Both the position numbers and the translations under genes were made by a program. From positions 248,001 through 312,000 of the forward strand of contig JAWWNJ010000143.1 of assembly GCA_037176885.1 (NCBI GenBank): a stretch of DNA of 64,000 nt, written 5' to 3'. Positions 1 to 64,000 of this stretch are shown piece by piece (position 1 is the stretch's first letter; every line of letters starts with the position of its first letter). The notes under the pieces are model-generated. The model saw nothing but the letters and a program-made list of their open reading frames with translations. It had not been told where the DNA came from and did no database searches. The DNA is from Favolaschia claudopus. Lineage: Eukaryota > Basidiomycota > Agaricomycetes > Agaricales > Mycenaceae.

Positions 1-194
1 TCCAAATCATGATATCTTTTCCGAAATATTGTGTCTTCGCCCTGTCGTAATTTATTTCTGTCTATGTCTATTGCCCACGTCCTTGCCAAACTTCTTGCTT
101 CTTGCCAATCACGATCAGTTGCCTGTAAATCCGACCTTTAACTTTGACTGTATGGCGATCTCGCTCTTTGATCTTGCCCTTTCTTTAATCCCTC

Positions 195-931
195 ATGGCT
201 TCCGCGCCCTCCCCGACATTCGACAACTTTCAGCAGCCATATCGTGCGTCTTTGGCTCCCGTTGAAGTGGTCCTAGTTAACTCGCCGGCAGAACAAGGCT
301 TACCTCTGCTCTCCCTTCCCCCTGGTCCACCCGAAACTGACGACGAGATAACCGAAATGACTGTCTCGGTCAAGCTGCGCGTTCCCGAACGTCCAGTTCC
401 CTTCGTTTCGCTGTACTTGCTAACACTTTGATAACAGAAGTATCCAGGTCAGCAGTACGGTCTGTTGTACGCCACCTGCAGCACTACGCGGCGTACCGTC
501 CGAGTCCCGCATGACTATGGAGTGGAGAAGATTGAATCCACCGACGACGTACTCACCAGCATCTACGTCCCCTCCAACGCACCTCCGAATCTTAAGGACA
601 CCAGCCGTGGGCGCTATCGTGTTGATACCTTTGGGGGCATCAAACTTCCCTACGCCTATACCATATTTTACGCTCCGCAGACAGACTTGCCGCCGAACAC
701 CCTTCTGAATGAATGTCCGCCTGTTAAGCAGGCAGGCGTTCCCTGGTACGGCAACATTTTGGTCATGCGACATGGGAGCAGAAAGGCGGTCATCAACGTC
801 AAGGAGTGCGACGCGCTTCTGGTCGATGTCATTGTGGCTAGGTATGGTCTTTCCTGTTACAAGGGCGTTGCGAGTAATACTGACATTCTATGGTTCTGTC
901 TAGTCTAATCGCCTCGAAGTCGTTGTGCTGA
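195..931 (+). CDS. Conserved-looking hypothetical protein, three exons
   Basis: Exons 195-395, 438-841 and 904-931 join in frame across two short introns (396-437 with a GCTAACAC branch site, and 842-903). The product is about 210 residues. It has no signal peptide, membrane segment or domain that I recognise. The N-terminal ~65 residues are Pro/Ser-rich and acidic (PPGPPETDDE). The rest is an ordered-looking region with motifs such as YPGQQYGLLYAT and VPWYGNILVMRHGS. The last exon adds only nine residues, so the 3' end is the least certain part of the model. I cannot assign a function. Confidence 0.6.
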
Positions 932-2147
932 AGTCGTTGTGCAATCCAGACTCGATTCGACACGCAGCAACCTTAATTTTCTTACTTCCTATTTTCTGTC
1001 TCTGTTGTGTCTTGAGTGGTATTGTGTTGCGTTGAGTCGTGTTAAGACTATTACAAAAAAAAATTGCGGCGATTCTGCCATTGTTTATTTCCACACACAA
1101 AAACACGATTCTTCAAGTCCCACTGAACCCGTATATATCGGTGAGTTCTCCGTTGTCCACTTTGTTTTGTTTCAGATTTTCGGAACCAGCAATCCAGATC
1201 TGGTTCCTGGGCTGGACGCAATAACCAGCGGGTCAGGTCAAAATCTCAGTATCTCGGGTCGTTGTTATTCGCATTTGGACCTCTGGTTTCGATGAGGACC
1301 GTGTCCAGGAGGTCTGTTTCGGCTATGACGAGGAGTACCGGAATTCTGATTCGTGTTTTGCAGTTTCGTTCTTCTGGTTTCAATGAGGACCAATGAGGAC
1401 TGTCCAGGACGTCCGTTCGAGGTAGGCCGACGCATGACTATGCTGTCATTCTTTATTCCGGTACTTCGGAATTCTGATTCAGGATTTGCAGTTTCGTTCC
1501 TCCTCGCTTCCTCCGGTTTCGAAGAGGTTCGTGTCCAGGAGGTCTGTTTCGAGGTAGGCGGACGCGTCGACTATGCTGTTATTCCGGTACTTCGGAATTC
1601 TGATTCAGGATTTGCAGTTTCGTTCCTTCTCGCTTCCTCTGGCTTCCTCTGGTTGCGACGAGGTCCGTGTCCAGGAGGTCTGTTTCCGACCGTACAATGG
1701 AGTTATAATTTCAGGGCAAAGGTTGTTGGGAATGTAATATGAGGACTGTTCCGAGATCTGCACAGAAAAAAGGCACGAGCCTTGGACAACTAGACAACAA
1801 TCCGAGCACCCGGGTTTCCGCTTCAGAGTTGTAAGACAACTTCTTCTGGATATCATTCCTGCGCGCCGATTTACCGAGATCGACAGGGCTTGTACTGGAA
1901 TGCCCGGATAGCGGAAGACAATCGCCTCATTCTTGTAGGATTTGTTCGTACTTTCTTCCTCCGAAGAGCAGATATGGAACTTTGTGGATAGAGCACTGTC
2001 AGTGTGCAGTCGTTAACTGGCTTCTTTTTCTAATATTTTGTGAAAACCTTGTGCGTGCTTCTCTTCGTTCGACGTTCGCTGCCTGCCTGCTTGCCAGGGC
2101 AAAACTGCCAAGAGGATACTTGACTAACAGGATGAATTGATTCGGCC
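932..2147. other. Intergenic stretch with a diverged tandem repeat
   Basis: Apart from the repeat at 1270-1690 I see no supportable gene here. The open frames are short, overlap on both strands and mostly follow the repeat. Confidence 0.5.
1270..1690 (+). repeat. Imperfect tandem repeat, about 3-4 units of 110-130 bp
   Basis: The block containing 'ccggtacttcggaattctga', a 'tttgcagtttcgttc' segment and 'gtccaggaggtctgtttc' recurs around 1340, 1460 and 1590, with partial copies at each side. Units differ by small indels and substitutions. The open frame across it is a by-product of the repeat. Confidence 0.7.
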
Positions 2148-2230
2148 ATGGCGGACGAGCCAGTTCTCCCATTTTTTCTCCCTTGCAATATGGCGCAAAC
2201 TATTAATGTTCCTGACGACGACCTGGTTTG
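2148..2230 (+). pseudogene. 5' part of a small host ORF split by the LTR element
   Basis: An ATG at 2148 opens a frame that runs up to the insertion point. If the element and one copy of the GTTTG target duplication are removed, the frame continues through 14957-15158 to a TAG, 94 codons in all. The tail is Pro/Ser-rich (PFPPGDPLRSSSS). I recognise no family. The gene may have had introns, because GTTTGTTTCAG at the junction resembles a 3' splice site. It may also be a chance ORF. Confidence 0.35.
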
Positions 2231-2720
2231 TGTAAGGCCTAAGCTTATAACCCCAGGGACTATAACAATTTTACTTACCATGATATCCTTTTTTACGACG
2301 TATCTTGTACTTTTAGTAAAATGCGCGCTGTCATCGTCACTATGTGACAATGACAGCCTGATCGTGTGAATTCATTCTTCTTTTTACCCAAAACAGTCAC
2401 CTACTCAGCCTCTTAAAGCGCCGTCGAGTAACTCCGGGCTTTAGGGAGGCACAGGTGTGTTGAAGGAACTGAATAATCATTGAAGGTAAGCAGCCTTATC
2501 TTCTCTAAATACTAACGGCTGCTAGTTACTCCTTATCTGTGCCCATCTCGACAATCTCTTCTTGAAACTTTCGAAAGAGATCCCTTTAGTACAGTTTATA
2601 GCGTGAATATTCGCCTGTAAACTGTACCTTCAATAAATTGGACCGTCTTTGGGTCTATACCACAAAACTCGACTCCTGCCGCTGGTCTGACTGAAACCCA
2701 TCAGCGAGCCACGTCTCGCA
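2231..2720 (+). repeat. 5' LTR (490 bp)
   Basis: Starts TGTAAGGCCT and ends CACGTCTCGCA. It holds an intron-like segment (2486-2525), a perfect 9 bp inverted repeat TACAGTTTA/TAAACTGTA (2590-2598 and 2618-2626, 19 nt loop) and an AATAAA hexamer at 2632-2637. The hexamer is placed where a polyadenylation signal would be expected. The identical copy is at 14462-14951. Confidence 0.95.
2486..2525 (+). other. Candidate 40 nt spliceosomal intron inside the LTR
   Basis: GTAAGC donor, a consensus TACTAAC branch site and a TAG acceptor lie within 40 nt. This matches the short introns of neighbouring genes. The same segment sits at 14717-14756 in the 3' LTR. If it lies downstream of the transcription start, the leader of the genomic RNA could be spliced. 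Whether it is used cannot be told from sequence. Confidence 0.45.
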
Positions 2721-2723
2721 AAG

Positions 2724-2741
2724 TGGACACATTGGGAACTT
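2724..2741 (+). other. Probable primer binding site
   Basis: TGGACACATTGGGAACTT begins 3 nt after the 5' LTR and starts with the TGG expected opposite a tRNA CCA end. The second gypsy element has a related sequence, TGGGACAACCCAGGGAACTT, just after its probable LTR near 59679. I cannot name the primer tRNA. Confidence 0.4.
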
Positions 2742-3186
2742 CAGTCTGGCTGATCAGCGCAGACCTACCTCGTCCCAAGGCTCTCGTGGTCGAGGATCTC
2801 ACTCCCGATTACCGTCGATCTCGCGCAAAAACCCGAGTAGAGACGCTCGACCTAAAGAGCCGTCAGCGGGAGGAATTCCGGCAACGGATCAAGATCCCGC
2901 TCCTCCGACTTCCCGTTCCGCTACTCGTTCCGCTTCTCCGATCAAACACTCTTCTGGTTTCTGGACGCCTAGCGGACGTTCTCCATATACGAGAGTCATC
3001 GACGTGGCTCTTACTCCTCTTGGTCTCCGACGCGTAGACACTCGACAAGGAGTTAGCGCTCCTGCATCTCCAAAGAAGCTCGTGCAAAACTCAGAGTCGG
3101 ATTTGGGATCGAGACCTCTATTTCCTTCGAAAACTCCAGACCCAGAACTTCTTCTTTCAGACATCTCCTTACAATCAGGACTTCTG

Positions 3187-5868
3187 ATGTCTTCACCTGT
3201 TAAACCGTCCCAAACTGCTGGCCCATCTGTGTCTTCAGCCTCGCAGGCTTACGAGGAAGCGTCTTTTCATAGTTCCATGGAAGAGACTAGAGCCAGAGCT
3301 GCGAGAGAGATTGAGGAGTTGATGGCCAGTTACAGCAGCGTGCCGGTTGGAGGACTTTCGTTGGAACAAAAGTGTTTTGAAATTCTCAATAAGAAGGAAT
3401 TGACGCTTACCGACGTCTTGGATCGCGGAACTTTCACGGGTCCTCCTAGCGTACAGAGAGTCAATGAGCGGTTCGGGGTAATATACGTGTATCAGACGCA
3501 GATAGAACTGATCATTCGGGATCTCCAAACTACGATTCTGAACGCTTCGGCATTGGTTCCTGGACGTACCTCATTCTTCAAGATTGACCCACATCGTGCG
3601 CTTATGTCGAATTTAAGGGGGTCGAATTCATTGGGCGACTTGCAAGCCGCTTGGGCAGCTCTCAGAAGCAGAGTGGACTTAGGTCAACGTACCTTGCTCA
3701 AGTATTATTCGGAATGCACGCCTCAAATGGAGTCCAGTATACCTTTATCCCCTACTTCGACGGCGGAAGAAATATACACCAACTTTCCCAAGACTACTAA
3801 TCCAAGCGTAAGCTTGAATTACCTTTATGAACGGGTCCCACACATGGCAAAAATCTGGCCGGCTGAATATCGTCCTCCTGGGAATAAGATAGGAGACGTT
3901 ACACTAGTTCCTAAGGATCTCAGTGAAGCCTTTCCCCCGCGATCTCCTGAAGAGCGTCCTTCCACTTTCTTCTACACGGAGGACGGACAACGTAGGGAGT
4001 TTGTTCCCGCGGAGGGTGCCAGTTTTGGCAATGCTGGTTTCGTGTTGCCGCCTCCTGAACCTAAAGGCAAAGGGAAAGCTGTTGAAATAGCGGACGAATC
4101 CGAAGAACAAATCGTATTACCTAGAAGATCAATTTCGAAGGAAATCCCTAAGTTTCCTGGATCCTATGAGCCGTCCCACTTCAATCTAGCCAACGTTAAG
4201 ACGGGATTGCTGAGCTCAGGTGTACAGCTCAAGGATGCGTCGAATTTCTTCCTGCCAAACTACTCCAGCAAACCGTTCCCTGGGTCTACCGTACCCGAGT
4301 CGTATTTTCCTAACCCTTTGAAAGGAATGGCTACGGGTTCAGCATACAACTTTCCTGCTGATTCCATAAGTCAGGCCGTAAGAGGACCGCGCTTCGCACC
4401 TGTTCCTACGAATACCGTCCGCTACGATTTGCCAGGGACAGGCGGCGGTCCGAATCTCCCTGCGGATCCAACGGGTCAAGACGACCCTCCCCAAAGAGAT
4501 AGGGATCCGGTGGATGATCGTCCGCGCAATGAAGGAGCTGCCCCACAAGGGGGTGGAGGTCCGCCAGACGATGATGATGATGGAGATGATGGAAACGGTC
4601 CGAACAACGGACGCCGCGAACATCCTCCTCGTCGGCCAAATCGTAACGGGCCACCACCGGGAAACGGTAACGGTGGTAATCCCTTCTTCCCTATGCCTCC
4701 AGCTCCTCCTCCTGGAGGAGGAGGTGGTGGCGGAGGCGGAGACGGAAATGGAGGCGGGGGATACTTTGACACCAGGTTCCCTTACATCGCTCCTGGGGCT
4801 CCCTACGGTACCTTAGTCCCGACTATAGAACCTAAGTTGAAATTCGAATCCATACCTGAATGGGATGGTAATTGGGAGACGGCCATGGACTATTTCTGGG
4901 ATGTGAGTCAAGTCGCCATGTTGATGGGTTGGCTCCCCAAGGCATTGGGATACTGGTTGCCGTCTAGATTGAAGAAAGGATCCCCTGTGCACATGTGGTT
5001 TTCAACTCTTCCGTCCATGAGACAAGCTGCGATGCGAGAGCATTACCTTGTTTACCTCCAAGAAATCAAGGACCGATACCTCGGACGAAAATGGCAGCTT
5101 CAGAAGAATATTGAGTTCGAGAACCATGCGTTTAGACAGAAAGGTCACGAACATGAGACTCCGCAAATGTTTTTCGGCAGGCGAGTCCGAGCGGTCAGAA
5201 TGCTCGCCAACTCGGATGACGGAGGACCGCTGGAAGTTCAGCTAGTGATGCGCAAGGCACCTCTTCGATGGAGTTCGATTCTTATTCTCGAGAATATTTC
5301 GTCGACGGAGGAACTGTTTGACAAAATCAATGAGCATGATGAAGCTCTGGTTGATGCTGCCAAGTCCACCCCTTCTGAAATTGTCACACCGCACAATCTC
5401 GAATCTCTTCTTCGCCGGATGGGATATCGTCCTCTTCCACCATCGCGCTTTAACCGACGTACGGTGAATTCAACGGAGCAGGAAATTAGCAAAGAGGAGA
5501 ACAGCTCGCCTGAAATCGTGGAGAACGAAGTTTCCGGAGGAGATGAAGGAGGGGTAGAGACATTACGAGTTGCCTTTCAGACGTTAAAAAGGAGGCAGCG
5601 TCCTCCTCCTAAAGGAGGGTATCCGTTTGCAAAAAATGATCATGTTACCACCAAAATGGGTAGACTCCCACCTTCTCCTTGCAAAGTGTGCGGGAGTAAC
5701 AACCACTGGGATCGTGAATGTCCAGATTGGAACATATATCTGGAAAGACAGAATCGTTCAGCTAACGCGGTATCATCTTTGGACGCACCTGCAGAGGAAT
5801 CGGAGATGATGTATCATAGTGCGTACAGCGTACTTCTTGATGATCGTCTTGCGCAAGAGGCTTTTTGA
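3187..5868 (+). CDS. gag: Gag polyprotein of the chromovirus
   Basis: The first ATG of the leader (3187) gives 893 residues. The frame is open without a stop back to 2695, and that stretch looks coding (Ser/Arg/Pro-rich), so a non-AUG or spliced start is possible. In order: a Ser/Thr-rich N-terminus, a flexible Pro/Gly/Asp/Asn-rich linker with Gly runs at about residues 415-528, a helical capsid-like region at about 548-728, and one CCHC zinc knuckle (C-x2-C-x4-H-x4-C, CKVCGSNNHWDREC) near residue 831. It packages the RNA and forms the particle. The frame ends at a TGA that overlaps the protease frame shifted by -1. Confidence 0.85.
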   Translation: MSSPVKPSQTAGPSVSSASQAYEEASFHSSMEETRARAAREIEELMASYSSVPVGGLSLEQKCFEILNKKELTLTDVLDRGTFTGPPSVQRVNERFGVIYVYQTQIELIIRDLQTTILNASALVPGRTSFFKIDPHRALMSNLRGSNSLGDLQAAWAALRSRVDLGQRTLLKYYSECTPQMESSIPLSPTSTAEEIYTNFPKTTNPSVSLNYLYERVPHMAKIWPAEYRPPGNKIGDVTLVPKDLSEAFPPRSPEERPSTFFYTEDGQRREFVPAEGASFGNAGFVLPPPEPKGKGKAVEIADESEEQIVLPRRSISKEIPKFPGSYEPSHFNLANVKTGLLSSGVQLKDASNFFLPNYSSKPFPGSTVPESYFPNPLKGMATGSAYNFPADSISQAVRGPRFAPVPTNTVRYDLPGTGGGPNLPADPTGQDDPPQRDRDPVDDRPRNEGAAPQGGGGPPDDDDDGDDGNGPNNGRREHPPRRPNRNGPPPGNGNGGNPFFPMPPAPPPGGGGGGGGGDGNGGGGYFDTRFPYIAPGAPYGTLVPTIEPKLKFESIPEWDGNWETAMDYFWDVSQVAMLMGWLPKALGYWLPSRLKKGSPVHMWFSTLPSMRQAAMREHYLVYLQEIKDRYLGRKWQLQKNIEFENHAFRQKGHEHETPQMFFGRRVRAVRMLANSDDGGPLEVQLVMRKAPLRWSSILILENISSTEELFDKINEHDEALVDAAKSTPSEIVTPHNLESLLRRMGYRPLPPSRFNRRTVNSTEQEISKEENSSPEIVENEVSGGDEGGVETLRVAFQTLKRRQRPPPKGGYPFAKNDHVTTKMGRLPPSPCKVCGSNNHWDRECPDWNIYLERQNRSANAVSSLDAPAEESEMMYHSAYSVLLDDRLAQEAF
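5861..5868 (+). other. Candidate -1 frameshift site at the gag stop
   Basis: Gag ends GCT TTT TGA. Because five T's precede the GA, the last Phe tRNA can re-pair with TTT one base upstream and continue TTG AAT in the protease frame. The protease frame is closed until 5843, so the overlap is only about 25 nt and sits exactly on this site. The second gypsy element has the same arrangement at 62255-62264. Confidence 0.5.
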
Positions 5869-7058
5869 ATTCGGCCGTGGGGAGCACGTCTCTACAAGAC
5901 GGATTCTCCCCTCGTAAGCCCAACCTGGATAAGAATAACGTCAATGGTATAATCGATTCGGACGCCTCGCGAGATAGGGGGACCGCGGATCCTCCTCTAA
6001 AAATTCGTTCCGCTAGAAAAGTTGAAATGTTGGAAGTGGAAGACGAACATTGGGAGCAACAAGCGAAGATGCCTAAAGCGCGTTTCGGGTTGTTGATCGA
6101 AGACCCTGGGGAGGACAATAGTTTCGAGGAGAACCCGATCGGAGAATCCCAAGCAGACTGTCGTAAGGAAGTCAGATTAGGACAGGTTGAGCAGACGAGT
6201 CCTGTCGCAGAAGCCGACTACGCAACAGAAGAACCTCCCCCGTTACCGGATTCAACGCCTTTACGGCTCTCACCAAAAAGGAGTCCGAAGCCGGGAGATT
6301 CAGCTATAGGAGTATCAGTTCTGGCTGTAAAAGGATGGGTAGGAACTTTGGACCAACCTCAAGTGGATCTGCGTCTGGATTCTGGCGCAGATATTTCGCT
6401 GATTTCGGAGGATTTTTATAACAGTCTGATTCATAAGCCTCCCATTCGACGTGGTCGACCGATGAGCTTAGCTCAGCTTACCGACAAATCCACTCGAGTC
6501 CAAGGGTATGTGAAATTGAAACTCTTCATATCCACTGTGGAACAGGATCTGTTGGAAACGGAAGTAGAGTGTTACGTGGTCAAAGGGATGAGCGTACCAA
6601 TGCTGCTCGGAGAGGACTATCAGCTGGGCTACGAATTACATGTCGCACGAAACGTGGAATCCGGGACGAAAGTCTTCTTTGGCACAGGCAGGCACGAAGT
6701 TACTGCAACCGGGATAGGATCCTTCCCTGGGAGAGCAGAAGCTCAGTCATTAGCGTCTAACCTGACCTTGCACGCTAAAACGGTGTCAATCGCGAAAGCT
6801 CACCGGAGAGAAAAAGCGCGCAGGCATAGACGGAAAGCTAGAAACGGAGCAGATCAAAAAATCATTCGCGCTGCTGAAGACTACCGGATCAGGGCTAACG
6901 AGACAAAGCTAATTCGAGTAGAGGGGGACTTCAGTGAAGACAAGGAATGGGTGGTAGAACGTACTCTTCTCGCCAATTCAGAGCTGTGCCCAACACTCTC
7001 ATTTCAGCTCGAGACCCACGCGTTTCTGTTAGCAACACGAGCAATTCTCCTCGCATGA
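5865..7058 (+). CDS. Retropepsin-type aspartic protease region
   Basis: This frame is entered from gag by a -1 shift and has no ATG near its start, so it is probably read only as a fusion. About 397 codons. The active-site motif LRLDSGADISLIS lies about 170 codons in, followed by a typical retropepsin continuation (MLLGEDYQLGYELHV). The last ~40 codons overlap the pol frame. The C-terminal segment with DKEWVVERTLL resembles the linker that in related elements leads straight into RT. Confidence 0.8.
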   Translation: MNSAVGSTSLQDGFSPRKPNLDKNNVNGIIDSDASRDRGTADPPLKIRSARKVEMLEVEDEHWEQQAKMPKARFGLLIEDPGEDNSFEENPIGESQADCRKEVRLGQVEQTSPVAEADYATEEPPPLPDSTPLRLSPKRSPKPGDSAIGVSVLAVKGWVGTLDQPQVDLRLDSGADISLISEDFYNSLIHKPPIRRGRPMSLAQLTDKSTRVQGYVKLKLFISTVEQDLLETEVECYVVKGMSVPMLLGEDYQLGYELHVARNVESGTKVFFGTGRHEVTATGIGSFPGRAEAQSLASNLTLHAKTVSIAKAHRREKARRHRRKARNGADQKIIRAAEDYRIRANETKLIRVEGDFSEDKEWVVERTLLANSELCPTLSFQLETHAFLLATRAILLA

Positions 7059-10000
7059 TCCGTAAAGGGGAGATCATAGGAATGCTTCAAGATCCGCAGG
7101 AGTTTTTCGATTCACCCAAGACTGAGAAGGACCTACAGCTCTTTGTCAAGCACGCCTCTTTAGTTTCGTCGCTAATTCAAGCGAACCTGGACTCTGGCAA
7201 GAACGAGGTCAAGACGTCGAATCTAAGATCTAGCAATGACAGACCTTTGGATCCCATTATCCGCACCGACTTTGGGTCTGGAGTATCGCCAGAAGAAGAG
7301 AATAGGAAAAGAGGAGTGCACGTGCGAGATCTCAATGGAAACTTGGCTTCACCGATATTCCCTATTCAGGAAGAAACCGAAAGCGAAAACGATGATCAAG
7401 GTCCCAAGACGGCAGCTTTCCCTGACAATACGGAGTACCCTTCGTCAAAAATGGAGGAACTTCTGGATGTCGGCTCCTTACCTGAGAGCTTAAGACCTAA
7501 AGCTTGGGATATGCTCAGACGCAGGGTCAAAGCATTCGGGTTTGATGGACGGCTAGGACATTTGGATGCTCAAGCTAAAATCAGGGTCAAAGAGAATGTC
7601 GACCCCATTGCAGTCCCAATGTACGGCAGCTCACCGCAAAAGAGAGAGGTCATAGACGCACAACTTGACAAATGGTTCCAACAGGGCGTGATTGAGCCCT
7701 CCATTAGCCCTTGGAGCGCGCCCGTGGTTATTGCTTATCGCAACGGCAAGCCGCGATTTTGCGTCGACTATTGCAAATTGAATGCTGTGACCATTGCTGA
7801 TGAATTCCCCATACCTCGTCAAACCGAAATCTTGTCATCATTGTCGGGTGCTCAAGTACTATCATCCCTTGATGCTCTGGCGGGTTTTAATCAGTTGGAG
7901 ATAGCCCCAGATGATGTGGAAAAAACAGCTTTTCGGACCCATAGAGGATTAGCGCAGTTTCGTCGAATGCCGTTTGGTCTAAGGAATGGGCCGCCTATTT
8001 TTCAGCGGATTATGCAAGGGATCTTGGCGCCTTACCTATGGCTATTCTGTCTAGTGTATATCGATGACATCGTGGTATATTCGAAGACTTACGAGGACCA
8101 CATAGAGCACTTGGACAAAGTGCTAGGAGCAATTGAGAAAGCGGGGGTGACCTTATCTCCGAACAAATGTCACCTCTTCTACTCGTCAATATTGCTGCTT
8201 GGCCATAAAGTGTCCAGGTTGGGGTTGTCGACGCACGCGGAAAAGGTTCAAGCCATTATGGAATTGGAACGTCCGCGGAAACTTTCGCAACTGCAGGGTT
8301 TTCTAGGAATGATTGTCTATTTTTCATCGTTCATCCCGTTCTACGCGAGTATCTGCGCACCATTGTTCAAACTCCTTAGGAAAGGTGCGAAGTGGTGCTG
8401 GGGAGACGATGAGGAATACGCGTTCAGAGCTGCGAAAGAAGCTCTTCAGTCAGCTCCTCTGCTAGGGCATCCAATTGAAGGCTTACCTTATCGTCTGTAT
8501 ACCGACGCCTCGGACGAAGCAGCGGGAGCAGCCTTGCAACAAGTCCAGCCGATACGGGTCGGTGACTTGAAAGGCACGAAGGCATATGAAAAACTTGAAG
8601 CAGCTTTCTCAGCGGGATTACCTCCTCCGAAATTGGTGACAAAGATATCGTCGAAGACCAACGACACGGACTACGTAGACTCTTGGGGGGCATCATTGGA
8701 TGACTCCGTGGTTCACGTGGAAAGAGTAATTGGGTACTGGTCGCGATCTTTCAAGGGCGCGGAGACGCGCTACTCGACGACCGAGCGAGAAGCTTTGGCA
8801 GCCAAGGAGAGCCTGATCAAATTTCAGCCCTTCGTGGAGGGAGAAAAGATCTTGCTGGTTACGGATCACTCAGCATTACAGTGGGCTAGGACCTATGAGA
8901 ACGCAAACAGGAGATTAGCCGCATGGGGGGCTGTATTTTCAGCCTACGCACCGGGGTTGGAAATCATTCACCGTCCAGGTCGCGTACATTCAAACGTGGA
9001 CCCTCTCAGTCGTCTGCCGCGAGCTCCGCCTGTCCATGTTTCTCCGATATCGGAAGGATCCAAACCTATTCAGATGTCAAACGATTTGAAGGACGCCCAA
9101 GAATCTTGGACGGACCGGACTCCTGCGGAAAGAGCGACATTTTTCGCGTGGACTTTGGACGACGCGCTGGAAGGTAGAGCGAGTTCTTTCGCCATCACTC
9201 GAAGTCAAGGCAGAGTGACGGATGGAGCTCCTAAAGACCTACCGCGATCAGATGAAGACAAACGTCGCAAAGCCGCTCCCTGCTCGGATTATGAAGAGGA
9301 ACCGAGACCTCCTTTGCCTGCTTCGCAACTCATGGACATCTCTGCTCCTTTGGCAATACCGAGCATCGAGACTGGGGGGGGTAAAGCGGATATTCAGGCA
9401 GAACTTCGTCAAAATAAAGCGGATATTCACGCAGATCTTCGTCAAAAGCCAGCGTTCGTTCAGTCTGAGCTAGGGAACGAAGAGGAGCTAGATACCTTGG
9501 AACCGTCATTGGAGTACTGGGGGGCTCTAAATCCTCCTCCTAACATCAATATCGGGATAAGCGAAGAACTGAGGCAATCATGGATACGGGCTTACAATGA
9601 AGATCTTGAATTTCGTGCAATTATGAAGCAGGAAGATGTCGTCAGAGGAACGTGGAAACCAGGACAGCGATTCTTCAAGTCGAAAGACGGATTGCTACTC
9701 TTCAGGGATGCGGACTATCATCCACGTCTGTGTGTCCCTAAGTCAAAAAGAAGAGAAGTAATTATAGAAGCTCACGAATCACCGGCGCAATCTCCTCATA
9801 CAAGCCCCGAACGTTTATGGGACAAGCTTAGTTCTAAGTTTTATTGGAGGAGAATGAAGCTGGATATTGAAGATTTCGTGTTGTCGTGCGACATCTGCCA
9901 GAAGATCAAATCAAGAAACTTCACAAGATTCGGATTCCTTACGCCTAATCCCATTCCATCGCGCCCTTATGAATCGATCTCGTTGGACTTGATTGTGAAT

Positions 10001-11077
10001 TTGCCTTGGTCCGAGGAGTATAACGCCATTCTCGTCGTCGTCGACAGGCTCAGCAAACACGCCACTTTCATACCTACAACTTCTGGACTCACGGCTCAAG
10101 GTTTCGCGGAGTTATTTGTAGAGCACATCGTGTCACGATTCGGATTGCCAGACAGCATCATCGCGGACCGTGACCCTCGCTGGACTTCAGACTTTTGGTC
10201 CGCGGTGACTGTAGCGTTGGGAACCAAAATGTCTCTGTCCTCATCACACCACCCTCAACACGATGGCCAAACGGAAAACTTAAATCGACAACTGGAGACG
10301 ATGTTGAGGGCTTTCGTAGCGAAGGATCGGTCAGATTGGAAACGGTGGCTGAAGCTGCTGGAATTCGCATATAATAGCAACATGCACTCATCTATCGGCA
10401 CTACCCCTTTCTTCCTGTTATACGGATTCGAGCCCAAAACCCCTCTAGACTTTCTGCTTCCAGGAGAGCCAGGATCAGCTGCAAGCTACGGCATGGCTAA
10501 GGGCACGAGTGCTTACTTGGAACAGTTAAGGGTGGCCAGGGAGAACGCGCGTCTGGCGATTGCGCGGGCCCAGCAGGAACAATTGACCTACTACAATCGA
10601 GGTCGACGTGACGTCCCGGAATTCAAGGTCGGATCACGCGTCTTGATAAATCCTCACTCGTTGGAGTGGGTTGACGCCAAGGGCGCAGGTGCTAAACTGG
10701 TCCAGCGTTGGATAGGTCCATTCGAGATTATACAAAGAATCAATCCCAGGACTTACCGTTTGAGACTCGACGATCGTTACCCCGGATATCCCATCTTCAA
10801 TCTGGATCATTTGAAGCCATACCGAGTGAGCCCGTCTGAATGGGAACCGAGGACGACAATGACCGACACCAGAGAGGACAAATTCGTGTCGGAAGAATAT
10901 GAAGTTGACAAGATTGTTGGAAAGCGGTACGACAAGTCCAGAAAGCAGACTATGTGGCTGGTGAGATGGAAGAGCTACGGTCCCGAGCACGACACCTGGC
11001 AAAGCCGGAAAGATCTTCGCAACGCGCCCGAGATGGTGAGGGCGTTTGAGAAGGAATCGGCAAAGTCACGTAAATGA
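6947..11077 (+). CDS. pol: Pol: reverse transcriptase, RNase H, integrase, chromodomain
   Basis: 1,376 codons from ATG 6947; the frame is open from 6938 and lies -1 to the protease. RT begins near residue 220 and has LVYIDDIVVYSKT with the YIDD active site near residue 370. RNase H follows (YTDAS near 518, later TDHSALQWA) with an unusual ~70-residue insertion after the first strand. The integrase has an HHCC finger (H/H at ~941-949, CDIC at ~980) and D, D, E near residues 1013, 1072 and 1108 (SLDLIV, IIADRD, GQTENLN). A GPF/Y-like module (IGPFEI, ~1255) and a chromodomain (~1314-1366, YEVDKIVGKRYD...WLVRWKSYG) complete it. All catalytic residues that I can check are present. Confidence 0.95.
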   Translation: MGGRTYSSRQFRAVPNTLISARDPRVSVSNTSNSPRMIRKGEIIGMLQDPQEFFDSPKTEKDLQLFVKHASLVSSLIQANLDSGKNEVKTSNLRSSNDRPLDPIIRTDFGSGVSPEEENRKRGVHVRDLNGNLASPIFPIQEETESENDDQGPKTAAFPDNTEYPSSKMEELLDVGSLPESLRPKAWDMLRRRVKAFGFDGRLGHLDAQAKIRVKENVDPIAVPMYGSSPQKREVIDAQLDKWFQQGVIEPSISPWSAPVVIAYRNGKPRFCVDYCKLNAVTIADEFPIPRQTEILSSLSGAQVLSSLDALAGFNQLEIAPDDVEKTAFRTHRGLAQFRRMPFGLRNGPPIFQRIMQGILAPYLWLFCLVYIDDIVVYSKTYEDHIEHLDKVLGAIEKAGVTLSPNKCHLFYSSILLLGHKVSRLGLSTHAEKVQAIMELERPRKLSQLQGFLGMIVYFSSFIPFYASICAPLFKLLRKGAKWCWGDDEEYAFRAAKEALQSAPLLGHPIEGLPYRLYTDASDEAAGAALQQVQPIRVGDLKGTKAYEKLEAAFSAGLPPPKLVTKISSKTNDTDYVDSWGASLDDSVVHVERVIGYWSRSFKGAETRYSTTEREALAAKESLIKFQPFVEGEKILLVTDHSALQWARTYENANRRLAAWGAVFSAYAPGLEIIHRPGRVHSNVDPLSRLPRAPPVHVSPISEGSKPIQMSNDLKDAQESWTDRTPAERATFFAWTLDDALEGRASSFAITRSQGRVTDGAPKDLPRSDEDKRRKAAPCSDYEEEPRPPLPASQLMDISAPLAIPSIETGGGKADIQAELRQNKADIHADLRQKPAFVQSELGNEEELDTLEPSLEYWGALNPPPNINIGISEELRQSWIRAYNEDLEFRAIMKQEDVVRGTWKPGQRFFKSKDGLLLFRDADYHPRLCVPKSKRREVIIEAHESPAQSPHTSPERLWDKLSSKFYWRRMKLDIEDFVLSCDICQKIKSRNFTRFGFLTPNPIPSRPYESISLDLIVNLPWSEEYNAILVVVDRLSKHATFIPTTSGLTAQGFAELFVEHIVSRFGLPDSIIADRDPRWTSDFWSAVTVALGTKMSLSSSHHPQHDGQTENLNRQLETMLRAFVAKDRSDWKRWLKLLEFAYNSNMHSSIGTTPFFLLYGFEPKTPLDFLLPGEPGSAASYGMAKGTSAYLEQLRVARENARLAIARAQQEQLTYYNRGRRDVPEFKVGSRVLINPHSLEWVDAKGAGAKLVQRWIGPFEIIQRINPRTYRLRLDDRYPGYPIFNLDHLKPYRVSPSEWEPRTTMTDTREDKFVSEEYEVDKIVGKRYDKSRKQTMWLVRWKSYGPEHDTWQSRKDLRNAPEMVRAFEKESAKSRK
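9382..9447 (+). repeat. Two 33 bp tandem copies inside pol
   Basis: Copies at 9382-9414 and 9415-9447 encode KADIQAELRQN and KADIHADLRQK in the linker between RNase H and integrase. The length is a multiple of three, so the frame is kept. Confidence 0.8.
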
Positions 11078-11547
11078 TGGGAAGCTGTGCTGACTAGCCC
11101 GGGCCGGTCCCGCTCAGTTTCCCTCGTTTCCGTCTTCTTTCTCTCATGTCTAAGCTTTCATTCTCTCCTGGATCCTGGCGACTCCTGCTATTGGCCTCAA
11201 GCTCTCTGTTAATCAATTGCTCTCTCCACTTTCTGGCACTCTTTCCCTTGGCTACGCGTGGAACTGTCCATGTGAAGAATCTCATTCGACGTCTCTCTCA
11301 CGACCAACTCCTAGCTCTTATACTCCTGGTATCTCTACTCAATCTCTCTCACGCTCTCAATTCCTCCCTCTCTTTCTCTCTCTCACCTCTCCGTCCTTCC
11401 TCTGTTCATCTGTCCTCCTTCGGGCTCCGTTGTGTACATTGTTTCGAGGGTCTAAGCCGACTTGAATATTCGATCGGCTGAACCCCTTTGGCGAGCTCCA
11501 GCGAACTTGAATCTTTCGATTCGTTGTCTCGATAAACTCTGTGCATC
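11078..11547 (+). promoter_or_regulatory. Spacer upstream of the third ORF, with pyrimidine-rich tracts
   Basis: This 470 bp gap between pol and the third ORF contains long CT-rich runs (around 11340-11400), a feature of many fungal promoters. No protein is supported in it. It has several upstream ATGs, so the third ORF is unlikely to be translated by simple scanning from a long RNA. Its own promoter or a spliced RNA is more likely. This is inference. Confidence 0.3.
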
Positions 11548-14442
11548 ATGGACGATTTCCCGATCGACAAGGATAGCGATTACGCCGTACCTACTTGGGG
11601 TCTAGTTAATGGCATCACATTTGGATCTTTCCTTGCGTCCCCAGCTGCTATCATCCCTCAAGTGGTGGATTACTTCGATAAACCGCCTTTAGTCTTGCAC
11701 CCCAACACGCCACCTGAGCTCAAGAAGATCTTTGATTTCACTAAGAAGCCGATCTTGTACAATCCCACAGAGCATTGGCTTGGATGGTGCCCTCCTAGTG
11801 AGCTGATTCCTGCTCCTTTCTCGGAAGGGCTAGTTGATCCGCTCGCCTTCGCCTTCGCGTCCGGCTACACTCCGCTCAGCATGGAGTACACCGATATTCC
11901 GGGAGGTAATAGTGAAGCCTCGGACGATGAGCACACTCTTCGGGCTCCAGCTGGATACTCCATCGATGACGACTGGACTTCGCGAACCGTTTGGACTGGC
12001 GAGAAGCTTTATCGTTTATGCCATCACGTAGCTTCTCGCAGTCCCTGGTACTGCTACTATGGAGACCCCGAACGAGTGGGTAGTCTTCCTCCCGAACCGT
12101 CGTTTGTGGATTTATCGCTCCCGTGCTATTCGTTCGAGCGAGCGGCAGAAGTGGTTGACGACGCCAAGTCTTATATCATCTCTTGCCTCGGTTTCCTAAT
12201 CTGGTTTGATTCAATTGCCGACTTGTTCGCGTACGGGTTGGATGAAGAAGATACCGAGTACATCCGGAGTCTTCGCCTCAAAGATCGTCGCAAGATTGGG
12301 GTGATATACTACATGCCGCGCGACGTTCACGAGTCCAACTTCCTGCACCTCATAGCTCACAACGTACCTGTTCACTTCGCGTGGACGAGTGACATGAGTC
12401 GCTCGGAGCGCTTCTTCCGTCTGAGTCCCGAATTCTGGGGAGAGGCTAGAGCTTTGATTGAAAGAGACCCACGTGCTTATCTGGATTATTCCAACTTGCC
12501 CAGTTATCAACGATGGCGCGCACGTCTGGATGAATCTGACTGGTTCTTTCAATTTGCGCACGCGGGCCGTATGGGACAGCCTTTGACTTCCTTCAAACCA
12601 GGCGCGGACCACGGCATCGTCGACTTCACTCCGTTCGGATTACGCCTCTTGAGGAATGCTAACGAGATTCGCGCTATCTCGGAGCGCTTCAAAGTTTTCG
12701 AAAAGCGGTCGATGGATGGATCTCCCAACGTGATTCCCATCTACATCTACTTCCGACAGAACCCCAGGCAGCTGGACGAGCCGCCGATGGCTAGGGTTCA
12801 GCCGGAGATGCATAACCACGACCTCTCAACTTTCGCTCAGGAATACATCGCCGACAGCGAGATAGAGAAGTCTGTATTTTTCGAAAGAACCGTCATCGTC
12901 AAGGAAAGAGTCAAAAACGTTCACGCTCCGCGTGTCGATCGCTTCTTCAGTACCTACAGTGGGGCTCAGACCACTATGCGGGGTCCAGCGAGCGAGCCTC
13001 GTCGCGAACCCCCCGCCATTGACGAGCCACGAGCAGCCAAGAAGTCTAGATCGGAGGGAACTGAAGTGAAGCTTACGACTGAAGTGGGAGACCAACCTCT
13101 TTCTCGAGACTCCCTTTTGAATCGCATGGGAATTGAAACTCGCCGCATGGAGGATCATCGCAAACTCACGGAGCGCGTTCGCGCTAATGCGTCTTCAGTC
13201 TATACGTCCGAATGGGTGCACCGTATGGCGGAAGGCCTTTCGTCGTCAGGAGAACCTGCAGTTCCAGGCAGTGATACGCTTTCCGACGCCAGAAGCCTTG
13301 CAAGTCGCGGAGGAGAATCCAGAACCCTATTGGGCAATCATGAGATAGCTCCTCCTGGCGCGCCAGCTCAAATTCAAGACGTAGCCGTCGCGGATGTGCC
13401 TCAAATCTTCACTCCAGTAGGGCCTCCTCCCGCGCTTACAGAAATGGAAGCGCGTCAAGGATTGCTCGCGTGGGGCACTTCCGTCTTGGAAACCGATCCT
13501 CCTTATCCACCAATTGAAGGCCTTTCTGTCAACTTGGGATGGCTTACCAATTCGCGCCTAGCTTTCAAAGACCCTCGTTCTTACTGGCGTTTCAAGTTGT
13601 TGGCGGTCCGCAACCCGGGGATTGTAAACTTCGAGGAGCTGATGTTCTTAGCAATTCGTCATGGGATTTCTTTCGAGATATATGTCTTACGATCAGACGT
13701 TCGAAAGTTCAACGACGCTCCTATCCCATTCTTACAACAGAACACGCTATCCTCCATCTACCAGCCAGGCTACGTGGACGAGCCGCTCACTTGGAATAAA
13801 TCGGGAGTGACGGCTACTTACACGGACTATCTCTCTCGGCTCAATTTGCTCCTCTCCCGTCCGGAGTCCATTGCTTTCGTGCGAATGGGAGGCGTACTCC
13901 GATACATTGCCGAGCTCTACAATCGTGATATCGTGCAAAACTTCGCTAACGGTCCTAGCCTTCAAGTCACCCATTTCGACAAAGGCGAGACGAAGCTTTT
14001 CGACAACGATTTGAGCGAGTTCTACACTGCCGACAGCGTTTCTCCGAGCGAGATTGGCCTTCTAATCGGCAGGATTCCTGGTACTGATCAAGAATCGGAG
14101 ACTACCTTGTGGCCACCTCCCGAGATATTCGAGTCTTCTACTTGGGTCGTGCGAGGATATCTTTCAGCTCGCGCATTCAAGTTATTGGAGTCCGTCCGCA
14201 AAGAGATCTTCGGAGCAGTTCCCAGTCTTCGCTGGCGCAACAAAGGGGCTTGGAACCAATTCTTCCGCGCCCCTCGCTTCAATTCCACGCGGGCTAAGGA
14301 TAGAGACTTTGAGGGGATTGTTCCTTGCGCTTCGGACTTCGAGGAGGGTCAGCGTCTATTTGAGAAGTCTTACCCGGTGGATTGGCGCGACATGAACATT
14401 TCGGACATCGTTCTTCCGGAAGTATACGAACCTATCGCTTGA
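11548..14442 (+). CDS. Third ORF of the chromovirus: 964-residue protein of unknown function
   Basis: Uninterrupted ATG-to-stop frame between pol and the polypurine tract; its stop codon touches the tract. I recognise no retroviral, env, methyltransferase, helicase or nuclease motif. There is no signal peptide and no convincing membrane segment, which argues against an envelope protein. Two ordered-looking, Trp/Tyr/Phe-rich parts (about residues 1-450 and 625-964) flank a low-complexity charged segment. That segment includes a short basic patch AAKKSRSEG near residue 494 that could be a nuclear signal. Motifs that may help searches are TEHWLGWCPPSE and RSYWRFKLLAVRNPG. Because the element looks very young, the intact frame alone does not prove selection, but its length and composition look coding. 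Confidence 0.85.
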   Translation: MDDFPIDKDSDYAVPTWGLVNGITFGSFLASPAAIIPQVVDYFDKPPLVLHPNTPPELKKIFDFTKKPILYNPTEHWLGWCPPSELIPAPFSEGLVDPLAFAFASGYTPLSMEYTDIPGGNSEASDDEHTLRAPAGYSIDDDWTSRTVWTGEKLYRLCHHVASRSPWYCYYGDPERVGSLPPEPSFVDLSLPCYSFERAAEVVDDAKSYIISCLGFLIWFDSIADLFAYGLDEEDTEYIRSLRLKDRRKIGVIYYMPRDVHESNFLHLIAHNVPVHFAWTSDMSRSERFFRLSPEFWGEARALIERDPRAYLDYSNLPSYQRWRARLDESDWFFQFAHAGRMGQPLTSFKPGADHGIVDFTPFGLRLLRNANEIRAISERFKVFEKRSMDGSPNVIPIYIYFRQNPRQLDEPPMARVQPEMHNHDLSTFAQEYIADSEIEKSVFFERTVIVKERVKNVHAPRVDRFFSTYSGAQTTMRGPASEPRREPPAIDEPRAAKKSRSEGTEVKLTTEVGDQPLSRDSLLNRMGIETRRMEDHRKLTERVRANASSVYTSEWVHRMAEGLSSSGEPAVPGSDTLSDARSLASRGGESRTLLGNHEIAPPGAPAQIQDVAVADVPQIFTPVGPPPALTEMEARQGLLAWGTSVLETDPPYPPIEGLSVNLGWLTNSRLAFKDPRSYWRFKLLAVRNPGIVNFEELMFLAIRHGISFEIYVLRSDVRKFNDAPIPFLQQNTLSSIYQPGYVDEPLTWNKSGVTATYTDYLSRLNLLLSRPESIAFVRMGGVLRYIAELYNRDIVQNFANGPSLQVTHFDKGETKLFDNDLSEFYTADSVSPSEIGLLIGRIPGTDQESETTLWPPPEIFESSTWVVRGYLSARAFKLLESVRKEIFGAVPSLRWRNKGAWNQFFRAPRFNSTRAKDRDFEGIVPCASDFEEGQRLFEKSYPVDWRDMNISDIVLPEVYEPIA

Positions 14443-14459
14443 AAAAAGGATAGGGGGGC
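14441..14459 (+). other. Polypurine tract
   Basis: GAAAAAAGGATAGGGGGG lies directly upstream of the 3' LTR, with two intervening bases before TGTAAGG. This is the expected second-strand primer site. Confidence 0.8.
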
Positions 14460-14461
14460 TC

Positions 14462-14951
14462 TGTAAGGCCTAAGCTTATAACCCCAGGGACTATAACAAT
14501 TTTACTTACCATGATATCCTTTTTTACGACGTATCTTGTACTTTTAGTAAAATGCGCGCTGTCATCGTCACTATGTGACAATGACAGCCTGATCGTGTGA
14601 ATTCATTCTTCTTTTTACCCAAAACAGTCACCTACTCAGCCTCTTAAAGCGCCGTCGAGTAACTCCGGGCTTTAGGGAGGCACAGGTGTGTTGAAGGAAC
14701 TGAATAATCATTGAAGGTAAGCAGCCTTATCTTCTCTAAATACTAACGGCTGCTAGTTACTCCTTATCTGTGCCCATCTCGACAATCTCTTCTTGAAACT
14801 TTCGAAAGAGATCCCTTTAGTACAGTTTATAGCGTGAATATTCGCCTGTAAACTGTACCTTCAATAAATTGGACCGTCTTTGGGTCTATACCACAAAACT
14901 CGACTCCTGCCGCTGGTCTGACTGAAACCCATCAGCGAGCCACGTCTCGCA
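14462..14951 (+). repeat. 3' LTR (490 bp)
   Basis: By eye identical to 2231-2720 and followed by the target duplication GTTTG. Confidence 0.95.
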
Positions 14952-14956
14952 GTTTG

Positions 14957-15158
14957 TTTCAGGAGTACTCGCGAGTGCAATGTGCGCATCAAGGAGCGCA
15001 TCAGGACTCCCACATGTCCATCCGAAAGATCCGTTTATTTTCTCTTGCTTCTAAATCTTCAGGTCAGAAATTCTATGCCATTTCCTCCTGGCGATCCTCT
15101 GCGATCCTCTTCGAGCCCGCAAATCACGGACTTTTTGCCCAAGAATTCACCGAGCTAG
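14957..15158 (+). pseudogene. 3' part of the small host ORF split by the LTR element
   Basis: Continues the frame that begins at 2148 if the insertion is removed, and ends at TAG 15156-15158. See the entry at 2148-2230. On its own it has no start. Confidence 0.3.
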
Positions 15159-15336
15159 GTCTCCGAAATTTCTGTCTGTAGATCAGGCACCGGAATCCTT
15201 CAACGACGCAAATCCTCCGTTTTTCACTCCATCTCTGCTCCATCTTGGGTTTCCCGATCTTTTCTCTTTTCCCCTTTCAATTGGTCTGTTACTCAGCTGC
15301 GAAATCTCGGCTACGAAATCTCAGTTTTTACGTTCT

Positions 15337-15424
15337 TATTTTTTACTGAAGGCTTTTACTGACGGCTCGATCTTGTTGCTTATTTTTTACTGAAGGCTTT
15401 TACTGACGGCTCGATCTTGTTGCT
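15337..15424 (+). repeat. Perfect 2 x 44 bp tandem duplication
   Basis: The 44-mer starting TATTTTTTACTGAAGG occurs at 15337-15380 and again at 15381-15424 without a difference. It lies in the upstream region of the F-box-like gene. Confidence 0.9.
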
Positions 15425-15706
15425 CCCGATCTTATTTTTTGCTGGATCTCGGTTGCTCGTTCTTACGTTCTTACCTTACGTTCTTACGTGCCTCCTCAAG
15501 CTCGAGCTCGTTTTTTTTTCTCTGTCGTGGTACGCGAACCGAGACCATAAATGGAGAAGACTCTGGTTTGGGTTTTCGTTTTTCGCCTTCTCTCGCGGGT
15601 GTGAATTCTCATCTCAATATTATCTTGGGCTCTCTTTTCCGGTCGGTACACTCCTTCTTGCTATTTTTGAATTGGCTGACCTTTTCATCTCTCTCAGAAC
15701 TCTGTC

Positions 15707-16819
15707 ATGGCAAAGAAGCTCAGCCCGACTCGCGTTGTTCGAAAGCGTCCGCGCAAGCCCTCCACGGTCCCTCCCAGGCCCTCGAGCACCTCCGATTCGT
15801 CTCCGGAGCTGCCTTCATTTGCCTCGCCACATCGTTCGGCAACAGATTCTTTCTTTGCGTTGTCCGAACTCGTCTTGTTTCACCTCTTGGAGGCTTGTGC
15901 ACTGTCCACCGTGATAGCACTCAGCCACACCTCGTCCTATTTCCGATCTCTCGTTAAAGCTCTATTCCGTGCTCGAATCACTGCTGTCTTGGAGCACTTC
16001 TTGGGCCATGTCAATACTTCGACATTCTTCGCCTTACTTCAAGACACGGACTCCGCCATAGGTGGCTCCACGGTCGCTCGGGTTCTTGCTCCGCCTGTGA
16101 CAGAGAGCTGGATGCCTACGAATCTCAATATGTACGTGCCGAAGGGAAAGGTGCAGAAATGGGAGGACTTCATGGAGCTGGTCGCATACTCGCGCGCTGA
16201 AAAGCAGCCTGGCGTGGATCGCAGGTATGCCTACGCGACAACTTCGCATACAGTTTTTGAGTCAGGATATTCGGTGAGCGGTTCAAGGATCTTTCGCAAA
16301 ACAAAACGCTAAGTCACGACGACAGGGCCTCCAAATCACTATATCAGAGAGTGTTGACGACTGTACAATATCCCCCGCCGTGGCTTCAAGTACTACTCTC
16401 AGTACGCCTTCTCCTAATTTTTGTCGGTTGCTAGACATTGACTGTGATATATAGCAATGGCGGTGATAACTGGCTCTACCATAGTTGCGATGTATCCCAG
16501 TCTAATCAGTCAGCGTCGTGCCCACAATGCATGGGAGTCTCCTACTGTGGCCCATTGCATCCAGCTTCAAAATCGGGGGTTCAAGCATGGCAGCAGTACT
16601 ACGATGTGGACTCGCAAATGCGGCTGGAATTGTCCTGTTCTCTGGCGACGCGTGCAGAGCCTTAGAGGGGTGGGACTGTTTTGTTGGGGTGGACCGGACA
16701 ACGTCTTTCCAGACAATGGGTCAGAGGGGATTCCGTTCACTGATGCGTCGATGCAATGGCGCTTAGGTGACGTATGTATGAACGGAAAGTGTCCATGGTC
16801 TTCGAGGAAATGGGAATGA
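15707..16819 (+). CDS. F-box-like protein of an expanded agaricomycete family
   Basis: Exons 15707-16273, 16326-16401 and 16455-16819 join in frame over introns of 52 and 53 nt. The product is about 336 residues. After a basic, Ser/Pro-rich start, residues ~45-85 form an F-box-like helix set (ALSELVLFHLLEACALSTVI). Then comes a segment typical of this family (GGSTVARVL...NLNMYVPKGK), and the C-terminus carries Cys and Trp pairs (CGWNCPVLWRRV, MNGKCPWSSRKW). F-box proteins recruit substrates to SCF ubiquitin ligases; for this fungal family no target is known to me. Confidence 0.75.
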
Positions 16820-17689
16820 TCTAATCTTGAGTGTCTCGAAGCCAGAGTAGTACTCACAAAACAGAAAGCCGAACCCTTTGGGCTCGGAGTGTTGAAGCAA
16901 AGAATGTGGTAAAAGTAGTATTAAAAAAGTACTGAAAATTAGTAGCGTTTACTGGGTTTTATGTTCTTAATAGTGTCTCGTTTCCGTGCCTTTAATACTA
17001 AATCTCTCGACTATGACTTAATTCGGGCTCAGACGAGCTTTCCTTTTTCGGTTTATACTTGTAAAATGTGTCAAGTATTTGCCAGCGATTCTGGGCTCTA
17101 ATTGTTCCATATTTAACAGGAAATAAGCCCCCCTCCTGCGGCCGAATGATTGTTTTACCAGAAAATTACGCCCCCCCATTTCCATTTTTTTTAATGCATC
17201 GTGGCTTAGATAATACTTATGTAATTGTTTCGGCCTTCCTTTCTTGTTGGCAGCCGCCAGCGCGTACTCTCGAGTCTCTCCAACTTACTGTCTTCCCGAG
17301 GACGAGGATTTCCAACGCCGACCCCTCAATGTTAGACAGCCGTGTGTCTCTCCCTCTGGGTAGAGTCTTTCCTTCTGGGCATGCAAAACACCGTGCTCTG
17401 TCAAATGGCACCGGCAACTCTCGAGAGATCGTATTTCTCGGTTCTCCTCTGCAATCCAGCTACTTAGCTGGCGTCTACCTCACCAGACGGTACCTTGGCA
17501 TCTTATTCGACTTATCTGCATGCGTTGCCTTGCCTTGCGCTATCTGTCTCGGGTCGATTTTCAGCAAAACATGTGCATTTTGCTTGTACCTGCCCACTGA
17601 CGTCCGAACCTACCTCCATGCCACCCAATCTTCTCGGTATCTAACTCCACGGTTACGGGTTTGTTCTTTCGTTGCGTCGCCGTTGACGT
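16820..17689. other. Intergenic, no supported gene
   Basis: AT-rich at 16900-17200, then mixed composition. The long frame that begins at 17068 has no recognisable protein features and owes its length to the repeat downstream. Confidence 0.5.
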
Positions 17690-18590
17690 GGTCTCGGGTC
17701 CCGTCTTTATCAAAAAACGCATTCTTTGCTTGTACCTCCCCACCACCTGCAATCCTACCTCCGGGCATCCGCTTTCCCCTTCCAAACAATGGCTCTACGT
17801 TATTCCCACCTTCTCCTTCCCACCTTCTCCGCGCATTCATGTCTCGCCGTCGCCGATTGCCAGACGTCGTGTGGGGTGGGTTACTTAAAAAACCCATTTT
17901 TTTCGCTTATCCCTGTGCCCTCTTCCATTCCAGCGCCCAACCATCGCATCTACCTATGCAAATGACGCCGCAGCATCGTCCCCCGCCCTCCGCGCTTGAC
18001 GACGGATTCGCATCGCCGTCGTCGACCGCGCCGACGTCACCTCGGGGCCGTTTGCCCAGAAAATCAAAGTTTGACTTGTACCCGCGCCCTCTTCCATTCC
18101 AGCACCCAGACATTTCATCCACCTCTCCAAATGATGCATTGGCATCGCCCCGACACCCTCCGCGCTTGACGACGGAATCGCGTCGCCGTTGTCGACCGCG
18201 TCGATGCCGTCTCGGGGCTCTTTGCTCAAAAAATCGATCTTTTTAACTCGTACCTCTGCTCTCCGTCAGTCCAGCACCCACGCCTTTTCGTCCACCTCCC
18301 CAAAGGGTGCGTTGGCATCGCCCCCGCACCCTCCGCGCTTGGCGACGATCTCGCATTGTCGTCATCGACAGCGCCGACGCCGTCTCGGGGACCTTTGCTC
18401 CAAAATACTTTTTTTTTGCTTGTACCCGCGCCCTCGTCCACTCCAGCCCCGAACCACCGCATCTACCTCTCCAAACGACGCCTCGACATCGACCCGTCCC
18501 TTCCGCGCTCGATGACGCCGACGCGAACCCGTCATCGAGCGCGGCGTCGACGTCTTGCTCCCAAAAAATGGATTCTTTGTCTTGTATAGG
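17690..18590 (+). repeat. Diverged tandem satellite, ~170 bp period, about five units
   Basis: The landmark 'ccagc[ag]ccca' followed by a 'catctacct'-like block occurs at about 17932, 18101, 18273 and 18445, spacings of 169, 172 and 172 bp. A weaker copy lies near 17746. Each unit has a poly-A/T stretch, a 'gcgccctcttccattccag' segment and a CG-rich block ('cgcgcttgacgacgg', 'gccgtctcggggc'). Units differ by many substitutions, so the array is old. Confidence 0.75.
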
Positions 18591-18689
18591 TTCGCTCTAT
18601 CTTGATTCGTTCTTCTTACGAACATTCTTCTCACAAACGCAACGGGAGCGCTTGTATTATATCTACTGTTGTACAACCAAAAAACCCTG

Positions 18690-21600
18690 CTATATATCAC
18701 GCCATTTCTTTGCCAACGTCTTTATCAGTGACCGATTTTTCACTCGCGCGGAGTTTCTAGGGCTTGAATTCTTGCCTCTCTGTCTCCTCCCTACCTCTTC
18801 TTCTTGAGAAAGGACTCGTATGACATCCAGCAACCCGGCACGTTCCTTCTTTCGCTCTCTGCGGACGTACGAGGCGATTTCGGAATTGGTGGCTGCTGGG
18901 TGCGTCTTTTTGAAGTCGGACGTCCGTGAAGTCCTCCATTTCTTCTCTGCCGTGGTGTCAGCCAACGACATCTTGCGCATACCCTTTACATATAGAGTCT
19001 TAGCATCGCGAGCTCGATTCAACGCAAGCATTTGTGCTTGGGTCAGGGACTCGTGCCAAAAACAGAGGCCGGCGAATCTGCAATTGTGGGTTAGTAAAGG
19101 CTTTGAAATTGGAGGCAATAAATACGATGTGCGGCCCATATTGATGTAGTGTCCGTGCCCCACGAAATCGTGAGGGCCGACTGTATATCCCTTTGTTTCT
19201 TCTTTCACGTGCGAGAAGGTGTAGGCGTCTCGCGTGCGTTCGCTCTCCAGTGTGAACATGGGTACAGGTGGTTTGATCAGGGGTGGAGGTTCATCGACAC
19301 TGTCGTTTCGCTTATACAATGGATTCTCCCAGTATTAGGTGCGACACTTACTTGTCCCATTTTGTTTGTTTGGGCTGATAAATGGTAAAAGGGGGATGGA
19401 ATAAAGACCATGTGTACCCCTTTCGGTTGGCCGTGCTAAACAGCTTGGTCTCTCGCCATCTTGTGGGTTGTCGAAGCAATGAGAGACTGGTTGAGTCGAT
19501 GCGAGTCTCTGAAAGTAAGGTGAGTTTGGTTAGCACTGTGGATGATGCTTACCGTGGTCCAAGAAAGAAGGGTGTGTGCGGTAATAAGTGATTATCGGAT
19601 TCTCCTCCCAAGGGAACGAATTGGCGAGAATCTCTATCTCTTCCGACGTGAGAAGCACTATGGATTTGAAACGAAGGCGGTTGGGTTCATCCTCGATATC
19701 CTTGGTGAGCTGTCGATACTCTTTCTCCTGCTTGACTACTAGTGACCTAGTACTCTGTAGCTCGGACAGGACACTATCCCAGGCAGATCCCGCTATCACT
19801 GAACCTAAGTGGCCGTACTGGGTAACAGCGAATCGAATGGAAGACATGTCGAAGGCGAGAGTCAACGGGAGGCGGGCGACCTTGCGGGAGGCGGTGAAAA
19901 AGTCGGACGAGGTGCCAGGTGCTGAACGCGAGAGCTTAGCAGGTGCCGCGCGTGACTTTGTTTGCTTGCCCTTCTGCCGCGACGGTTTCGTGAGCATCAT
20001 CTGTTTCTCAGCTTCTGCCAATGCGTCCGCTAACTGAGCGCTGGCATCTTGCCATGAAACTACACTGGATCGCTGTGCGCCAACTGTTAGCGAGTCAAAC
20101 CACATCTGGTGAGATAAAGGCTTACATTGTATTGGTCTATCAACCTAGCCTCTAACTCTGTTACATGAGCGCGCTTCCGTCCGTGGACTTTAAGTGATTC
20201 CGCGTAGCTGTGAGTCGGTTGTGCATTCGGGTCCTTGTCTGGCATGCGGATAACTCACTGGAGCCGTTGTTCATCAGTGACGCTAAGCGCAAAATCCGGC
20301 GTTCCCCCTGGGATGGTCTGGGGTGGTTTGGGATCAGAGCGAAGGGCGGAATGTACGTATGACCTGGGGAAAAGGTAAGTGATATTCGTGAGTCTATTCG
20401 TGAGTCGGTGGTGTAGAGATCGTACCGCGTTTGCAGAGCCTTGGGTGTGATGAATTGAATGAAGGCCTCGCATAGAATACAAAACAGTACTGGGTTTGAT
20501 AGGACTGTATAAAAAAGAATCCAAGGGAAGAAGCCTGTGTTTTGTCAACTCCAGTGCAGGATACAGGAGGCAAGGGAGATGTGAAATAGACTGACCTGCA
20601 ATGGCCATCACGTCGTTCGTTCCGTACTTGCCCAAGCCTCGAAATGGGTGCTTCCCCGATCTGCTGAGGGCAGACACTAGAGTCATGGTTTTGCTGAGTT
20701 TGCGGAGGCGTCGCGCCAGCCATTTAGCGGTGTAAACACACCAGCCGGGATAGTCGTGTACTGGATCTAAAAAAGTCAGAAATAGAGATACGATACTATT
20801 TCTGGTGAATAGATCGATCTTACCGGGTACATATCGTGCCCTGTAGTGAGCTTTTTCTTCAGTAGGGGTCCGCCAGTGAATCTACGTTGTCGTTGTGACG
20901 ACGAGACGGGTTTATCAGAAGAAGAAGACACACCCGAAAGTTATTGTCAAACGAATTAAATGACAAGGTGTGTGTCGGAAACTCTATAGCCAGACCGATC
21001 TTAAAGCCGCGTTCCTACGATGATGTCAGGCGCCGCGTCTCGATGTAACATACGGTAACATACGCACCGAGCTGGGTACATGCATTATCCCCTCCCATTG
21101 TTCCTTCGTGTATATCTGTGGCGATGTATGTAGTAGAGGTTCTATCTGAGCACGAGAGACATCGGAATGAGCTAGAGGAAGAGGTGGTGTAGTTGAATGC
21201 ATTACCTCCAGACAAGCAGTGCCCAAATCCATAATTGTTTTCCTAGCGTCGTACATAAGTCCCTTCAGCTTGAGTCCGACCTGACGGATCGATCGGAGTG
21301 GACCGCTGACGAAGATAGCCGGAAAGACGTATTTCGGCCAATAATATCTTGTATAGTCTGTGAAATGTTTATCGGAAGCGGGTGCGGGTGGCGGCGGGAA
21401 CGGTAAGGAAGAAAAGGGGTCAGCTGGAATGTCGTTGTCGTTGGATGTACTCGGAGGGGGTGCGTGAGAGGGCTCGGGCTCGACGTCGTTGGATGTACTC
21501 GGAGGGGGAACATGAGCGGGCTCGGGCTCGACGTCGTACGCATTTGGGTGTGGTGCGTTACCTGGCGCGTCAGATGTATCCTGTTTGTGCGAACACCCTG

Positions 21601-22661
21601 AGATGGCTGGAGCGGCGGTTGCTTTTTGGCCAAAGAATAACCGGTTGAATGCAGAGACTTGACGTGACTTGCGTGAGTTGCTCCGTACATTACGAACCGC
21701 TGATGTGCTGCTACCGTTGGACGCGGTAGGATCTTGAGTAGTCTGCTTCTAAAGAGCGTAAACCTAACAGTAAGAATCGGTAATAATCTTCTCACCGAGG
21801 GTTTGCCGACCGCCTTGCTGCTAGTACTCCGTTGTTGATTGTTCGTATTTGAGGGGCGTACCGCCGCATTGTTATCGACGTCGGAGTCTCCCTCGGAATC
21901 TACATCCGATTCCCAATCCGATTCTGAATCGGACCCATCGCTGTCGTAGTAGTTCGCCGCGTTAGTGATACTTTTCTTGCCGTTGCCTTTCTTCTTCTTC
22001 TTGTCTGGGATCCGCGTCTGCGTCGGGTCTCTACCTCGATAAACTTCCGGCATATGAGCAGTGAGTTTGACGACCAACGGAGTGGTGGAAGGACGATCCC
22101 CGATCTTGTAAGGTACGTGTAGGGGCAAGCGTTGGCGATGCCAGGGCACAGGTACTACGTTTTGCGCCGTTTGAATGCTACCTTTGGATGTCTTTCAAGC
22201 ACTCACATGCTTCGGGTACGGTCTCTACTCCGTACTGTAGTTCTCTGAGGGCGGTACAGAAAGAACCCCATGAAGCGTGATTAGGGGATATTTGTCGGCG
22301 GATGGGAGGATGCAGGCCTTCCCAGACCTGGAACCGTCTTAGTTACGATGTAGATGCTCATTGTAGGCGCACTCACCTGGAGTATTAGCAGCCCGTGGGT
22401 GTCCGGTATGGCGTCGGCTAGATCTTCGATATCGTTGGCCCATTGCGCGAGGCGATCACGTTGAAGAGCTGTCTTGGATAGTGAGGACGCGGCGTGCAGG
22501 AGCCGTTCTTCTCTTTCAATGCAGTCTTTGTGCTCCTTCTTCGTTAGATCGCACCAGAGCCCAATGACACGCAGATTTTCGGACGATAGTATGTTCATGG
22601 TGAGGATGAATAGTAAGATGAGATACGGAAAGAAATATCCCGCCTCCAGAATTTCGGGCAT
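18690..22661 (-). CDS. Large multi-exon hypothetical protein
   Basis: Coding exons can be followed on the minus strand from ATG 22661 to a stop at 18690. The first exon (MPEILEAGYFFPYLIL...) continues into an exon that reads VWEGLHPPIRRQISPNHASW at ~22340-22205. Next come an acidic Ser/Asp-rich part (DSDGSDSESDWESDVDSEGD) and a stretch with two 16-residue repeats DVEPEP[AS]H[VA]PPPSTSN (around 21440-21540). Further exons lie at 20105-19530 and 19319-18690; the last has a basic tail. The N-terminal helical part faintly recalls a retrotransposon Gag, but no zinc knuckle, protease or RT follows. Exon borders in 19.3-21.2 kb are uncertain. No function can be assigned. Confidence 0.55.
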
Positions 22662-22689
22662 TGTTGTAACAAGAGGATGGGGCGCAAGA

Positions 22690-23560
22690 TAAAAGCGAGG
22701 CAGATAGAGGAGAGCGGGAGATTGATTAATTGCTTAACCTTTAGGTTAGGCTACCCAGAGAGGCTTGCGTTTCGTTGCGCGGAACAAATAACCGCGGGGG
22801 CCGCCGCCAAATAAAGTATGTGTCACCTTATATGCGTAAGCTTGTTTCAACGCCAGAGTCTCCGCCGTTTTAACTTTTCTCTCAGCTGGCGTATTCAGCT
22901 TGAGCATCAAGATCTTAACAGATTGCCATCTCATCCGCAAATGCTCTGTGGGCACCAAGTGGGCACCATCGTGCATGCACAAAGAAGGAGTCGCCTTGAA
23001 TTGCAGCGACGCTGCGACAATCGGAGATTTAGGGGCAATGAATTTAGGGGTTCGCTCACAGTAGCTGCTTACTCGGTAAAATCTCCCCCTCAACCAAAGT
23101 AAATACAGATGCCTCTATTTTTGGTAGGTTAACCTTCGCATCCCGCGTAATGCAGACTCCAGCGACATTACCTATTTCATCTCGTTTTTTTTGGGGGGAA
23201 ATAGGTGATTTCGGCCCGTGTTGTGTGCCTGTTCCTGCCGAGACAATGTGCAGCGGCGCCGCAGGACATCAACTTTCAAGTTGTTCAGAGGAAATCACGG
23301 TGTCAGAATTTATGATAAGAGATTAAATCGAGTATTTTGGAAGCGGCAGGACTGAGACCGAAAGTCGTGAAATTTATCAAAGGTTAAGCTTCCGCCTCGC
23401 AGAGGCCATATACCGGTCATGAGGTGGATAGCGCACAGACCAATTTCTCACGACCGACGTGACGTGAGAACCAATGTGCGACACATTCTGTCATAACCCA
23501 CACTCATTCCCTCTACTTCTCTGCCTTTACGCCGGAACTGTCCTATCGTGTCTATCTGAG
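22690..23560. other. Divergent promoter region between two genes
   Basis: No gene supported. The minus-strand gene starting at 22661 and the RING gene starting at 23561 point away from each other across these 870 bp. Confidence 0.5.
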
Positions 23561-24560
23561 ATGCCCAAGAGCAAGAAAAACGCACCGGTGAATGAATTGC
23601 TGTAGTCAGAGCTAACAAACTGATCTGGTTGAATCAGACTAAAAAAAAGGCGCCGTCTCGCTCTCCTCGCAGCAAGGAGAAAACCAGAGCTCCATCTGAG
23701 TCTAGCGAAGAAGATCCAGACGAAACCATCCGTCTGAAGTGGCTCCCTGTTCCACCCCCAGGCTGGCGGTTCGATTTCAATCCCAACGGTCCTCGCAACT
23801 CCGATAAATCGGCGCCGCTCGTGTTGATCGATCACGACGACGAGGACGAGGAGGTCCTAGCGAACACACAGGAGGAATTCGAGGCTGGATTGGCATCAGG
23901 TCCAGGTGCGTGTGCCGTTCAGTTGAACTCCTGAAACGACTACTCAACCAATTGTAGTAACTGCACGGTCTACTGCTGTCGCTTCGTCTGCAAGCGCTTC
24001 CGCAAGTGCAAGGACCAGTCAGCCCGCGCCCTCATCTAGCCGCAGCCGCAACCAACAAACCCCACCTCAGCCAGTCCCTATGACCATCAAAGAACATTTT
24101 GAACGATATGGATCTTTAACGCACGAGGCGAAGACTGCAGTCCCGGAAGACTTCATCATTGGAAGAAGACCTCGTACTTATCGAGAGCTTCCAGATACAG
24201 AGGACAACCACCCCTTCAAGTGCCCTATATGCCTACATCTCAAGACCCACCCGGTACTGTAGGTCCCTATCTTTTTTTTCATCTCGTTTGTTAGAAGCCC
24301 ATTACAGCGCGCTGTGTGGCCATATGTTTTGTGCTCTCTGCATTAGATCATGCCTGCGTAACAGCTTCGAATGCCCGATGTGCAAGACTGTCATGCTAAC
24401 CGCTCCGATTGCGGTCCCTGTGATAAACAGCATGATCGACGCGAAATTTTCCTCTGCAGAATATCCAGTGAAATACAGCATCAACTGGTATAACCTTCCC
24501 AACGTGAGCACATCAACTCTCCCTTCGATATATACTTACAACCAGCTCAGACGTGCCTGA
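23561..24560 (+). CDS. RING-finger protein, probable E3 ubiquitin ligase
   Basis: Exons 23561-23587, 23638-23905, 23958-24258 and 24308-24560, with introns of 50, 52 and 49 nt. The first part is basic then acidic. A segment with KWLPVPPPGWRFDFNPNG comes next, followed by a Ser/Ala-rich linker. The C3HC4 RING is at about 24230-24390: CPICLHLKTHPVL, then ALCGHMFCALCIR, then CPMC. The third intron falls inside the RING, and only the 24258/24308 junction keeps it intact. Such domains bind E2 enzymes. A further intron 24504-24550 is possible, which would move the stop to 24649. The RING is at the C-terminus with no other domain visible. Confidence 0.8.
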
Positions 24561-24699
24561 TTTCACTACATCGAATTTTGTCTACTACATACAGTCCAAT
24601 ATGCCAGTATTATGAATATGATTATGTCTATGCACTTAGCGTGAGTTAAGTTAGTGGGCTCTGCCGCGAAGCGCGCTACCATAGTTATCTGGTATTTGT

Positions 24700-25159
24700 T
24701 AGTCTCGTACGCACGACCCTCATGACATCCCAATTTGGGAGCTAGTCTCGTACGCACGACCCTCATGACATCCCAATTTGGGAGCCCTGTCATGAGGGTC
24801 TGGGCTGGAACCAGCCGCGGAGGAGGACATGAAGCTCTTAAGAGTGGGACCCCGGCGTTTTGACGCCCTGAGAGTCCGGCTGTCACTGCCACTGACAAGG
24901 ACCCCGAAGGTTTCTGTCCCTTCCTGCGTTACACAAAGATGTAGAATAAATCTGAAAATAATTGAGAGAGCTCTTACACTATATACCTCAAACTTTGTCT
25001 CAAAAAATCTGCGGGATACGGGTTGGAGGTAAGCAAACAAGAGCGCTCAAATCCGAGAAAATTAGAGCTTCATGTCCTCCTCCGCGGCTGGTTCCAGCCC
25101 AGACCCTCATGACAGGGCTCCCAAATTGGGATGTCATGAGGGTCGTGCGTACGAGACTA
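24700..25159. mobile_element. 460 bp non-autonomous long-TIR element (Mutator-like MITE)
   Basis: Inverted repeats of about 96 bp (24743-24838 and 25064-25159) face each other, nearly perfect, and the ends read TAGTCTCGTACG...CGTACGAGACTA. The element is flanked by a 9 bp direct repeat GGTATTTGT at 24691-24699 and 25160-25168. Long TIRs with a 9 bp duplication are the hallmark of Mutator-like elements. The outer 43 bp of the left arm is duplicated in tandem (24700-24742 and from 24743). There is no transposase, so movement depends on another element. Confidence 0.85.
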
Positions 25160-25213
25160 GGTATTTGTTGAGGGGGTAATTGATATGATTAGAGAAGAGT
25201 AGGCGATAGTTTT

Positions 25214-26235
25214 TCAGGTACTTACCCCGAAGCTAAATATTGATTGGGTATTGAATTAGGTCCCAGGACCCAGATTGGCTTCAACTTCCAAAACTTACTC
25301 TGAATGTGCGCCACCGAGTGTCGTTTCGGATTCTTGGCTTGGATAATGCAAGAGACGCAACCTCGAAGGGTTCGATTTCGTCTACTCACAGATCAATTGA
25401 GCGCCGGATTATAAGCATCACACCGAAAAGCACAGTAAGTACCTTATCGTCAAGGAAATCTTCGGTGAATCCCAGCGCCAAAGCAATCAGCCGAAACAGG
25501 ACGTTCCCGAGATCCAACGCATGTTCGCTGTGGTTAGAATTTAAATAGCTAGTTGCAAACGGAATAGTGAATCAGAGATTCGGAAACTCACTAGTAATTT
25601 AAAACCGTCGCACGCATTCGCGGAAGACGATCCGGCCATTTATTGACACTTGGGCTAGGGCGTCCGTCTTTCTCCTCTGCCCGATCCTCCCTTTTGACTG
25701 TGAATCCCTCCATCAAATCGAGCGCGCCGCTGGGATCTAACTTGGAGTTCCGGATGGGACGATATCCTACGTTGTCGCTTGCACATGAATGATACATGAG
25801 CAATCGAAGCCGGATTGGAACGATATTCTAGTCCCACCTGAGGGGATCTGCTTGCCAGAGCTGGTGTCAAGTGGCACCGAATCGAGTTTGGATTCCGAGT
25901 TTGTGTAATAAAGCTATGTGCACAGTACCTCCATCTTCGTAGCGTCGCTCAATGAGAAAAAGTCCGCAGAGGCTTGAAGGCAGTGGCGAAGGACCTCTTC
26001 TGGGATATTGTGATTCTTCACTGGGTGAAAAAGTATGTGTTGAAAGGAAGTCAATGAGATATATGTCACCGTAAAATAACCCAAGGGTCTGGCATGCGTC
26101 ACGAATCTCCTCTACTAGATCATCTTGAGAGGAATGCAAGTCGCTGTGGAGAACAGGAATTAATTCTGAAAAATCATCAGGTTTACTCGACGACGGACGT
26201 ACTTACACGTGAGGAATATTTTCGTGGCTTGGCAT
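25214..26235 (-). pseudogene. Truncated 2OG-Fe(II) dioxygenase gene
   Basis: The minus-strand exons carry a DIOX_N-type start (MPSHENIPHV, then SSQDDLVEEIRDACQTLG, NIPEEVLRHCLQASADFFSL), a middle part (GALDLMEGFTV, ALDLGNVLFRLIALALG) and the first iron-binding motif in GGAHSDFG. The frame then stops (TGA 25216-25214). No sequence for the second iron His or the 2OG-binding Arg follows before the MITE at 25159 and the RING gene. A full-length isopenicillin-N-synthase-like enzyme would need roughly 100 more residues. It therefore looks like a broken gene with its 3' end lost. Exon borders in 25.6-25.9 kb are approximate. Confidence 0.65.
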
Positions 26236-26508
26236 CTGAATTGGCTAGCGACTGAAATCGACGGCAAGACTAATAACTTGTAGGGCAGCGGTCCGAGATT
26301 CTAGGAAAACGAAAATAAGGAATTGCGGGATGATGGTGGTTCGAGTTCAAGCTGGATTGTGACAGTGTGACTGTCTGTTCCCTGGTTCCGGCATTTGCCG
26401 ACTTCGGTTCATTGTCCGGGTGGCCAACACATATATTCACTGCAGCGCAGAGGATACGCGAGTCCCGTTAAAAGAATCCTATTCATCATAATTATGTATG
26501 CTCTCCAA

Positions 26509-27948
26509 TTAAACAATCGCCAACGCATTCGGCGGACTCGCAATCCCCCCGACGACATTCAAATTTTGGATCGTAAAGAAAAACGAGTACCGCCCGAGTT
26601 CATGACAGGTCTTTGCTAGTTCTTCCAGGTTGAGGTACTCAACTGCGTCATGAAAAAAAACACGCATCACAAACGTAAATTTAAACCCAAGCATGAAATA
26701 ATTTACGCACCGATACTCATCCCCCACCCACCAATAAACACCTGATGCAGCGACCTCATATCACCATCGATAACATCCCCCGTGTTCGGCAGGACTTCAA
26801 ACGCGGGATTATCGCTCCCCACCAAAGACAGTTTCTTCGCCCACAACCACCTCAGCAAATCGCCAGACGCCTCCATACCGAGGAACGTCGCGTCGGCGTC
26901 GGCGCGATACGGTAAGATCGCTTGTTCATGTGCGGGGAGGGCGTTGTATTGCTGGGTGAATCCGGTCCGGACGACGAGGAAGTCACCGGGTTTGAAGAAC
27001 GATGAGGCGTTGAGACCTTGCCAGGCGGCGACCTCATCGAGCTCGGATGGCGAGATTGTCGTATTCTGAGAAGTATGAGATGAATACGTATCTATAGGGT
27101 TGGTGATGTACGACACGTACGCTGAATACATCAAACGTCGTGTTTTTGGACTCCATCCAGCCCGCCCAATCGAGCAAGACTCCGCGTCCTGCGATACCCT
27201 TCTGAGCAGCATCTGCGGTGCATTTTATCATTGATTGGAACTTGTCTAGGAATGAATGAACGACGCACTCTGGATTCCGAGTACAGTTGTGCCTTCTGCA
27301 GACACGATATCATCGAAGGTAATCAGATCGTTATAGAATCTGGCGTATCGTGTTCAATATCAATACAATCGTCACATTCGAACGACCCCCAATTCAACTC
27401 AAACAAGACTCACTGATACGTCGCCTGCTCGTTATTCGTCGAATACGGAAAATGCTTCAGCCCATCAAACTGCGTCGAAATCTGCGTATTCAGAGTAATA
27501 ACATCGTCTTGGTATCCCGCCCTGGGCTGTATCGCATGAATAAGTGGTCTCCGGACCGGATTCAGGGGTGGGTCGGGCATGCTGAGCTCCAGATTGAGAT
27601 TGATGGCGCGCCCGCCCGAGCTGAATCTCGTTTTTCGCCGCGAGGATGGTGGTGTTGCGAATGTGGTTGAGGGCGCCGAGTTGGTCGTTTTCGCCCTACA
27701 GGGACACAATTTAATTGAATGGCAGAATGCTCAGTTAGGAATTAGGAAAGCGAGGAACGCACCCAAGCGCCCCACGCCGCTCGTGTGGGGAAGGATGGAT
27801 GGAGCGGGAGCTCGTCGTATGTCGGCCAGTTGGCGTAGATGTCCGAGTCGTCGAATGCGCGGGAAACAAGCGTGAGGGGATGAGGGGTTGGCCGGGCGTG
27901 AGTGAAGATGGCTGCAACAATGACCGCGAGCGCGATGAAAGTGCTCAT
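26509..27948 (-). CDS. Secreted cyclase-family (kynurenine-formamidase-like) protein
   Basis: ATG at 27948; first exon 27773-27948 and second exon starting at 27695, followed by four more short introns. The protein starts with a signal peptide (FIALAVIVAAIFTHA). It contains segments of the fungal cyclase family (PF04199 type): INLNLELSMPDPPLNP, a metal-site-like TQFDGLKHF, GIAGRGVLLDWAGWME, GDFLVVRTGFTQQYN, and a C-terminus with GGIASPPNALAIV. The family hydrolyses cyclic or formylated amides in a metal-dependent way; the substrate here is unknown. The canonical HxGTHxD motif is replaced by QFDGLKH, as I recall for fungal members, so activity is uncertain. Confidence 0.75.
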
Positions 27949-29206
27949 GACGGCAGGAGGGGACGAGGTCACATTTGTAGAAAAGAGAACCGCGGCTTTT
28001 TATATGTTGTAGAACATGCGGAGCCGCACACGAAATGACTGGTGGCAGGAAGAACGTTAACATTAGTAACCGGCGAACATAGTTATAGAGTGAATTACCT
28101 ACAAACCCATACTTCTCCCCGGGAACGGAACGACTCCGCATCGAAGCTGGGTTGTTTGGATGACGAATTGGAGTTACTACGTTGAGATGAGCAATGTGAG
28201 AGACCAGCACAAGGGAGGAGTAGCATCTTGTGGCCAGAAGTACAAGAGCATGGAGAGAGGCGGATCGGTGCAGCAGCACTGGTGGGAATCGTCAGAACTG
28301 AGAACGATCCCGTGAACCATTACCATGACATGGTGTAACGAGAACGGCAGGGTCTTCGCGGGCTAATTCAGCTCATTACACGAAAAGAGTCGAAGACTTA
28401 CGTACTTGTTCCGGCGAAGCCTGCCTACCCACCTACCAAAACCATACGAAAAAACGCGTTCGGAAAGGCCGTTGGGAATAGAATCATTCCAGTCTTTCAA
28501 CAAATGTTCAGAGAAGGCAGACAGAACCTCACGGCTCCGAGCGGTGCTCCGATGGTTCTCGAAGATTCCTTCCGTTAGAATTCCGGAAAAGATCAAGAAA
28601 AGATGTCGAAAATACTGGCAGCTCCCTCTAATGTCTGCCTTGCCGTCTTGGACACTGGCACAACGCGTCATCTGAGGTGCTAGTGCATCTGTTCGACAGT
28701 TTTCTCTCTTCCAGAGCGTTAGGGGTGCGGTATACAGTGCACTGCAGCAAACCGTGGTGAAGGAAGCACCAGAAGAACACGTCACACTGTCACAGAAATG
28801 TCACACGGATGAAGCCGGCTTTGATTACCGGTTCGGCCGGAAGGCCCGGAACTCTTCCTCCCTCTTCCCACCACCTCGTTTCGAGTCCCATCTTTTGCTG
28901 CTCGGGTTTGACGACTTGATCGATGAACGTTATGAACTACCCTACAATTGGGCTGAACTTGGACTCCCCCCTTGTTCCGTGGCTCTGGCGTTTGAATTCT
29001 TCCTTTTTTCTACGAGTACATATCATTTCTTGACTTTCGTTGTCTCAATCGCAGAAATTCCGTCGATATGCGCTACCTGTTGCTAGGTTAGAAAGCTGGG
29101 AAATAGTGTCAAGCGTCGAGCGCTTTGAAATGTCCTAGGCCCTGGCTTCAATCTGCTGCTTTGATTGGTGTCGTGCGGTGCCAAAGCGTCGCTTTGATGA
29201 ACTACC
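27949..29206. other. Intergenic between divergent genes
   Basis: No gene that I can support. Open frames on both strands are short and lack recognisable features. Some may be 5' untranslated parts of the flanking cyclase and MYND genes. Confidence 0.45.
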
Positions 29207-29213
29207 TATAAAG
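29207..29213 (+). promoter_or_regulatory. TATA box of the MYND gene
   Basis: TATAAAG lies 53 bp upstream of the ATG at 29260, in the context ACCTATAAAGTC. Position and sequence fit a fungal core promoter. Confidence 0.45.
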
Positions 29214-29259
29214 TCTCTTAAGGTGTGCAACTCGCTCAGAATATTCAACAAATAGTTCT

Positions 29260-31927
29260 ATGGCGTCCCCCCTCGACATTGATAGTCTCTCTGCGCTTCC
29301 TCCCTCGATACGGGTAAGTTTATTGTCACATTTTCCTCCACCTTGCCACTCACCAATTCCATTTCCAGCGCATTGCCATGCTCGCCGCTCGCGGCTCCAT
29401 GCCCGCCTGGGAACAAATCCTGAAGCTCATTGAAACTAGCCCAGGACCCTCCTCGTACATCTACCTCCCCGTCATATACGCCAACCTTGACCCCACTCGC
29501 ATCCCTCATACCGACCCATCATCCCGGGCCCCCATTTCAATGGCATTGGGCGCCATGGTCGGTATCGTTTGTTTCCACGATCTCGAACTCCCCTCTCCCA
29601 TGCTCATTGCTCTCTGGCCAAGACTTTGGTCGAGTATATATCAAGTTCGTATGATAGTAGGATTGAGAGCAGCGTGCCAAGTTCGTAGGATTTGATGAGA
29701 AAACTGCAAATTTCGTAGGATTGACTGATTTAGACTACCAAGTACATTGATCAGTGGGAAATTGAACTGTGCAGCCAGATTCGGCACTGCGGCATTACTT
29801 GTTCCGTAGTTTGCGCGAAGGGGACCGATCATTCGCGGCCCTCCCCTCCCTCGCTGCGCTCGGGGGGTCCCCCGAACCGTGCCGCTCAGATCGGCACTCT
29901 AAAGCCTCGTTCGCGCGGATCACTATGTCTTTCACCCTAACCCTAACCTGTCGGGGCGGTATTACACTGTTGATTTCCGGATCCGCTTGCCCTAACTCCT
30001 CGGCATGAGGTTGTTTTGGCCTTCGGCAGTGTCTGTTCCGTTCCGGCACCGTCGAGTGCCGGAGTTTTGGTGCGCTCTAACTCTCTGATGGCTTGAAGCT
30101 GACCTTTGCATTTGTTACGTGTGCTAGTGGGGCTCAATGTGGCAAAAGATGCTGTAATCAAAGGCAATCCTATGAACTTGGCAGTTTTCCCATCACATCC
30201 TACGAACTTGGCACGCCGATCCCAATCCTACTATCATACGAACCTGGCTGGGGCTCACTTTGGTCGTGGATCCAATTTCTGGAAGGGTTCCCGGAGCACC
30301 TACCCCTTCTGCCTGCGGGGTCTGAGAGTGAAAGAACCAACCCCACTATGCCGCTCTCTGTTGCCATCTGGCCGTTCCTTCGAAGTCCCGAGGCGAGGAC
30401 CATAGTACACGCCACACCCAGTATCCATGCCTTTGTGATTCGTCTATGGAAGCTCCTCCCCGACTCCCAGGTCCGCACCTCACCCTATTACGGAGTATTC
30501 TACACATTTCTATGCCACTGCGACGCTCCCAGCTGCGTCGACGCCTTCATCCACGCATGCGACGACAATCCCCACACCCTCGCATCCCTAATTGTCCAGC
30601 AAATCAATCTCGTCGTCGGCGCGTGTGTCGATCCCAAAGCCGAATATCCGCTCCTCATCCTGAAAGCACGTCTCGACTGTCTCTCCGGCCTCGTCATGAT
30701 ACGAAACCCTCGACTCCTTTCCGCATTACTCTCCGCAGGGCTCATCAAAGCCTTCACGCTCGCCATCGTGCGTCTCCACGTTTTTCGCGGCGTAGAAGCA
30801 ACATTGGAGGCCATCGTTCTGATGCTTCCTCATCTACTTCAGATGGATACGGGATTCCCGTATCTTCCTGACGCACTCAAAGCTGGGCTACTTGCTGGAT
30901 TGATAGGCTGCGCCGCGCAGTACAATTCCACCAGCAAGATCGTTCGCTTCGTCTTGGATATTTTTTCAACGGTACTTCCTGCTTCGCTAGCTCATTATCG
31001 TGTGATCTCTGCCCTATCTTTCCCTCTTCGAAGAGCCAGGAAATCCGCTTGCGATCCTCGTTTCCTTGCCTCCCCCGTCGCTGATAAATGGTCGGACTTC
31101 TTGGCACTTGCTGAACAGCGGCTCAGTCTCTACGAACACTTTCGTTCAACAGGAGCCGGAGGTTTCCAGAGTTGTAGCAATTATGAGGTTCGTGAATCGT
31201 TTTTGTTTGAAGCTGAGATTCTGATGAAACTTCGTTTCAGTGTACTGAGCTCCGGAAAGTTTCCGAATTGAAATGTTGTGGAGGCTGTCAGGTCAAGCTC
31301 TACTGCTCGCGCAAGTGTCAGATCAGCGATTGGAAGGTGTACGGGCATCGTCAGCTCTGCGAATCGAGTATGTTTTCAGCTCCCCGTTCTCTATATTGTA
31401 TCTGGTACTGACTCAGAATTCGTGGTTGTATCTCTACAGTTGCCGCGTCGACATCATTGACACGCCTCCATCGCCGTCAAGACGCATTCTTGCAACTGAT
31501 GATGCGAAGCGACCACGAATCTTGCGAACTTGAGATTTTGCGCCAGCAGCTGCGGTATATGCTCCATTATGAGGGCCGACAAGATTTCCTCACCGAGTTT
31601 GATTATACGGAGGGGTTTTTTAAGATTAGGGTGAAGCGCGCCCAAGCGGCTGAACGCCGCCAGGATTCGCAACATGAGGGTAAGGATGGAAACAGGGCGG
31701 AAGATGAAGACGAACAGCCGCCGGTGCATTGCGTTGTCATCGATGAAGGATCCGGGACGCTCAATCGGAGCTATATGGTGAGGGAGAGTCATATGGACTC
31801 GAATTCGATGGAGGGATTGAGGAAGATTTGGGGGGACATCAAGAGTGGGAGGCTTGATATGCGGGACGAAGAGGGGATTATGGCGAGGATTCGGGATCTG
31901 ATTGAGCTGAAGGCCGAGCCGTTTTGA
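29260..31927 (+). pseudogene. MYND-finger protein gene interrupted by a TIR element
   Basis: Exons 29260-29313, 29369-29632, then after the insertion 30267-31187, 31241-31367 and 31440-31927. The insertion with one target copy adds 634 bp, which shifts the frame and brings a stop at 29693-29695. The flanking frames match exactly if the element and one copy of ACTTTGGTCG are removed. The body is a helical repeat-like region (LSALLSAGLIKAFTLAIVRL). The MYND cluster is at 31180-31360: a CTEL Cys, CCGGCQVKLYCSRKCQ, DWKVYGHRQLC. MYND fingers mediate protein contacts. The 3' introns are intact, so the break appears recent. Confidence 0.8.
29633..30256. mobile_element. 624 bp non-autonomous TIR element inside the MYND gene
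   Basis: Inverted arms of about 75-80 bp (from ~29641 and to ~30250; 'GTTCGTATGATAGTAGGATT' and 'GTGCCAAGTTCGTAGGAT' in one, their complements in the other) are roughly 85-90% alike. A 10 bp direct repeat ACTTTGGTCG flanks it (29623-29632 and 30257-30266). Long TIRs plus a 10 bp duplication again suggest Mutator-like origin. The outermost ~12 bp of the arms match poorly. The centre holds two CCCTAA units (29935-29946) and no transposase. Confidence 0.75.
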
Positions 31928-32505
31928 ACGGACGGCTGATTCTTCGTCATTGACTTCCCGAACAGATAGCGCATAGCGCAGTACTATTGCGCTATCAGTC
32001 TTCTATTTTTACTATTTGAATCCTCACCCATCTTAGTAATATATCTGGTGCACGATCTGCGGGGCGCCCCGTTTCTACTTCTCCCATCGGCTCGAGCAAA
32101 TTCGATGCTCTCCGAGTCGTTGCTCAGCACGCTGCCAAATGTCGTTTCTTGTTGTCGTGCGATGTATGTAGCTGGAATGAATTATTCTATATTTTCCGCA
32201 TTTTTATGACATTCTGTGAGCGGCATCGAGAAGATGAATCAGAACAACCTCTACCTGGTGGAGGTTTGTAAACCTCAAAAGCGGCTTCAAGTTGAAAGAA
32301 AATTGGTTTCATAAACATCGGTGAAGTCTCAACTGTTACTTAGTGCTTGGTATCGAGTTTGTAATCAATTGTGTTCATTATGGCGCCTGGACTTCCGGAG
32401 CCGACGGCTGTCCCGCCGGCGGATCCGGGAAGCTTGCTTCGCGAAGAGTTATTAGCAAGCTTGTAACAGCCATCTTTCCTCCCACCCCCCACCTCATCCA
32501 CCGAA
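31928..32505. other. Intergenic, upstream of the reductase gene
   Basis: No gene seen. AT-rich stretches at about 31970-32040 and 32160-32300 could hold the terminator of the MYND gene and the promoter of the next gene. Confidence 0.45.
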
Positions 32506-34309
32506 ATGCCACCCATCACCAATGCCCGAGTCCTGTTTAATACCAGACCCGACGGTGAGCTCGCAGCAAATACTTATTCCGAGTCTCTGGATTGGCTGAT
32601 ACCTGTACACTTCGACACAGGCTACCCGGTTCCCGGCGAAACGACAGTATACGACACGTCCGAAACAATCGATCTTGAGACAGACCCGCTTAATGGGGGA
32701 TTTATAGTCAAAGTACTCGTTTTATCTATCGACCCGTACTTTCGTGGTCGGATGAAAGTGCGCAAGTCGCCGTATGGGCTCATCGTGAGTGTTTCATTTC
32801 AAATTCCTTATCGATTGCAATCGAAGACAGATTGGTTGTTCAAACGGCTGTCTTGTAGGGTGGATTCGAACTCGGCAAGCCGTGAGTGATCAACTCATAT
32901 CATTTCAAAAATTCAAGCTGTTGAGCTTGATGATGTCCGCGTCGAAGGTTCGATGGATTCGGCGTAGGAGTCGTCCTGCGATCCGAAAATGCACAAGTTG
33001 CTGTGGGGAAGCATGTCTACTGTGCTGTTATGCGTGCGTCTTTCATTCCCCCTATTCCTCTTCGGTTCAATGATCATGATAAAAAACGCCATTCGATAGC
33101 TCATCAGCAATACGTTGTCATTCCTGAACTCGGCGAATACGTGCGCCTCATCGAGAGGCACCCTGGACTCCCTTGGTCGATTTATGTCGGTGCACTTGGG
33201 ATGCCGGGTAAGTATATGTTGAAGTTCAACTTTCTGGAGTACTTATGTGAATATAAATTATTTCAGGACAAACCGCTTTTTGTGGATGGAAGGCATATTC
33301 GGAGGCTAAGCCTGTGCGCGTCCTGTGTTTCGCTATTCGATGACATAGTCTTGATTATCTCCGCAGGGAGAGGTGACGTTCGTGACCACTGGCGCAGGTG
33401 AACATTTGAGTATTTCTCTTGTGGAATGGTAAAAATTGACGATCGTTGCTGTACTTTAGGCGGAGTCGGCTCGTGAGCTTAAAACCGAAATCCGCAATGA
33501 AGAACAAGATGGCTGAATTCCCTACTCAGGCTGGTCATCCAACTGGCCAAAGCAGACGGCACGAAAGTCATCGCATCTGCCGGCTCGGAGGAAAAAGTTG
33601 AGTTCATGAAATCCATCGGCGCAGACGTCGCCTTCAACTACAAGACGACTGACACGCGCGAGGTGTTGGAGAAAGAAGGGCCGATCGATATGTATGTCTT
33701 TCTCTCTCTCGGGTTCCCTAACTGCCCTTTTCTCGCTCTGGCAAAAGGAAGTGAATAAATTGAATCCCTTCGCATTGTAGCTTCTGGGATAACGTCGGCG
33801 GCGACATACTCGACGCTGCGATCGAAAATGCCGCGACCTTTGGGCGGTTCATTGTCAGTGTGATACAGTGGCCGTAATTATTCAACTGTCACTCAACGCA
33901 CCCTTCGTAGGAATGTGGCTCTATCTCGGGATACAACACAGGGCAAACTCCTCTCAAAGTTCGTGTTTGCTCCCCTATCATACCGCGCGAAAAGTCACAA
34001 TTGTCATTGAAATATGCACAGAATTTCAGTCTGATGGTTGGCAAATGTCTGCACATGCACGGCTTCCTCGTCTGGCCACTCCTTCCCAAGTACGAGGAAG
34101 AATTTTATGCTACGCTTGCCCGAAGTTCGCGAGTGGGGAGTTCAAGTGATTTTGTTTTTCTACCAAGAGAGTCTAAAGCTGAGTAAGAATAAACTCACAG
34201 ATACTCAGAGGAACGTTGGGAAGGACTGGAGAAGGTCGGGGATGCGATTCTCGCTGTACAGAATGGGACGAGCAAGGCGAAGGCTGTTGTAATTGTTGCA
34301 GAAGAATGA
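32506..34309 (+). CDS. Medium-chain NADP-dependent alkenal/one reductase, C-terminus frameshifted
   Basis: Exons begin 32506-32784, 32859-32881, 32948-33033, 33100-33207, 33267-33313, 33367-33397 and 33460-33474 and continue to 34309. The family is the zinc-independent leukotriene-B4-dehydrogenase-like branch of the MDR superfamily: PYFRGRMKV near the start, GKPFDGFGVGVVLRSENAQV, ALGMPGQTAFCGW, the nucleotide-binding loop TTGAGGVGS, VIASAGSEEKVEFMKSIGAD and FWDNVGGDILDAA. These enzymes reduce alpha,beta-unsaturated carbonyls with NADPH. Near 34115-34122 the family frame (EEEFYAT, then PKFASGEFK) changes register, so the last ~45 residues are out of frame unless this is an assembly error. Confidence 0.8.
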
Positions 34310-34898
34310 ACGATCAGCCCCTAGTATAGTCCCTGTAGAATTCACATGTGCTGCCCTCTTCATACATTTTTCGTAATTTTTGTGTTGAACAATCGTGCGA
34401 TTCGCAGTTAGTTGACAATTCAGTTAGTTGACAAGTAGTGGTCCGTGCGTGAGAAAGACGCGTTAGGTCACTCCACGTGGCTGTCACAGAGGTAACAATT
34501 TCTTGTCGTCTCTTTGCAGCCAGCCTTCACGTCCGTTGCTCCCCATGGCTCATGACGATGCATGCACGACATGCCACCAGCTGCAAACCAAACTTTGCCG
34601 CTTAGACTCTTGCTGGGACCTCTGTATGAACCGTAATGCAGGTAAGGGTGGCACAGTTTTCGGGACTCGTCATCGGGGGACTGCTCATTCAGTTGGCGGA
34701 ACATAGCGAAAACAGGCAGAAACGGAGCACGTTTCTGCTCGGCTCCCTCGGTCGGACCGACAGCCACGACTTTCCACTGCCAGCGGTCCGCTGAGATCAC
34801 AAGGACGCCTGCCGGCGTATGCTCGGTGTAGAAGTACAGAAGTACAAGTACAAGCCGCAATTGAATACTCGGTATCTTGTTGTACCTCCATCCCCTCC
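34310..34898. other. Intergenic, promoter region of the GDSL esterase gene
   Basis: No gene supported. Open frames on both strands overlap and lack features. Confidence 0.45.
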
Positions 34899-36184
34899 AT
34901 GCTGCATTCCTGGACTTCGCTCCTGCTCCTCTCTCTCGCCTTTTCTGCCGCCCTTCAGGTGCCAGGCCGACGGCAGACGAACAACGGCGTTCATCTGGCT
35001 ATTACTCCGACCTGCGGGAAACTGGGAGGCGCCTTTGCAAATGTTAATGCGGGAGTTATCACCAGCGGGATTAAGACGCTTGTAGCATTTGGTGTACGCC
35101 TTTCCTTTGAGTTGTTTCTTCGAGGTGTTTTGTATTGATTCGTCTAGGACTCGTATACTTCGGGCGGCCGAAGCGACGGCGGACCTCTCGCCGCTGCGGT
35201 TCTCAACGGCACAAGCCCTCGTGCTGGTGGGAGAGTTACAGATGGTCCCGTGTGGGCTGAGGATGTCGCTAGCGATCTGGGTGCGACGATTAAGGATTAC
35301 GCTGTGAGCTATTCCTCTTTCTTGCGTGAAAGGTTTTTGATTCAAGATTTGTGGAGGTCTCGGGCGCAGTTGTCAATGTAACATTGTGGCCAAGTAAGGC
35401 CGGACAGTCGGATTTCTTGCATCAGGGTACGATCATGGGTGCTTCCCAAGTTAAACGGCGTTCTAATGGATGTGTTTTAGCGGCGTTGTTTTTGAGCCAG
35501 AATAACGCTTTGAATTCGGCTACGACTTTATATACTGTCTTCTTTGGAATCAAGTGCGTTTTTGTTCCCATATTTGACTCTATTCATTCAAGTCGGTGTC
35601 TGCAGTGACTTTAGTGCATCGTCCAGTACGTGTCTATTCCGTCGGAATCTGAATTTTCGCACCATCCATTGACCATGAATATTTTCTTAGCTGACGGAAA
35701 CCACCTGCCTCAAGCTGCTGCCGAATTGCTGACCCAAATCAAGCAGCTCGCCTCAGCGCCGATTAACGCTCGAAACGTCGTAGTCCTAGACGATTACGGC
35801 CGCGGAAAGCACTCCGCCACCGGAGACGCATGGAAACAAGCTGTATTCGACGGCCTCAGTTCCCTCCGCGCTCAAGGTCTGAACGTCGCTTTTGTCGACT
35901 TCGCGCCTCTCTGGGATGGCGTTTTGGGCTCTTCCCCAGGATTTGCTGCGTTTGGCTACGCTAATTCTGGCGCTTGCATACCCAATTTGTCACAGACGGA
36001 TTTGTCGGGAGAGTGTTCGACGCCGTTGAATTCGTTTTATTGGTTGCCTGGGTGAGTTTGATTTACTTTGCTGTGGATTTCATTGCGGCGTTTACGAGGT
36101 AACTGTTGTAGTCACCCTTCGAAGGAAACTCACCGTATTATGGCGGATTATGTGAATTTTGTGCTTGCAAAATGTAAAGCGTGA
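34899..36184 (+). CDS. Secreted GDSL/SGNH-fold esterase (CE16-like)
   Basis: Seven exons: 34899-35093, 35148-35303, 35357-35426, 35481-35553, 35606-35625, 35691-36051, 36112-36184; all introns are 52-65 nt. A signal peptide (LLLLSLAFSAAL) is followed by the catalytic block AFGDSYTSGG (split exactly at an intron), the Gly block, the GxND block FFGINDFS and the C-terminal His block WLPGHPSKETHR. This order is that of SGNH hydrolases. The closest group that I recognise is the fungal carbohydrate acetylesterases (CE16). Probably an extracellular deacetylase of plant polysaccharides or oligomers. Confidence 0.85.
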
Positions 36185-36243
36185 AAGGTTTCTCGAATTC
36201 ATATTATACAGAGGCTTTTCATCTTCCGGGCCACATGGTTTGA

Positions 36244-37385
36244 CTACACATTCATAGGCCACATCTGCGCCATAGACTGCTTATGATACGACGGTGGACG
36301 CGTCTGTCCGCCCACCATCAGACTTCGCCCATCCGTGTAATCAGTTTCAACCGGGGAGTGCCAATTTTGCGACCCCTGCTGATGAGGGAGCTGTTGTACG
36401 TATATCTGTCCCCCCACATTCGTCGAATCTACGGTAGCCACGGTGGGTCTCCCTTTGTTTATTGCATATCAAGTAAATCAACATATAAATTCGTTGACAG
36501 GTAACCAACGTACCTGTAACCCAACTCGCAATCGTCCCCGACCGTTGTGGACGGTGATACGAGGACAGAGAAGCATCAACCCCACCATTCTTCTCCTGCC
36601 TTCGACGTCGCAATCTTAGGAACAGAATCCCCACCAGACCAGCAAGAATTAACGAGATTATCCCCAGCAGTGCGCCAACAACTGCCAGAGTGGTTCGATT
36701 GTTGTTAGTTTGCGAAGACCTCGAATCCGAGGGCGAGGAATTCAAAGCGCCGCCGACAGTTGGGGCACCGCTGAGGAGCGGTTGTGTGACGGTCCGTACT
36801 GAAGAAACAGTCTGAGTGATGGTGGTCGCCGCGACGGCGGACACTACTTGAAAGTTGTCGGATATGGCGAGAGGCGTCGCAGGAGAACCGCTAGGAAGAG
36901 TGGAACACGATTGGTTAGTGATTGAGGTATGCTTTGCGTGTCGAAGATCACGAATAAACTCGCCTCGAAGCAACAGCCTGGACCGTATGGTCACTGTAAA
37001 CCATGATATCGGCATTCAAGCCCACAGCATCCGGCTCATTCACTCACCCTAAACACCCCGCGAGATACGACACCGTCCCAGTCCCGTTGGTCACCGTCAG
37101 CCGATCCACGGCAGCCTCAAGCGTCAGTTTACCGATGCATAGCAGCTGAAGCTTGAACGCAAGCGGATCACTCAAACTCGCAGCCCATCCCACAGAAAAA
37201 GACGCGCCGTTTAGGACGGGGGCCGAAGGAATGGTGATATCGAGCGCCTGCGCCACTTGAGCAATATAAAACAAGAATATCAGTCCCTGTAGGATGCCAG
37301 CGGAAGATAAACTGCCTCGAGTCAGTATATTGCGGTGACGGTAGGTACGAAGAGGACGTAGGACGCACAAAAAGATGGAAAGCAT
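36244..37385 (-). CDS. Single-pass membrane protein with extracellular domain
   Basis: Minus strand, ATG at 37385 with a tiny first exon. Signal peptide (GLIFLFYIAQVAQA), then a beta-rich extracellular part (DITIPSAPVLNGASFSVGW...) with Cys and N-glycosylation sites, a Ser/Thr-rich stalk (SAVAATTITQTVSS), and one transmembrane helix (VVGALLGIISLILAGLVGIL). A basic stop-transfer RLRRRRQ and a Gln/Pro/Tyr-rich cytoplasmic tail end at 36244. This layout is common in basidiomycete surface or sensor proteins; the ligand is unknown. The tail exon border near 36440-36520 is approximate. Confidence 0.65.
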
Positions 37386-38049
37386 CCCTTGGTCCTGGGA
37401 TTCTCTCCAAAATGCCGCCCCAGGCGAAGAAACGAAGGGGAATGAACAAAACAAGCGGGAAACGGGAATGTTCTCAAGGCTGAATGTTCTCATCGTCGTC
37501 CGGACATCCTCGGTGTCACTAGGAATTTATTGCCGACGGTCTCAAAGCTGCCGACTCGTTGGTAAAATAAGATATCAGGATTCCCGACATCCATCTATCA
37601 AAGAATTCGACGAGGCGGCAACGCTAGTGCTTCTTACCTCCCCGTCATAATATAATTGTACATCAACTACAAGTCTACAACGAGTGGGAATCTACGGAGT
37701 ATCAGATACTTATAAAGACCGTTGAAAGAGAAACGGATCGCTGAAAGTACGCAACATAATTGAAAAACATTGACATCGGACTGCATCGGACCCTAATTTC
37801 CCTCCCTCCGTTAACTTCATATAGACTCGCTCGCGCGTCCAACCATTTCGCCCAATTCTGTCCTCCACGCGATGATAACGCGTCTCCCGCCTTTTGCGTC
37901 GGAATAGGGTAGCTGATGTCACGTCGTTGACCGCTCTCAATTCTATCAGCTATCGTGCGCCGGAAAAGAATAAATCTAAATTTCATCTAAATTGTCGCTG
38001 AAATCACTACCCTTGTTAGTACAAGCGAAACTTCATCTTCACCTAGCCG
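37386..38049. other. Intergenic
   Basis: No gene supported. The P450 gene ends at 38050 on the minus strand and the membrane-protein gene starts at 37385, also on the minus strand. Confidence 0.45.
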
Positions 38050-40642
38050 CTACGTAGCCTGAACGAACGGCTTGATCAACAGTGGCATCTGACTCCCAGC
38101 ACCCGCCTCGCTGCGAACAAACGGAAGCTGCACAGCTGGGGCTTTAATTCGTCCAATATCTTCCTTCGGAACAGCCAGTTCAAACTCCAGCGCCCGCACA
38201 AGGGTGAATAGCAAAGCCTTCAACCTACAGAAAGTCATCAACAACAAAGTCATTAGATCTTGAACAAATTCATGTCGCTGAGGGAGAACAACGTAAACTC
38301 ACTCGACGATCGAAAAACGGAATCCGATGCACGCGTGAGGTCCCCCAAGGAAAGTTAGCATCTGACTCCAAACACCCGGAATCGAGGTCGAAACCGTTCC
38401 TGACCAGCGTTCCGGGCTGGTCGTGTATCATTTGAGTCGCGCTAGCTTTGTTTGAGACGGAGACGAACGTACATGTAATCAAGTGCGTCTGGTCCCCAAA
38501 TCCCGGGCTCGCGGTTGATAGCTAAGATGGGTAGAACGACTGATTGGCCTTTACGAATACTGCAACAAAGTCGATAAGCTTTCTTTAGGAGCATCCAAGG
38601 AAAATCGGGTGCAAAGAAGAAGAAGAAAAAACATACTGGATCGTGTCGTGGACCATTCCATAGCGATCTGTGTATGGATGTTGGAGAGGAATGATGTCGT
38701 CTCTCATCGCAACTCGGCCTACGTCGTAGACAACGAGAATGAATGGAGTGGACGAACAAGTAATTGGAAATAAAACACGCACCAACGAAGGGGACCGGAG
38801 CGTGCGCCCTCAGCGTTTCGCGAACAACGCAGTCCAGATAGGTGAGCGCGTTGAGCTCGTCCATTGACGGAGTATCGTTATCGATAGTAAGCAGCTCGTC
38901 ACGGAGGCGGGATTGAATTTCCGGATTTTTGGCTAGTTCGAACATGGTCCATGACGCCGCCGTGCTATGAAATCCGGAATCAATAGGCTGCTGAATACAC
39001 AAACACAAGGGATTGATCTGAAATTACCTTGTCCTACAATCGAGGGGGGAAGAGCTTTCTTTGAGCATCGCATTTTACTGAACATAGGAGGTTGGCGCTT
39101 ACGTCTCGTGTCCTGCAACAAGAAAGGTCGGTACCTCTGAAAGTAGCTTTGTGAACAAAAGAAAGAGTCTCCGTGAAATATGACCCACGCGCTAAGACGT
39201 CGTCGTCCGAAAGCCGCTGAGACTCCGGGACGTCTTTATCCATATTCGCGCGAACAAGAAGCGATAGCAAATCCCGGGAACTCCGGCTCTCCGCCCCCGC
39301 TGCTGCTTGTCGCTTGCTCTCCTCCAAGAGACCCATTCCGATTCGGCGCATCGTGTCCTGCGCAGCGTCGATCGTTCTATCGATGTTGGTTTTCGGCTGC
39401 ATACTTCGAGTTCAATAATCACAAAGATTGGTATGTAAAAGAAAAACTGACCAAGAACGGACGCAGCGCCGGGAACGAAATCCGCAGGGCGCCGACAAAG
39501 GTGCGTTGCAGGTCTCCGACGGTTCCTACCTCCACGAAAGCTTCGTGTAGCTCGTCGCGAAAGTCGCCAGTCTCTTTACCGAGAGATTTGAAGTCGTAGT
39601 TGAAGCCTCGTCTCCGACTCGGTAAATCATTCTACAGAATGTAAAGGCGATGCACACACCGGCTTTGCCAATGATGTCGAGTGCAGCGGTACTAAACTCA
39701 GGAACAACATTCAACTTGACAGTACCCCCGTTTTGCGTCGCCTTTGCGGTCCAAATGTCTCGAAGCTGGCAAGGCATTAACTATACGGAGCTCGATGGGT
39801 TCTGAAGGTTGCTTACTTGCTTTGACTTCTCTACGAAGAGTTCCGTCAGTGCGCGAAGGTGAGTCGGCCCGAAAGCTGGATTCTGGAAGCGGCCATGGAT
39901 TTCAATCAATCTTGGAGGGTGTCTTGTCAGGCCTGCGTACCATGATCCGTCTCTGGCGAAAGCAGGGTCGGTTCAATGAAACCGAATTTATCCAAGCGTG
40001 ATTCGATACTTACCTGCTTTTTGTGAACGTCCTCCTCGGCGACCAGAAGACCTAGTTTCGGGGGAAAGAAAGATTTATTGGCGATGTTCGAGCAGTTCAA
40101 GAGCTAAGACGTTCGTACCTGGCCCGATGATTCTTCCAATCACATAGCGATCTGAGACAGGTTTCTGATACAAATTACTATTGGAAAGAACGTGTTGGAT
40201 CGCTTTGGGATCCGTGGTGTATAGGTTGCTGAACTGCAAGCACAGAAGAGAATTAGTCAACAACTGAGGAGTTAGAACGGAAGGAACACTGACCCCGATA
40301 AACCCATTCATCCGCAAATTTCGTCCATATTGCTGGGTCCATAGTCCCTCTTTACCATCAAACTGCGAGGAGTCAACGATGCTTCGTTTCTGGAGATAGA
40401 ATCACCGAAGAGATGCATACGTTGTCGAATAGCTGTTTCCGATTCCCAAAAAGCCAGTGGTCGGACTTCGGGCCAGAAACGTCTCGAAGCGGAGAAGTCC
40501 ATTCGTTGTAGTATAATTTGAGTAACGCGAATAGCGCGTATGCACCGAGGGTTGCAGCCACTGAAGCGAGGAGGGAGAGGGAATTCATAGCCGCAGATAA
40601 GCTGCGTCGGAAGACGAAGAACCCCTTCTTATTGGAATCCAT
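38050..40642 (-). CDS. Cytochrome P450 monooxygenase
   Basis: Many short exons from ATG 40642 (alternative ATG 40588) to TAG 38050. An N-terminal membrane anchor ([22 protein letters not shown]) precedes the catalytic domain. Diagnostic motifs are present: I-helix AGHET followed after an intron by TAASW, the ExxR motif in [13 protein letters not shown], and the heme-binding loop [13 protein letters not shown] with its Cys (near 38320). Length and layout are those of ER-bound class II P450s of basidiomycetes. The substrate cannot be inferred. It lies next to other secreted or redox genes but not beside a backbone synthase. Confidence 0.9.
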
Positions 40643-42694
40643 CTTGCTGACACTGTGAAAACAGTCAAATCGAAAGATGCTCTTAGTGATACCCATTCTC
40701 ACGTACCGACCAGCATCGAGTCTTTGTCACCCTTCAGGCAGCAGAAATAAAGGTTTCCGCAAAACAGTGTGCGTGCAATAACGGGAATTTCAGCGAGCTT
40801 CCGCGCTTCCGCGTTTCCGGAGGAGGGTACTTGGATGAACGTGACGTGCTGAGTATGATAATTGGCCGACGCTCCGAGCTACCGGTGGGACTGCGGTGGG
40901 TTGCATGATTGTGTTCCAGTCATTAATTAAGCCGTTATCAGAGGGGTTGTAGGTAGCCAGCTCTAGCCATGTCGACATTGGCTGCATGGGTTGGCAAGCA
41001 AGGTGGGAACTTTCAAGTTGCTTTCAAGACGACTCACGAGAGAATAGTTCCTGAAAACGAGCTGGTGTGGCGCTGAAAGGTAGGTAATTATGCGGCGCGG
41101 TGGAGACAATCGATGAGACGGAGAATCAACGGTCCCATTTCTCAAACTGGCGGCGGCTGCGCGAGGACGACGTGGAGCAGAAAAACCCTCTGGCCTCCCC
41201 CCCGCAATGACAGTCACGTGACATATTGCCTTTCTCGGGATGGCGTGGGTTCGAACCTGGGAGGTCAATTACCTACTTTTTTTTTTGTTGCACTTCAGTC
41301 TTCCAATCAAATACTTTGAACAAGTCTCTTCTGTTATCCATGCCTCTTGGTTAGCATTATCGACTGAGCGGACCCCTAAGAATGGCTAGTTCTTCACTCT
41401 TTTGCTGCTTTCCCTGCCTAACCCAGCATTCATTTGCTGGATTCTGTGTCCAGCGATTACAAATTCGAAACTGCCGAAAAATTTTGGATAACAGTGGATT
41501 CCGTTGGGGAGGGAGTTTCCTAACCCTAACCACCATGTCCTGTTATTGTCTTGCTGGATTCGAGAAGAAAAAATTAACAGATCAAAATAAGAAAATGATT
41601 AACGAAAGTACGAAGATCGGGAATCGAACCCAAGACATCTACTTGATGGCATGGGTCCCCGAACTACTACGTTATCCAATACACAAGAGAGCATTTGCAA
41701 GCCTTTAAATTTGAGCAATTCCATGCCTTGAGCCAGCGCCAAACTTCCTAATTAGGCAAGTCATTGTGGGGGAGGCGTGCGTCAGCCTGGAGCAGAGGAA
41801 ACGCACCCCAACGATCAATATGCACGTGATCGTGGGCTGATGCCGCGACAAGCCGAGCTGTTGCCGAGCTGTCGAGGTGCAACATTTTCGCTTGGTGTGT
41901 TCTCCTCTGGTTCTCCTTGAGCTCTCGACTCACTTCCTTCCGACTGCAGACGCATCTTTTGCTCTCTGACTCCATTCTGAGCCTTTACTTAGGCCCATGA
42001 CTCGGAACCAGGTCAAAGCCTTGAACAACGGGAGCTTGACATCGGCCGAGAGTACCGATTTGAACTTACGTCAGTTTCAAACCAAACAGAACGTTCACTG
42101 AAGACCAACTGAAGACACATGTTCATTTTATGCCAGTTTGGACGTGCCCAGATAAGTAACCTTCCAGTCCTCCGAGCGCTATCGCATTTTTTCCCGTTTC
42201 GTTGTTTTTCCGCAATGCTTACATCGACTCGCAACATAGTTCGACGGACGCGGTCTTCAACACACGTGCACTTTCTCTGGTTGATTTTCTTGGGTCTGGT
42301 TCCAAATCGATTTTAAGAAACCGCAACCTGGGGCTGGGATCAAAACGCTGTACTGCACTGTACCGTGACTTATAATTACTACTGAGTCGCATATCTTACT
42401 GGGTTTGCGTAAACTACGCCGCCAGTTTTGCTGACAATTTGCTGAGCATGCATGGAAAAAGGGAAAACAAAATGCTTCTGCCAGTATAACGAAGATGATT
42501 TATCCAATCGTACTTGTCTCGCGCCGAACTTGTCTCTTCAGCCGTGATGGCCGGACGCGGCCATTGATCGGCCTTTGCCAGAAGCATAAGTGCACGTTGC
42601 TCTTCTTCTTCCACTACTGCCACGTCCTCACCGAGTCGACCTCTGTCGGTGGATGAAGGCTTAATACCACCAAGAAGCCCACTCTTTCCGTTCC
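40643..42694. other. Two-kilobase stretch without a supported gene
   Basis: Contains a tRNA-like segment (41590-41690), a CCTAACCCTAACC motif (41519-41531) and a second B-box-like sequence followed by a T run (GGTTCGAACCT near 41251, T run at ~41278-41287). Open frames are short and give no convincing protein. Confidence 0.5.
41590..41690 (-). repeat. tRNA-like segment, possible SINE head
   Basis: On the minus strand a B-box-like GGGTTCGATTCCC follows, about 45 nt downstream, an A-box-like TGGATAACGTAGTAG. The acceptor ends do not pair, so it is not a functional tRNA gene. A tRNA-derived SINE or decayed tRNA copy fits better. Confidence 0.35.
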
Positions 42695-44065
42695 ATGCCA
42701 CCACCAGCCGTCCTGCCCGTACAGGAAATCTGGGATGCCATTATTGGCAATTTATGCGACAATGAGGGCACCCTCAGAGCTATTTCTCTCGTCTGTCGCT
42801 CCTTCGTCTCTCCTGCGCAGAGAAATTTATTCTACGAGCTTGCACTTGAGGACAGGAATCGTTCTTCCGGTATACTACCTGACTCTCTCCTAAACAAAAC
42901 CGGTGCCACAGAGACCATGCTCGCCACCCGGCTCGTGACCCTCCTTGGATCCTGTCCTCATCTACTCCCATACATCCAGTCTTTGCGCGTACACAGTCAA
43001 GAGCTGGAGTGCTTTAATCTTCTGGCCACGATACCGTGGCAGCGGCTGGAGCATCTGCGGATTTCTTTCGACCCGAAGGAGGGGAATGCCTCTGAACGCA
43101 GCGGATATATACAAGGAATGGCTGGCCTTGTTAAAATTCCGTCACTTCTCTCCATCACCGTCGCCTCTTTCGGTTCCCGCTCGCAAAACCAATGGATGGT
43201 GGCCGAACTTCGGTTCTTCCTTTCCTCGTGCTCAAAAAATATAAAGCAGCTGGAGCTGTACTCTTGTTGTTCTGCAGCTCCAGAAGCGCCTCTTGCGCTG
43301 CTTCCTGCATCAGCTCTACGTCCTCGCCTCCATGACCTCACGCTGAAACACTCCCCATCGATGTTGAATATTCTCAGCGACGCATTCGACTTTACTCAGC
43401 TTCACACATTTCGGTATTCCAAATCTTGGACGCCGGACCTGGATGTATTCCTCCGCCGTTATGGATCCACCGTCGAGCGTCTGTTCGTTACCAATAAAAG
43501 CTATGGCACGGAGCAGCCAGGTAAGTAACACCTCTTGCCGTGGTCCCAGGGACCCGAAATCGGAGACTGAATTTGTCCTGAACATTGTAGTGAAAGATGA
43601 AACATTGAACAATATCGATATTGGACTCTATTTTCCGTCGCTCAAAGAGCTCCACGTCGATTCGCTCCGACCTTCAGATGTTTCGCCCCATTCTGATTTG
43701 CACGCAATGATATCGCGTATTCCTCCCAATAATACTATCAACACGCTGCGCTTCCGCACAGCGCTGTCCGCAGGAGACGCTCTTTCGGGGCCTCGCTCCT
43801 CTACGGATAATATACAGCTTCCTCACCTCACTTCCCTGGAAGCTGTCATCCTCCAGACTATGCCGAATTTATCTTGTGTGGAAGTGCAGGTCGACTTCTT
43901 CTGGCCCGCCCTACCCATCGACCCATCGACCGGCATGTTTACCATTTTTGGGGAGCGGAAAAAACCGACTGAAGCTGCTATCGTCCGCGAGGTGTTTCCC
44001 ATTCTTTGGGAAAAGAATTTAGTGTCAATGTCGAGGTCCAGAAACATGGGAAACCAGTTAGGTAG
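42695..44065 (+). CDS. F-box-like / leucine-rich-repeat-like protein, probable frameshift near the end
   Basis: Exons 42695-43520 and 43591 onward (intron 43521-43590). The N-terminus (LPVQEIWDAIIGNLCDNEGTLRAISLVCR) is an F-box-like domain of the kind common in Agaricomycetes. It is followed by irregular leucine-rich repeats (RLHDLTLKHS, SLKELHVDSL, LTSLEAVILQTM). Such proteins are SCF adaptor candidates. At 44011-44014 (AAAA) the good reading changes register: the +1 frame continues FSVNVEVQKHGKPVR to a TAG at 44065, whereas the uninterrupted frame runs on to 44354 with poor composition. Confidence 0.65.
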
Positions 44066-44642
44066 TTTTTTTGGGGCCTTTGAGGATGGGGGTGCGCCGA
44101 TTTGTACGTCCGCCTGTATTTGTTTTTATATACTGCTCATATCAACTGATAGGGTAGCCGTAGGTCGGGAGGTTGAGTTTCTGTGTTCGAGCACCTGCAT
44201 GATCAGTAACCCTATAAAGTTTGTTAAACATTTGCTGTCTCAACATGTAATCGTGTTTAATCATTCCTTGATTAAACAGGGGTTGGCTGGGTATATTTGC
44301 AGGAGCGAAACATTTTCTGCAGTGCTTGTATACTACTATGAGTCAACCCTTTAACACTGATGACCTCTGATTAACAGATCAAGTTGAACCGATAAACAGA
44401 GGAGCACATTGCATTCGAGCCGAGATACTCCAAAAAATACGGGTTTGAGAATCCCGATTAATCACTGATTAACAAAACAAATTGTATCATAGTTGCGAAG
44501 ATGACACAGAAGCAGAATAAATTCTCTTTTTCAAGGCTTGCACGAGTCGCATTTGTTCAACTGTCAAATCTGGGATTAACCATGATTAACAAATCAGAAC
44601 AGAACAGAAATGTTGCCCTTATCACTCACAATATTCCAATTC
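44066..44642. other. AT-rich intergenic stretch
   Basis: Nothing supportable. The stretch has several near-copies of 'gattaacaaa'/'tgattaaca' but no array. Confidence 0.4.
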
Positions 44643-45374
44643 TTAGGCTTCATTGCCATCGGAGTCGACCTCTACCCAGCCCTTCGGAAGCTTCGAGCTC
44701 AACAGAAGATCAAATGTCAAGAGCAACAATAATTACTTGCAATCTTACCTGCCATTCACGGTTGCCTTCGTTTGTTTCTTCCTCCCTTTTGAATGGTTGT
44801 CCGCTGTAGTTTTGCTTGCCTTTCTCTTTGATTTTCGAGGTGCAGGAGGATCAATAGCAGAGTTGCCCAATTTTCTGAATATGATAATCAGCGGACTTCA
44901 ATAAAACAGTACACTTGAAATGCATTTAACTTGCTGGCTCGTTTCTTCTTCTGTGGCGGGCTTTCATCGACATCAGAGAGGTCAGATAAGGCTTCAAAGT
45001 CCCTGGTGCATTGGAATGAGCCCGGAAATCACAAGGTAAATCTGCCAGACAACTTACCTCTCCTCAAGCTTTCTTTTATCAACAGACTTGGGCTTTTCTT
45101 GCTCATTAAACGGAGATGGTGACTTTGGACTCGGAGGCGGCACCGGTGACTTTGGACCGGGTGTGGGTGACTTCTGACGTGAGATCGGTTTCGGCGTGGA
45201 CGGCAACTCGGAATTCGGGGGAAGAGGGGTCTCGGGTTCTCGAAACCGGAATGGGTTTGGGCTATCAATCACAGAGAATTTCAATAGCTGGGATCCAAGG
45301 GTATGAACTTGATCAGTTGAAAGGTTTTGGGGATGATTCAGTTTTACGAGTACTTTAGTAGTCGTTCTTTTCAT
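44643..45374 (-). CDS. Small basic, Pro/Ser/Lys-rich hypothetical protein
   Basis: Four minus-strand exons that splice cleanly: 45374-45058, 45002-44931, 44874 to ~44752, and a last exon ending at TAA 44645-44643. About 190 residues. A Pro/Ser-rich part (PKSPVPPPSPKSPSPF) is followed by an acidic patch (DFEALSDLSDVDE) and runs of Lys/Arg (PPQKKKRASK, PRKSKRKASK). The end reads KLPKGWVEVDSDGNEA. It looks like a nuclear, mostly disordered protein. It lies at the edge of the KDZ-associated region, but I cannot show that it belongs to it. Confidence 0.55.
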
Positions 45375-48201
45375 ATCTCAGGTTGAGGGTTTCGAGTTTT
45401 TGATCACATCAGTGTGTGCCCTCTCGATAGCAAGGAAAACGCACTTTTCTCCCACGAATTTGATGATGATCTGATTTATTATTTGATCCGAAACCGGCAA
45501 TTGCTTGGCGTACTTGGCTTGCTCGTATCGACTGCTACATTCCTTCGTGTGAGGTTATGTTCTGTAGATAATGAATGAACAGTCAATCTTTTATCGCTTT
45601 AACATCTGGTGATGCATCTGTTGATAAATTCGGAGGCAAACAAACCCCGAAGGGCCGTTCTCAATGCGAGCTGGTCGACGCGCAAGCGGCGACCGAGCGA
45701 GCTTTGAGAAGAGAGATAGAGTTTTGACTTACTTACCCCACCCGGCGTCTGTTTTGATTTCCAGGTTCTTTGTCTGCTGATTGACCTAATTTCATAGACC
45801 TCTCATGAGCATTGAGGAAAGATTTGGGAAAAATACTTCAAAAGTTGTGGTGTTGTGGACTGCACAGGACGAGGTGAGTTCAACCCCATTAAATCAAGTC
45901 AATTGCTGGTATGATCAACATACATAGTTTAAGCCAGACAAAATTCAGAACATCAATGGATTTAGTGTTCCCGGACACAAGCACAACAGCACGTTAGAGT
46001 GAGAGGAATTAGCGAGTTCACTTCTTTTCTGAGAGGAAAATATAGTTGACGTTTGGATTGTTTGCGGGTAGGAGAGCTGGGTGTCAAAGTCTGAAGGTAT
46101 ATCGATTCAGAAGAAAGGGATAAATCTAAGTTAACGGTGAAAAAAACACTATTCAACAAAACTGAGCAGCGTCCCCCGCATAAGTAAGCTGCTCTGCAAA
46201 TCAATTATTTCGAAGCAGAAATCCCGAGTGTGCAGCGAGTGTTTGCTTACCTGCCTATGCCAGTAGAAGCAAGCATGAAACTGACAGCGAGACTCAAAGA
46301 GGTCGGACTCCGTCGGAGTGGAAGTCAAAAACTTTTAAACCGTTGTCGGCTCTCGAGTTTACCGCAAATCCATCTTGGAGAGTGAAAGTTCATTAGCAAG
46401 CCGTTCAAATGGATCGAGCCTAGCAGACATGAACTTTATTGAGTCGATGTGATGGTTGGGAACAAGAGGGACCGGCAATTCGGCCACGTCCAAGCCATAG
46501 ACAAACAAAATAATTCCCACGCCCTCCTTCTCCCCAACTCATGACTTACTGGTGCCGTGTCAACTAAGTATCTCATCCAGCCACACCCCGCCCCGCCCAC
46601 CCTTCGGTCCATTCCCAACAAAGTTACCACTCTTTACTCCTCTCGCCAATGGAAGATCCCAGCCAGCAATAATCCGACGACGATTATTCGACTTATCCGA
46701 CGGCATCCAGCATATTTCCTCGAAAGTTATGCGGATTCTGGCAGCTTAATAAGTGCGTTTCGCGCTCTTTCTTACACATAATACTCTCAACTTACTCATT
46801 TCATTACCTCAGACCCTCCTTCCGTGAGGAACGTTTACTAATGCCGATTCCGCGCACCTCACGCACTCCCGCTGTGTCGTCTGCTTGCGACGACCGTTGG
46901 ATTGACTCTCGACGTTCCCCTATCGACATATATATACAAAGTTGGGACGGTATGTATCCCCTCCAAATCTGTCTCTCAATTTTTTTAAATTCACTGACTT
47001 GATGAGCAGCTGTCTCGTCACTCGTGCACGCACGCTCAGTTGCCTCCACTCTTCCACCACTCGCGGTCGACGTCCAGAAAGATCGCCGGGCGGACCCCCC
47101 AAATTTCTGAGAACCCGCCGCGACAACGTCGACGGACTCCGGAGTTACTTGACCGCCGCCGCGCCTTCATCGCACCCCGCCGGCCATCCGCACAGAAACT
47201 GTCACCGTCACCCGCCGCACGACCTCTCTCTTCTCTGGCGTATTCAACTCTTCCACCGCTAAACCCCTTCATCGTTGCACCCCGCGCGATGCGCGACGCG
47301 TTTGTCCGGCTTCTACGGTGACACTCTCCCCTAACGACCATCGACCCTCCTGCCTCACCAACCTGCGGCACCACGCGGATGAATTCAGAAGGTAGAGAGG
47401 GTGGCGACGATGGCGCGCGGAGGTGGTGGATACGCCATCGCGCATGATGACAGCTTTGGATGAAGAACAATCATAGGTATACAGGCCTGAATACGCCCAC
47501 CCTCGCACCACGCCTGCTCACCATCCCTTTGCCAGGTCGAGTTCGCGTGAAGTCCTGTCTCTTATTTGCGGCACAGGTCCATGCTCTCCCCACCCGGCTC
47601 GTCTTCGCTGTTATCGATCGCTCGCCGAGTCACTCATCAGGCCTGTCGATGTGGGGCTCAAGGCGACGAGCGGGTGCGGGTGCATGGCGGACGCGGCTCG
47701 TGGGCGAACTAAGGATGATGTCAGCCTCGGAGGGATTTTGGATGCGATGCCTTGGTGGTGTCAAGAAGGAAGGTACTCACCTCGCACGCTCGTTTCTCCC
47801 ACTAACCTTGATTTTCTTTCGCACTCGCCAGTAGTGGTTCTTCGGTTATTTTAACCCTTGTGCTCCCCACCCGAGTGCCGAAACCTGCGCTGGTCATCAT
47901 AGACGTCGGGATCAAGGTCGGCGATGGGTGCTCGCGCGTGAAAGGAAACGGCAGACAACGCAGCGCCTTCCGTCCTTCATCTCCGTTTGTTGCTTGTCGC
48001 TCTGCGTAGCGGTGATTCGATGTCCCGTTCTTCGAGCGGGAATGGCATCAATCTCACTGCATCTTAGACTTCGTCAGCGGCGGTCAGTCTGACGCTGGCG
48101 AGGCTTGCTGGCGCTGCTTCATTGTTGCAGTGGAGTCGTTTGAGATGAAGCGGTGAAATGAGAAGAGAATTCTGTGAGAACTCATTAATATTTGAATGCA
48201 A
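45375..48201. other. 2.8 kb without a supported gene
   Basis: The part to ~46.6 kb is AT-rich. 46.9-47.6 kb is GC-rich with overlapping open frames on both strands that look like composition artefacts. If the KDZ element reaches this far its terminus may lie here, but I did not find one. Confidence 0.4.
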
Positions 48202-49531
48202 TCACACAAGATTCCCATCGACTTGTACCAGCTCTGGCTTTATATCAGCATGGACAAGCATTTTTTTTGTTGAAATAGAACAAAATAAAAACAAAAGTAC
48301 GAGTCCTGCCGCACAAAGTGTCGGCCCGCTTACCGCATGTGATAGGGAAAGCGTCAGTGTCATAAAACTTCTCGGGATGCGAAGCAATGTCGTCCCAGGG
48401 TACCATGGTTACTGTGCTGTCAAGCCCTCGAACGACTAGGATCGGATCAGCTTTTGTTCATTTTGAGATTGATCGGACTCACCCCAGCAATGCTCGAAGT
48501 ACTCAACGAGAAGCATACGGATATCGGCAGTCGGAGTTGCTTCTAGACTAATACTGGGGAAAACGGGATGACCAGCAGTATTTCGAGGGATCAAGGGACT
48601 GTCTTTGATGGAATGCGGAAGTACCCTGTCATTGAATGCCCACCAAGCTTGTTCATATTCCGTTTGCAAAACATCTTGATCGACTCCAAACTGCTTGTCA
48701 TTATGCTTGGAATGAGCATGAATGCTTTCATTAGTTAGTAGTGTATTCCTGCTGCGATTCAGAAAAACATTCTTACCTTCCTGATATCAACTCGTGATTC
48801 TGGCTATCGCGGAATCCGTAGAAAAGAACAATCTCCGCATCCCCAAGTAAACCACCTTGGCATAGATCCTGAAGAGCTAGACTGATAGTCTCAGGGAATT
48901 CTTGCTGATTTCTTTCCAATTTGACATAAGCGGCACATCATGCTATTGAAAGTTTAGAGCCAGCTTACTGTTGAATATCTCCTGCCTCGGCCTCGGCTCG
49001 GGCATTCCATCCTTCTTTCTCATCGTCTGAGAGGGAGTCCCATTTGCTTTTTAGAACAGTTTGATACACTGCAGCGGGACTTTTATTATTTGTATCTTGC
49101 ATGCGTTGTACCACTGCTGCGTTCAAAGATTTGGTGTTCTCCCTTGCATAAAGTTGCCGGCCGCTGACAATGGAGGAAAACTTCATCATTGGATTCGCCT
49201 TCTTGGCTGAGAGGGCAGTCTTTTCAGTCACAGGTTTATTCTTCAGGTAAACTTGGTTTCTATAGTTCGTAAACTTCCTGACGATCATCTACTGACTATG
49301 TTAATACCCCTTGGCTGAAACGAGACCTCGCACCTCAAACCAAGTTTTCCTGTTGTACTTTGTAGTATCGAGGTCTTTGAAAGCATCGTGATCCAGAAGA
49401 TCTGAAGCCGTTCCTTGTTTCCATGTAGTGAGCTGAGATCCGGTGACTCCTTCATCCAGTTTCTTGACGAATCCAGGGAAGAACGATTCAATCAGGTCGT
49501 CTTGAGCTCGGGTGAAAGGGCTCTTTGGCAT
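48202..49531 (-). CDS. HMG-like protein found near KDZ transposons
   Basis: Minus-strand exons from ATG 49531: MPKSPFTRAQDDLIESFFP...TWFE, then IVRKFTNYRNQVYL, an HMG-box-like helical segment (VYQTVLKSKWDSLSDDEKEGWNARA written in parts: VLKSKWDSL, DDEKEGWNARAEAEAGDIQQ), then NQQEFPETISLALQDLCQGG, HSKHNDKQFG, a WWAFNDRVLP exon and VRGLDSTVTMVPWDDIASHP, ending PELVQVDGNLV at 48202. I recall similar genes in many agaric genomes, commonly near KDZ-type transposases. A DNA-binding role is plausible from the HMG-like part. The exact 3' exon chain below 48.33 kb is uncertain. Confidence 0.6.
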
Positions 49532-50474
49532 TGGTAGAGTCAGGGAATCGGAAAAAGGTGGAGAGGGAGCGTGACCAATTTGAGATGGTTATTTAGTTTA
49601 CAGCGGCAATATTGAGTTTCATAATTGACCCCTTGTTTCAGATGTGAAACAGATGGTAAAAGAAACAGCCGACCCTGAACCAAGAGGCGGCGTTTCGGAT
49701 TGATTTTACCACACGAACAAATCCACCTCTTGCTATCGGCATGGAATGAGTTGATTTTTTCGCCAGACAACAAATGTTGAGCAAAACTTCAACGGACCTG
49801 TGCAAATCAGTATTTGTGTACCGTACAGAATCTATCTTCAGCTATATGTACAGGCCTTGAAATTTCTTTGAATAAGATTTGAACTGACCGGCAGCAGCAA
49901 GACGGCATCTGTGCCGACAATTGATTGAAGATCAAGTCAGGACAAACAGGGTCATACAATCACACGCTTTTGCTGTGAGCGCTTGTGCTCGAATCTTCTA
50001 GGGCTATTGCTGCTCCTTGAAATCGACCCATTTCAAAGTCCCCGCTTCTCACACCATCCAGCAAAGTGATGCCCGAGAATCCCAGGCAATATCCCACGTC
50101 TGAATGCATTCCACCTTTCATCACTTGACATCCACCATTGGCTCGGGGCACCGCCGAGGTCAAACAAGGTTTTGGACTTGACTGTAAAATAGGAAATTGA
50201 GCGGTACAGTGGCATTTGTTCCATTCTTCTCCGTGTTTCCGATGACCCGACCCTGCTCGATGTCGTCAAAATATAGGCTTCTGACCCTGCCTTGAAGCTT
50301 ATCCCTAGTCGAAATCATTGCTCACCCTGAGCAGTACCTACGCGGTCGAGACGAGTTTCGGCATGCAATCCTTCATTAAATACCTCTCAGTTTCTTGTCT
50401 AATGCGCCCCCATTCCCTCGTTCATTGCTTTCCTTCCTTCAGTATGCGCTTCAACTTTCCTTTCTCTGACACCC
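49532..50474. other. Spacer between divergently arranged genes
   Basis: Separates the minus-strand HMG-like gene from plus-strand frames. Minus-strand frames here contain a Cys pair (WICSCGKINPKRR at ~49715) that may be a relic exon. Nothing firm. Confidence 0.35.
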
Positions 50475-51212
50475 TTGGGTTCACTGGAGGAAAGATTAAA
50501 CGACGTCACGACATCAACCAGGCCCTCCGCCAATTACTCTCTTTTCTCAATCCTCTCCCTTACAATGCTGTTCTTCCTCGCGACTACCTCGGCCATGCTC
50601 TTGTTGGTGCTAGACAAAATGTTGGACACCAGGGATTGGACCACTTTGCGGGCTGGTTTCATCATGTATGTCTTACTCATTTCGCTTTACTCCTGTCCCT
50701 ACATTGATCCACCGCTACTCCAGTGTGACGGAACTGTGCATGTAGATTGCACTGCGCCGTACCACCCCATTACCCCAGCCCGACCGGATCTTCTGCAGCA
50801 CCCCGATGTGAAGAATCTTCTCCGCGCTCGAACTGAGGTTGCGCCAACCCCTAGAAAACCTGTAACCTACCCCAACTCGGTCCGCATCCACTCTCGGTCT
50901 TCTCCCACCCCCTTGGGACGCAGAACTCGGTTTCAAAAACCCGTCTCTTCTATTGCCAAATCTTCCCAACCTCGTTCCCGTCCCCACACTCGCACTCGCA
51001 AAACTCGTTTCGGCCCACCTCTTGCACATAGTTCTGATGGAGGGGAAATCGTACGTTCAGTTGAGTTTCCTCTGCCCGCAACAGTCCCTGATAGATATTT
51101 TGGAAGCCTCAGCCTGCCTCTTGCCCTCCTGTCTTTCGCCCTCGTATCTTACCCATCGATTATAATCCCGGTATCTGTTTACATTACCTGTTGCGGTCTC
51201 GGGATATACTAA
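50475..51212 (+). CDS. Uncertain ORF, possible gene or 5' part of the next gene
   Basis: A 245-codon frame from ATG 50475. It has one hydrophobic segment (SILSLTMLFFLATTSAMLLLVL), a Pro/Arg/Thr-rich middle (TPLGRRTRFQKP, RPHTRTRKTRFGPP) and a second hydrophobic segment at the end. No family recognised. It precedes the dioxygenase-like gene by 57 bp and could be a separate gene, upstream exons or chance. Confidence 0.3.
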   Translation: MGSLEERLNDVTTSTRPSANYSLFSILSLTMLFFLATTSAMLLLVLDKMLDTRDWTTLRAGFIMYVLLISLYSCPYIDPPLLQCDGTVHVDCTAPYHPITPARPDLLQHPDVKNLLRARTEVAPTPRKPVTYPNSVRIHSRSSPTPLGRRTRFQKPVSSIAKSSQPRSRPHTRTRKTRFGPPLAHSSDGGEIVRSVEFPLPATVPDRYFGSLSLPLALLSFALVSYPSIIIPVSVYITCCGLGIY

Positions 51213-51268
51213 TAGCTCATGAAGAATCAAATTCAATTGCATCCTCATCCAATCTCGCACCACCTGCC

Positions 51269-54200
51269 ATGTTTAACGCAGCGGATAGCACAGGTAAGTA
51301 TTCGTTTCTCTCTTTCTAACTACCATTAAGTTGCCGGACTCTTGCAGTCAACTCTTCCCCGATCAATCCGGTTGACCCCGCATTTCTCAAATACCGTGCG
51401 TATCCCTTGTTGCTGTTTCATTCCGTCTTAACTCAACCTATTTTAGTTGCCACATATGCATTTAGAAATACTACTACAACTCCAACCCGTGCTGTCGAAG
51501 CTGGAAAAGCCATCACCCCTAACTCTGCTAGTTCAATTGCTCCTCATTATTCCTCGGACGGCTTCATTCTCGGACAGTTATCTCAAGCTACCTCTGCGAA
51601 TCCATTTGGTACGCCATTTTCTTTGTGCCGAACAATAGCTTATTAGCTTTATTCAAGATGAACGACCCACTGCGATCTCTACAACGTCATCGGCTTTGAA
51701 TGTTATTGAACCTCCCGTCACAAAGCCCCTCTGTAAGCTCCTTGACCTGTATTAACACCAGTCCGCTAACCTTTTGCAGGTTTGAATGCCAACAGTCCTA
51801 TTTCTATTTCATCTGGTTCCTCGTCCCCACTCAACTTGAGCTCGGATACCGATCTCGAGCTAGGATACCCTCCCGAGGTTTTGAATGGAGACATGTCAGT
51901 GAGACTCGCAATATTTCACCCCGTGAGTTCGTCCTAGCTTTCTCTCTTTGATATTGATATTGTTTTAGGAATATGTGCTCCCCCATCGATTTACATTATG
52001 GCCGCGCCGCCTCGAACCCCGTTACGAAGACGAAGCCATCCATGGTCTCTGGTTGGCCGACCATGCCAGCCTACTCCAGAAGCGTGCTGGGTTCAACGTC
52101 GAAGCGCCTTTCGAGTGGTTTGACTTCTTTCGGGGACAATGGATCGCGAAGAAGGGAAGTGAACCTTTTCCCATTCCTTATGATAACTACATTCTCTTCA
52201 TTCGCCCCGCCGGAATCATTGCGAACATCGACGTCTTCTTAAACCAATCACCAAGCACGCAACAACAACACGTTCGGTTTACCCTCTACTACCACCACCT
52301 CGTCTACCTACCACTCACTCCATCCTTCTCGATGTTTACACCGGAGAACGACTCACTACGTTCAGTCGCTCTCACCACCACTGCCTGCTCGCTGTCCGGA
52401 GTTTTGCGCGTTGTCGACGCGAGTGAAGCTGCTCAAAGCGCGCTTGTGTCGACGGCCGCGCGAAACCCCGGGCGGCTGGAGGCGGGCTTGAAAACTAGCT
52501 TGTTGTCTACTACCATTGCCGACTGTGTACCTCATGAAGCCGCTCTTATTCTCCCTGCGACAACCTCGGCCTTTTCTTCTTCGGAACCCACCGTACCGGG
52601 TGGCAGCGGCACCGATGGCGATGATGGAGATGCGTACGAGGGGTTCATTGCGTCTCTTGTAAACCAATCCAACGCAACGTTTGTGGAGGAGGCTGAAAGC
52701 GTAGACCGTATGAAGGAAGAACTGGGGGATTTGACCCAGGTGCGTGTTTATTTCATCAACGATCTTTCTATTTTTTGACTTCATTCACAGGGGGATTTTA
52801 TAACAGTCAACTTTCTGGACGCTTCCACACTGCTTGAATCTTACCTCGAAGCTCGCCATGCTCTCGCAGGTGATGATCCCGTGCGCGATCTAGAGTCGAT
52901 GCACCCGCGCCATTATATTCGCCGTTCCAGACGCCTTCGAGCGCAGCAGGAACAGAAGCTAGCCGCCATCTCCCTGTTGTCTACTGTTTCTCCGTCGTCC
53001 ACGCCAGCCAATCCGTCTTCGGGATCCCGGGGCCTGTCTTGCCCGGAATTTCTGCCACCTCCCACTTCTCGACGCTCTAAACGGTCACAAAAAAGCCGCC
53101 AACCCGTTTCTCCATCCATTGCGCCACCATCTGTTTCAATTTCTCTGAATGAGACGCTGCCGTCTGCTACCCAGGACTCGGTATCTCGGGCCGGGAGCAA
53201 GCGTACACGCGAGCCAGCCGAGGACTCGTTGGTTCCGCCGCCGGCGAAGCACGCCAAGAAAAACAAAACCCCTTCTTCGGCATCTACTCGGTTAGCTAAA
53301 TGGATGAGCGGTGGTGTCCTTGTTCCTCAACACCGGGAGTGGGGGTAAGCAGCTCTCATTCTTCTCATGTTCTTCACCTTGACGTTCTTTTTAGGGTTTT
53401 AGCCAACCCAGACCTCGATTTCTTGCTTGAACCATCGCGACTTCCCGTTCAGTCTGCTCCTACAACACCGTATAGTGTATCCAACACCGAGCATACCTCC
53501 GACAAGGACTCCAACACCAGCTTCGAGTCCGAACCCGAGCGCCCATTGCCAAAATCGAAAACTCGGCGTGGTCGGCGACCGCCGAACCATCAGCTTCGCC
53601 GCCTCCTACAGCGTCTCGAAATCATTACCTCCGTTGATTTTGACTTCAAGCGCCACTCTTCGTTTAGCACCACAGGGTGGAACGGAATTCAGCCCCCGTT
53701 GCTGGCGCGTGACGAGATTCGTCGCTTGTTCCGGCTGTACCCAGACGCGCGCGGTCTGTACGAGTATCTTCAGTGGTTTTTTCCCGTTCCTTATATCAGG
53801 AATGACGAGTATGTTCTTGAGTTTCTTTCTTTTGAGTTCCTGCTAAACCATCCTTTTATTCAGTATCAAAACAGAACGCGCAACCTTTCTGGTCGACAAG
53901 CATGGCCAAATATTTTTCTTCCGATCTTTCCGAGCCGAATGGCTCATGGCGAAATCAAAGGAAGTCACCGAAGCCATCAACGTTTTGGTCGGCGAAGACG
54001 CAACGGATCCGCAAATCAAAACCAATAATGCCGAGGGTGTGCGCGGGCCGCATTGGCCCATTATTATCGGTCACCACCGTCAGTCCGCAAAGGTAAATTT
54101 CATCTAGCTCATTGTTGACTGCGGTCTCAAATTCGTTTCTAGAAGCCTTCTCTTGCTGACTGGCACAAACACAACAGCCGTCGCGTTGATGAGTTCATGA

Positions 54201-55015
54201 AGCTTGAAATTGTGCAGCGAATAATGTAAGAGATATTTTTTAAACCCCCTCTCCGCTGTAACTGCCCTCCTGATTTGCTTTGAAGCTCTTGGGTCTCGAG
54301 CGTGGTTGAAATCGTTTTTCCGGGTGTTGCCGAGCGATTCCGGGCCGATGCTGCATGGCACAAGCAACGTCATGGCATTGAGCCCATGTTCGGCCTATTC
54401 TGGAATTTCTGCTTGAACGTTGTGCTTCCAGGCCAGCGACGAATTCACTGTGATCCTCACGCAGATATGAAGAATCAGATAGGCGTCTGCGTACTTCTGA
54501 TTTATTTATTGGAAGGTTTTGGTGCGTATTTGAATTGAAATCTCTGTTCTGAATCCTGATTCCTAGCGGCGCAGTGTTCGACGACGAATTATATACATGG
54601 CTTGTCATTTGGGAAGCCGGTGTTGCCGTTCAGTTACCTCCGTGGACGCTCGCTATGTACCCTTCCGCTCTCTTCTACCACTTTAATCTTGATGTCCACA
54701 GTAAGTATTCCGCTCTGATATAATTGTGCTGTATGCTGAAACTACTTCTCAGTGATCAAGTTTGTCACTGTGGAGGGGAAAGAACACCCTACTCGTCAAA
54801 ATTCAAAGCCGCTGGGGGGAACCAACGAAGGACGCGGAAGTATGGTCTTTTTTAACCAGTCTACGATGCGTCAGTCGGCGGCGTTAGGATTTGACACGGT
54901 CCAGGAAGCCAAACAAGCCGGTTTGACTGGGACTGTAGATTTCGGAACCGAAGCCAATGCAGCGTTCAACCGCTTCGTTACTTTCCAGCCGGCTTCGGCT
55001 ACAGACTTTAATTAG
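51269..55015 (+). CDS. Long protein with C-terminal 2OG-dioxygenase-like fold (TET/JBP-type candidate)
   Basis: About a dozen exons with clean phase can be followed from ATG 51269 (MFNAADST) to TAG 55013-55015. The N-terminal third is Ser/Thr/Pro-rich; next comes LPHRFTLWPRRLEPRYEDEA; then a disordered basic stretch with KRSQKSRQP, KRTREPAED and PPPAKHAKKNK, likely nuclear signals. The C-terminal ~350 residues resemble a double-stranded beta-helix: FNFCLNVVLP-like strand, an HxD iron motif in HCDPHADMKN (near 54446-54472), TWLVIWEAGVAVQLPPW, a second His in LFYHFNLDV and GRGSMVFFNQ. KDZ transposons of basidiomycetes are known to be linked to TET/JBP dioxygenases that oxidise 5-methylcytosine. 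That identity is my inference, not proven. Confidence 0.65.
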
Positions 55016-55273
55016 AATTTGCATTCTCTCTAATGTAACATAGCTTTCTTGGATATCCAAATCTTGAAACAATCCATTGAGCACCTTGTTTCGTGTTTCA
55101 TGTACCAGGCCGATGTGGCATTACGAAATTCACAACTTGCCGTTGTTTGTTGTTGAAAACATTCCCTTTTTTGCTCAGTGCGTTCAGGGTCGGATATGGA
55201 GTAATTTGATTGGAATTTAACTGTTAGGCAACCATCAAGACATGAAACACCAGGATACATTAAAAGACTGCCC

Positions 55274-58200
55274 ATGACGAAAAATCCCCGCCTTTCCACC
55301 ATGAGCACGCACCACACAACGAAAAAACGAAAACTACCGGGTGCAAATACCACCTCTCATGTATCTATCCGCCCTTCCAATTCTAAACAGGTGCATTATA
55401 CTGTGACATCGGCATCCACGAGTTCCACCCAGACCCATACTCTGGCGAAATTGCCATCACCAACGAAATCAAGAGACTCTGAACCGGCGGACATACAAGA
55501 ACCTAACATAGAGCTTGAGCTAATACCTGTCAAGAAGCCCCGTACTCAGGTTAGACTGAAATTCTAACTTCCGGAGTCTTGATAATTTCTGATACCTCTG
55601 CAGAACGGGCAATTACTGGACGACTTCGAAGCTCATTTTGAGGAGCTAGGATGGCTCCTTCTTGAGCGAGAGGCAGACCCAGCTACAAATACCTTGTGCA
55701 AATGTGGATCAGGAAAGAACCAAACCACTAAATGCTTTGACTGCCTGGAATATTCGCCTGTCTGCACGGACTGTTTTGTTCGCACTCACATCAACAATCC
55801 AACACACTGGGCTGAGGTATGGGATCAAAATGCCGGCTTCTTCATCCGACATGACATTTCGACCCTGGATCACACAATCCAACTTGGCCACCAAGGAGGG
55901 AAGTGTGATTCTCCTACTCCCACTCGCACCTTCACCATTGTGGATGTTAATGGGGTTCATACCACGAAAGTCGCCTTTTGTAGCTGCCGTGAACAACCCC
56001 CTAATAAAGTTCGCCAATTGATGAGGGCCGGTCTATTTCCTGCCACAGCAAAAGACCCGCATACAGCCTTCACAATCAACATGCTCAAAGACTTCCAGCT
56101 GCATAACTTTGAGTCAAAGAAAGCGGCTTACGATTATCTGGGAGCAATACGGAGGTTGACGGATAACTCTTTCACGGCAGACATTCCGGTATGAATTTTG
56201 TTATAGAAGTTGAATTTGTTGACTTATTTACAATTTCCAGAATCCTTATGCCGCTTTTCTTCGTGTAGTCAGAGTGTTCAACTACCTTACTCTGGTCAAA
56301 CGATCCGGTCAGCTTCATGGAATTGACAGAATCTTATCACATCGGCCGGCCGGCAATCTCCTTGTCTGGTGTCCGGCATGCCCGGAACCCGGCTTCAATT
56401 CAGATCTCAACTGCCCAAAAACTCCCTCACATCTCAGGTAGTAGGATCCACAAGTTCATTTTGTCACAATTCTGATTTTATATTCTCAGACATCTCAATC
56501 AAAGCCAAAGGACACTGGACGGAAATCACCAGTGTAACCAATTCAGCAAAAATAACGATCCGGATGATGTATCACTGTGCAATGGAAAGGGGTACTTCCC
56601 ATTGGATTCCGAATACCAGGAGTACTTGAAGAAAGTCCCCGCGACGGCAGAGGTAATACTTCAATCTCTTCATGAATGCATAAATTCACATCAAACAGAA
56701 ATCAACTTGTAACTATCTCAAGGTTGTGAACAAGCAAGATAAGAAAAAATTTAAGAATATGGCAATAACGGGCACCGTGAACTGTCAATGCAGCCATGTG
56801 TTCATTCTATCTTCAGTCGATCTACCTCATGCCGAGCGGTAAGGTATTTTTTATGATTTAGCGGATTGAATCTGACCTTGATGCGGTGATTTTTAGGTTT
56901 GCGAATGCGGACTATGCATTTGCTATGGCGTTGCAAAATCGCCGACCGAATGACAAGTTTGAATTCAAGTTACAAATTGAAGTCAAAGATGTCGACGAAG
57001 TTGCTACTTACGACATAGCATGCGAATATATAATCAACCTCCCTTCCCGCTTCGAACAGCAATTTCCGGATCTCTACGAAACTGTGAAGAAGATACGCTG
57101 GGGAGTGCCTGCGCTACATGTGCAGGGGCATCAAGATTCTTGCACATACTTATTTGGAACCGCCTTCATGGAGTGTGTAGCCCACTTTCACGGCGAAACG
57201 GCCGAGCATTACTGGCCTGAGTCCAATCAGCTCGGGCCGCATACTCGTCAAATGAATCTCGGTCACCGGCAAGACACATTGATTGCTCATCACGGAGATT
57301 GGAACCATAAAAAGACCTCGAAAATTGGTGTGCTATATTCGCTGTGAACAGTTCACTGTCATTTAGCTAACAACTTTTTCTAGCCTTTGATCTCGCCGAG
57401 GATATCGAGGAGGCAAAGACAAAATACACTGAAAAACGGAACCATTTCATTGCGTTGAGCATCTCTTACAGCGAGAATGTTCCACAATGGCAAGGCCTTT
57501 CACGTACCCCGTCAAAACTTGGAAAAGAGGCCGTTAGCGTATACAAGCATGATACAACCAAAGGTAAGGTTGAATTTGAATTGCTGTGTTGTCTCTCTCA
57601 TTGAGAATTCCGCAGTGCCCTCTCAGAAAGCAATTTATGAAAAAATGCTCAATGACCAAGAGAATTTCAAATCCAGCATGGTTCCGAAAAGCAAGATTGC
57701 TCGCTTTCTGGACTCCGCAATAAAAATCCAAGAAAATCAGTAAGCATTTGTTTTGAGAAGGATATATCTATCTCACCATGAGTTGCTCAGGCGGAAACTA
57801 GCCAATCTGATCAAGGATACCTCCGAACACGAACTTCAATCCCGAAAAACCGAGGTTGAAAAACTTACCACCAAACTGCGCACACAAATCGTAGAGTTCC
57901 GAAAAGTTCAAACACAAATCATGCCAAAGGTTGGAGATAGAGTTGCAGCTCAGGCCTTGAAACCGCCAGCGCTTCAGCTTGAATGTCTGTATATTCCGTC
58001 GGATTTCGATGCGGCTGCTAGAAAAAAGCTCGCACTTGATGAACTTGCGGCCGAAGAAGCAATCTGGAGGGAGGGGCAGCTCTATGATATTCTTCGCGGC
58101 CTTCAGAATATTGTCAAGGCTGTCTCTGCCTTGCGGGGTAGGAAAAAGAAAAATGACCGTCAACAGAAACAGAATACACGCACCGGGGAATATATCAGCG

Positions 58201-58774
58201 ACACTCTCAAGAAGCAGGGTCACCACATCGAATCTTACGCCGCTGTTCGTCAAAAAATTGTGATACTAAATGGCTCCTGCTCTTTACCGACTCTCATGGA
58301 GCAAGATCTGTTCATGAAATCAGTTCAACAGAAAAGGCATGTAGGAGATTCGAAAAGGACCGATGGCTTGCTATTCCGAGCCGCTGCTCTGAGTGCTGTA
58401 GGCTCCTATGATGTAGATGGAGATGCTACTATGACGGACGCCCATTCTGGAGAGGAAGGAAAGGGACCTGGGGAGACCGGTAAGTTCTCAACTAGACTTC
58501 TCTGTTGCCCCTAATAAAAATGCGACACAGTGCCTACAATCGTCGGCACTCAGATGAATAATCGAAGAAAGCCTCGTAAGGAATTTCATTTCGTTCATAT
58601 CTATATCCTATTCATTGAGATTCAGAGAGAAAACTCAAAGCGAAGACTTCGGAGGATGAAACAAAGAAAAAGGGTCCTGAAGCTGCTGACGGTTGGATTT
58701 GGAACCTAGGCAAGTACACCAGAATGACAGATGAGGAGATGGATGCTTGGGCAAGTGAAGGTATGTCGCGATGA
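55274..58774 (+). CDS. KDZ-family transposase with CxC cysteine cluster
   Basis: Eleven exons splice in frame: 55274-55549, 55604-56188, 56241-56437, 56490-56652, 56699-56838, 56897-57327, 57384-57563, 57616-57739, 57791-58479, 58531-58575, 58626-58774; about 990 residues. A basic N-terminus is followed by a CxC2-like zinc cluster (LCKCGSG..., KCFDCLEYSPVCTDC, H) at ~55695-55800. The Kyakuja-Dileera-Zisupton core has candidate catalytic Asp in LDGNHQ (~56515), the YDIAC motif (~57010) and Glu in GETAEHYWPE (~57190), then HHGDWNHKKT and a long coiled-coil tail. The end (stop at 58772-58774) falls in an intron-like context just before retroelement sequence, so the C-terminus may be truncated. 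Confidence 0.85.
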
Positions 58775-58941
58775 TAGACCTGGGATGAAAACACCCCGTG
58801 TTTTCTCAATTTTTGAACATGTTTAATATTATATAACGCGTGTTTGAACTAAGAGGAATATATGGACATCTCTTGGAATATATCTCAGAGGGTTAAAGCG
58901 TACCCACGCTGTTAACTAAATGATGCAAGGAAAGCTAGACT

Positions 58942-59673
58942 TGTCTACGACTTATGATTATCCAGAAATGGGTACTCGTACACGGTAGTCGAGGATATCA
59001 ATCCCTCTCCTAAGTCTAACCATTCTACCAATTGAATTGGGACCTAAAGGGACATCAAGGAACATGGGATAACATTGGAGGAATACTTAGGCAGCGCGCC
59101 TAGACCAAGATCGAGGGATTCGAGTCGCGGAACGACGAACCAAGGGAAACTGAGTAGCGGCAGAAGGATTGCCGAAGATGCCGAAGAGCGGATCATCATA
59201 GGATCAATGATCTTGAGGAGATTTCTCTACTCAAGGCGGATTAGAAGTTCTGGCAAGGACCGGAAGGACCTTACCTCGAGGCGAGGCACGTAGCAGGAAC
59301 ATTCGTATCCTCGAAAGGCTAGCCGCGATGAGTGGGATAGAAGCCAGTATCGAGTCAAGGATCGAGAGGATCCATCACGCACACGTGACCATCACGAGGG
59401 ATCGACGCGATAAATGCGATAGTGACTCCTCGTGTACTTACACGTTACTCGCGCGTGCAACCACGACACACAGGCGTGACTTAACAGCCTCGTCTGCTAA
59501 ATAAGGACAATACACGTACCAGGACACGTAGGTAGATACCCAATTGAGATGTAAATATTTATTCGAGCGTAGTATATAAAGCCTGTAAATTATTAGCTGG
59601 GCTCCAGTGGATTGCTCCCTCCTTGATTGTACGTGTAAGCTATCAGCCGCACGTTCAGTAAGAAGTGTTCACA
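58942..59673 (+). repeat. Probable 5' LTR of the second gypsy element (borders tentative)
   Basis: Only one LTR lies in the window, so borders cannot be proven by comparison. The right border is set by a primer-site-like TGGGACAACCCAGGGAAC at ~59679 and a preceding CA. The left is set by a TGTCTACG at 58942. Inside, a strong TATATAAAG lies at ~59571. Confidence 0.35.
59571..59579 (+). promoter_or_regulatory. TATA box of the second gypsy element
   Basis: GTAGTATATAAAGCCTG about 100 bp before the probable primer site. This is a typical U3 core promoter position. Confidence 0.55.
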
Positions 59674-60758
59674 TCCAGTGGGACAACCCAGGGAACTTAA
59701 CTAGTTTTCTGTTTTGTTTTCAATCTATAAATTGGACTTGTGATTTGATCAGAGATTTGTTAAACGCGTGAACTAAGTGAACTTGAACGGGAATCAGACG
59801 CGTGAAACGGAATTCTGAGATAAGGGAAAACGCGAGTACAAGGGATTAAGCGCGACTTAACAGTCAAGTGCCATATTCCATCGGATTGAAAGGAAACTCG
59901 AACAAGATAAATTACCTAGACTCCTACAACCAACCGACATTGCGAAAAACTAAGTCCTGAGTTCGAAAGGCTCAAATAGGATTGAGTCGCGCCAACTCAA
60001 AGCAAGTTTAATCGAGTCAAGACACTTTGAATTGTATAACATATATCCTCGGATTGAGGAATATAGTCAGATTGCCACAGTAGATACGTTACTGGAACCC
60101 CGACTCGCACGCGAAGCTGAAGTTGTGTGGATTTTGTTTGAAGGGATTTATTATCTCTACGAATAAAGTTATACAGTAAACCAATAGCAAGCGTTTCATC
60201 TGGAGCCCACCGCGAGGGGTTCATTTGGCTATTACTTCATAGAAGTAATTTATACATTCAAGGCCTATTGGCTTTTGGAACTAGAATTGCTACAAAGGCG
60301 CGCTAAAATCTAGCCGCGACTCGGGCATATACTTCGAAGAGCTCTTTAGGCTTCGAAGTGCGACTTAGACAAGAAAAGTCGCAACTGGATCTTAGATTCA
60401 GTAAAACTAGAACACAGACACTTTGTAACTGGAGTCTTTCGAGATTTCGGGAGACGGGGAACAATCTTCAACTGGTTTTCCAAAGCCACTACACAGACGT
60501 TCCGACAGGCATAGAACTCCACAAGAGTTACCTCGCCTGCCTTCAAAGAGGAAGGCAAAATCACAAACGCCTGCTGAACAAGGTAGAGCCGAAGTTAAAA
60601 GCAAAACCTCTGCTCGAGCAAAAGCGTATCAAGAAATAAGCACGGCTTCTTCTTCACAACCACAAACGAGCCAGGAATCTACCATTGAGAGAAGAGATAA
60701 TCTCGACTCGCAGAACAGTTCTCAGACTCTAGGTTCAGAAGATTTAAGTCGAGGCAGA

Positions 60759-62264
60759 ATGGCGGATCAACAAGATAGAACGGAAAGACGGATCGCGAGT
60801 TTCAAAGTCCCTCATGCCTGGGATTCCAATGCTCCGAAATTTACAACAGACGACTATGAGGATCTTATGACCTTCGTGGATCATGTTGGACAAATCTTCG
60901 AGTTAGGAGGAATCACGGATGATAAGGAAAAGAAACTCCAGATCACCAATTACTTGCCTAAGAAAAAGAAAGACGTCTGGCGGACGCTCAGTAAATATGA
61001 GACTGGTACCTACGATGACTTCCTTAGTGAAGTTTATCTCAGTTACCCAGAAATCAAATCGGAGCGCGCTGGGACTGTTGAACTTTTGAGGCAATTATGT
61101 CGACGCAACCGTGGGATAGCGGTTACCGAAGAAGGACGTCTTAGAAGATTCGGCATAGAATTCTTGAGAGAGGTCAAGAAATTATATGTCGCGCCTGCGT
61201 TAATGACTAACCAGGTCGCATGTGAGCAGTATTTGGGAACTCTGGAGTCGAGCTTTGCTACGACTCTTCGAGGGTCAATTGACAGTACTATGTTAATTAA
61301 GACTCAATTCCCAGCGCTTGCAGGAGTCGCGGACAAGGACAGTGATGATCGCAAGGAGGATCCAATAAAATTGGAAGAGTTAATAAAGCTCGCCGAAACT
61401 CTGGCCTCTAAACAGCACAAAGCTCCGTCGTTGAAAATAGACTCGGAAGCTAAGCAAACAGTGATAACACCAATGGTCAAAGTCGAACCGTATGAAGAAA
61501 AGATCGAGGAAATTAATGGAGCGATTGCTCAACTCCGAGATCAATATGCTCTCATACAGAGGTCAGGAGAATTGCGGCACGATGAAGTGTTAAAGACTTT
61601 GCAAAATTTTGTTAAAGATCCTCCTCCGCATCAGACTCAACGCGAATATCCGCGACAGAGTTACGCGTATAACACGCAGAACCAATCTCGACAAGGTCCA
61701 CCGGGTGATAGACAGGAACGCAGAGGAGAAGCGAAATGTTTCTATTGTGAGGAAACCGGACACTATTCACGAGATTGCCCGTACAAAGATGAACACATCA
61801 AGAAGGGGCATCTAGTAATAGAAAACGGGAGCCATAAGCTTGGGGACGGGAACTTCATTCCTCACGGACAAGGAAGTCAGAAACAGAGAGTAGAGAATTA
61901 TTGGAAGAACAAGGCGGTTGGCCAAAACTGGCAAGCTACCTATGAATCGTTCTATAATTCCGAGAACGATACCTCTACCGGATGGGACCAAGAGTTGGCT
62001 ATGGACGAGATAAAGACTCTGAAAGTAAAACTTCAGAAAGCTGAACAACAGCTTACTGGTCAAAATCAAGTCCCACAGGTGGTTCAACCCACCTATATGG
62101 CCCAAAGTCAGACAATGCCTTTGGCCGGGAATAATCTCGACATGAACGGGATATTTCAAACCTTGATAATGAGAGGTTTACAAGCGGGAGAACTTCCCGC
62201 GACTCAAGAGCAATTTGCTCAGACGAGGAATCAGAGTCAAGGAAAGCCCGGACCAAATTTTTGA
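60759..62264 (+). CDS. gag: Gag of a second Ty3/gypsy element
   Basis: 501 codons from the first ATG of the leader. The frame is open and coding-like for another 110 codons upstream (Glu/Ser/Arg-rich, from 60429), as in the first element. Residues ~20-200 form a helical capsid-like region (WDSNAPKFTTDDYEDLMTFV, LPKKKKDVWRTL). A CCHC knuckle CFYCEETGHYSRDC lies at ~61736-61778, and the C-terminus is Gln-rich. The stop TGA follows AAATTTT (62255-62261), a canonical-type slippery heptamer. No sequence similarity to the first element's gag is evident beyond layout. Confidence 0.85.
   Translation: MADQQDRTERRIASFKVPHAWDSNAPKFTTDDYEDLMTFVDHVGQIFELGGITDDKEKKLQITNYLPKKKKDVWRTLSKYETGTYDDFLSEVYLSYPEIKSERAGTVELLRQLCRRNRGIAVTEEGRLRRFGIEFLREVKKLYVAPALMTNQVACEQYLGTLESSFATTLRGSIDSTMLIKTQFPALAGVADKDSDDRKEDPIKLEELIKLAETLASKQHKAPSLKIDSEAKQTVITPMVKVEPYEEKIEEINGAIAQLRDQYALIQRSGELRHDEVLKTLQNFVKDPPPHQTQREYPRQSYAYNTQNQSRQGPPGDRQERRGEAKCFYCEETGHYSRDCPYKDEHIKKGHLVIENGSHKLGDGNFIPHGQGSQKQRVENYWKNKAVGQNWQATYESFYNSENDTSTGWDQELAMDEIKTLKVKLQKAEQQLTGQNQVPQVVQPTYMAQSQTMPLAGNNLDMNGIFQTLIMRGLQAGELPATQEQFAQTRNQSQGKPGPNF
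62255..62264 (+). other. Candidate -1 frameshift site (A AAT TTT TGA)
   Basis: The gag codons read CCA AAT TTT TGA. A AAT TTT fits the X XXY YYZ slippery pattern and lies directly before the stop. The protease frame (-1) continues TTG AAG. Confidence 0.55.
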
Positions 62265-63508
62265 AGAGCTCAGGGATAGGGGCGAGCCATCAAAAATCCG
62301 ACAGTGCTAAGCCCCTTGAGAGCCGGAAAGAAAAGGGTCGGGCTGATAAAGACAAAGATTGGAGAAGCAAAGCGGCTGAGGAAGTCGAGTCTGAAGATAG
62401 GCGCGACAAAGACAAAAGACCCGTAGAAAACAGGGCTTATGTCGAACTTCCTTATGTATCGGTTCCGCCGGTTAGAAATCGAACAGAAAATCAACTGGTT
62501 GATTTAGAACAACAAACCACGGAAGTCGAGCCGCGGGAGTATCAAGTTAGGGCCCCTGTCCAGAGAGAAGGTCTAGGAAGGAAGGTCGCTGATAAGATAC
62601 TTCGTACAGAAGTAACTTTGGATGTGCGAGACTTAGTGGGAGTTTCGCCGGAAGTTAGGGCAAATATTAAACGCGACGTAACTAAAGTTAGAAAGCCAGT
62701 TCCTAGGGACGCGGTTAAGAAAGTTATGTTCGCAGATGAAATTGAACAGGCCCTACCTTTCGAGGATGAGGAAGAGGAACCGCGACTGGAGTATGACGCA
62801 CTTAGCCTGAGCGAACTACCTCCGTTGAACTCTGTGTTTATTCAAAACCAGACCACCGAAGAAGTACCACAAGGAGCGGTCACTGTGTTGGACCCCTACC
62901 TTCAATATTTGGAGAATCTCGAGCCAGGTGAAAGGCCTAGGCAAATCTATACAGATGAGAAGAGGCCAATATTCGTAGCGCGCGACTCTGCCAATTTAAG
63001 GGTAATATTCCCGACCATAAATAAGCAGGCGCGAGTAGAATGTGTTATGGACTCGGGATCGCAGGTTGTGTCAATGTCTCTCGAGACGGCTAATCTGTTG
63101 AAATTATCCTGGGACCCAGACATTATTGTACACATGGAAAGCGCGAATAAAAGTATTGAGCGAACGGTTGGTTTAGCCAAGAATGTTCCCTTCAAATTCG
63201 GGGACATGACTGTCTATCTACAAGTACATATAATTCGAGGTCCGGCGTATAAGGTTCTTTTGGGAAGGCCCTTTGAGATTCTGACTGAATGCCAAGTAAA
63301 TAATGGCAGGAATGATTCTCAGACGGTTACCTTGAAAGATCCCAACACAGGAAAAAGGTGTTCGATGCCTACGTTTCCTCGTGGACGAGAGAAAAGCTCT
63401 ACAAAGCAATCTCGAGTCACGGTTGAGGAAGTCGAGGATGAGGAATCGGGTGGAACTGCTGACCCAGATAAAGCGGAGCAGGTTTTTCGCCTAACTTCGA
63501 TGACTTAG
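62261..63508 (+). CDS. Protease region of the second gypsy element
   Basis: Frame -1 to gag, no ATG at its beginning. The first ~240 codons are charged linker (KEKGRADKDKDWRSK). The retropepsin-like core follows, with the active site VECVMDSGSQVVSMS at about codon 260-270 and a later strand LLGRPFEILTECQV. It is closed by TAG 63506-63508. At 63483-63487 (TTTTT) the -1 frame continues into the next ORF, so a second shift may be needed. Confidence 0.8.
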   Translation: MKSSGIGASHQKSDSAKPLESRKEKGRADKDKDWRSKAAEEVESEDRRDKDKRPVENRAYVELPYVSVPPVRNRTENQLVDLEQQTTEVEPREYQVRAPVQREGLGRKVADKILRTEVTLDVRDLVGVSPEVRANIKRDVTKVRKPVPRDAVKKVMFADEIEQALPFEDEEEEPRLEYDALSLSELPPLNSVFIQNQTTEEVPQGAVTVLDPYLQYLENLEPGERPRQIYTDEKRPIFVARDSANLRVIFPTINKQARVECVMDSGSQVVSMSLETANLLKLSWDPDIIVHMESANKSIERTVGLAKNVPFKFGDMTVYLQVHIIRGPAYKVLLGRPFEILTECQVNNGRNDSQTVTLKDPNTGKRCSMPTFPRGREKSSTKQSRVTVEEVEDEESGGTADPDKAEQVFRLTSMT

Positions 63509-63873
63509 TGCATCTGCAAGAACGAGGAGAAGTGGCGCTAAAACTTGGGTTTAATGAGAATAAGGAGTTAGAGATCGAGGGATATTTCAAGCCGAGAGGG
63601 CTTACATTTGATGAGACAGAGATTCAGGAGGCGTATATTAGTGCGTCAACTGGGTCGAGATCGATGAAGAGAGATAGAAGGGCGCAGACCTTGTTCCAAG
63701 AATTTAGGCAGAAGACCCGCAAGGGTAAGAAGCTTGAAAAGAATAAGACAACCAAGAAATACGGTGTCTTTACTTGGAGTACCAGGGAAGGACCGGAAAT
63801 CGAGGTACAAGGGGAACGAACATCCCCGAGAAGCCCGAAGAAGGCCCGCGCACTAAAACACCTGTCGAGATAA
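63487..63873 (+). CDS. Start of the pol frame of the second gypsy element
   Basis: In the -1 frame relative to the protease, the sequence reads SPNFDDLVHLQERGEVALKLG across the protease stop and continues to TAA ending at 63873. It is Lys/Arg/Glu-rich. RT itself is not reached before the window ends, so this is a linker region or a separately closed ORF. Confidence 0.45.
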   Translation, partial: SPNFDDLVHLQERGEVALKLGFNENKELEIEGYFKPRGLTFDETEIQEAYISASTGSRSMKRDRRAQTLFQEFRQKTRKGKKLEKNKTTKKYGVFTWSTREGPEIEVQGERTSPRSPKKARALKHLSR

Positions 63874-64000
63874 GGAAAGTACACTCCTTTACGCAAGGAG
63901 TAAGGTGTGGATGTTGCGCCTCGGCGGATTTTATATCACCAGAGTCCTGTAGCACTTGTTCCGAGGAAATCAAGGAAGAAGTACCAAAAGTTTCGGTTCT

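Follow-up and report, generated by a model that had tools for sequence, protein, structure and literature searches.

The window, a 64,000-nucleotide stretch of the Favolaschia claudopus genome, contains a young chromovirus whose long terminal repeats (LTRs; 2231-2720 and 14462-14951) are identical across 490 bp and are flanked by GTTTG. The element is a chromovirus by its pol order with a chromodomain, its LTRs, its 5-bp duplication, and its polypurine tract at the 3' LTR. Pfam matches above cut-off were, in order, RVT_1, RT_RNaseH, Integrase_H2C2, and Chromo, which is the chromovirus order, and matches to protease and rve scored below their cut-offs. The element is laid out as follows, in positions of the window.

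2226..2230, strand not applicable: target site duplication GTTTG, 5' side; same 5 bases at 14952-14956
2231..2720, + strand: 5' LTR, 490 bp, identical to 14462-14951
2554..2581, + strand: 5' LTR hairpin 1, ATCTCTT-[C]-TTGAAACTTTCGA-AAGAGAT; same sequence in the 3' LTR copy
2589..2627, + strand: 5' LTR hairpin 2, GTACAGTTTATAG-[C]-GTGAATATTCGC-CTGTAAACTGTAC
2724..2738, + strand: primer-binding-site-like block TGGACACATTGGGAA, adjoining the 5' LTR
3004..5868, + strand: gag open frame, 954 codons from GTG; zinc knuckle below the Pfam cut-off
5865..7058, + strand: protease frame, apart from the RT frame in the window copy; Pfam match below cut-off
6947..11077, + strand: RT-RNase H-integrase-chromodomain frame, 1376 codons
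11426..11547, + strand: twin-hairpin RNA element immediately 5' of ORF3, predicted three-way junction
11455..11479, + strand: upstream hairpin 1 core, AGCCGA-[C]-TTGAATATTCGA-TCGGCT
11499..11526, + strand: upstream hairpin 2 core, CAGCGAA-[C]-TTGAATCTTTCGA-TTCGTTG
11548..14442, + strand: ORF3, 964 aa; 964 codons without interruption
14443..14461, + strand: polypurine tract AAAAAGGATAGGGGGGCTC, abutting the 3' LTR
14462..14951, + strand: 3' LTR, 490 bp, identical to the 5' LTR
14785..14812, + strand: 3' LTR hairpin 1
14820..14858, + strand: 3' LTR hairpin 2
14952..14956, strand not applicable: target site duplication GTTTG, 3' side; same 5 bases at 2226-2230

An earlier note on this DNA had described an uninterrupted third open reading frame of 964 codons between pol and the polypurine tract, ending exactly at that tract. 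Both descriptions hold: the frame runs from ATG at 11548 to TGA at 14440-14442, and the tract follows the stop directly. The note mentioned neither the twin hairpins nor further copies, nor the separation of the protease frame from the RT-integrase frame in this copy. Other elements share this layout. LTR pairs and 5-bp target duplications were found in 7 further elements, a primer-binding-site-like block lies beside the 5' LTR in all 7 other elements with 5' LTR sequence retrieved, and a GGGGG tract occurs within about 30 bp past the ORF3 stop in 22 of 22 elements examined. Among the pol frames of 33 other loci, 18 are single frames of 1,676-1,862 codons, 10, presumably with gag included, reach 2,502-2,931 codons, and the remaining 5 fall below these lengths. 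LTR pairs were 99.6-100% identical in all eight elements checked, with no close sibling copy, and the relatives measured differ at dS > 1.

ORF3 as a gene of the element

Matches to ORF3 occur at 63 places in the F. claudopus genome. The frame lies immediately after a chromovirus pol in 26 of 28 retrieved loci, the window being one of the 28, and by coordinates an ORF3 match lies just 3' of pol in 30 of the 34 pol loci scored, which were the best of 2475 candidates from the genome search. Where no match was found, locus L029 retains the start of ORF3 followed by an interruption, L030 has a broken-off pol and no ORF3, and L031 lacks ORF3 and carries stops in pol. The remaining locus, L032 (C69), has gag-pol and 395-bp LTRs that are 100% identical, and its ORF3 slot is occupied by a nonhomologous frame of 1049 codons from the first ATG, for which hmmsearch gave nothing significant.

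Relatives of ORF3 were also found in seven Mycena species. Nei-Gojobori (NG86) dN/dS of ORF3 ranged from 0.033 to 0.071, about 0.04 (6 of 17 pairs computable), and divergence of ORF3 tracked that of pol across 22 elements (Mantel r = 0.93; 0 of 2000 permutations). Conservation of this kind, in two genera of mushrooms and with dN/dS close to 0.04, means that ORF3 does something that the element needs. ORF3 is thus a genuine element-encoded protein long carried by this chromovirus clade, and it was probably acquired before the split between Favolaschia and Mycena. These results support the element-specific accessory protein that the earlier note had proposed: ORF3 is not confined to a single copy, its dN/dS is not near 1, and no described protein matched it in the libraries searched. 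The other suggestion, a captured host gene, found no support, as the proteins matched were either uncharacterised entries from Mycenaceae or had no name, with element context known for part of them only.

The protein divides into three parts.

11548..12975, + strand: N-terminal globular part, residues 1-476, acidic
12976..13431, + strand: disordered linker, residues 477-628
13432..14439, + strand: C-terminal globular domain, residues 629-964

The two ordered parts read earlier from the sequence were recovered as two folded parts, with a pLDDT of 89 for the C-terminal domain model; the middle between them came out as disordered (pLDDT < 50 over residues 477-627). The basic patch is weak in the window copy, where the linker has a net charge of -2 and a single KKSR cluster, and clear in L009-L011 and in groups 2 and 3a. 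Richness of the linker in RS goes strongly beyond composition in L009-L011 only, and the N part of the window copy has a net charge of -19. That the protein contains no recognised domain was borne out, with no Pfam family at E <= 1 in a library without PF28437 and nothing at E <= 0.001 in Foldseek searches of BFVD and PDB, so that a viral glycoprotein fold was not seen; likewise, no RNA-binding domain was recognised in ORF3. The Pfam family PF28437 is precomputed on relatives P0001, P0002, P0004-P0012, P0015-P0027, and P0029, and by inference it is carried by the C-terminal globular domain.

Paired hairpins in the ORF3 leader and the LTR

Two tandem hairpins end 0 to 30 nt 5' of the ORF3 ATG in the 27 elements measured (of 30), with an apex-to-apex spacing of 40 to 48 nt in 26 of those 27. 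Two stable hairpins were predicted in 25 of 27 intervals upstream of ORF3, and the apices of the upstream pair agreed at 9/10 or better in 13 of 27, versus 8 of 1829 control windows. The same apices recur in the LTR. A match of at least 9/10 between the ORF3 leader and the LTR of the same element was found in 26 of 31 elements, compared with 100 of 890 between-family pairs (permutation p <= 5e-5 with 17 family representatives); this count retains group 4 windows (partly C46) that reached into ORF3, which lowers the own-element figure. The paired hairpins before ORF3, with the same family-specific apex again in the LTR, are new here.

Individual elements fill in the picture. Read by eye with a corrected start, C107 has GGAAGTCC/GGAGGTCC both upstream and in its LTR, and C60, read in the same way, has near matches to the C107 apices. 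C90b carries AUUU loops upstream of ORF3 and one in its LTR (526-551), and C25 carries AUUU loops upstream of ORF3 with none seen in its LTR; C71 yielded no hairpin score (start misplaced). C69, with its other third frame, also has two neighbouring hairpins in its LTR, with apices unlike each other, and its upstream and LTR apices agree at best at 7/10, the background level (n = 1).

Outer stems of hairpins within one element differ in sequence and still pair. In 19 hairpins picked for folding from up to 28 in 7 elements (identical repeats and the LTR of L007 omitted), 184 of 185 paired cells can pair, 19 of the 184 as G.U. Covariation in group 1 lay above all 500 shuffles on three of five measures, the other two being unremarkable (67/500 and 381/500), and in group 2 on four of five, the fifth being unremarkable (83/500). 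The group 1 covariance model convincingly matched its own 7 seeds only and missed groups 2 to 4 (best nonseed match, L018, E 0.066); the case for a shared origin of the hairpins in different groups therefore rests on architecture. Folding z-scores along the element were strongest in the LTR (-7.0), with gag next, and the ORF3 leader scored -2.4 in an unaligned 120-nt window and -4.2 over its exact 115 nt. The mean z-score was -3.01 for sense versus -1.88 for antisense, which was also stabler than shuffled sequence, and the sense fold was the stabler in 22 of 30 comparisons (p = 0.003).

Candidate readers of the hairpins and known systems

The RNA evidence favours a role in how the element deals with its own RNA over the targeting, silencing suppression, or copy control that had also been proposed. 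The most likely reading, which we hold tentatively, is that ORF3 is a regulator of its own element's RNA that would act through the paired hairpins, in a role analogous to those of Rev in HIV and CERV in the nematode element Cer1. ORF3 would recognise pairs of hairpins in the LTR and just 5' of its own start codon, each hairpin with an outer stem, often a one-base 5' bulge, and a short stem-loop at a family-specific apex. Through them it may control export, translation, or packaging of gag-pol RNA together with its own expression. The LTR pairs would put such a target close to one terminus of the genomic RNA or to both. Apices differ between families that share a genome, so the reader is probably element encoded. 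The case of C69, a single negative with another third frame and no matched apices, counts in favour of ORF3 as that reader; the acidic N part, the lack of a recognised RNA-binding domain, and an RS-rich linker limited to L009-L011 count against it. A more ambitious version is doubtful: hairpin pairs with private apices would form a family-specific RNA address code marking the LTR RNA and the leader of the third gene, and ORF3, with a new fold, would read it. If so, ORF3 and the hairpins would make up a self-contained regulator separating co-resident families (17 as grouped here), each held at about one copy per genome.

Gag is the other element-encoded candidate. The twin hairpins could be family-specific packaging or dimerisation signals for Gag that block cross-packaging, with ORF3 a separate accessory protein, an explanation we judge rather unlikely. 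It suits a protein with a knuckle-like motif (below cut-off), LTR hairpins that would sit near one or both genomic RNA ends, and a genome that houses many diverged families. It leaves unexplained, however, the second hairpin pair 0 to 30 nt before the ORF3 start, as well as C69, where gag-pol and identical LTRs are accompanied by another frame and matched pairs are lacking (n = 1).

The fixed position at the ORF3 start codon and the nearly constant geometry would also be expected of cis elements for ORF3 expression that are read by host factors, whether for internal initiation, as the leader of a separate transcript, or for splicing control, with the function of ORF3 lying elsewhere. One apex would be expected to prevail if the reader were a host factor, whereas families in the same host differ in their apices and each matches its own LTR; intron-like LTR sequence at the ORF3-leader site is limited to the window copy and L002. 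We consider this explanation improbable.

Slightly less probable still is an env-like or structural role for ORF3 in passage from cell to cell or from one individual to another, such as at hyphal fusion. Its place between pol and the polypurine tract fits, and the near-identical LTRs of eight elements with relatives at dS > 1, together with the small number of single LTRs found, would reflect repeated recent arrival; strict copy control or rapid loss, however, predicts the same demography. The absence of a membrane anchor, read from the sequence in the earlier note, is uncertain; the usual Kyte-Doolittle membrane cut-off is 1.6. By hydropathy scan alone, maxima over 19 residues ranged from 1.18 to 1.83 across 21 aligned ORF3 proteins and reached at least 1.6 in 8 of them, but the peaks of these eight differ by family (about 173, 204-210, or 756-762), and that of the window copy (mean 1.79 at residue 210) lies within a helix of the N part that was modelled with confidence. 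The Foldseek searches of BFVD and PDB returned no viral or other match in its favour, which is not in itself proof against it. Least probable is that the inverted repeats serve as binding sites in DNA, at the LTR promoter and at one before ORF3, for a regulator of transcription that the element encodes, perhaps ORF3 itself: sites at both places where a promoter would be expected, largely palindromic apices, and stable antisense folds agree with this, but outer stems that differ within one element and yet pair (in hairpins chosen for pairing), the G.U pairs, and the greater stability of the sense fold count against it.

When an LTR element has a third frame where env would lie, that frame is often labelled env-like or left without a function. 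The combination of paired hairpins and a conserved third gene suggests that such retroelements manage their own RNA in an unrecognised way. The RNA feature beside ORF3 is sharply defined and predicts a partner, and family-specific apices in one genome offer a natural set of cognate and noncognate pairs. The demography, with near-identical LTRs and no close sibling copy, is a puzzle for which copy control, rapid loss, or re-entry may account. In the open-access PMC literature, with subscription journals mostly outside it, no paper was found that deals with this family of ORF3 proteins or describes LTR elements with tandem hairpins.

A protein that reads structured RNA of its own genome has a precedent in the RNA phages, whose coat proteins bind operators. 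Among retroelements, the structure figure of a survey marks an "additional ORF of unknown function" in fungal and spikemoss Gypsy elements, which reach lengths of more than 13 kb and resemble the present element in carrying an extra frame; unlike here, analysis of its selection, fold, or RNA is absent from the survey text as available to us (PMC2864245). The ORF3s of bdelloid rotifer LTR retrotransposons, as far as the portion consulted describes them, likewise follow pol and are non-env, but they are recognisable GDSL lipases, DEDDy exonucleases, or transmembrane proteins (PMC5408684). HIV Rev, reading the RRE, offers the likeness of an element protein that reads its own structured RNA, which for ORF3 is a proposal (PMC10309623); ORF3 is far larger than Rev and has an acidic N part. 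A further parallel is CERV of the C. elegans Ty3/Gypsy element Cer1, required for export of genomic RNA according to the part of the Cer1 account seen (PMC10309623). CERV differs from ORF3 in that its mRNA is spliced and has exons in common with gag and in having a G domain that resembles G proteins, and no tandem hairpin element was found in that part of the account (PMC10309623). In position and architecture it is like ORF3, a large frame between pol and the 3' LTR, in the env position and unlike an envelope protein, with several structured domains joined by flexible linkers and, for CERV, no obvious homology outside Caenorhabditis (PMC10309623).

The element in the window and its copies

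The 964-codon third ORF (ORF3) lies within a chromovirus of the following layout, in the order gag, protease, RT-RNase H-integrase-chromodomain, ORF3, and a purine tract adjoining the 3' LTR.

2231-14951: whole element; 490-bp LTRs with zero differences; target duplication GTTTG
5865-7058: protease
6947-11077: RT-integrase
11548-14442, forward strand: ORF3

This element is a young copy, and despite the identical LTRs its protease and RT-integrase occupy different frames, which may reflect a non-functional pol in a broken copy, a real frameshift, or an assembly error. A single pol frame of 1,676 to 1,862 codons was found in 18 of the 33 other scored loci and one of 2,502 to 2,931 codons in 10, with the remaining 5 being shorter (best 34 of 2475 candidates). 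Gag contains a strongly folding stretch within its glycine/proline-rich part (4631-4750; z, -4.7), and the host flank directly downstream of the element carries a perfect 44-bp tandem duplication (15335-15422).

ORF3 is not peculiar to this copy. The protein matches 63 places in the F. claudopus genome, and a same-strand chromovirus pol is located directly upstream in 26 of the 28 first-fetched loci, the window copy (L001) included; no chromovirus pol was found upstream of ORF3 within the fetched pieces of L008 and L021. Conversely, an ORF3 match lies just downstream of pol, by coordinates, in 30 of 34 scored pol loci (best 34 of 2475 candidates). Among 21 aligned proteins, identity to the window ORF3 ranges from 91% down to 18% and length from 963 to 1053 codons, and all 22 elements laid out have a GGGGG tract no more than about 30 bp past the ORF3 stop. 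Outside Favolaschia, matches occur in seven Mycena species (M. leptocephala, M. epipterygia, M. vitilis, M. latifolia, M. albidolilacea, M. vulgaris, and M. galericulata). The sole readable Mycena context is that of the M. galericulata protein P0019, whose gene model has a pol chromodomain running into ORF3, and the arrangement therefore extends beyond one genus.

The diverged families survive as full-length copies of very recent origin that lack close siblings: LTR alignments are 99.6 to 100% identical, with matching 5-bp duplications, in all eight elements checked from diverged families (where those of C7 and C89 differ, the mismatches appear to lie in the flank), and the nearest other ORF3 to that of the window is only 91% identical. 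The window LTR matched 15 places, comprising its own two, the LTR pairs of five other elements, and singles on C188, C282, and C110. The C7 LTR found its own pair, the C89 pair, and weaker matches to relatives, with many short matches of this query falling outside its LTR part. Diverged LTR relics do exist, since the C22 LTR found, besides its own pair, several matches at 67 to 83%, five of them single (C147, C11, C90, C25, and C92). Few single LTRs were found in the genome searches. Young copies without siblings could result from any of copy-number control, rapid loss, and recent re-entry.

The ORF3 protein and its probable co-inheritance with pol

The ratio of nonsynonymous to synonymous change (dN/dS, NG86) in ORF3 was 0.033 to 0.071 in the six of 17 pairs with finite dS, ratios that are rough given that every finite dS exceeded 1, though far from 1; synonymous sites were saturated in the other 11. 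Amino acid change in ORF3 is about 1 to 4 times that of the integrase end of pol (18 pairs), and ORF3 distances track those of pol (Mantel r, 0.93; 22 elements). This pattern favors a long shared inheritance over a recent capture. Families have probably exchanged some sequence, in view of one discordance, in which pol is closer between the window and L005 (0.83 vs 0.73) and ORF3 between the window and L004 (0.60 vs 0.51).

The full ORF3 model (21 sequences; pLDDT, 71.8) consists of two folded parts separated by a disordered stretch (residues 477 to 627), and the C domain modeled alone (29 sequences) reached a pLDDT of 89.4 and a pTM of 0.88. Searches with either model gave no significant PDB match, and the full model also gave none in a viral structure library. 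The precomputed family PF28437 is assigned to 25 of 29 related proteins and probably corresponds to the C domain, as it is missing from the N-terminal fragment P0003 and from three other short proteins (P0013, P0014, and P0028). Glycine, proline, or aromatic residues make up 27 of the 42 invariant positions, with no obvious catalytic set, so that ORF3 is more probably a binding protein than an enzyme. In 8 of 21 proteins the 19-residue hydropathy mean reaches 1.6 or more, at positions varying between families, and ORF3 may have a membrane role. The linkers of L009 to L011 contain 32 to 43 RS/SR dipeptides, as in splicing factors; the window copy differs.

Paired hairpins before ORF3 and in the LTRs

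Two tandem hairpins are predicted directly before the ORF3 ATG in 25 of 27 loci; like the ORF3 protein, they are real. The window pair is AGCCGA-[C]-UUGA-AUAU-UCGA-UCGGCU and CAGCGAA-[C]-UUGAAUCUUUCGA-UUCGUUG, with a third stem that closes it to form a predicted three-way junction. Folding z-scores of the 115 nt preceding the ATG average -3.0 and lie under -2 in 22 of 30 elements. In the 27 of these 30 elements in which two hairpins were measured, the second ends 0 to 30 nt before the ATG, and apex-to-apex spacing is 40 to 48 nt in 26. Covariation exceeded all 500 shuffles in three of five measures for element group 1 (7 sequences) and in four of five for the first hairpin of group 2 (11 sequences). 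Ahead of the window hairpins lies a long pyrimidine-rich stretch without AG (11320-11446, by eye), which may serve as a CT tract of the promoter type or, if ORF3 is expressed from a spliced mRNA, as its acceptor region.

The window LTR also carries two hairpins, AUCUCUU-[C]-UUGAAACUUUCGA-AAGAGAU and GUACAGUUUAUAG-[C]-GUGA-AUAU-UCGC-CUGUAAACUGUAC, which share the bulge and apex (apical stem plus loop) with the pair before ORF3, the outer-stem sequences being unrelated. All four hairpins of L004 have a UUUU loop; those of L005 have GAAU or GCAU loops on apical stems UCGA/UCGA, UUGA/UCAA, and ACGA/UCGU. Scored by script, 26 of 31 elements had a best within-element upstream/LTR apex match of 9 of 10 or better, versus 100 of 890 comparisons between families, the families being our own grouping. 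In 20,000 permutations across representatives of the 17 families, the observed match sum was never reached.

Candidate readers of the hairpins

The key inference is that these apices, private to each family within one genome, point to an element-encoded reader, since a single apex would be expected throughout if the reader were a host factor. On their own, these private apices do not choose between ORF3 and Gag. ORF3 has an acidic N part and no recognized RNA-binding domain, which count against it, as does reliance on a single negative control. Its putative functional link to the hairpins is the best reading of their arrangement. ORF3 is favored over Gag in that a hairpin pair lies right at its start and that C69, the single negative control for hairpin matching (n = 1), has gag-pol but a different third ORF and no matched upstream/LTR pairs. 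C69 (L032) is a young, apparently complete relative with identical 395-bp LTRs, each with two neighboring hairpins of unlike apices. Its third ORF (L032, 911-4081; also L047) has 1049 codons from the first ATG and proline-rich stretches, is nonhomologous to ORF3, and like ORF3 ends close to the LTR and a GGGGGG tract; by sequence comparison, the third-ORF slot of these elements thus contains two or more kinds of protein with no detectable similarity to each other. ORF3 as the putative reader also has a precedent in CERV of Cer1, which is described as an ORF in the env position that acts on genomic RNA (PMC10309623).
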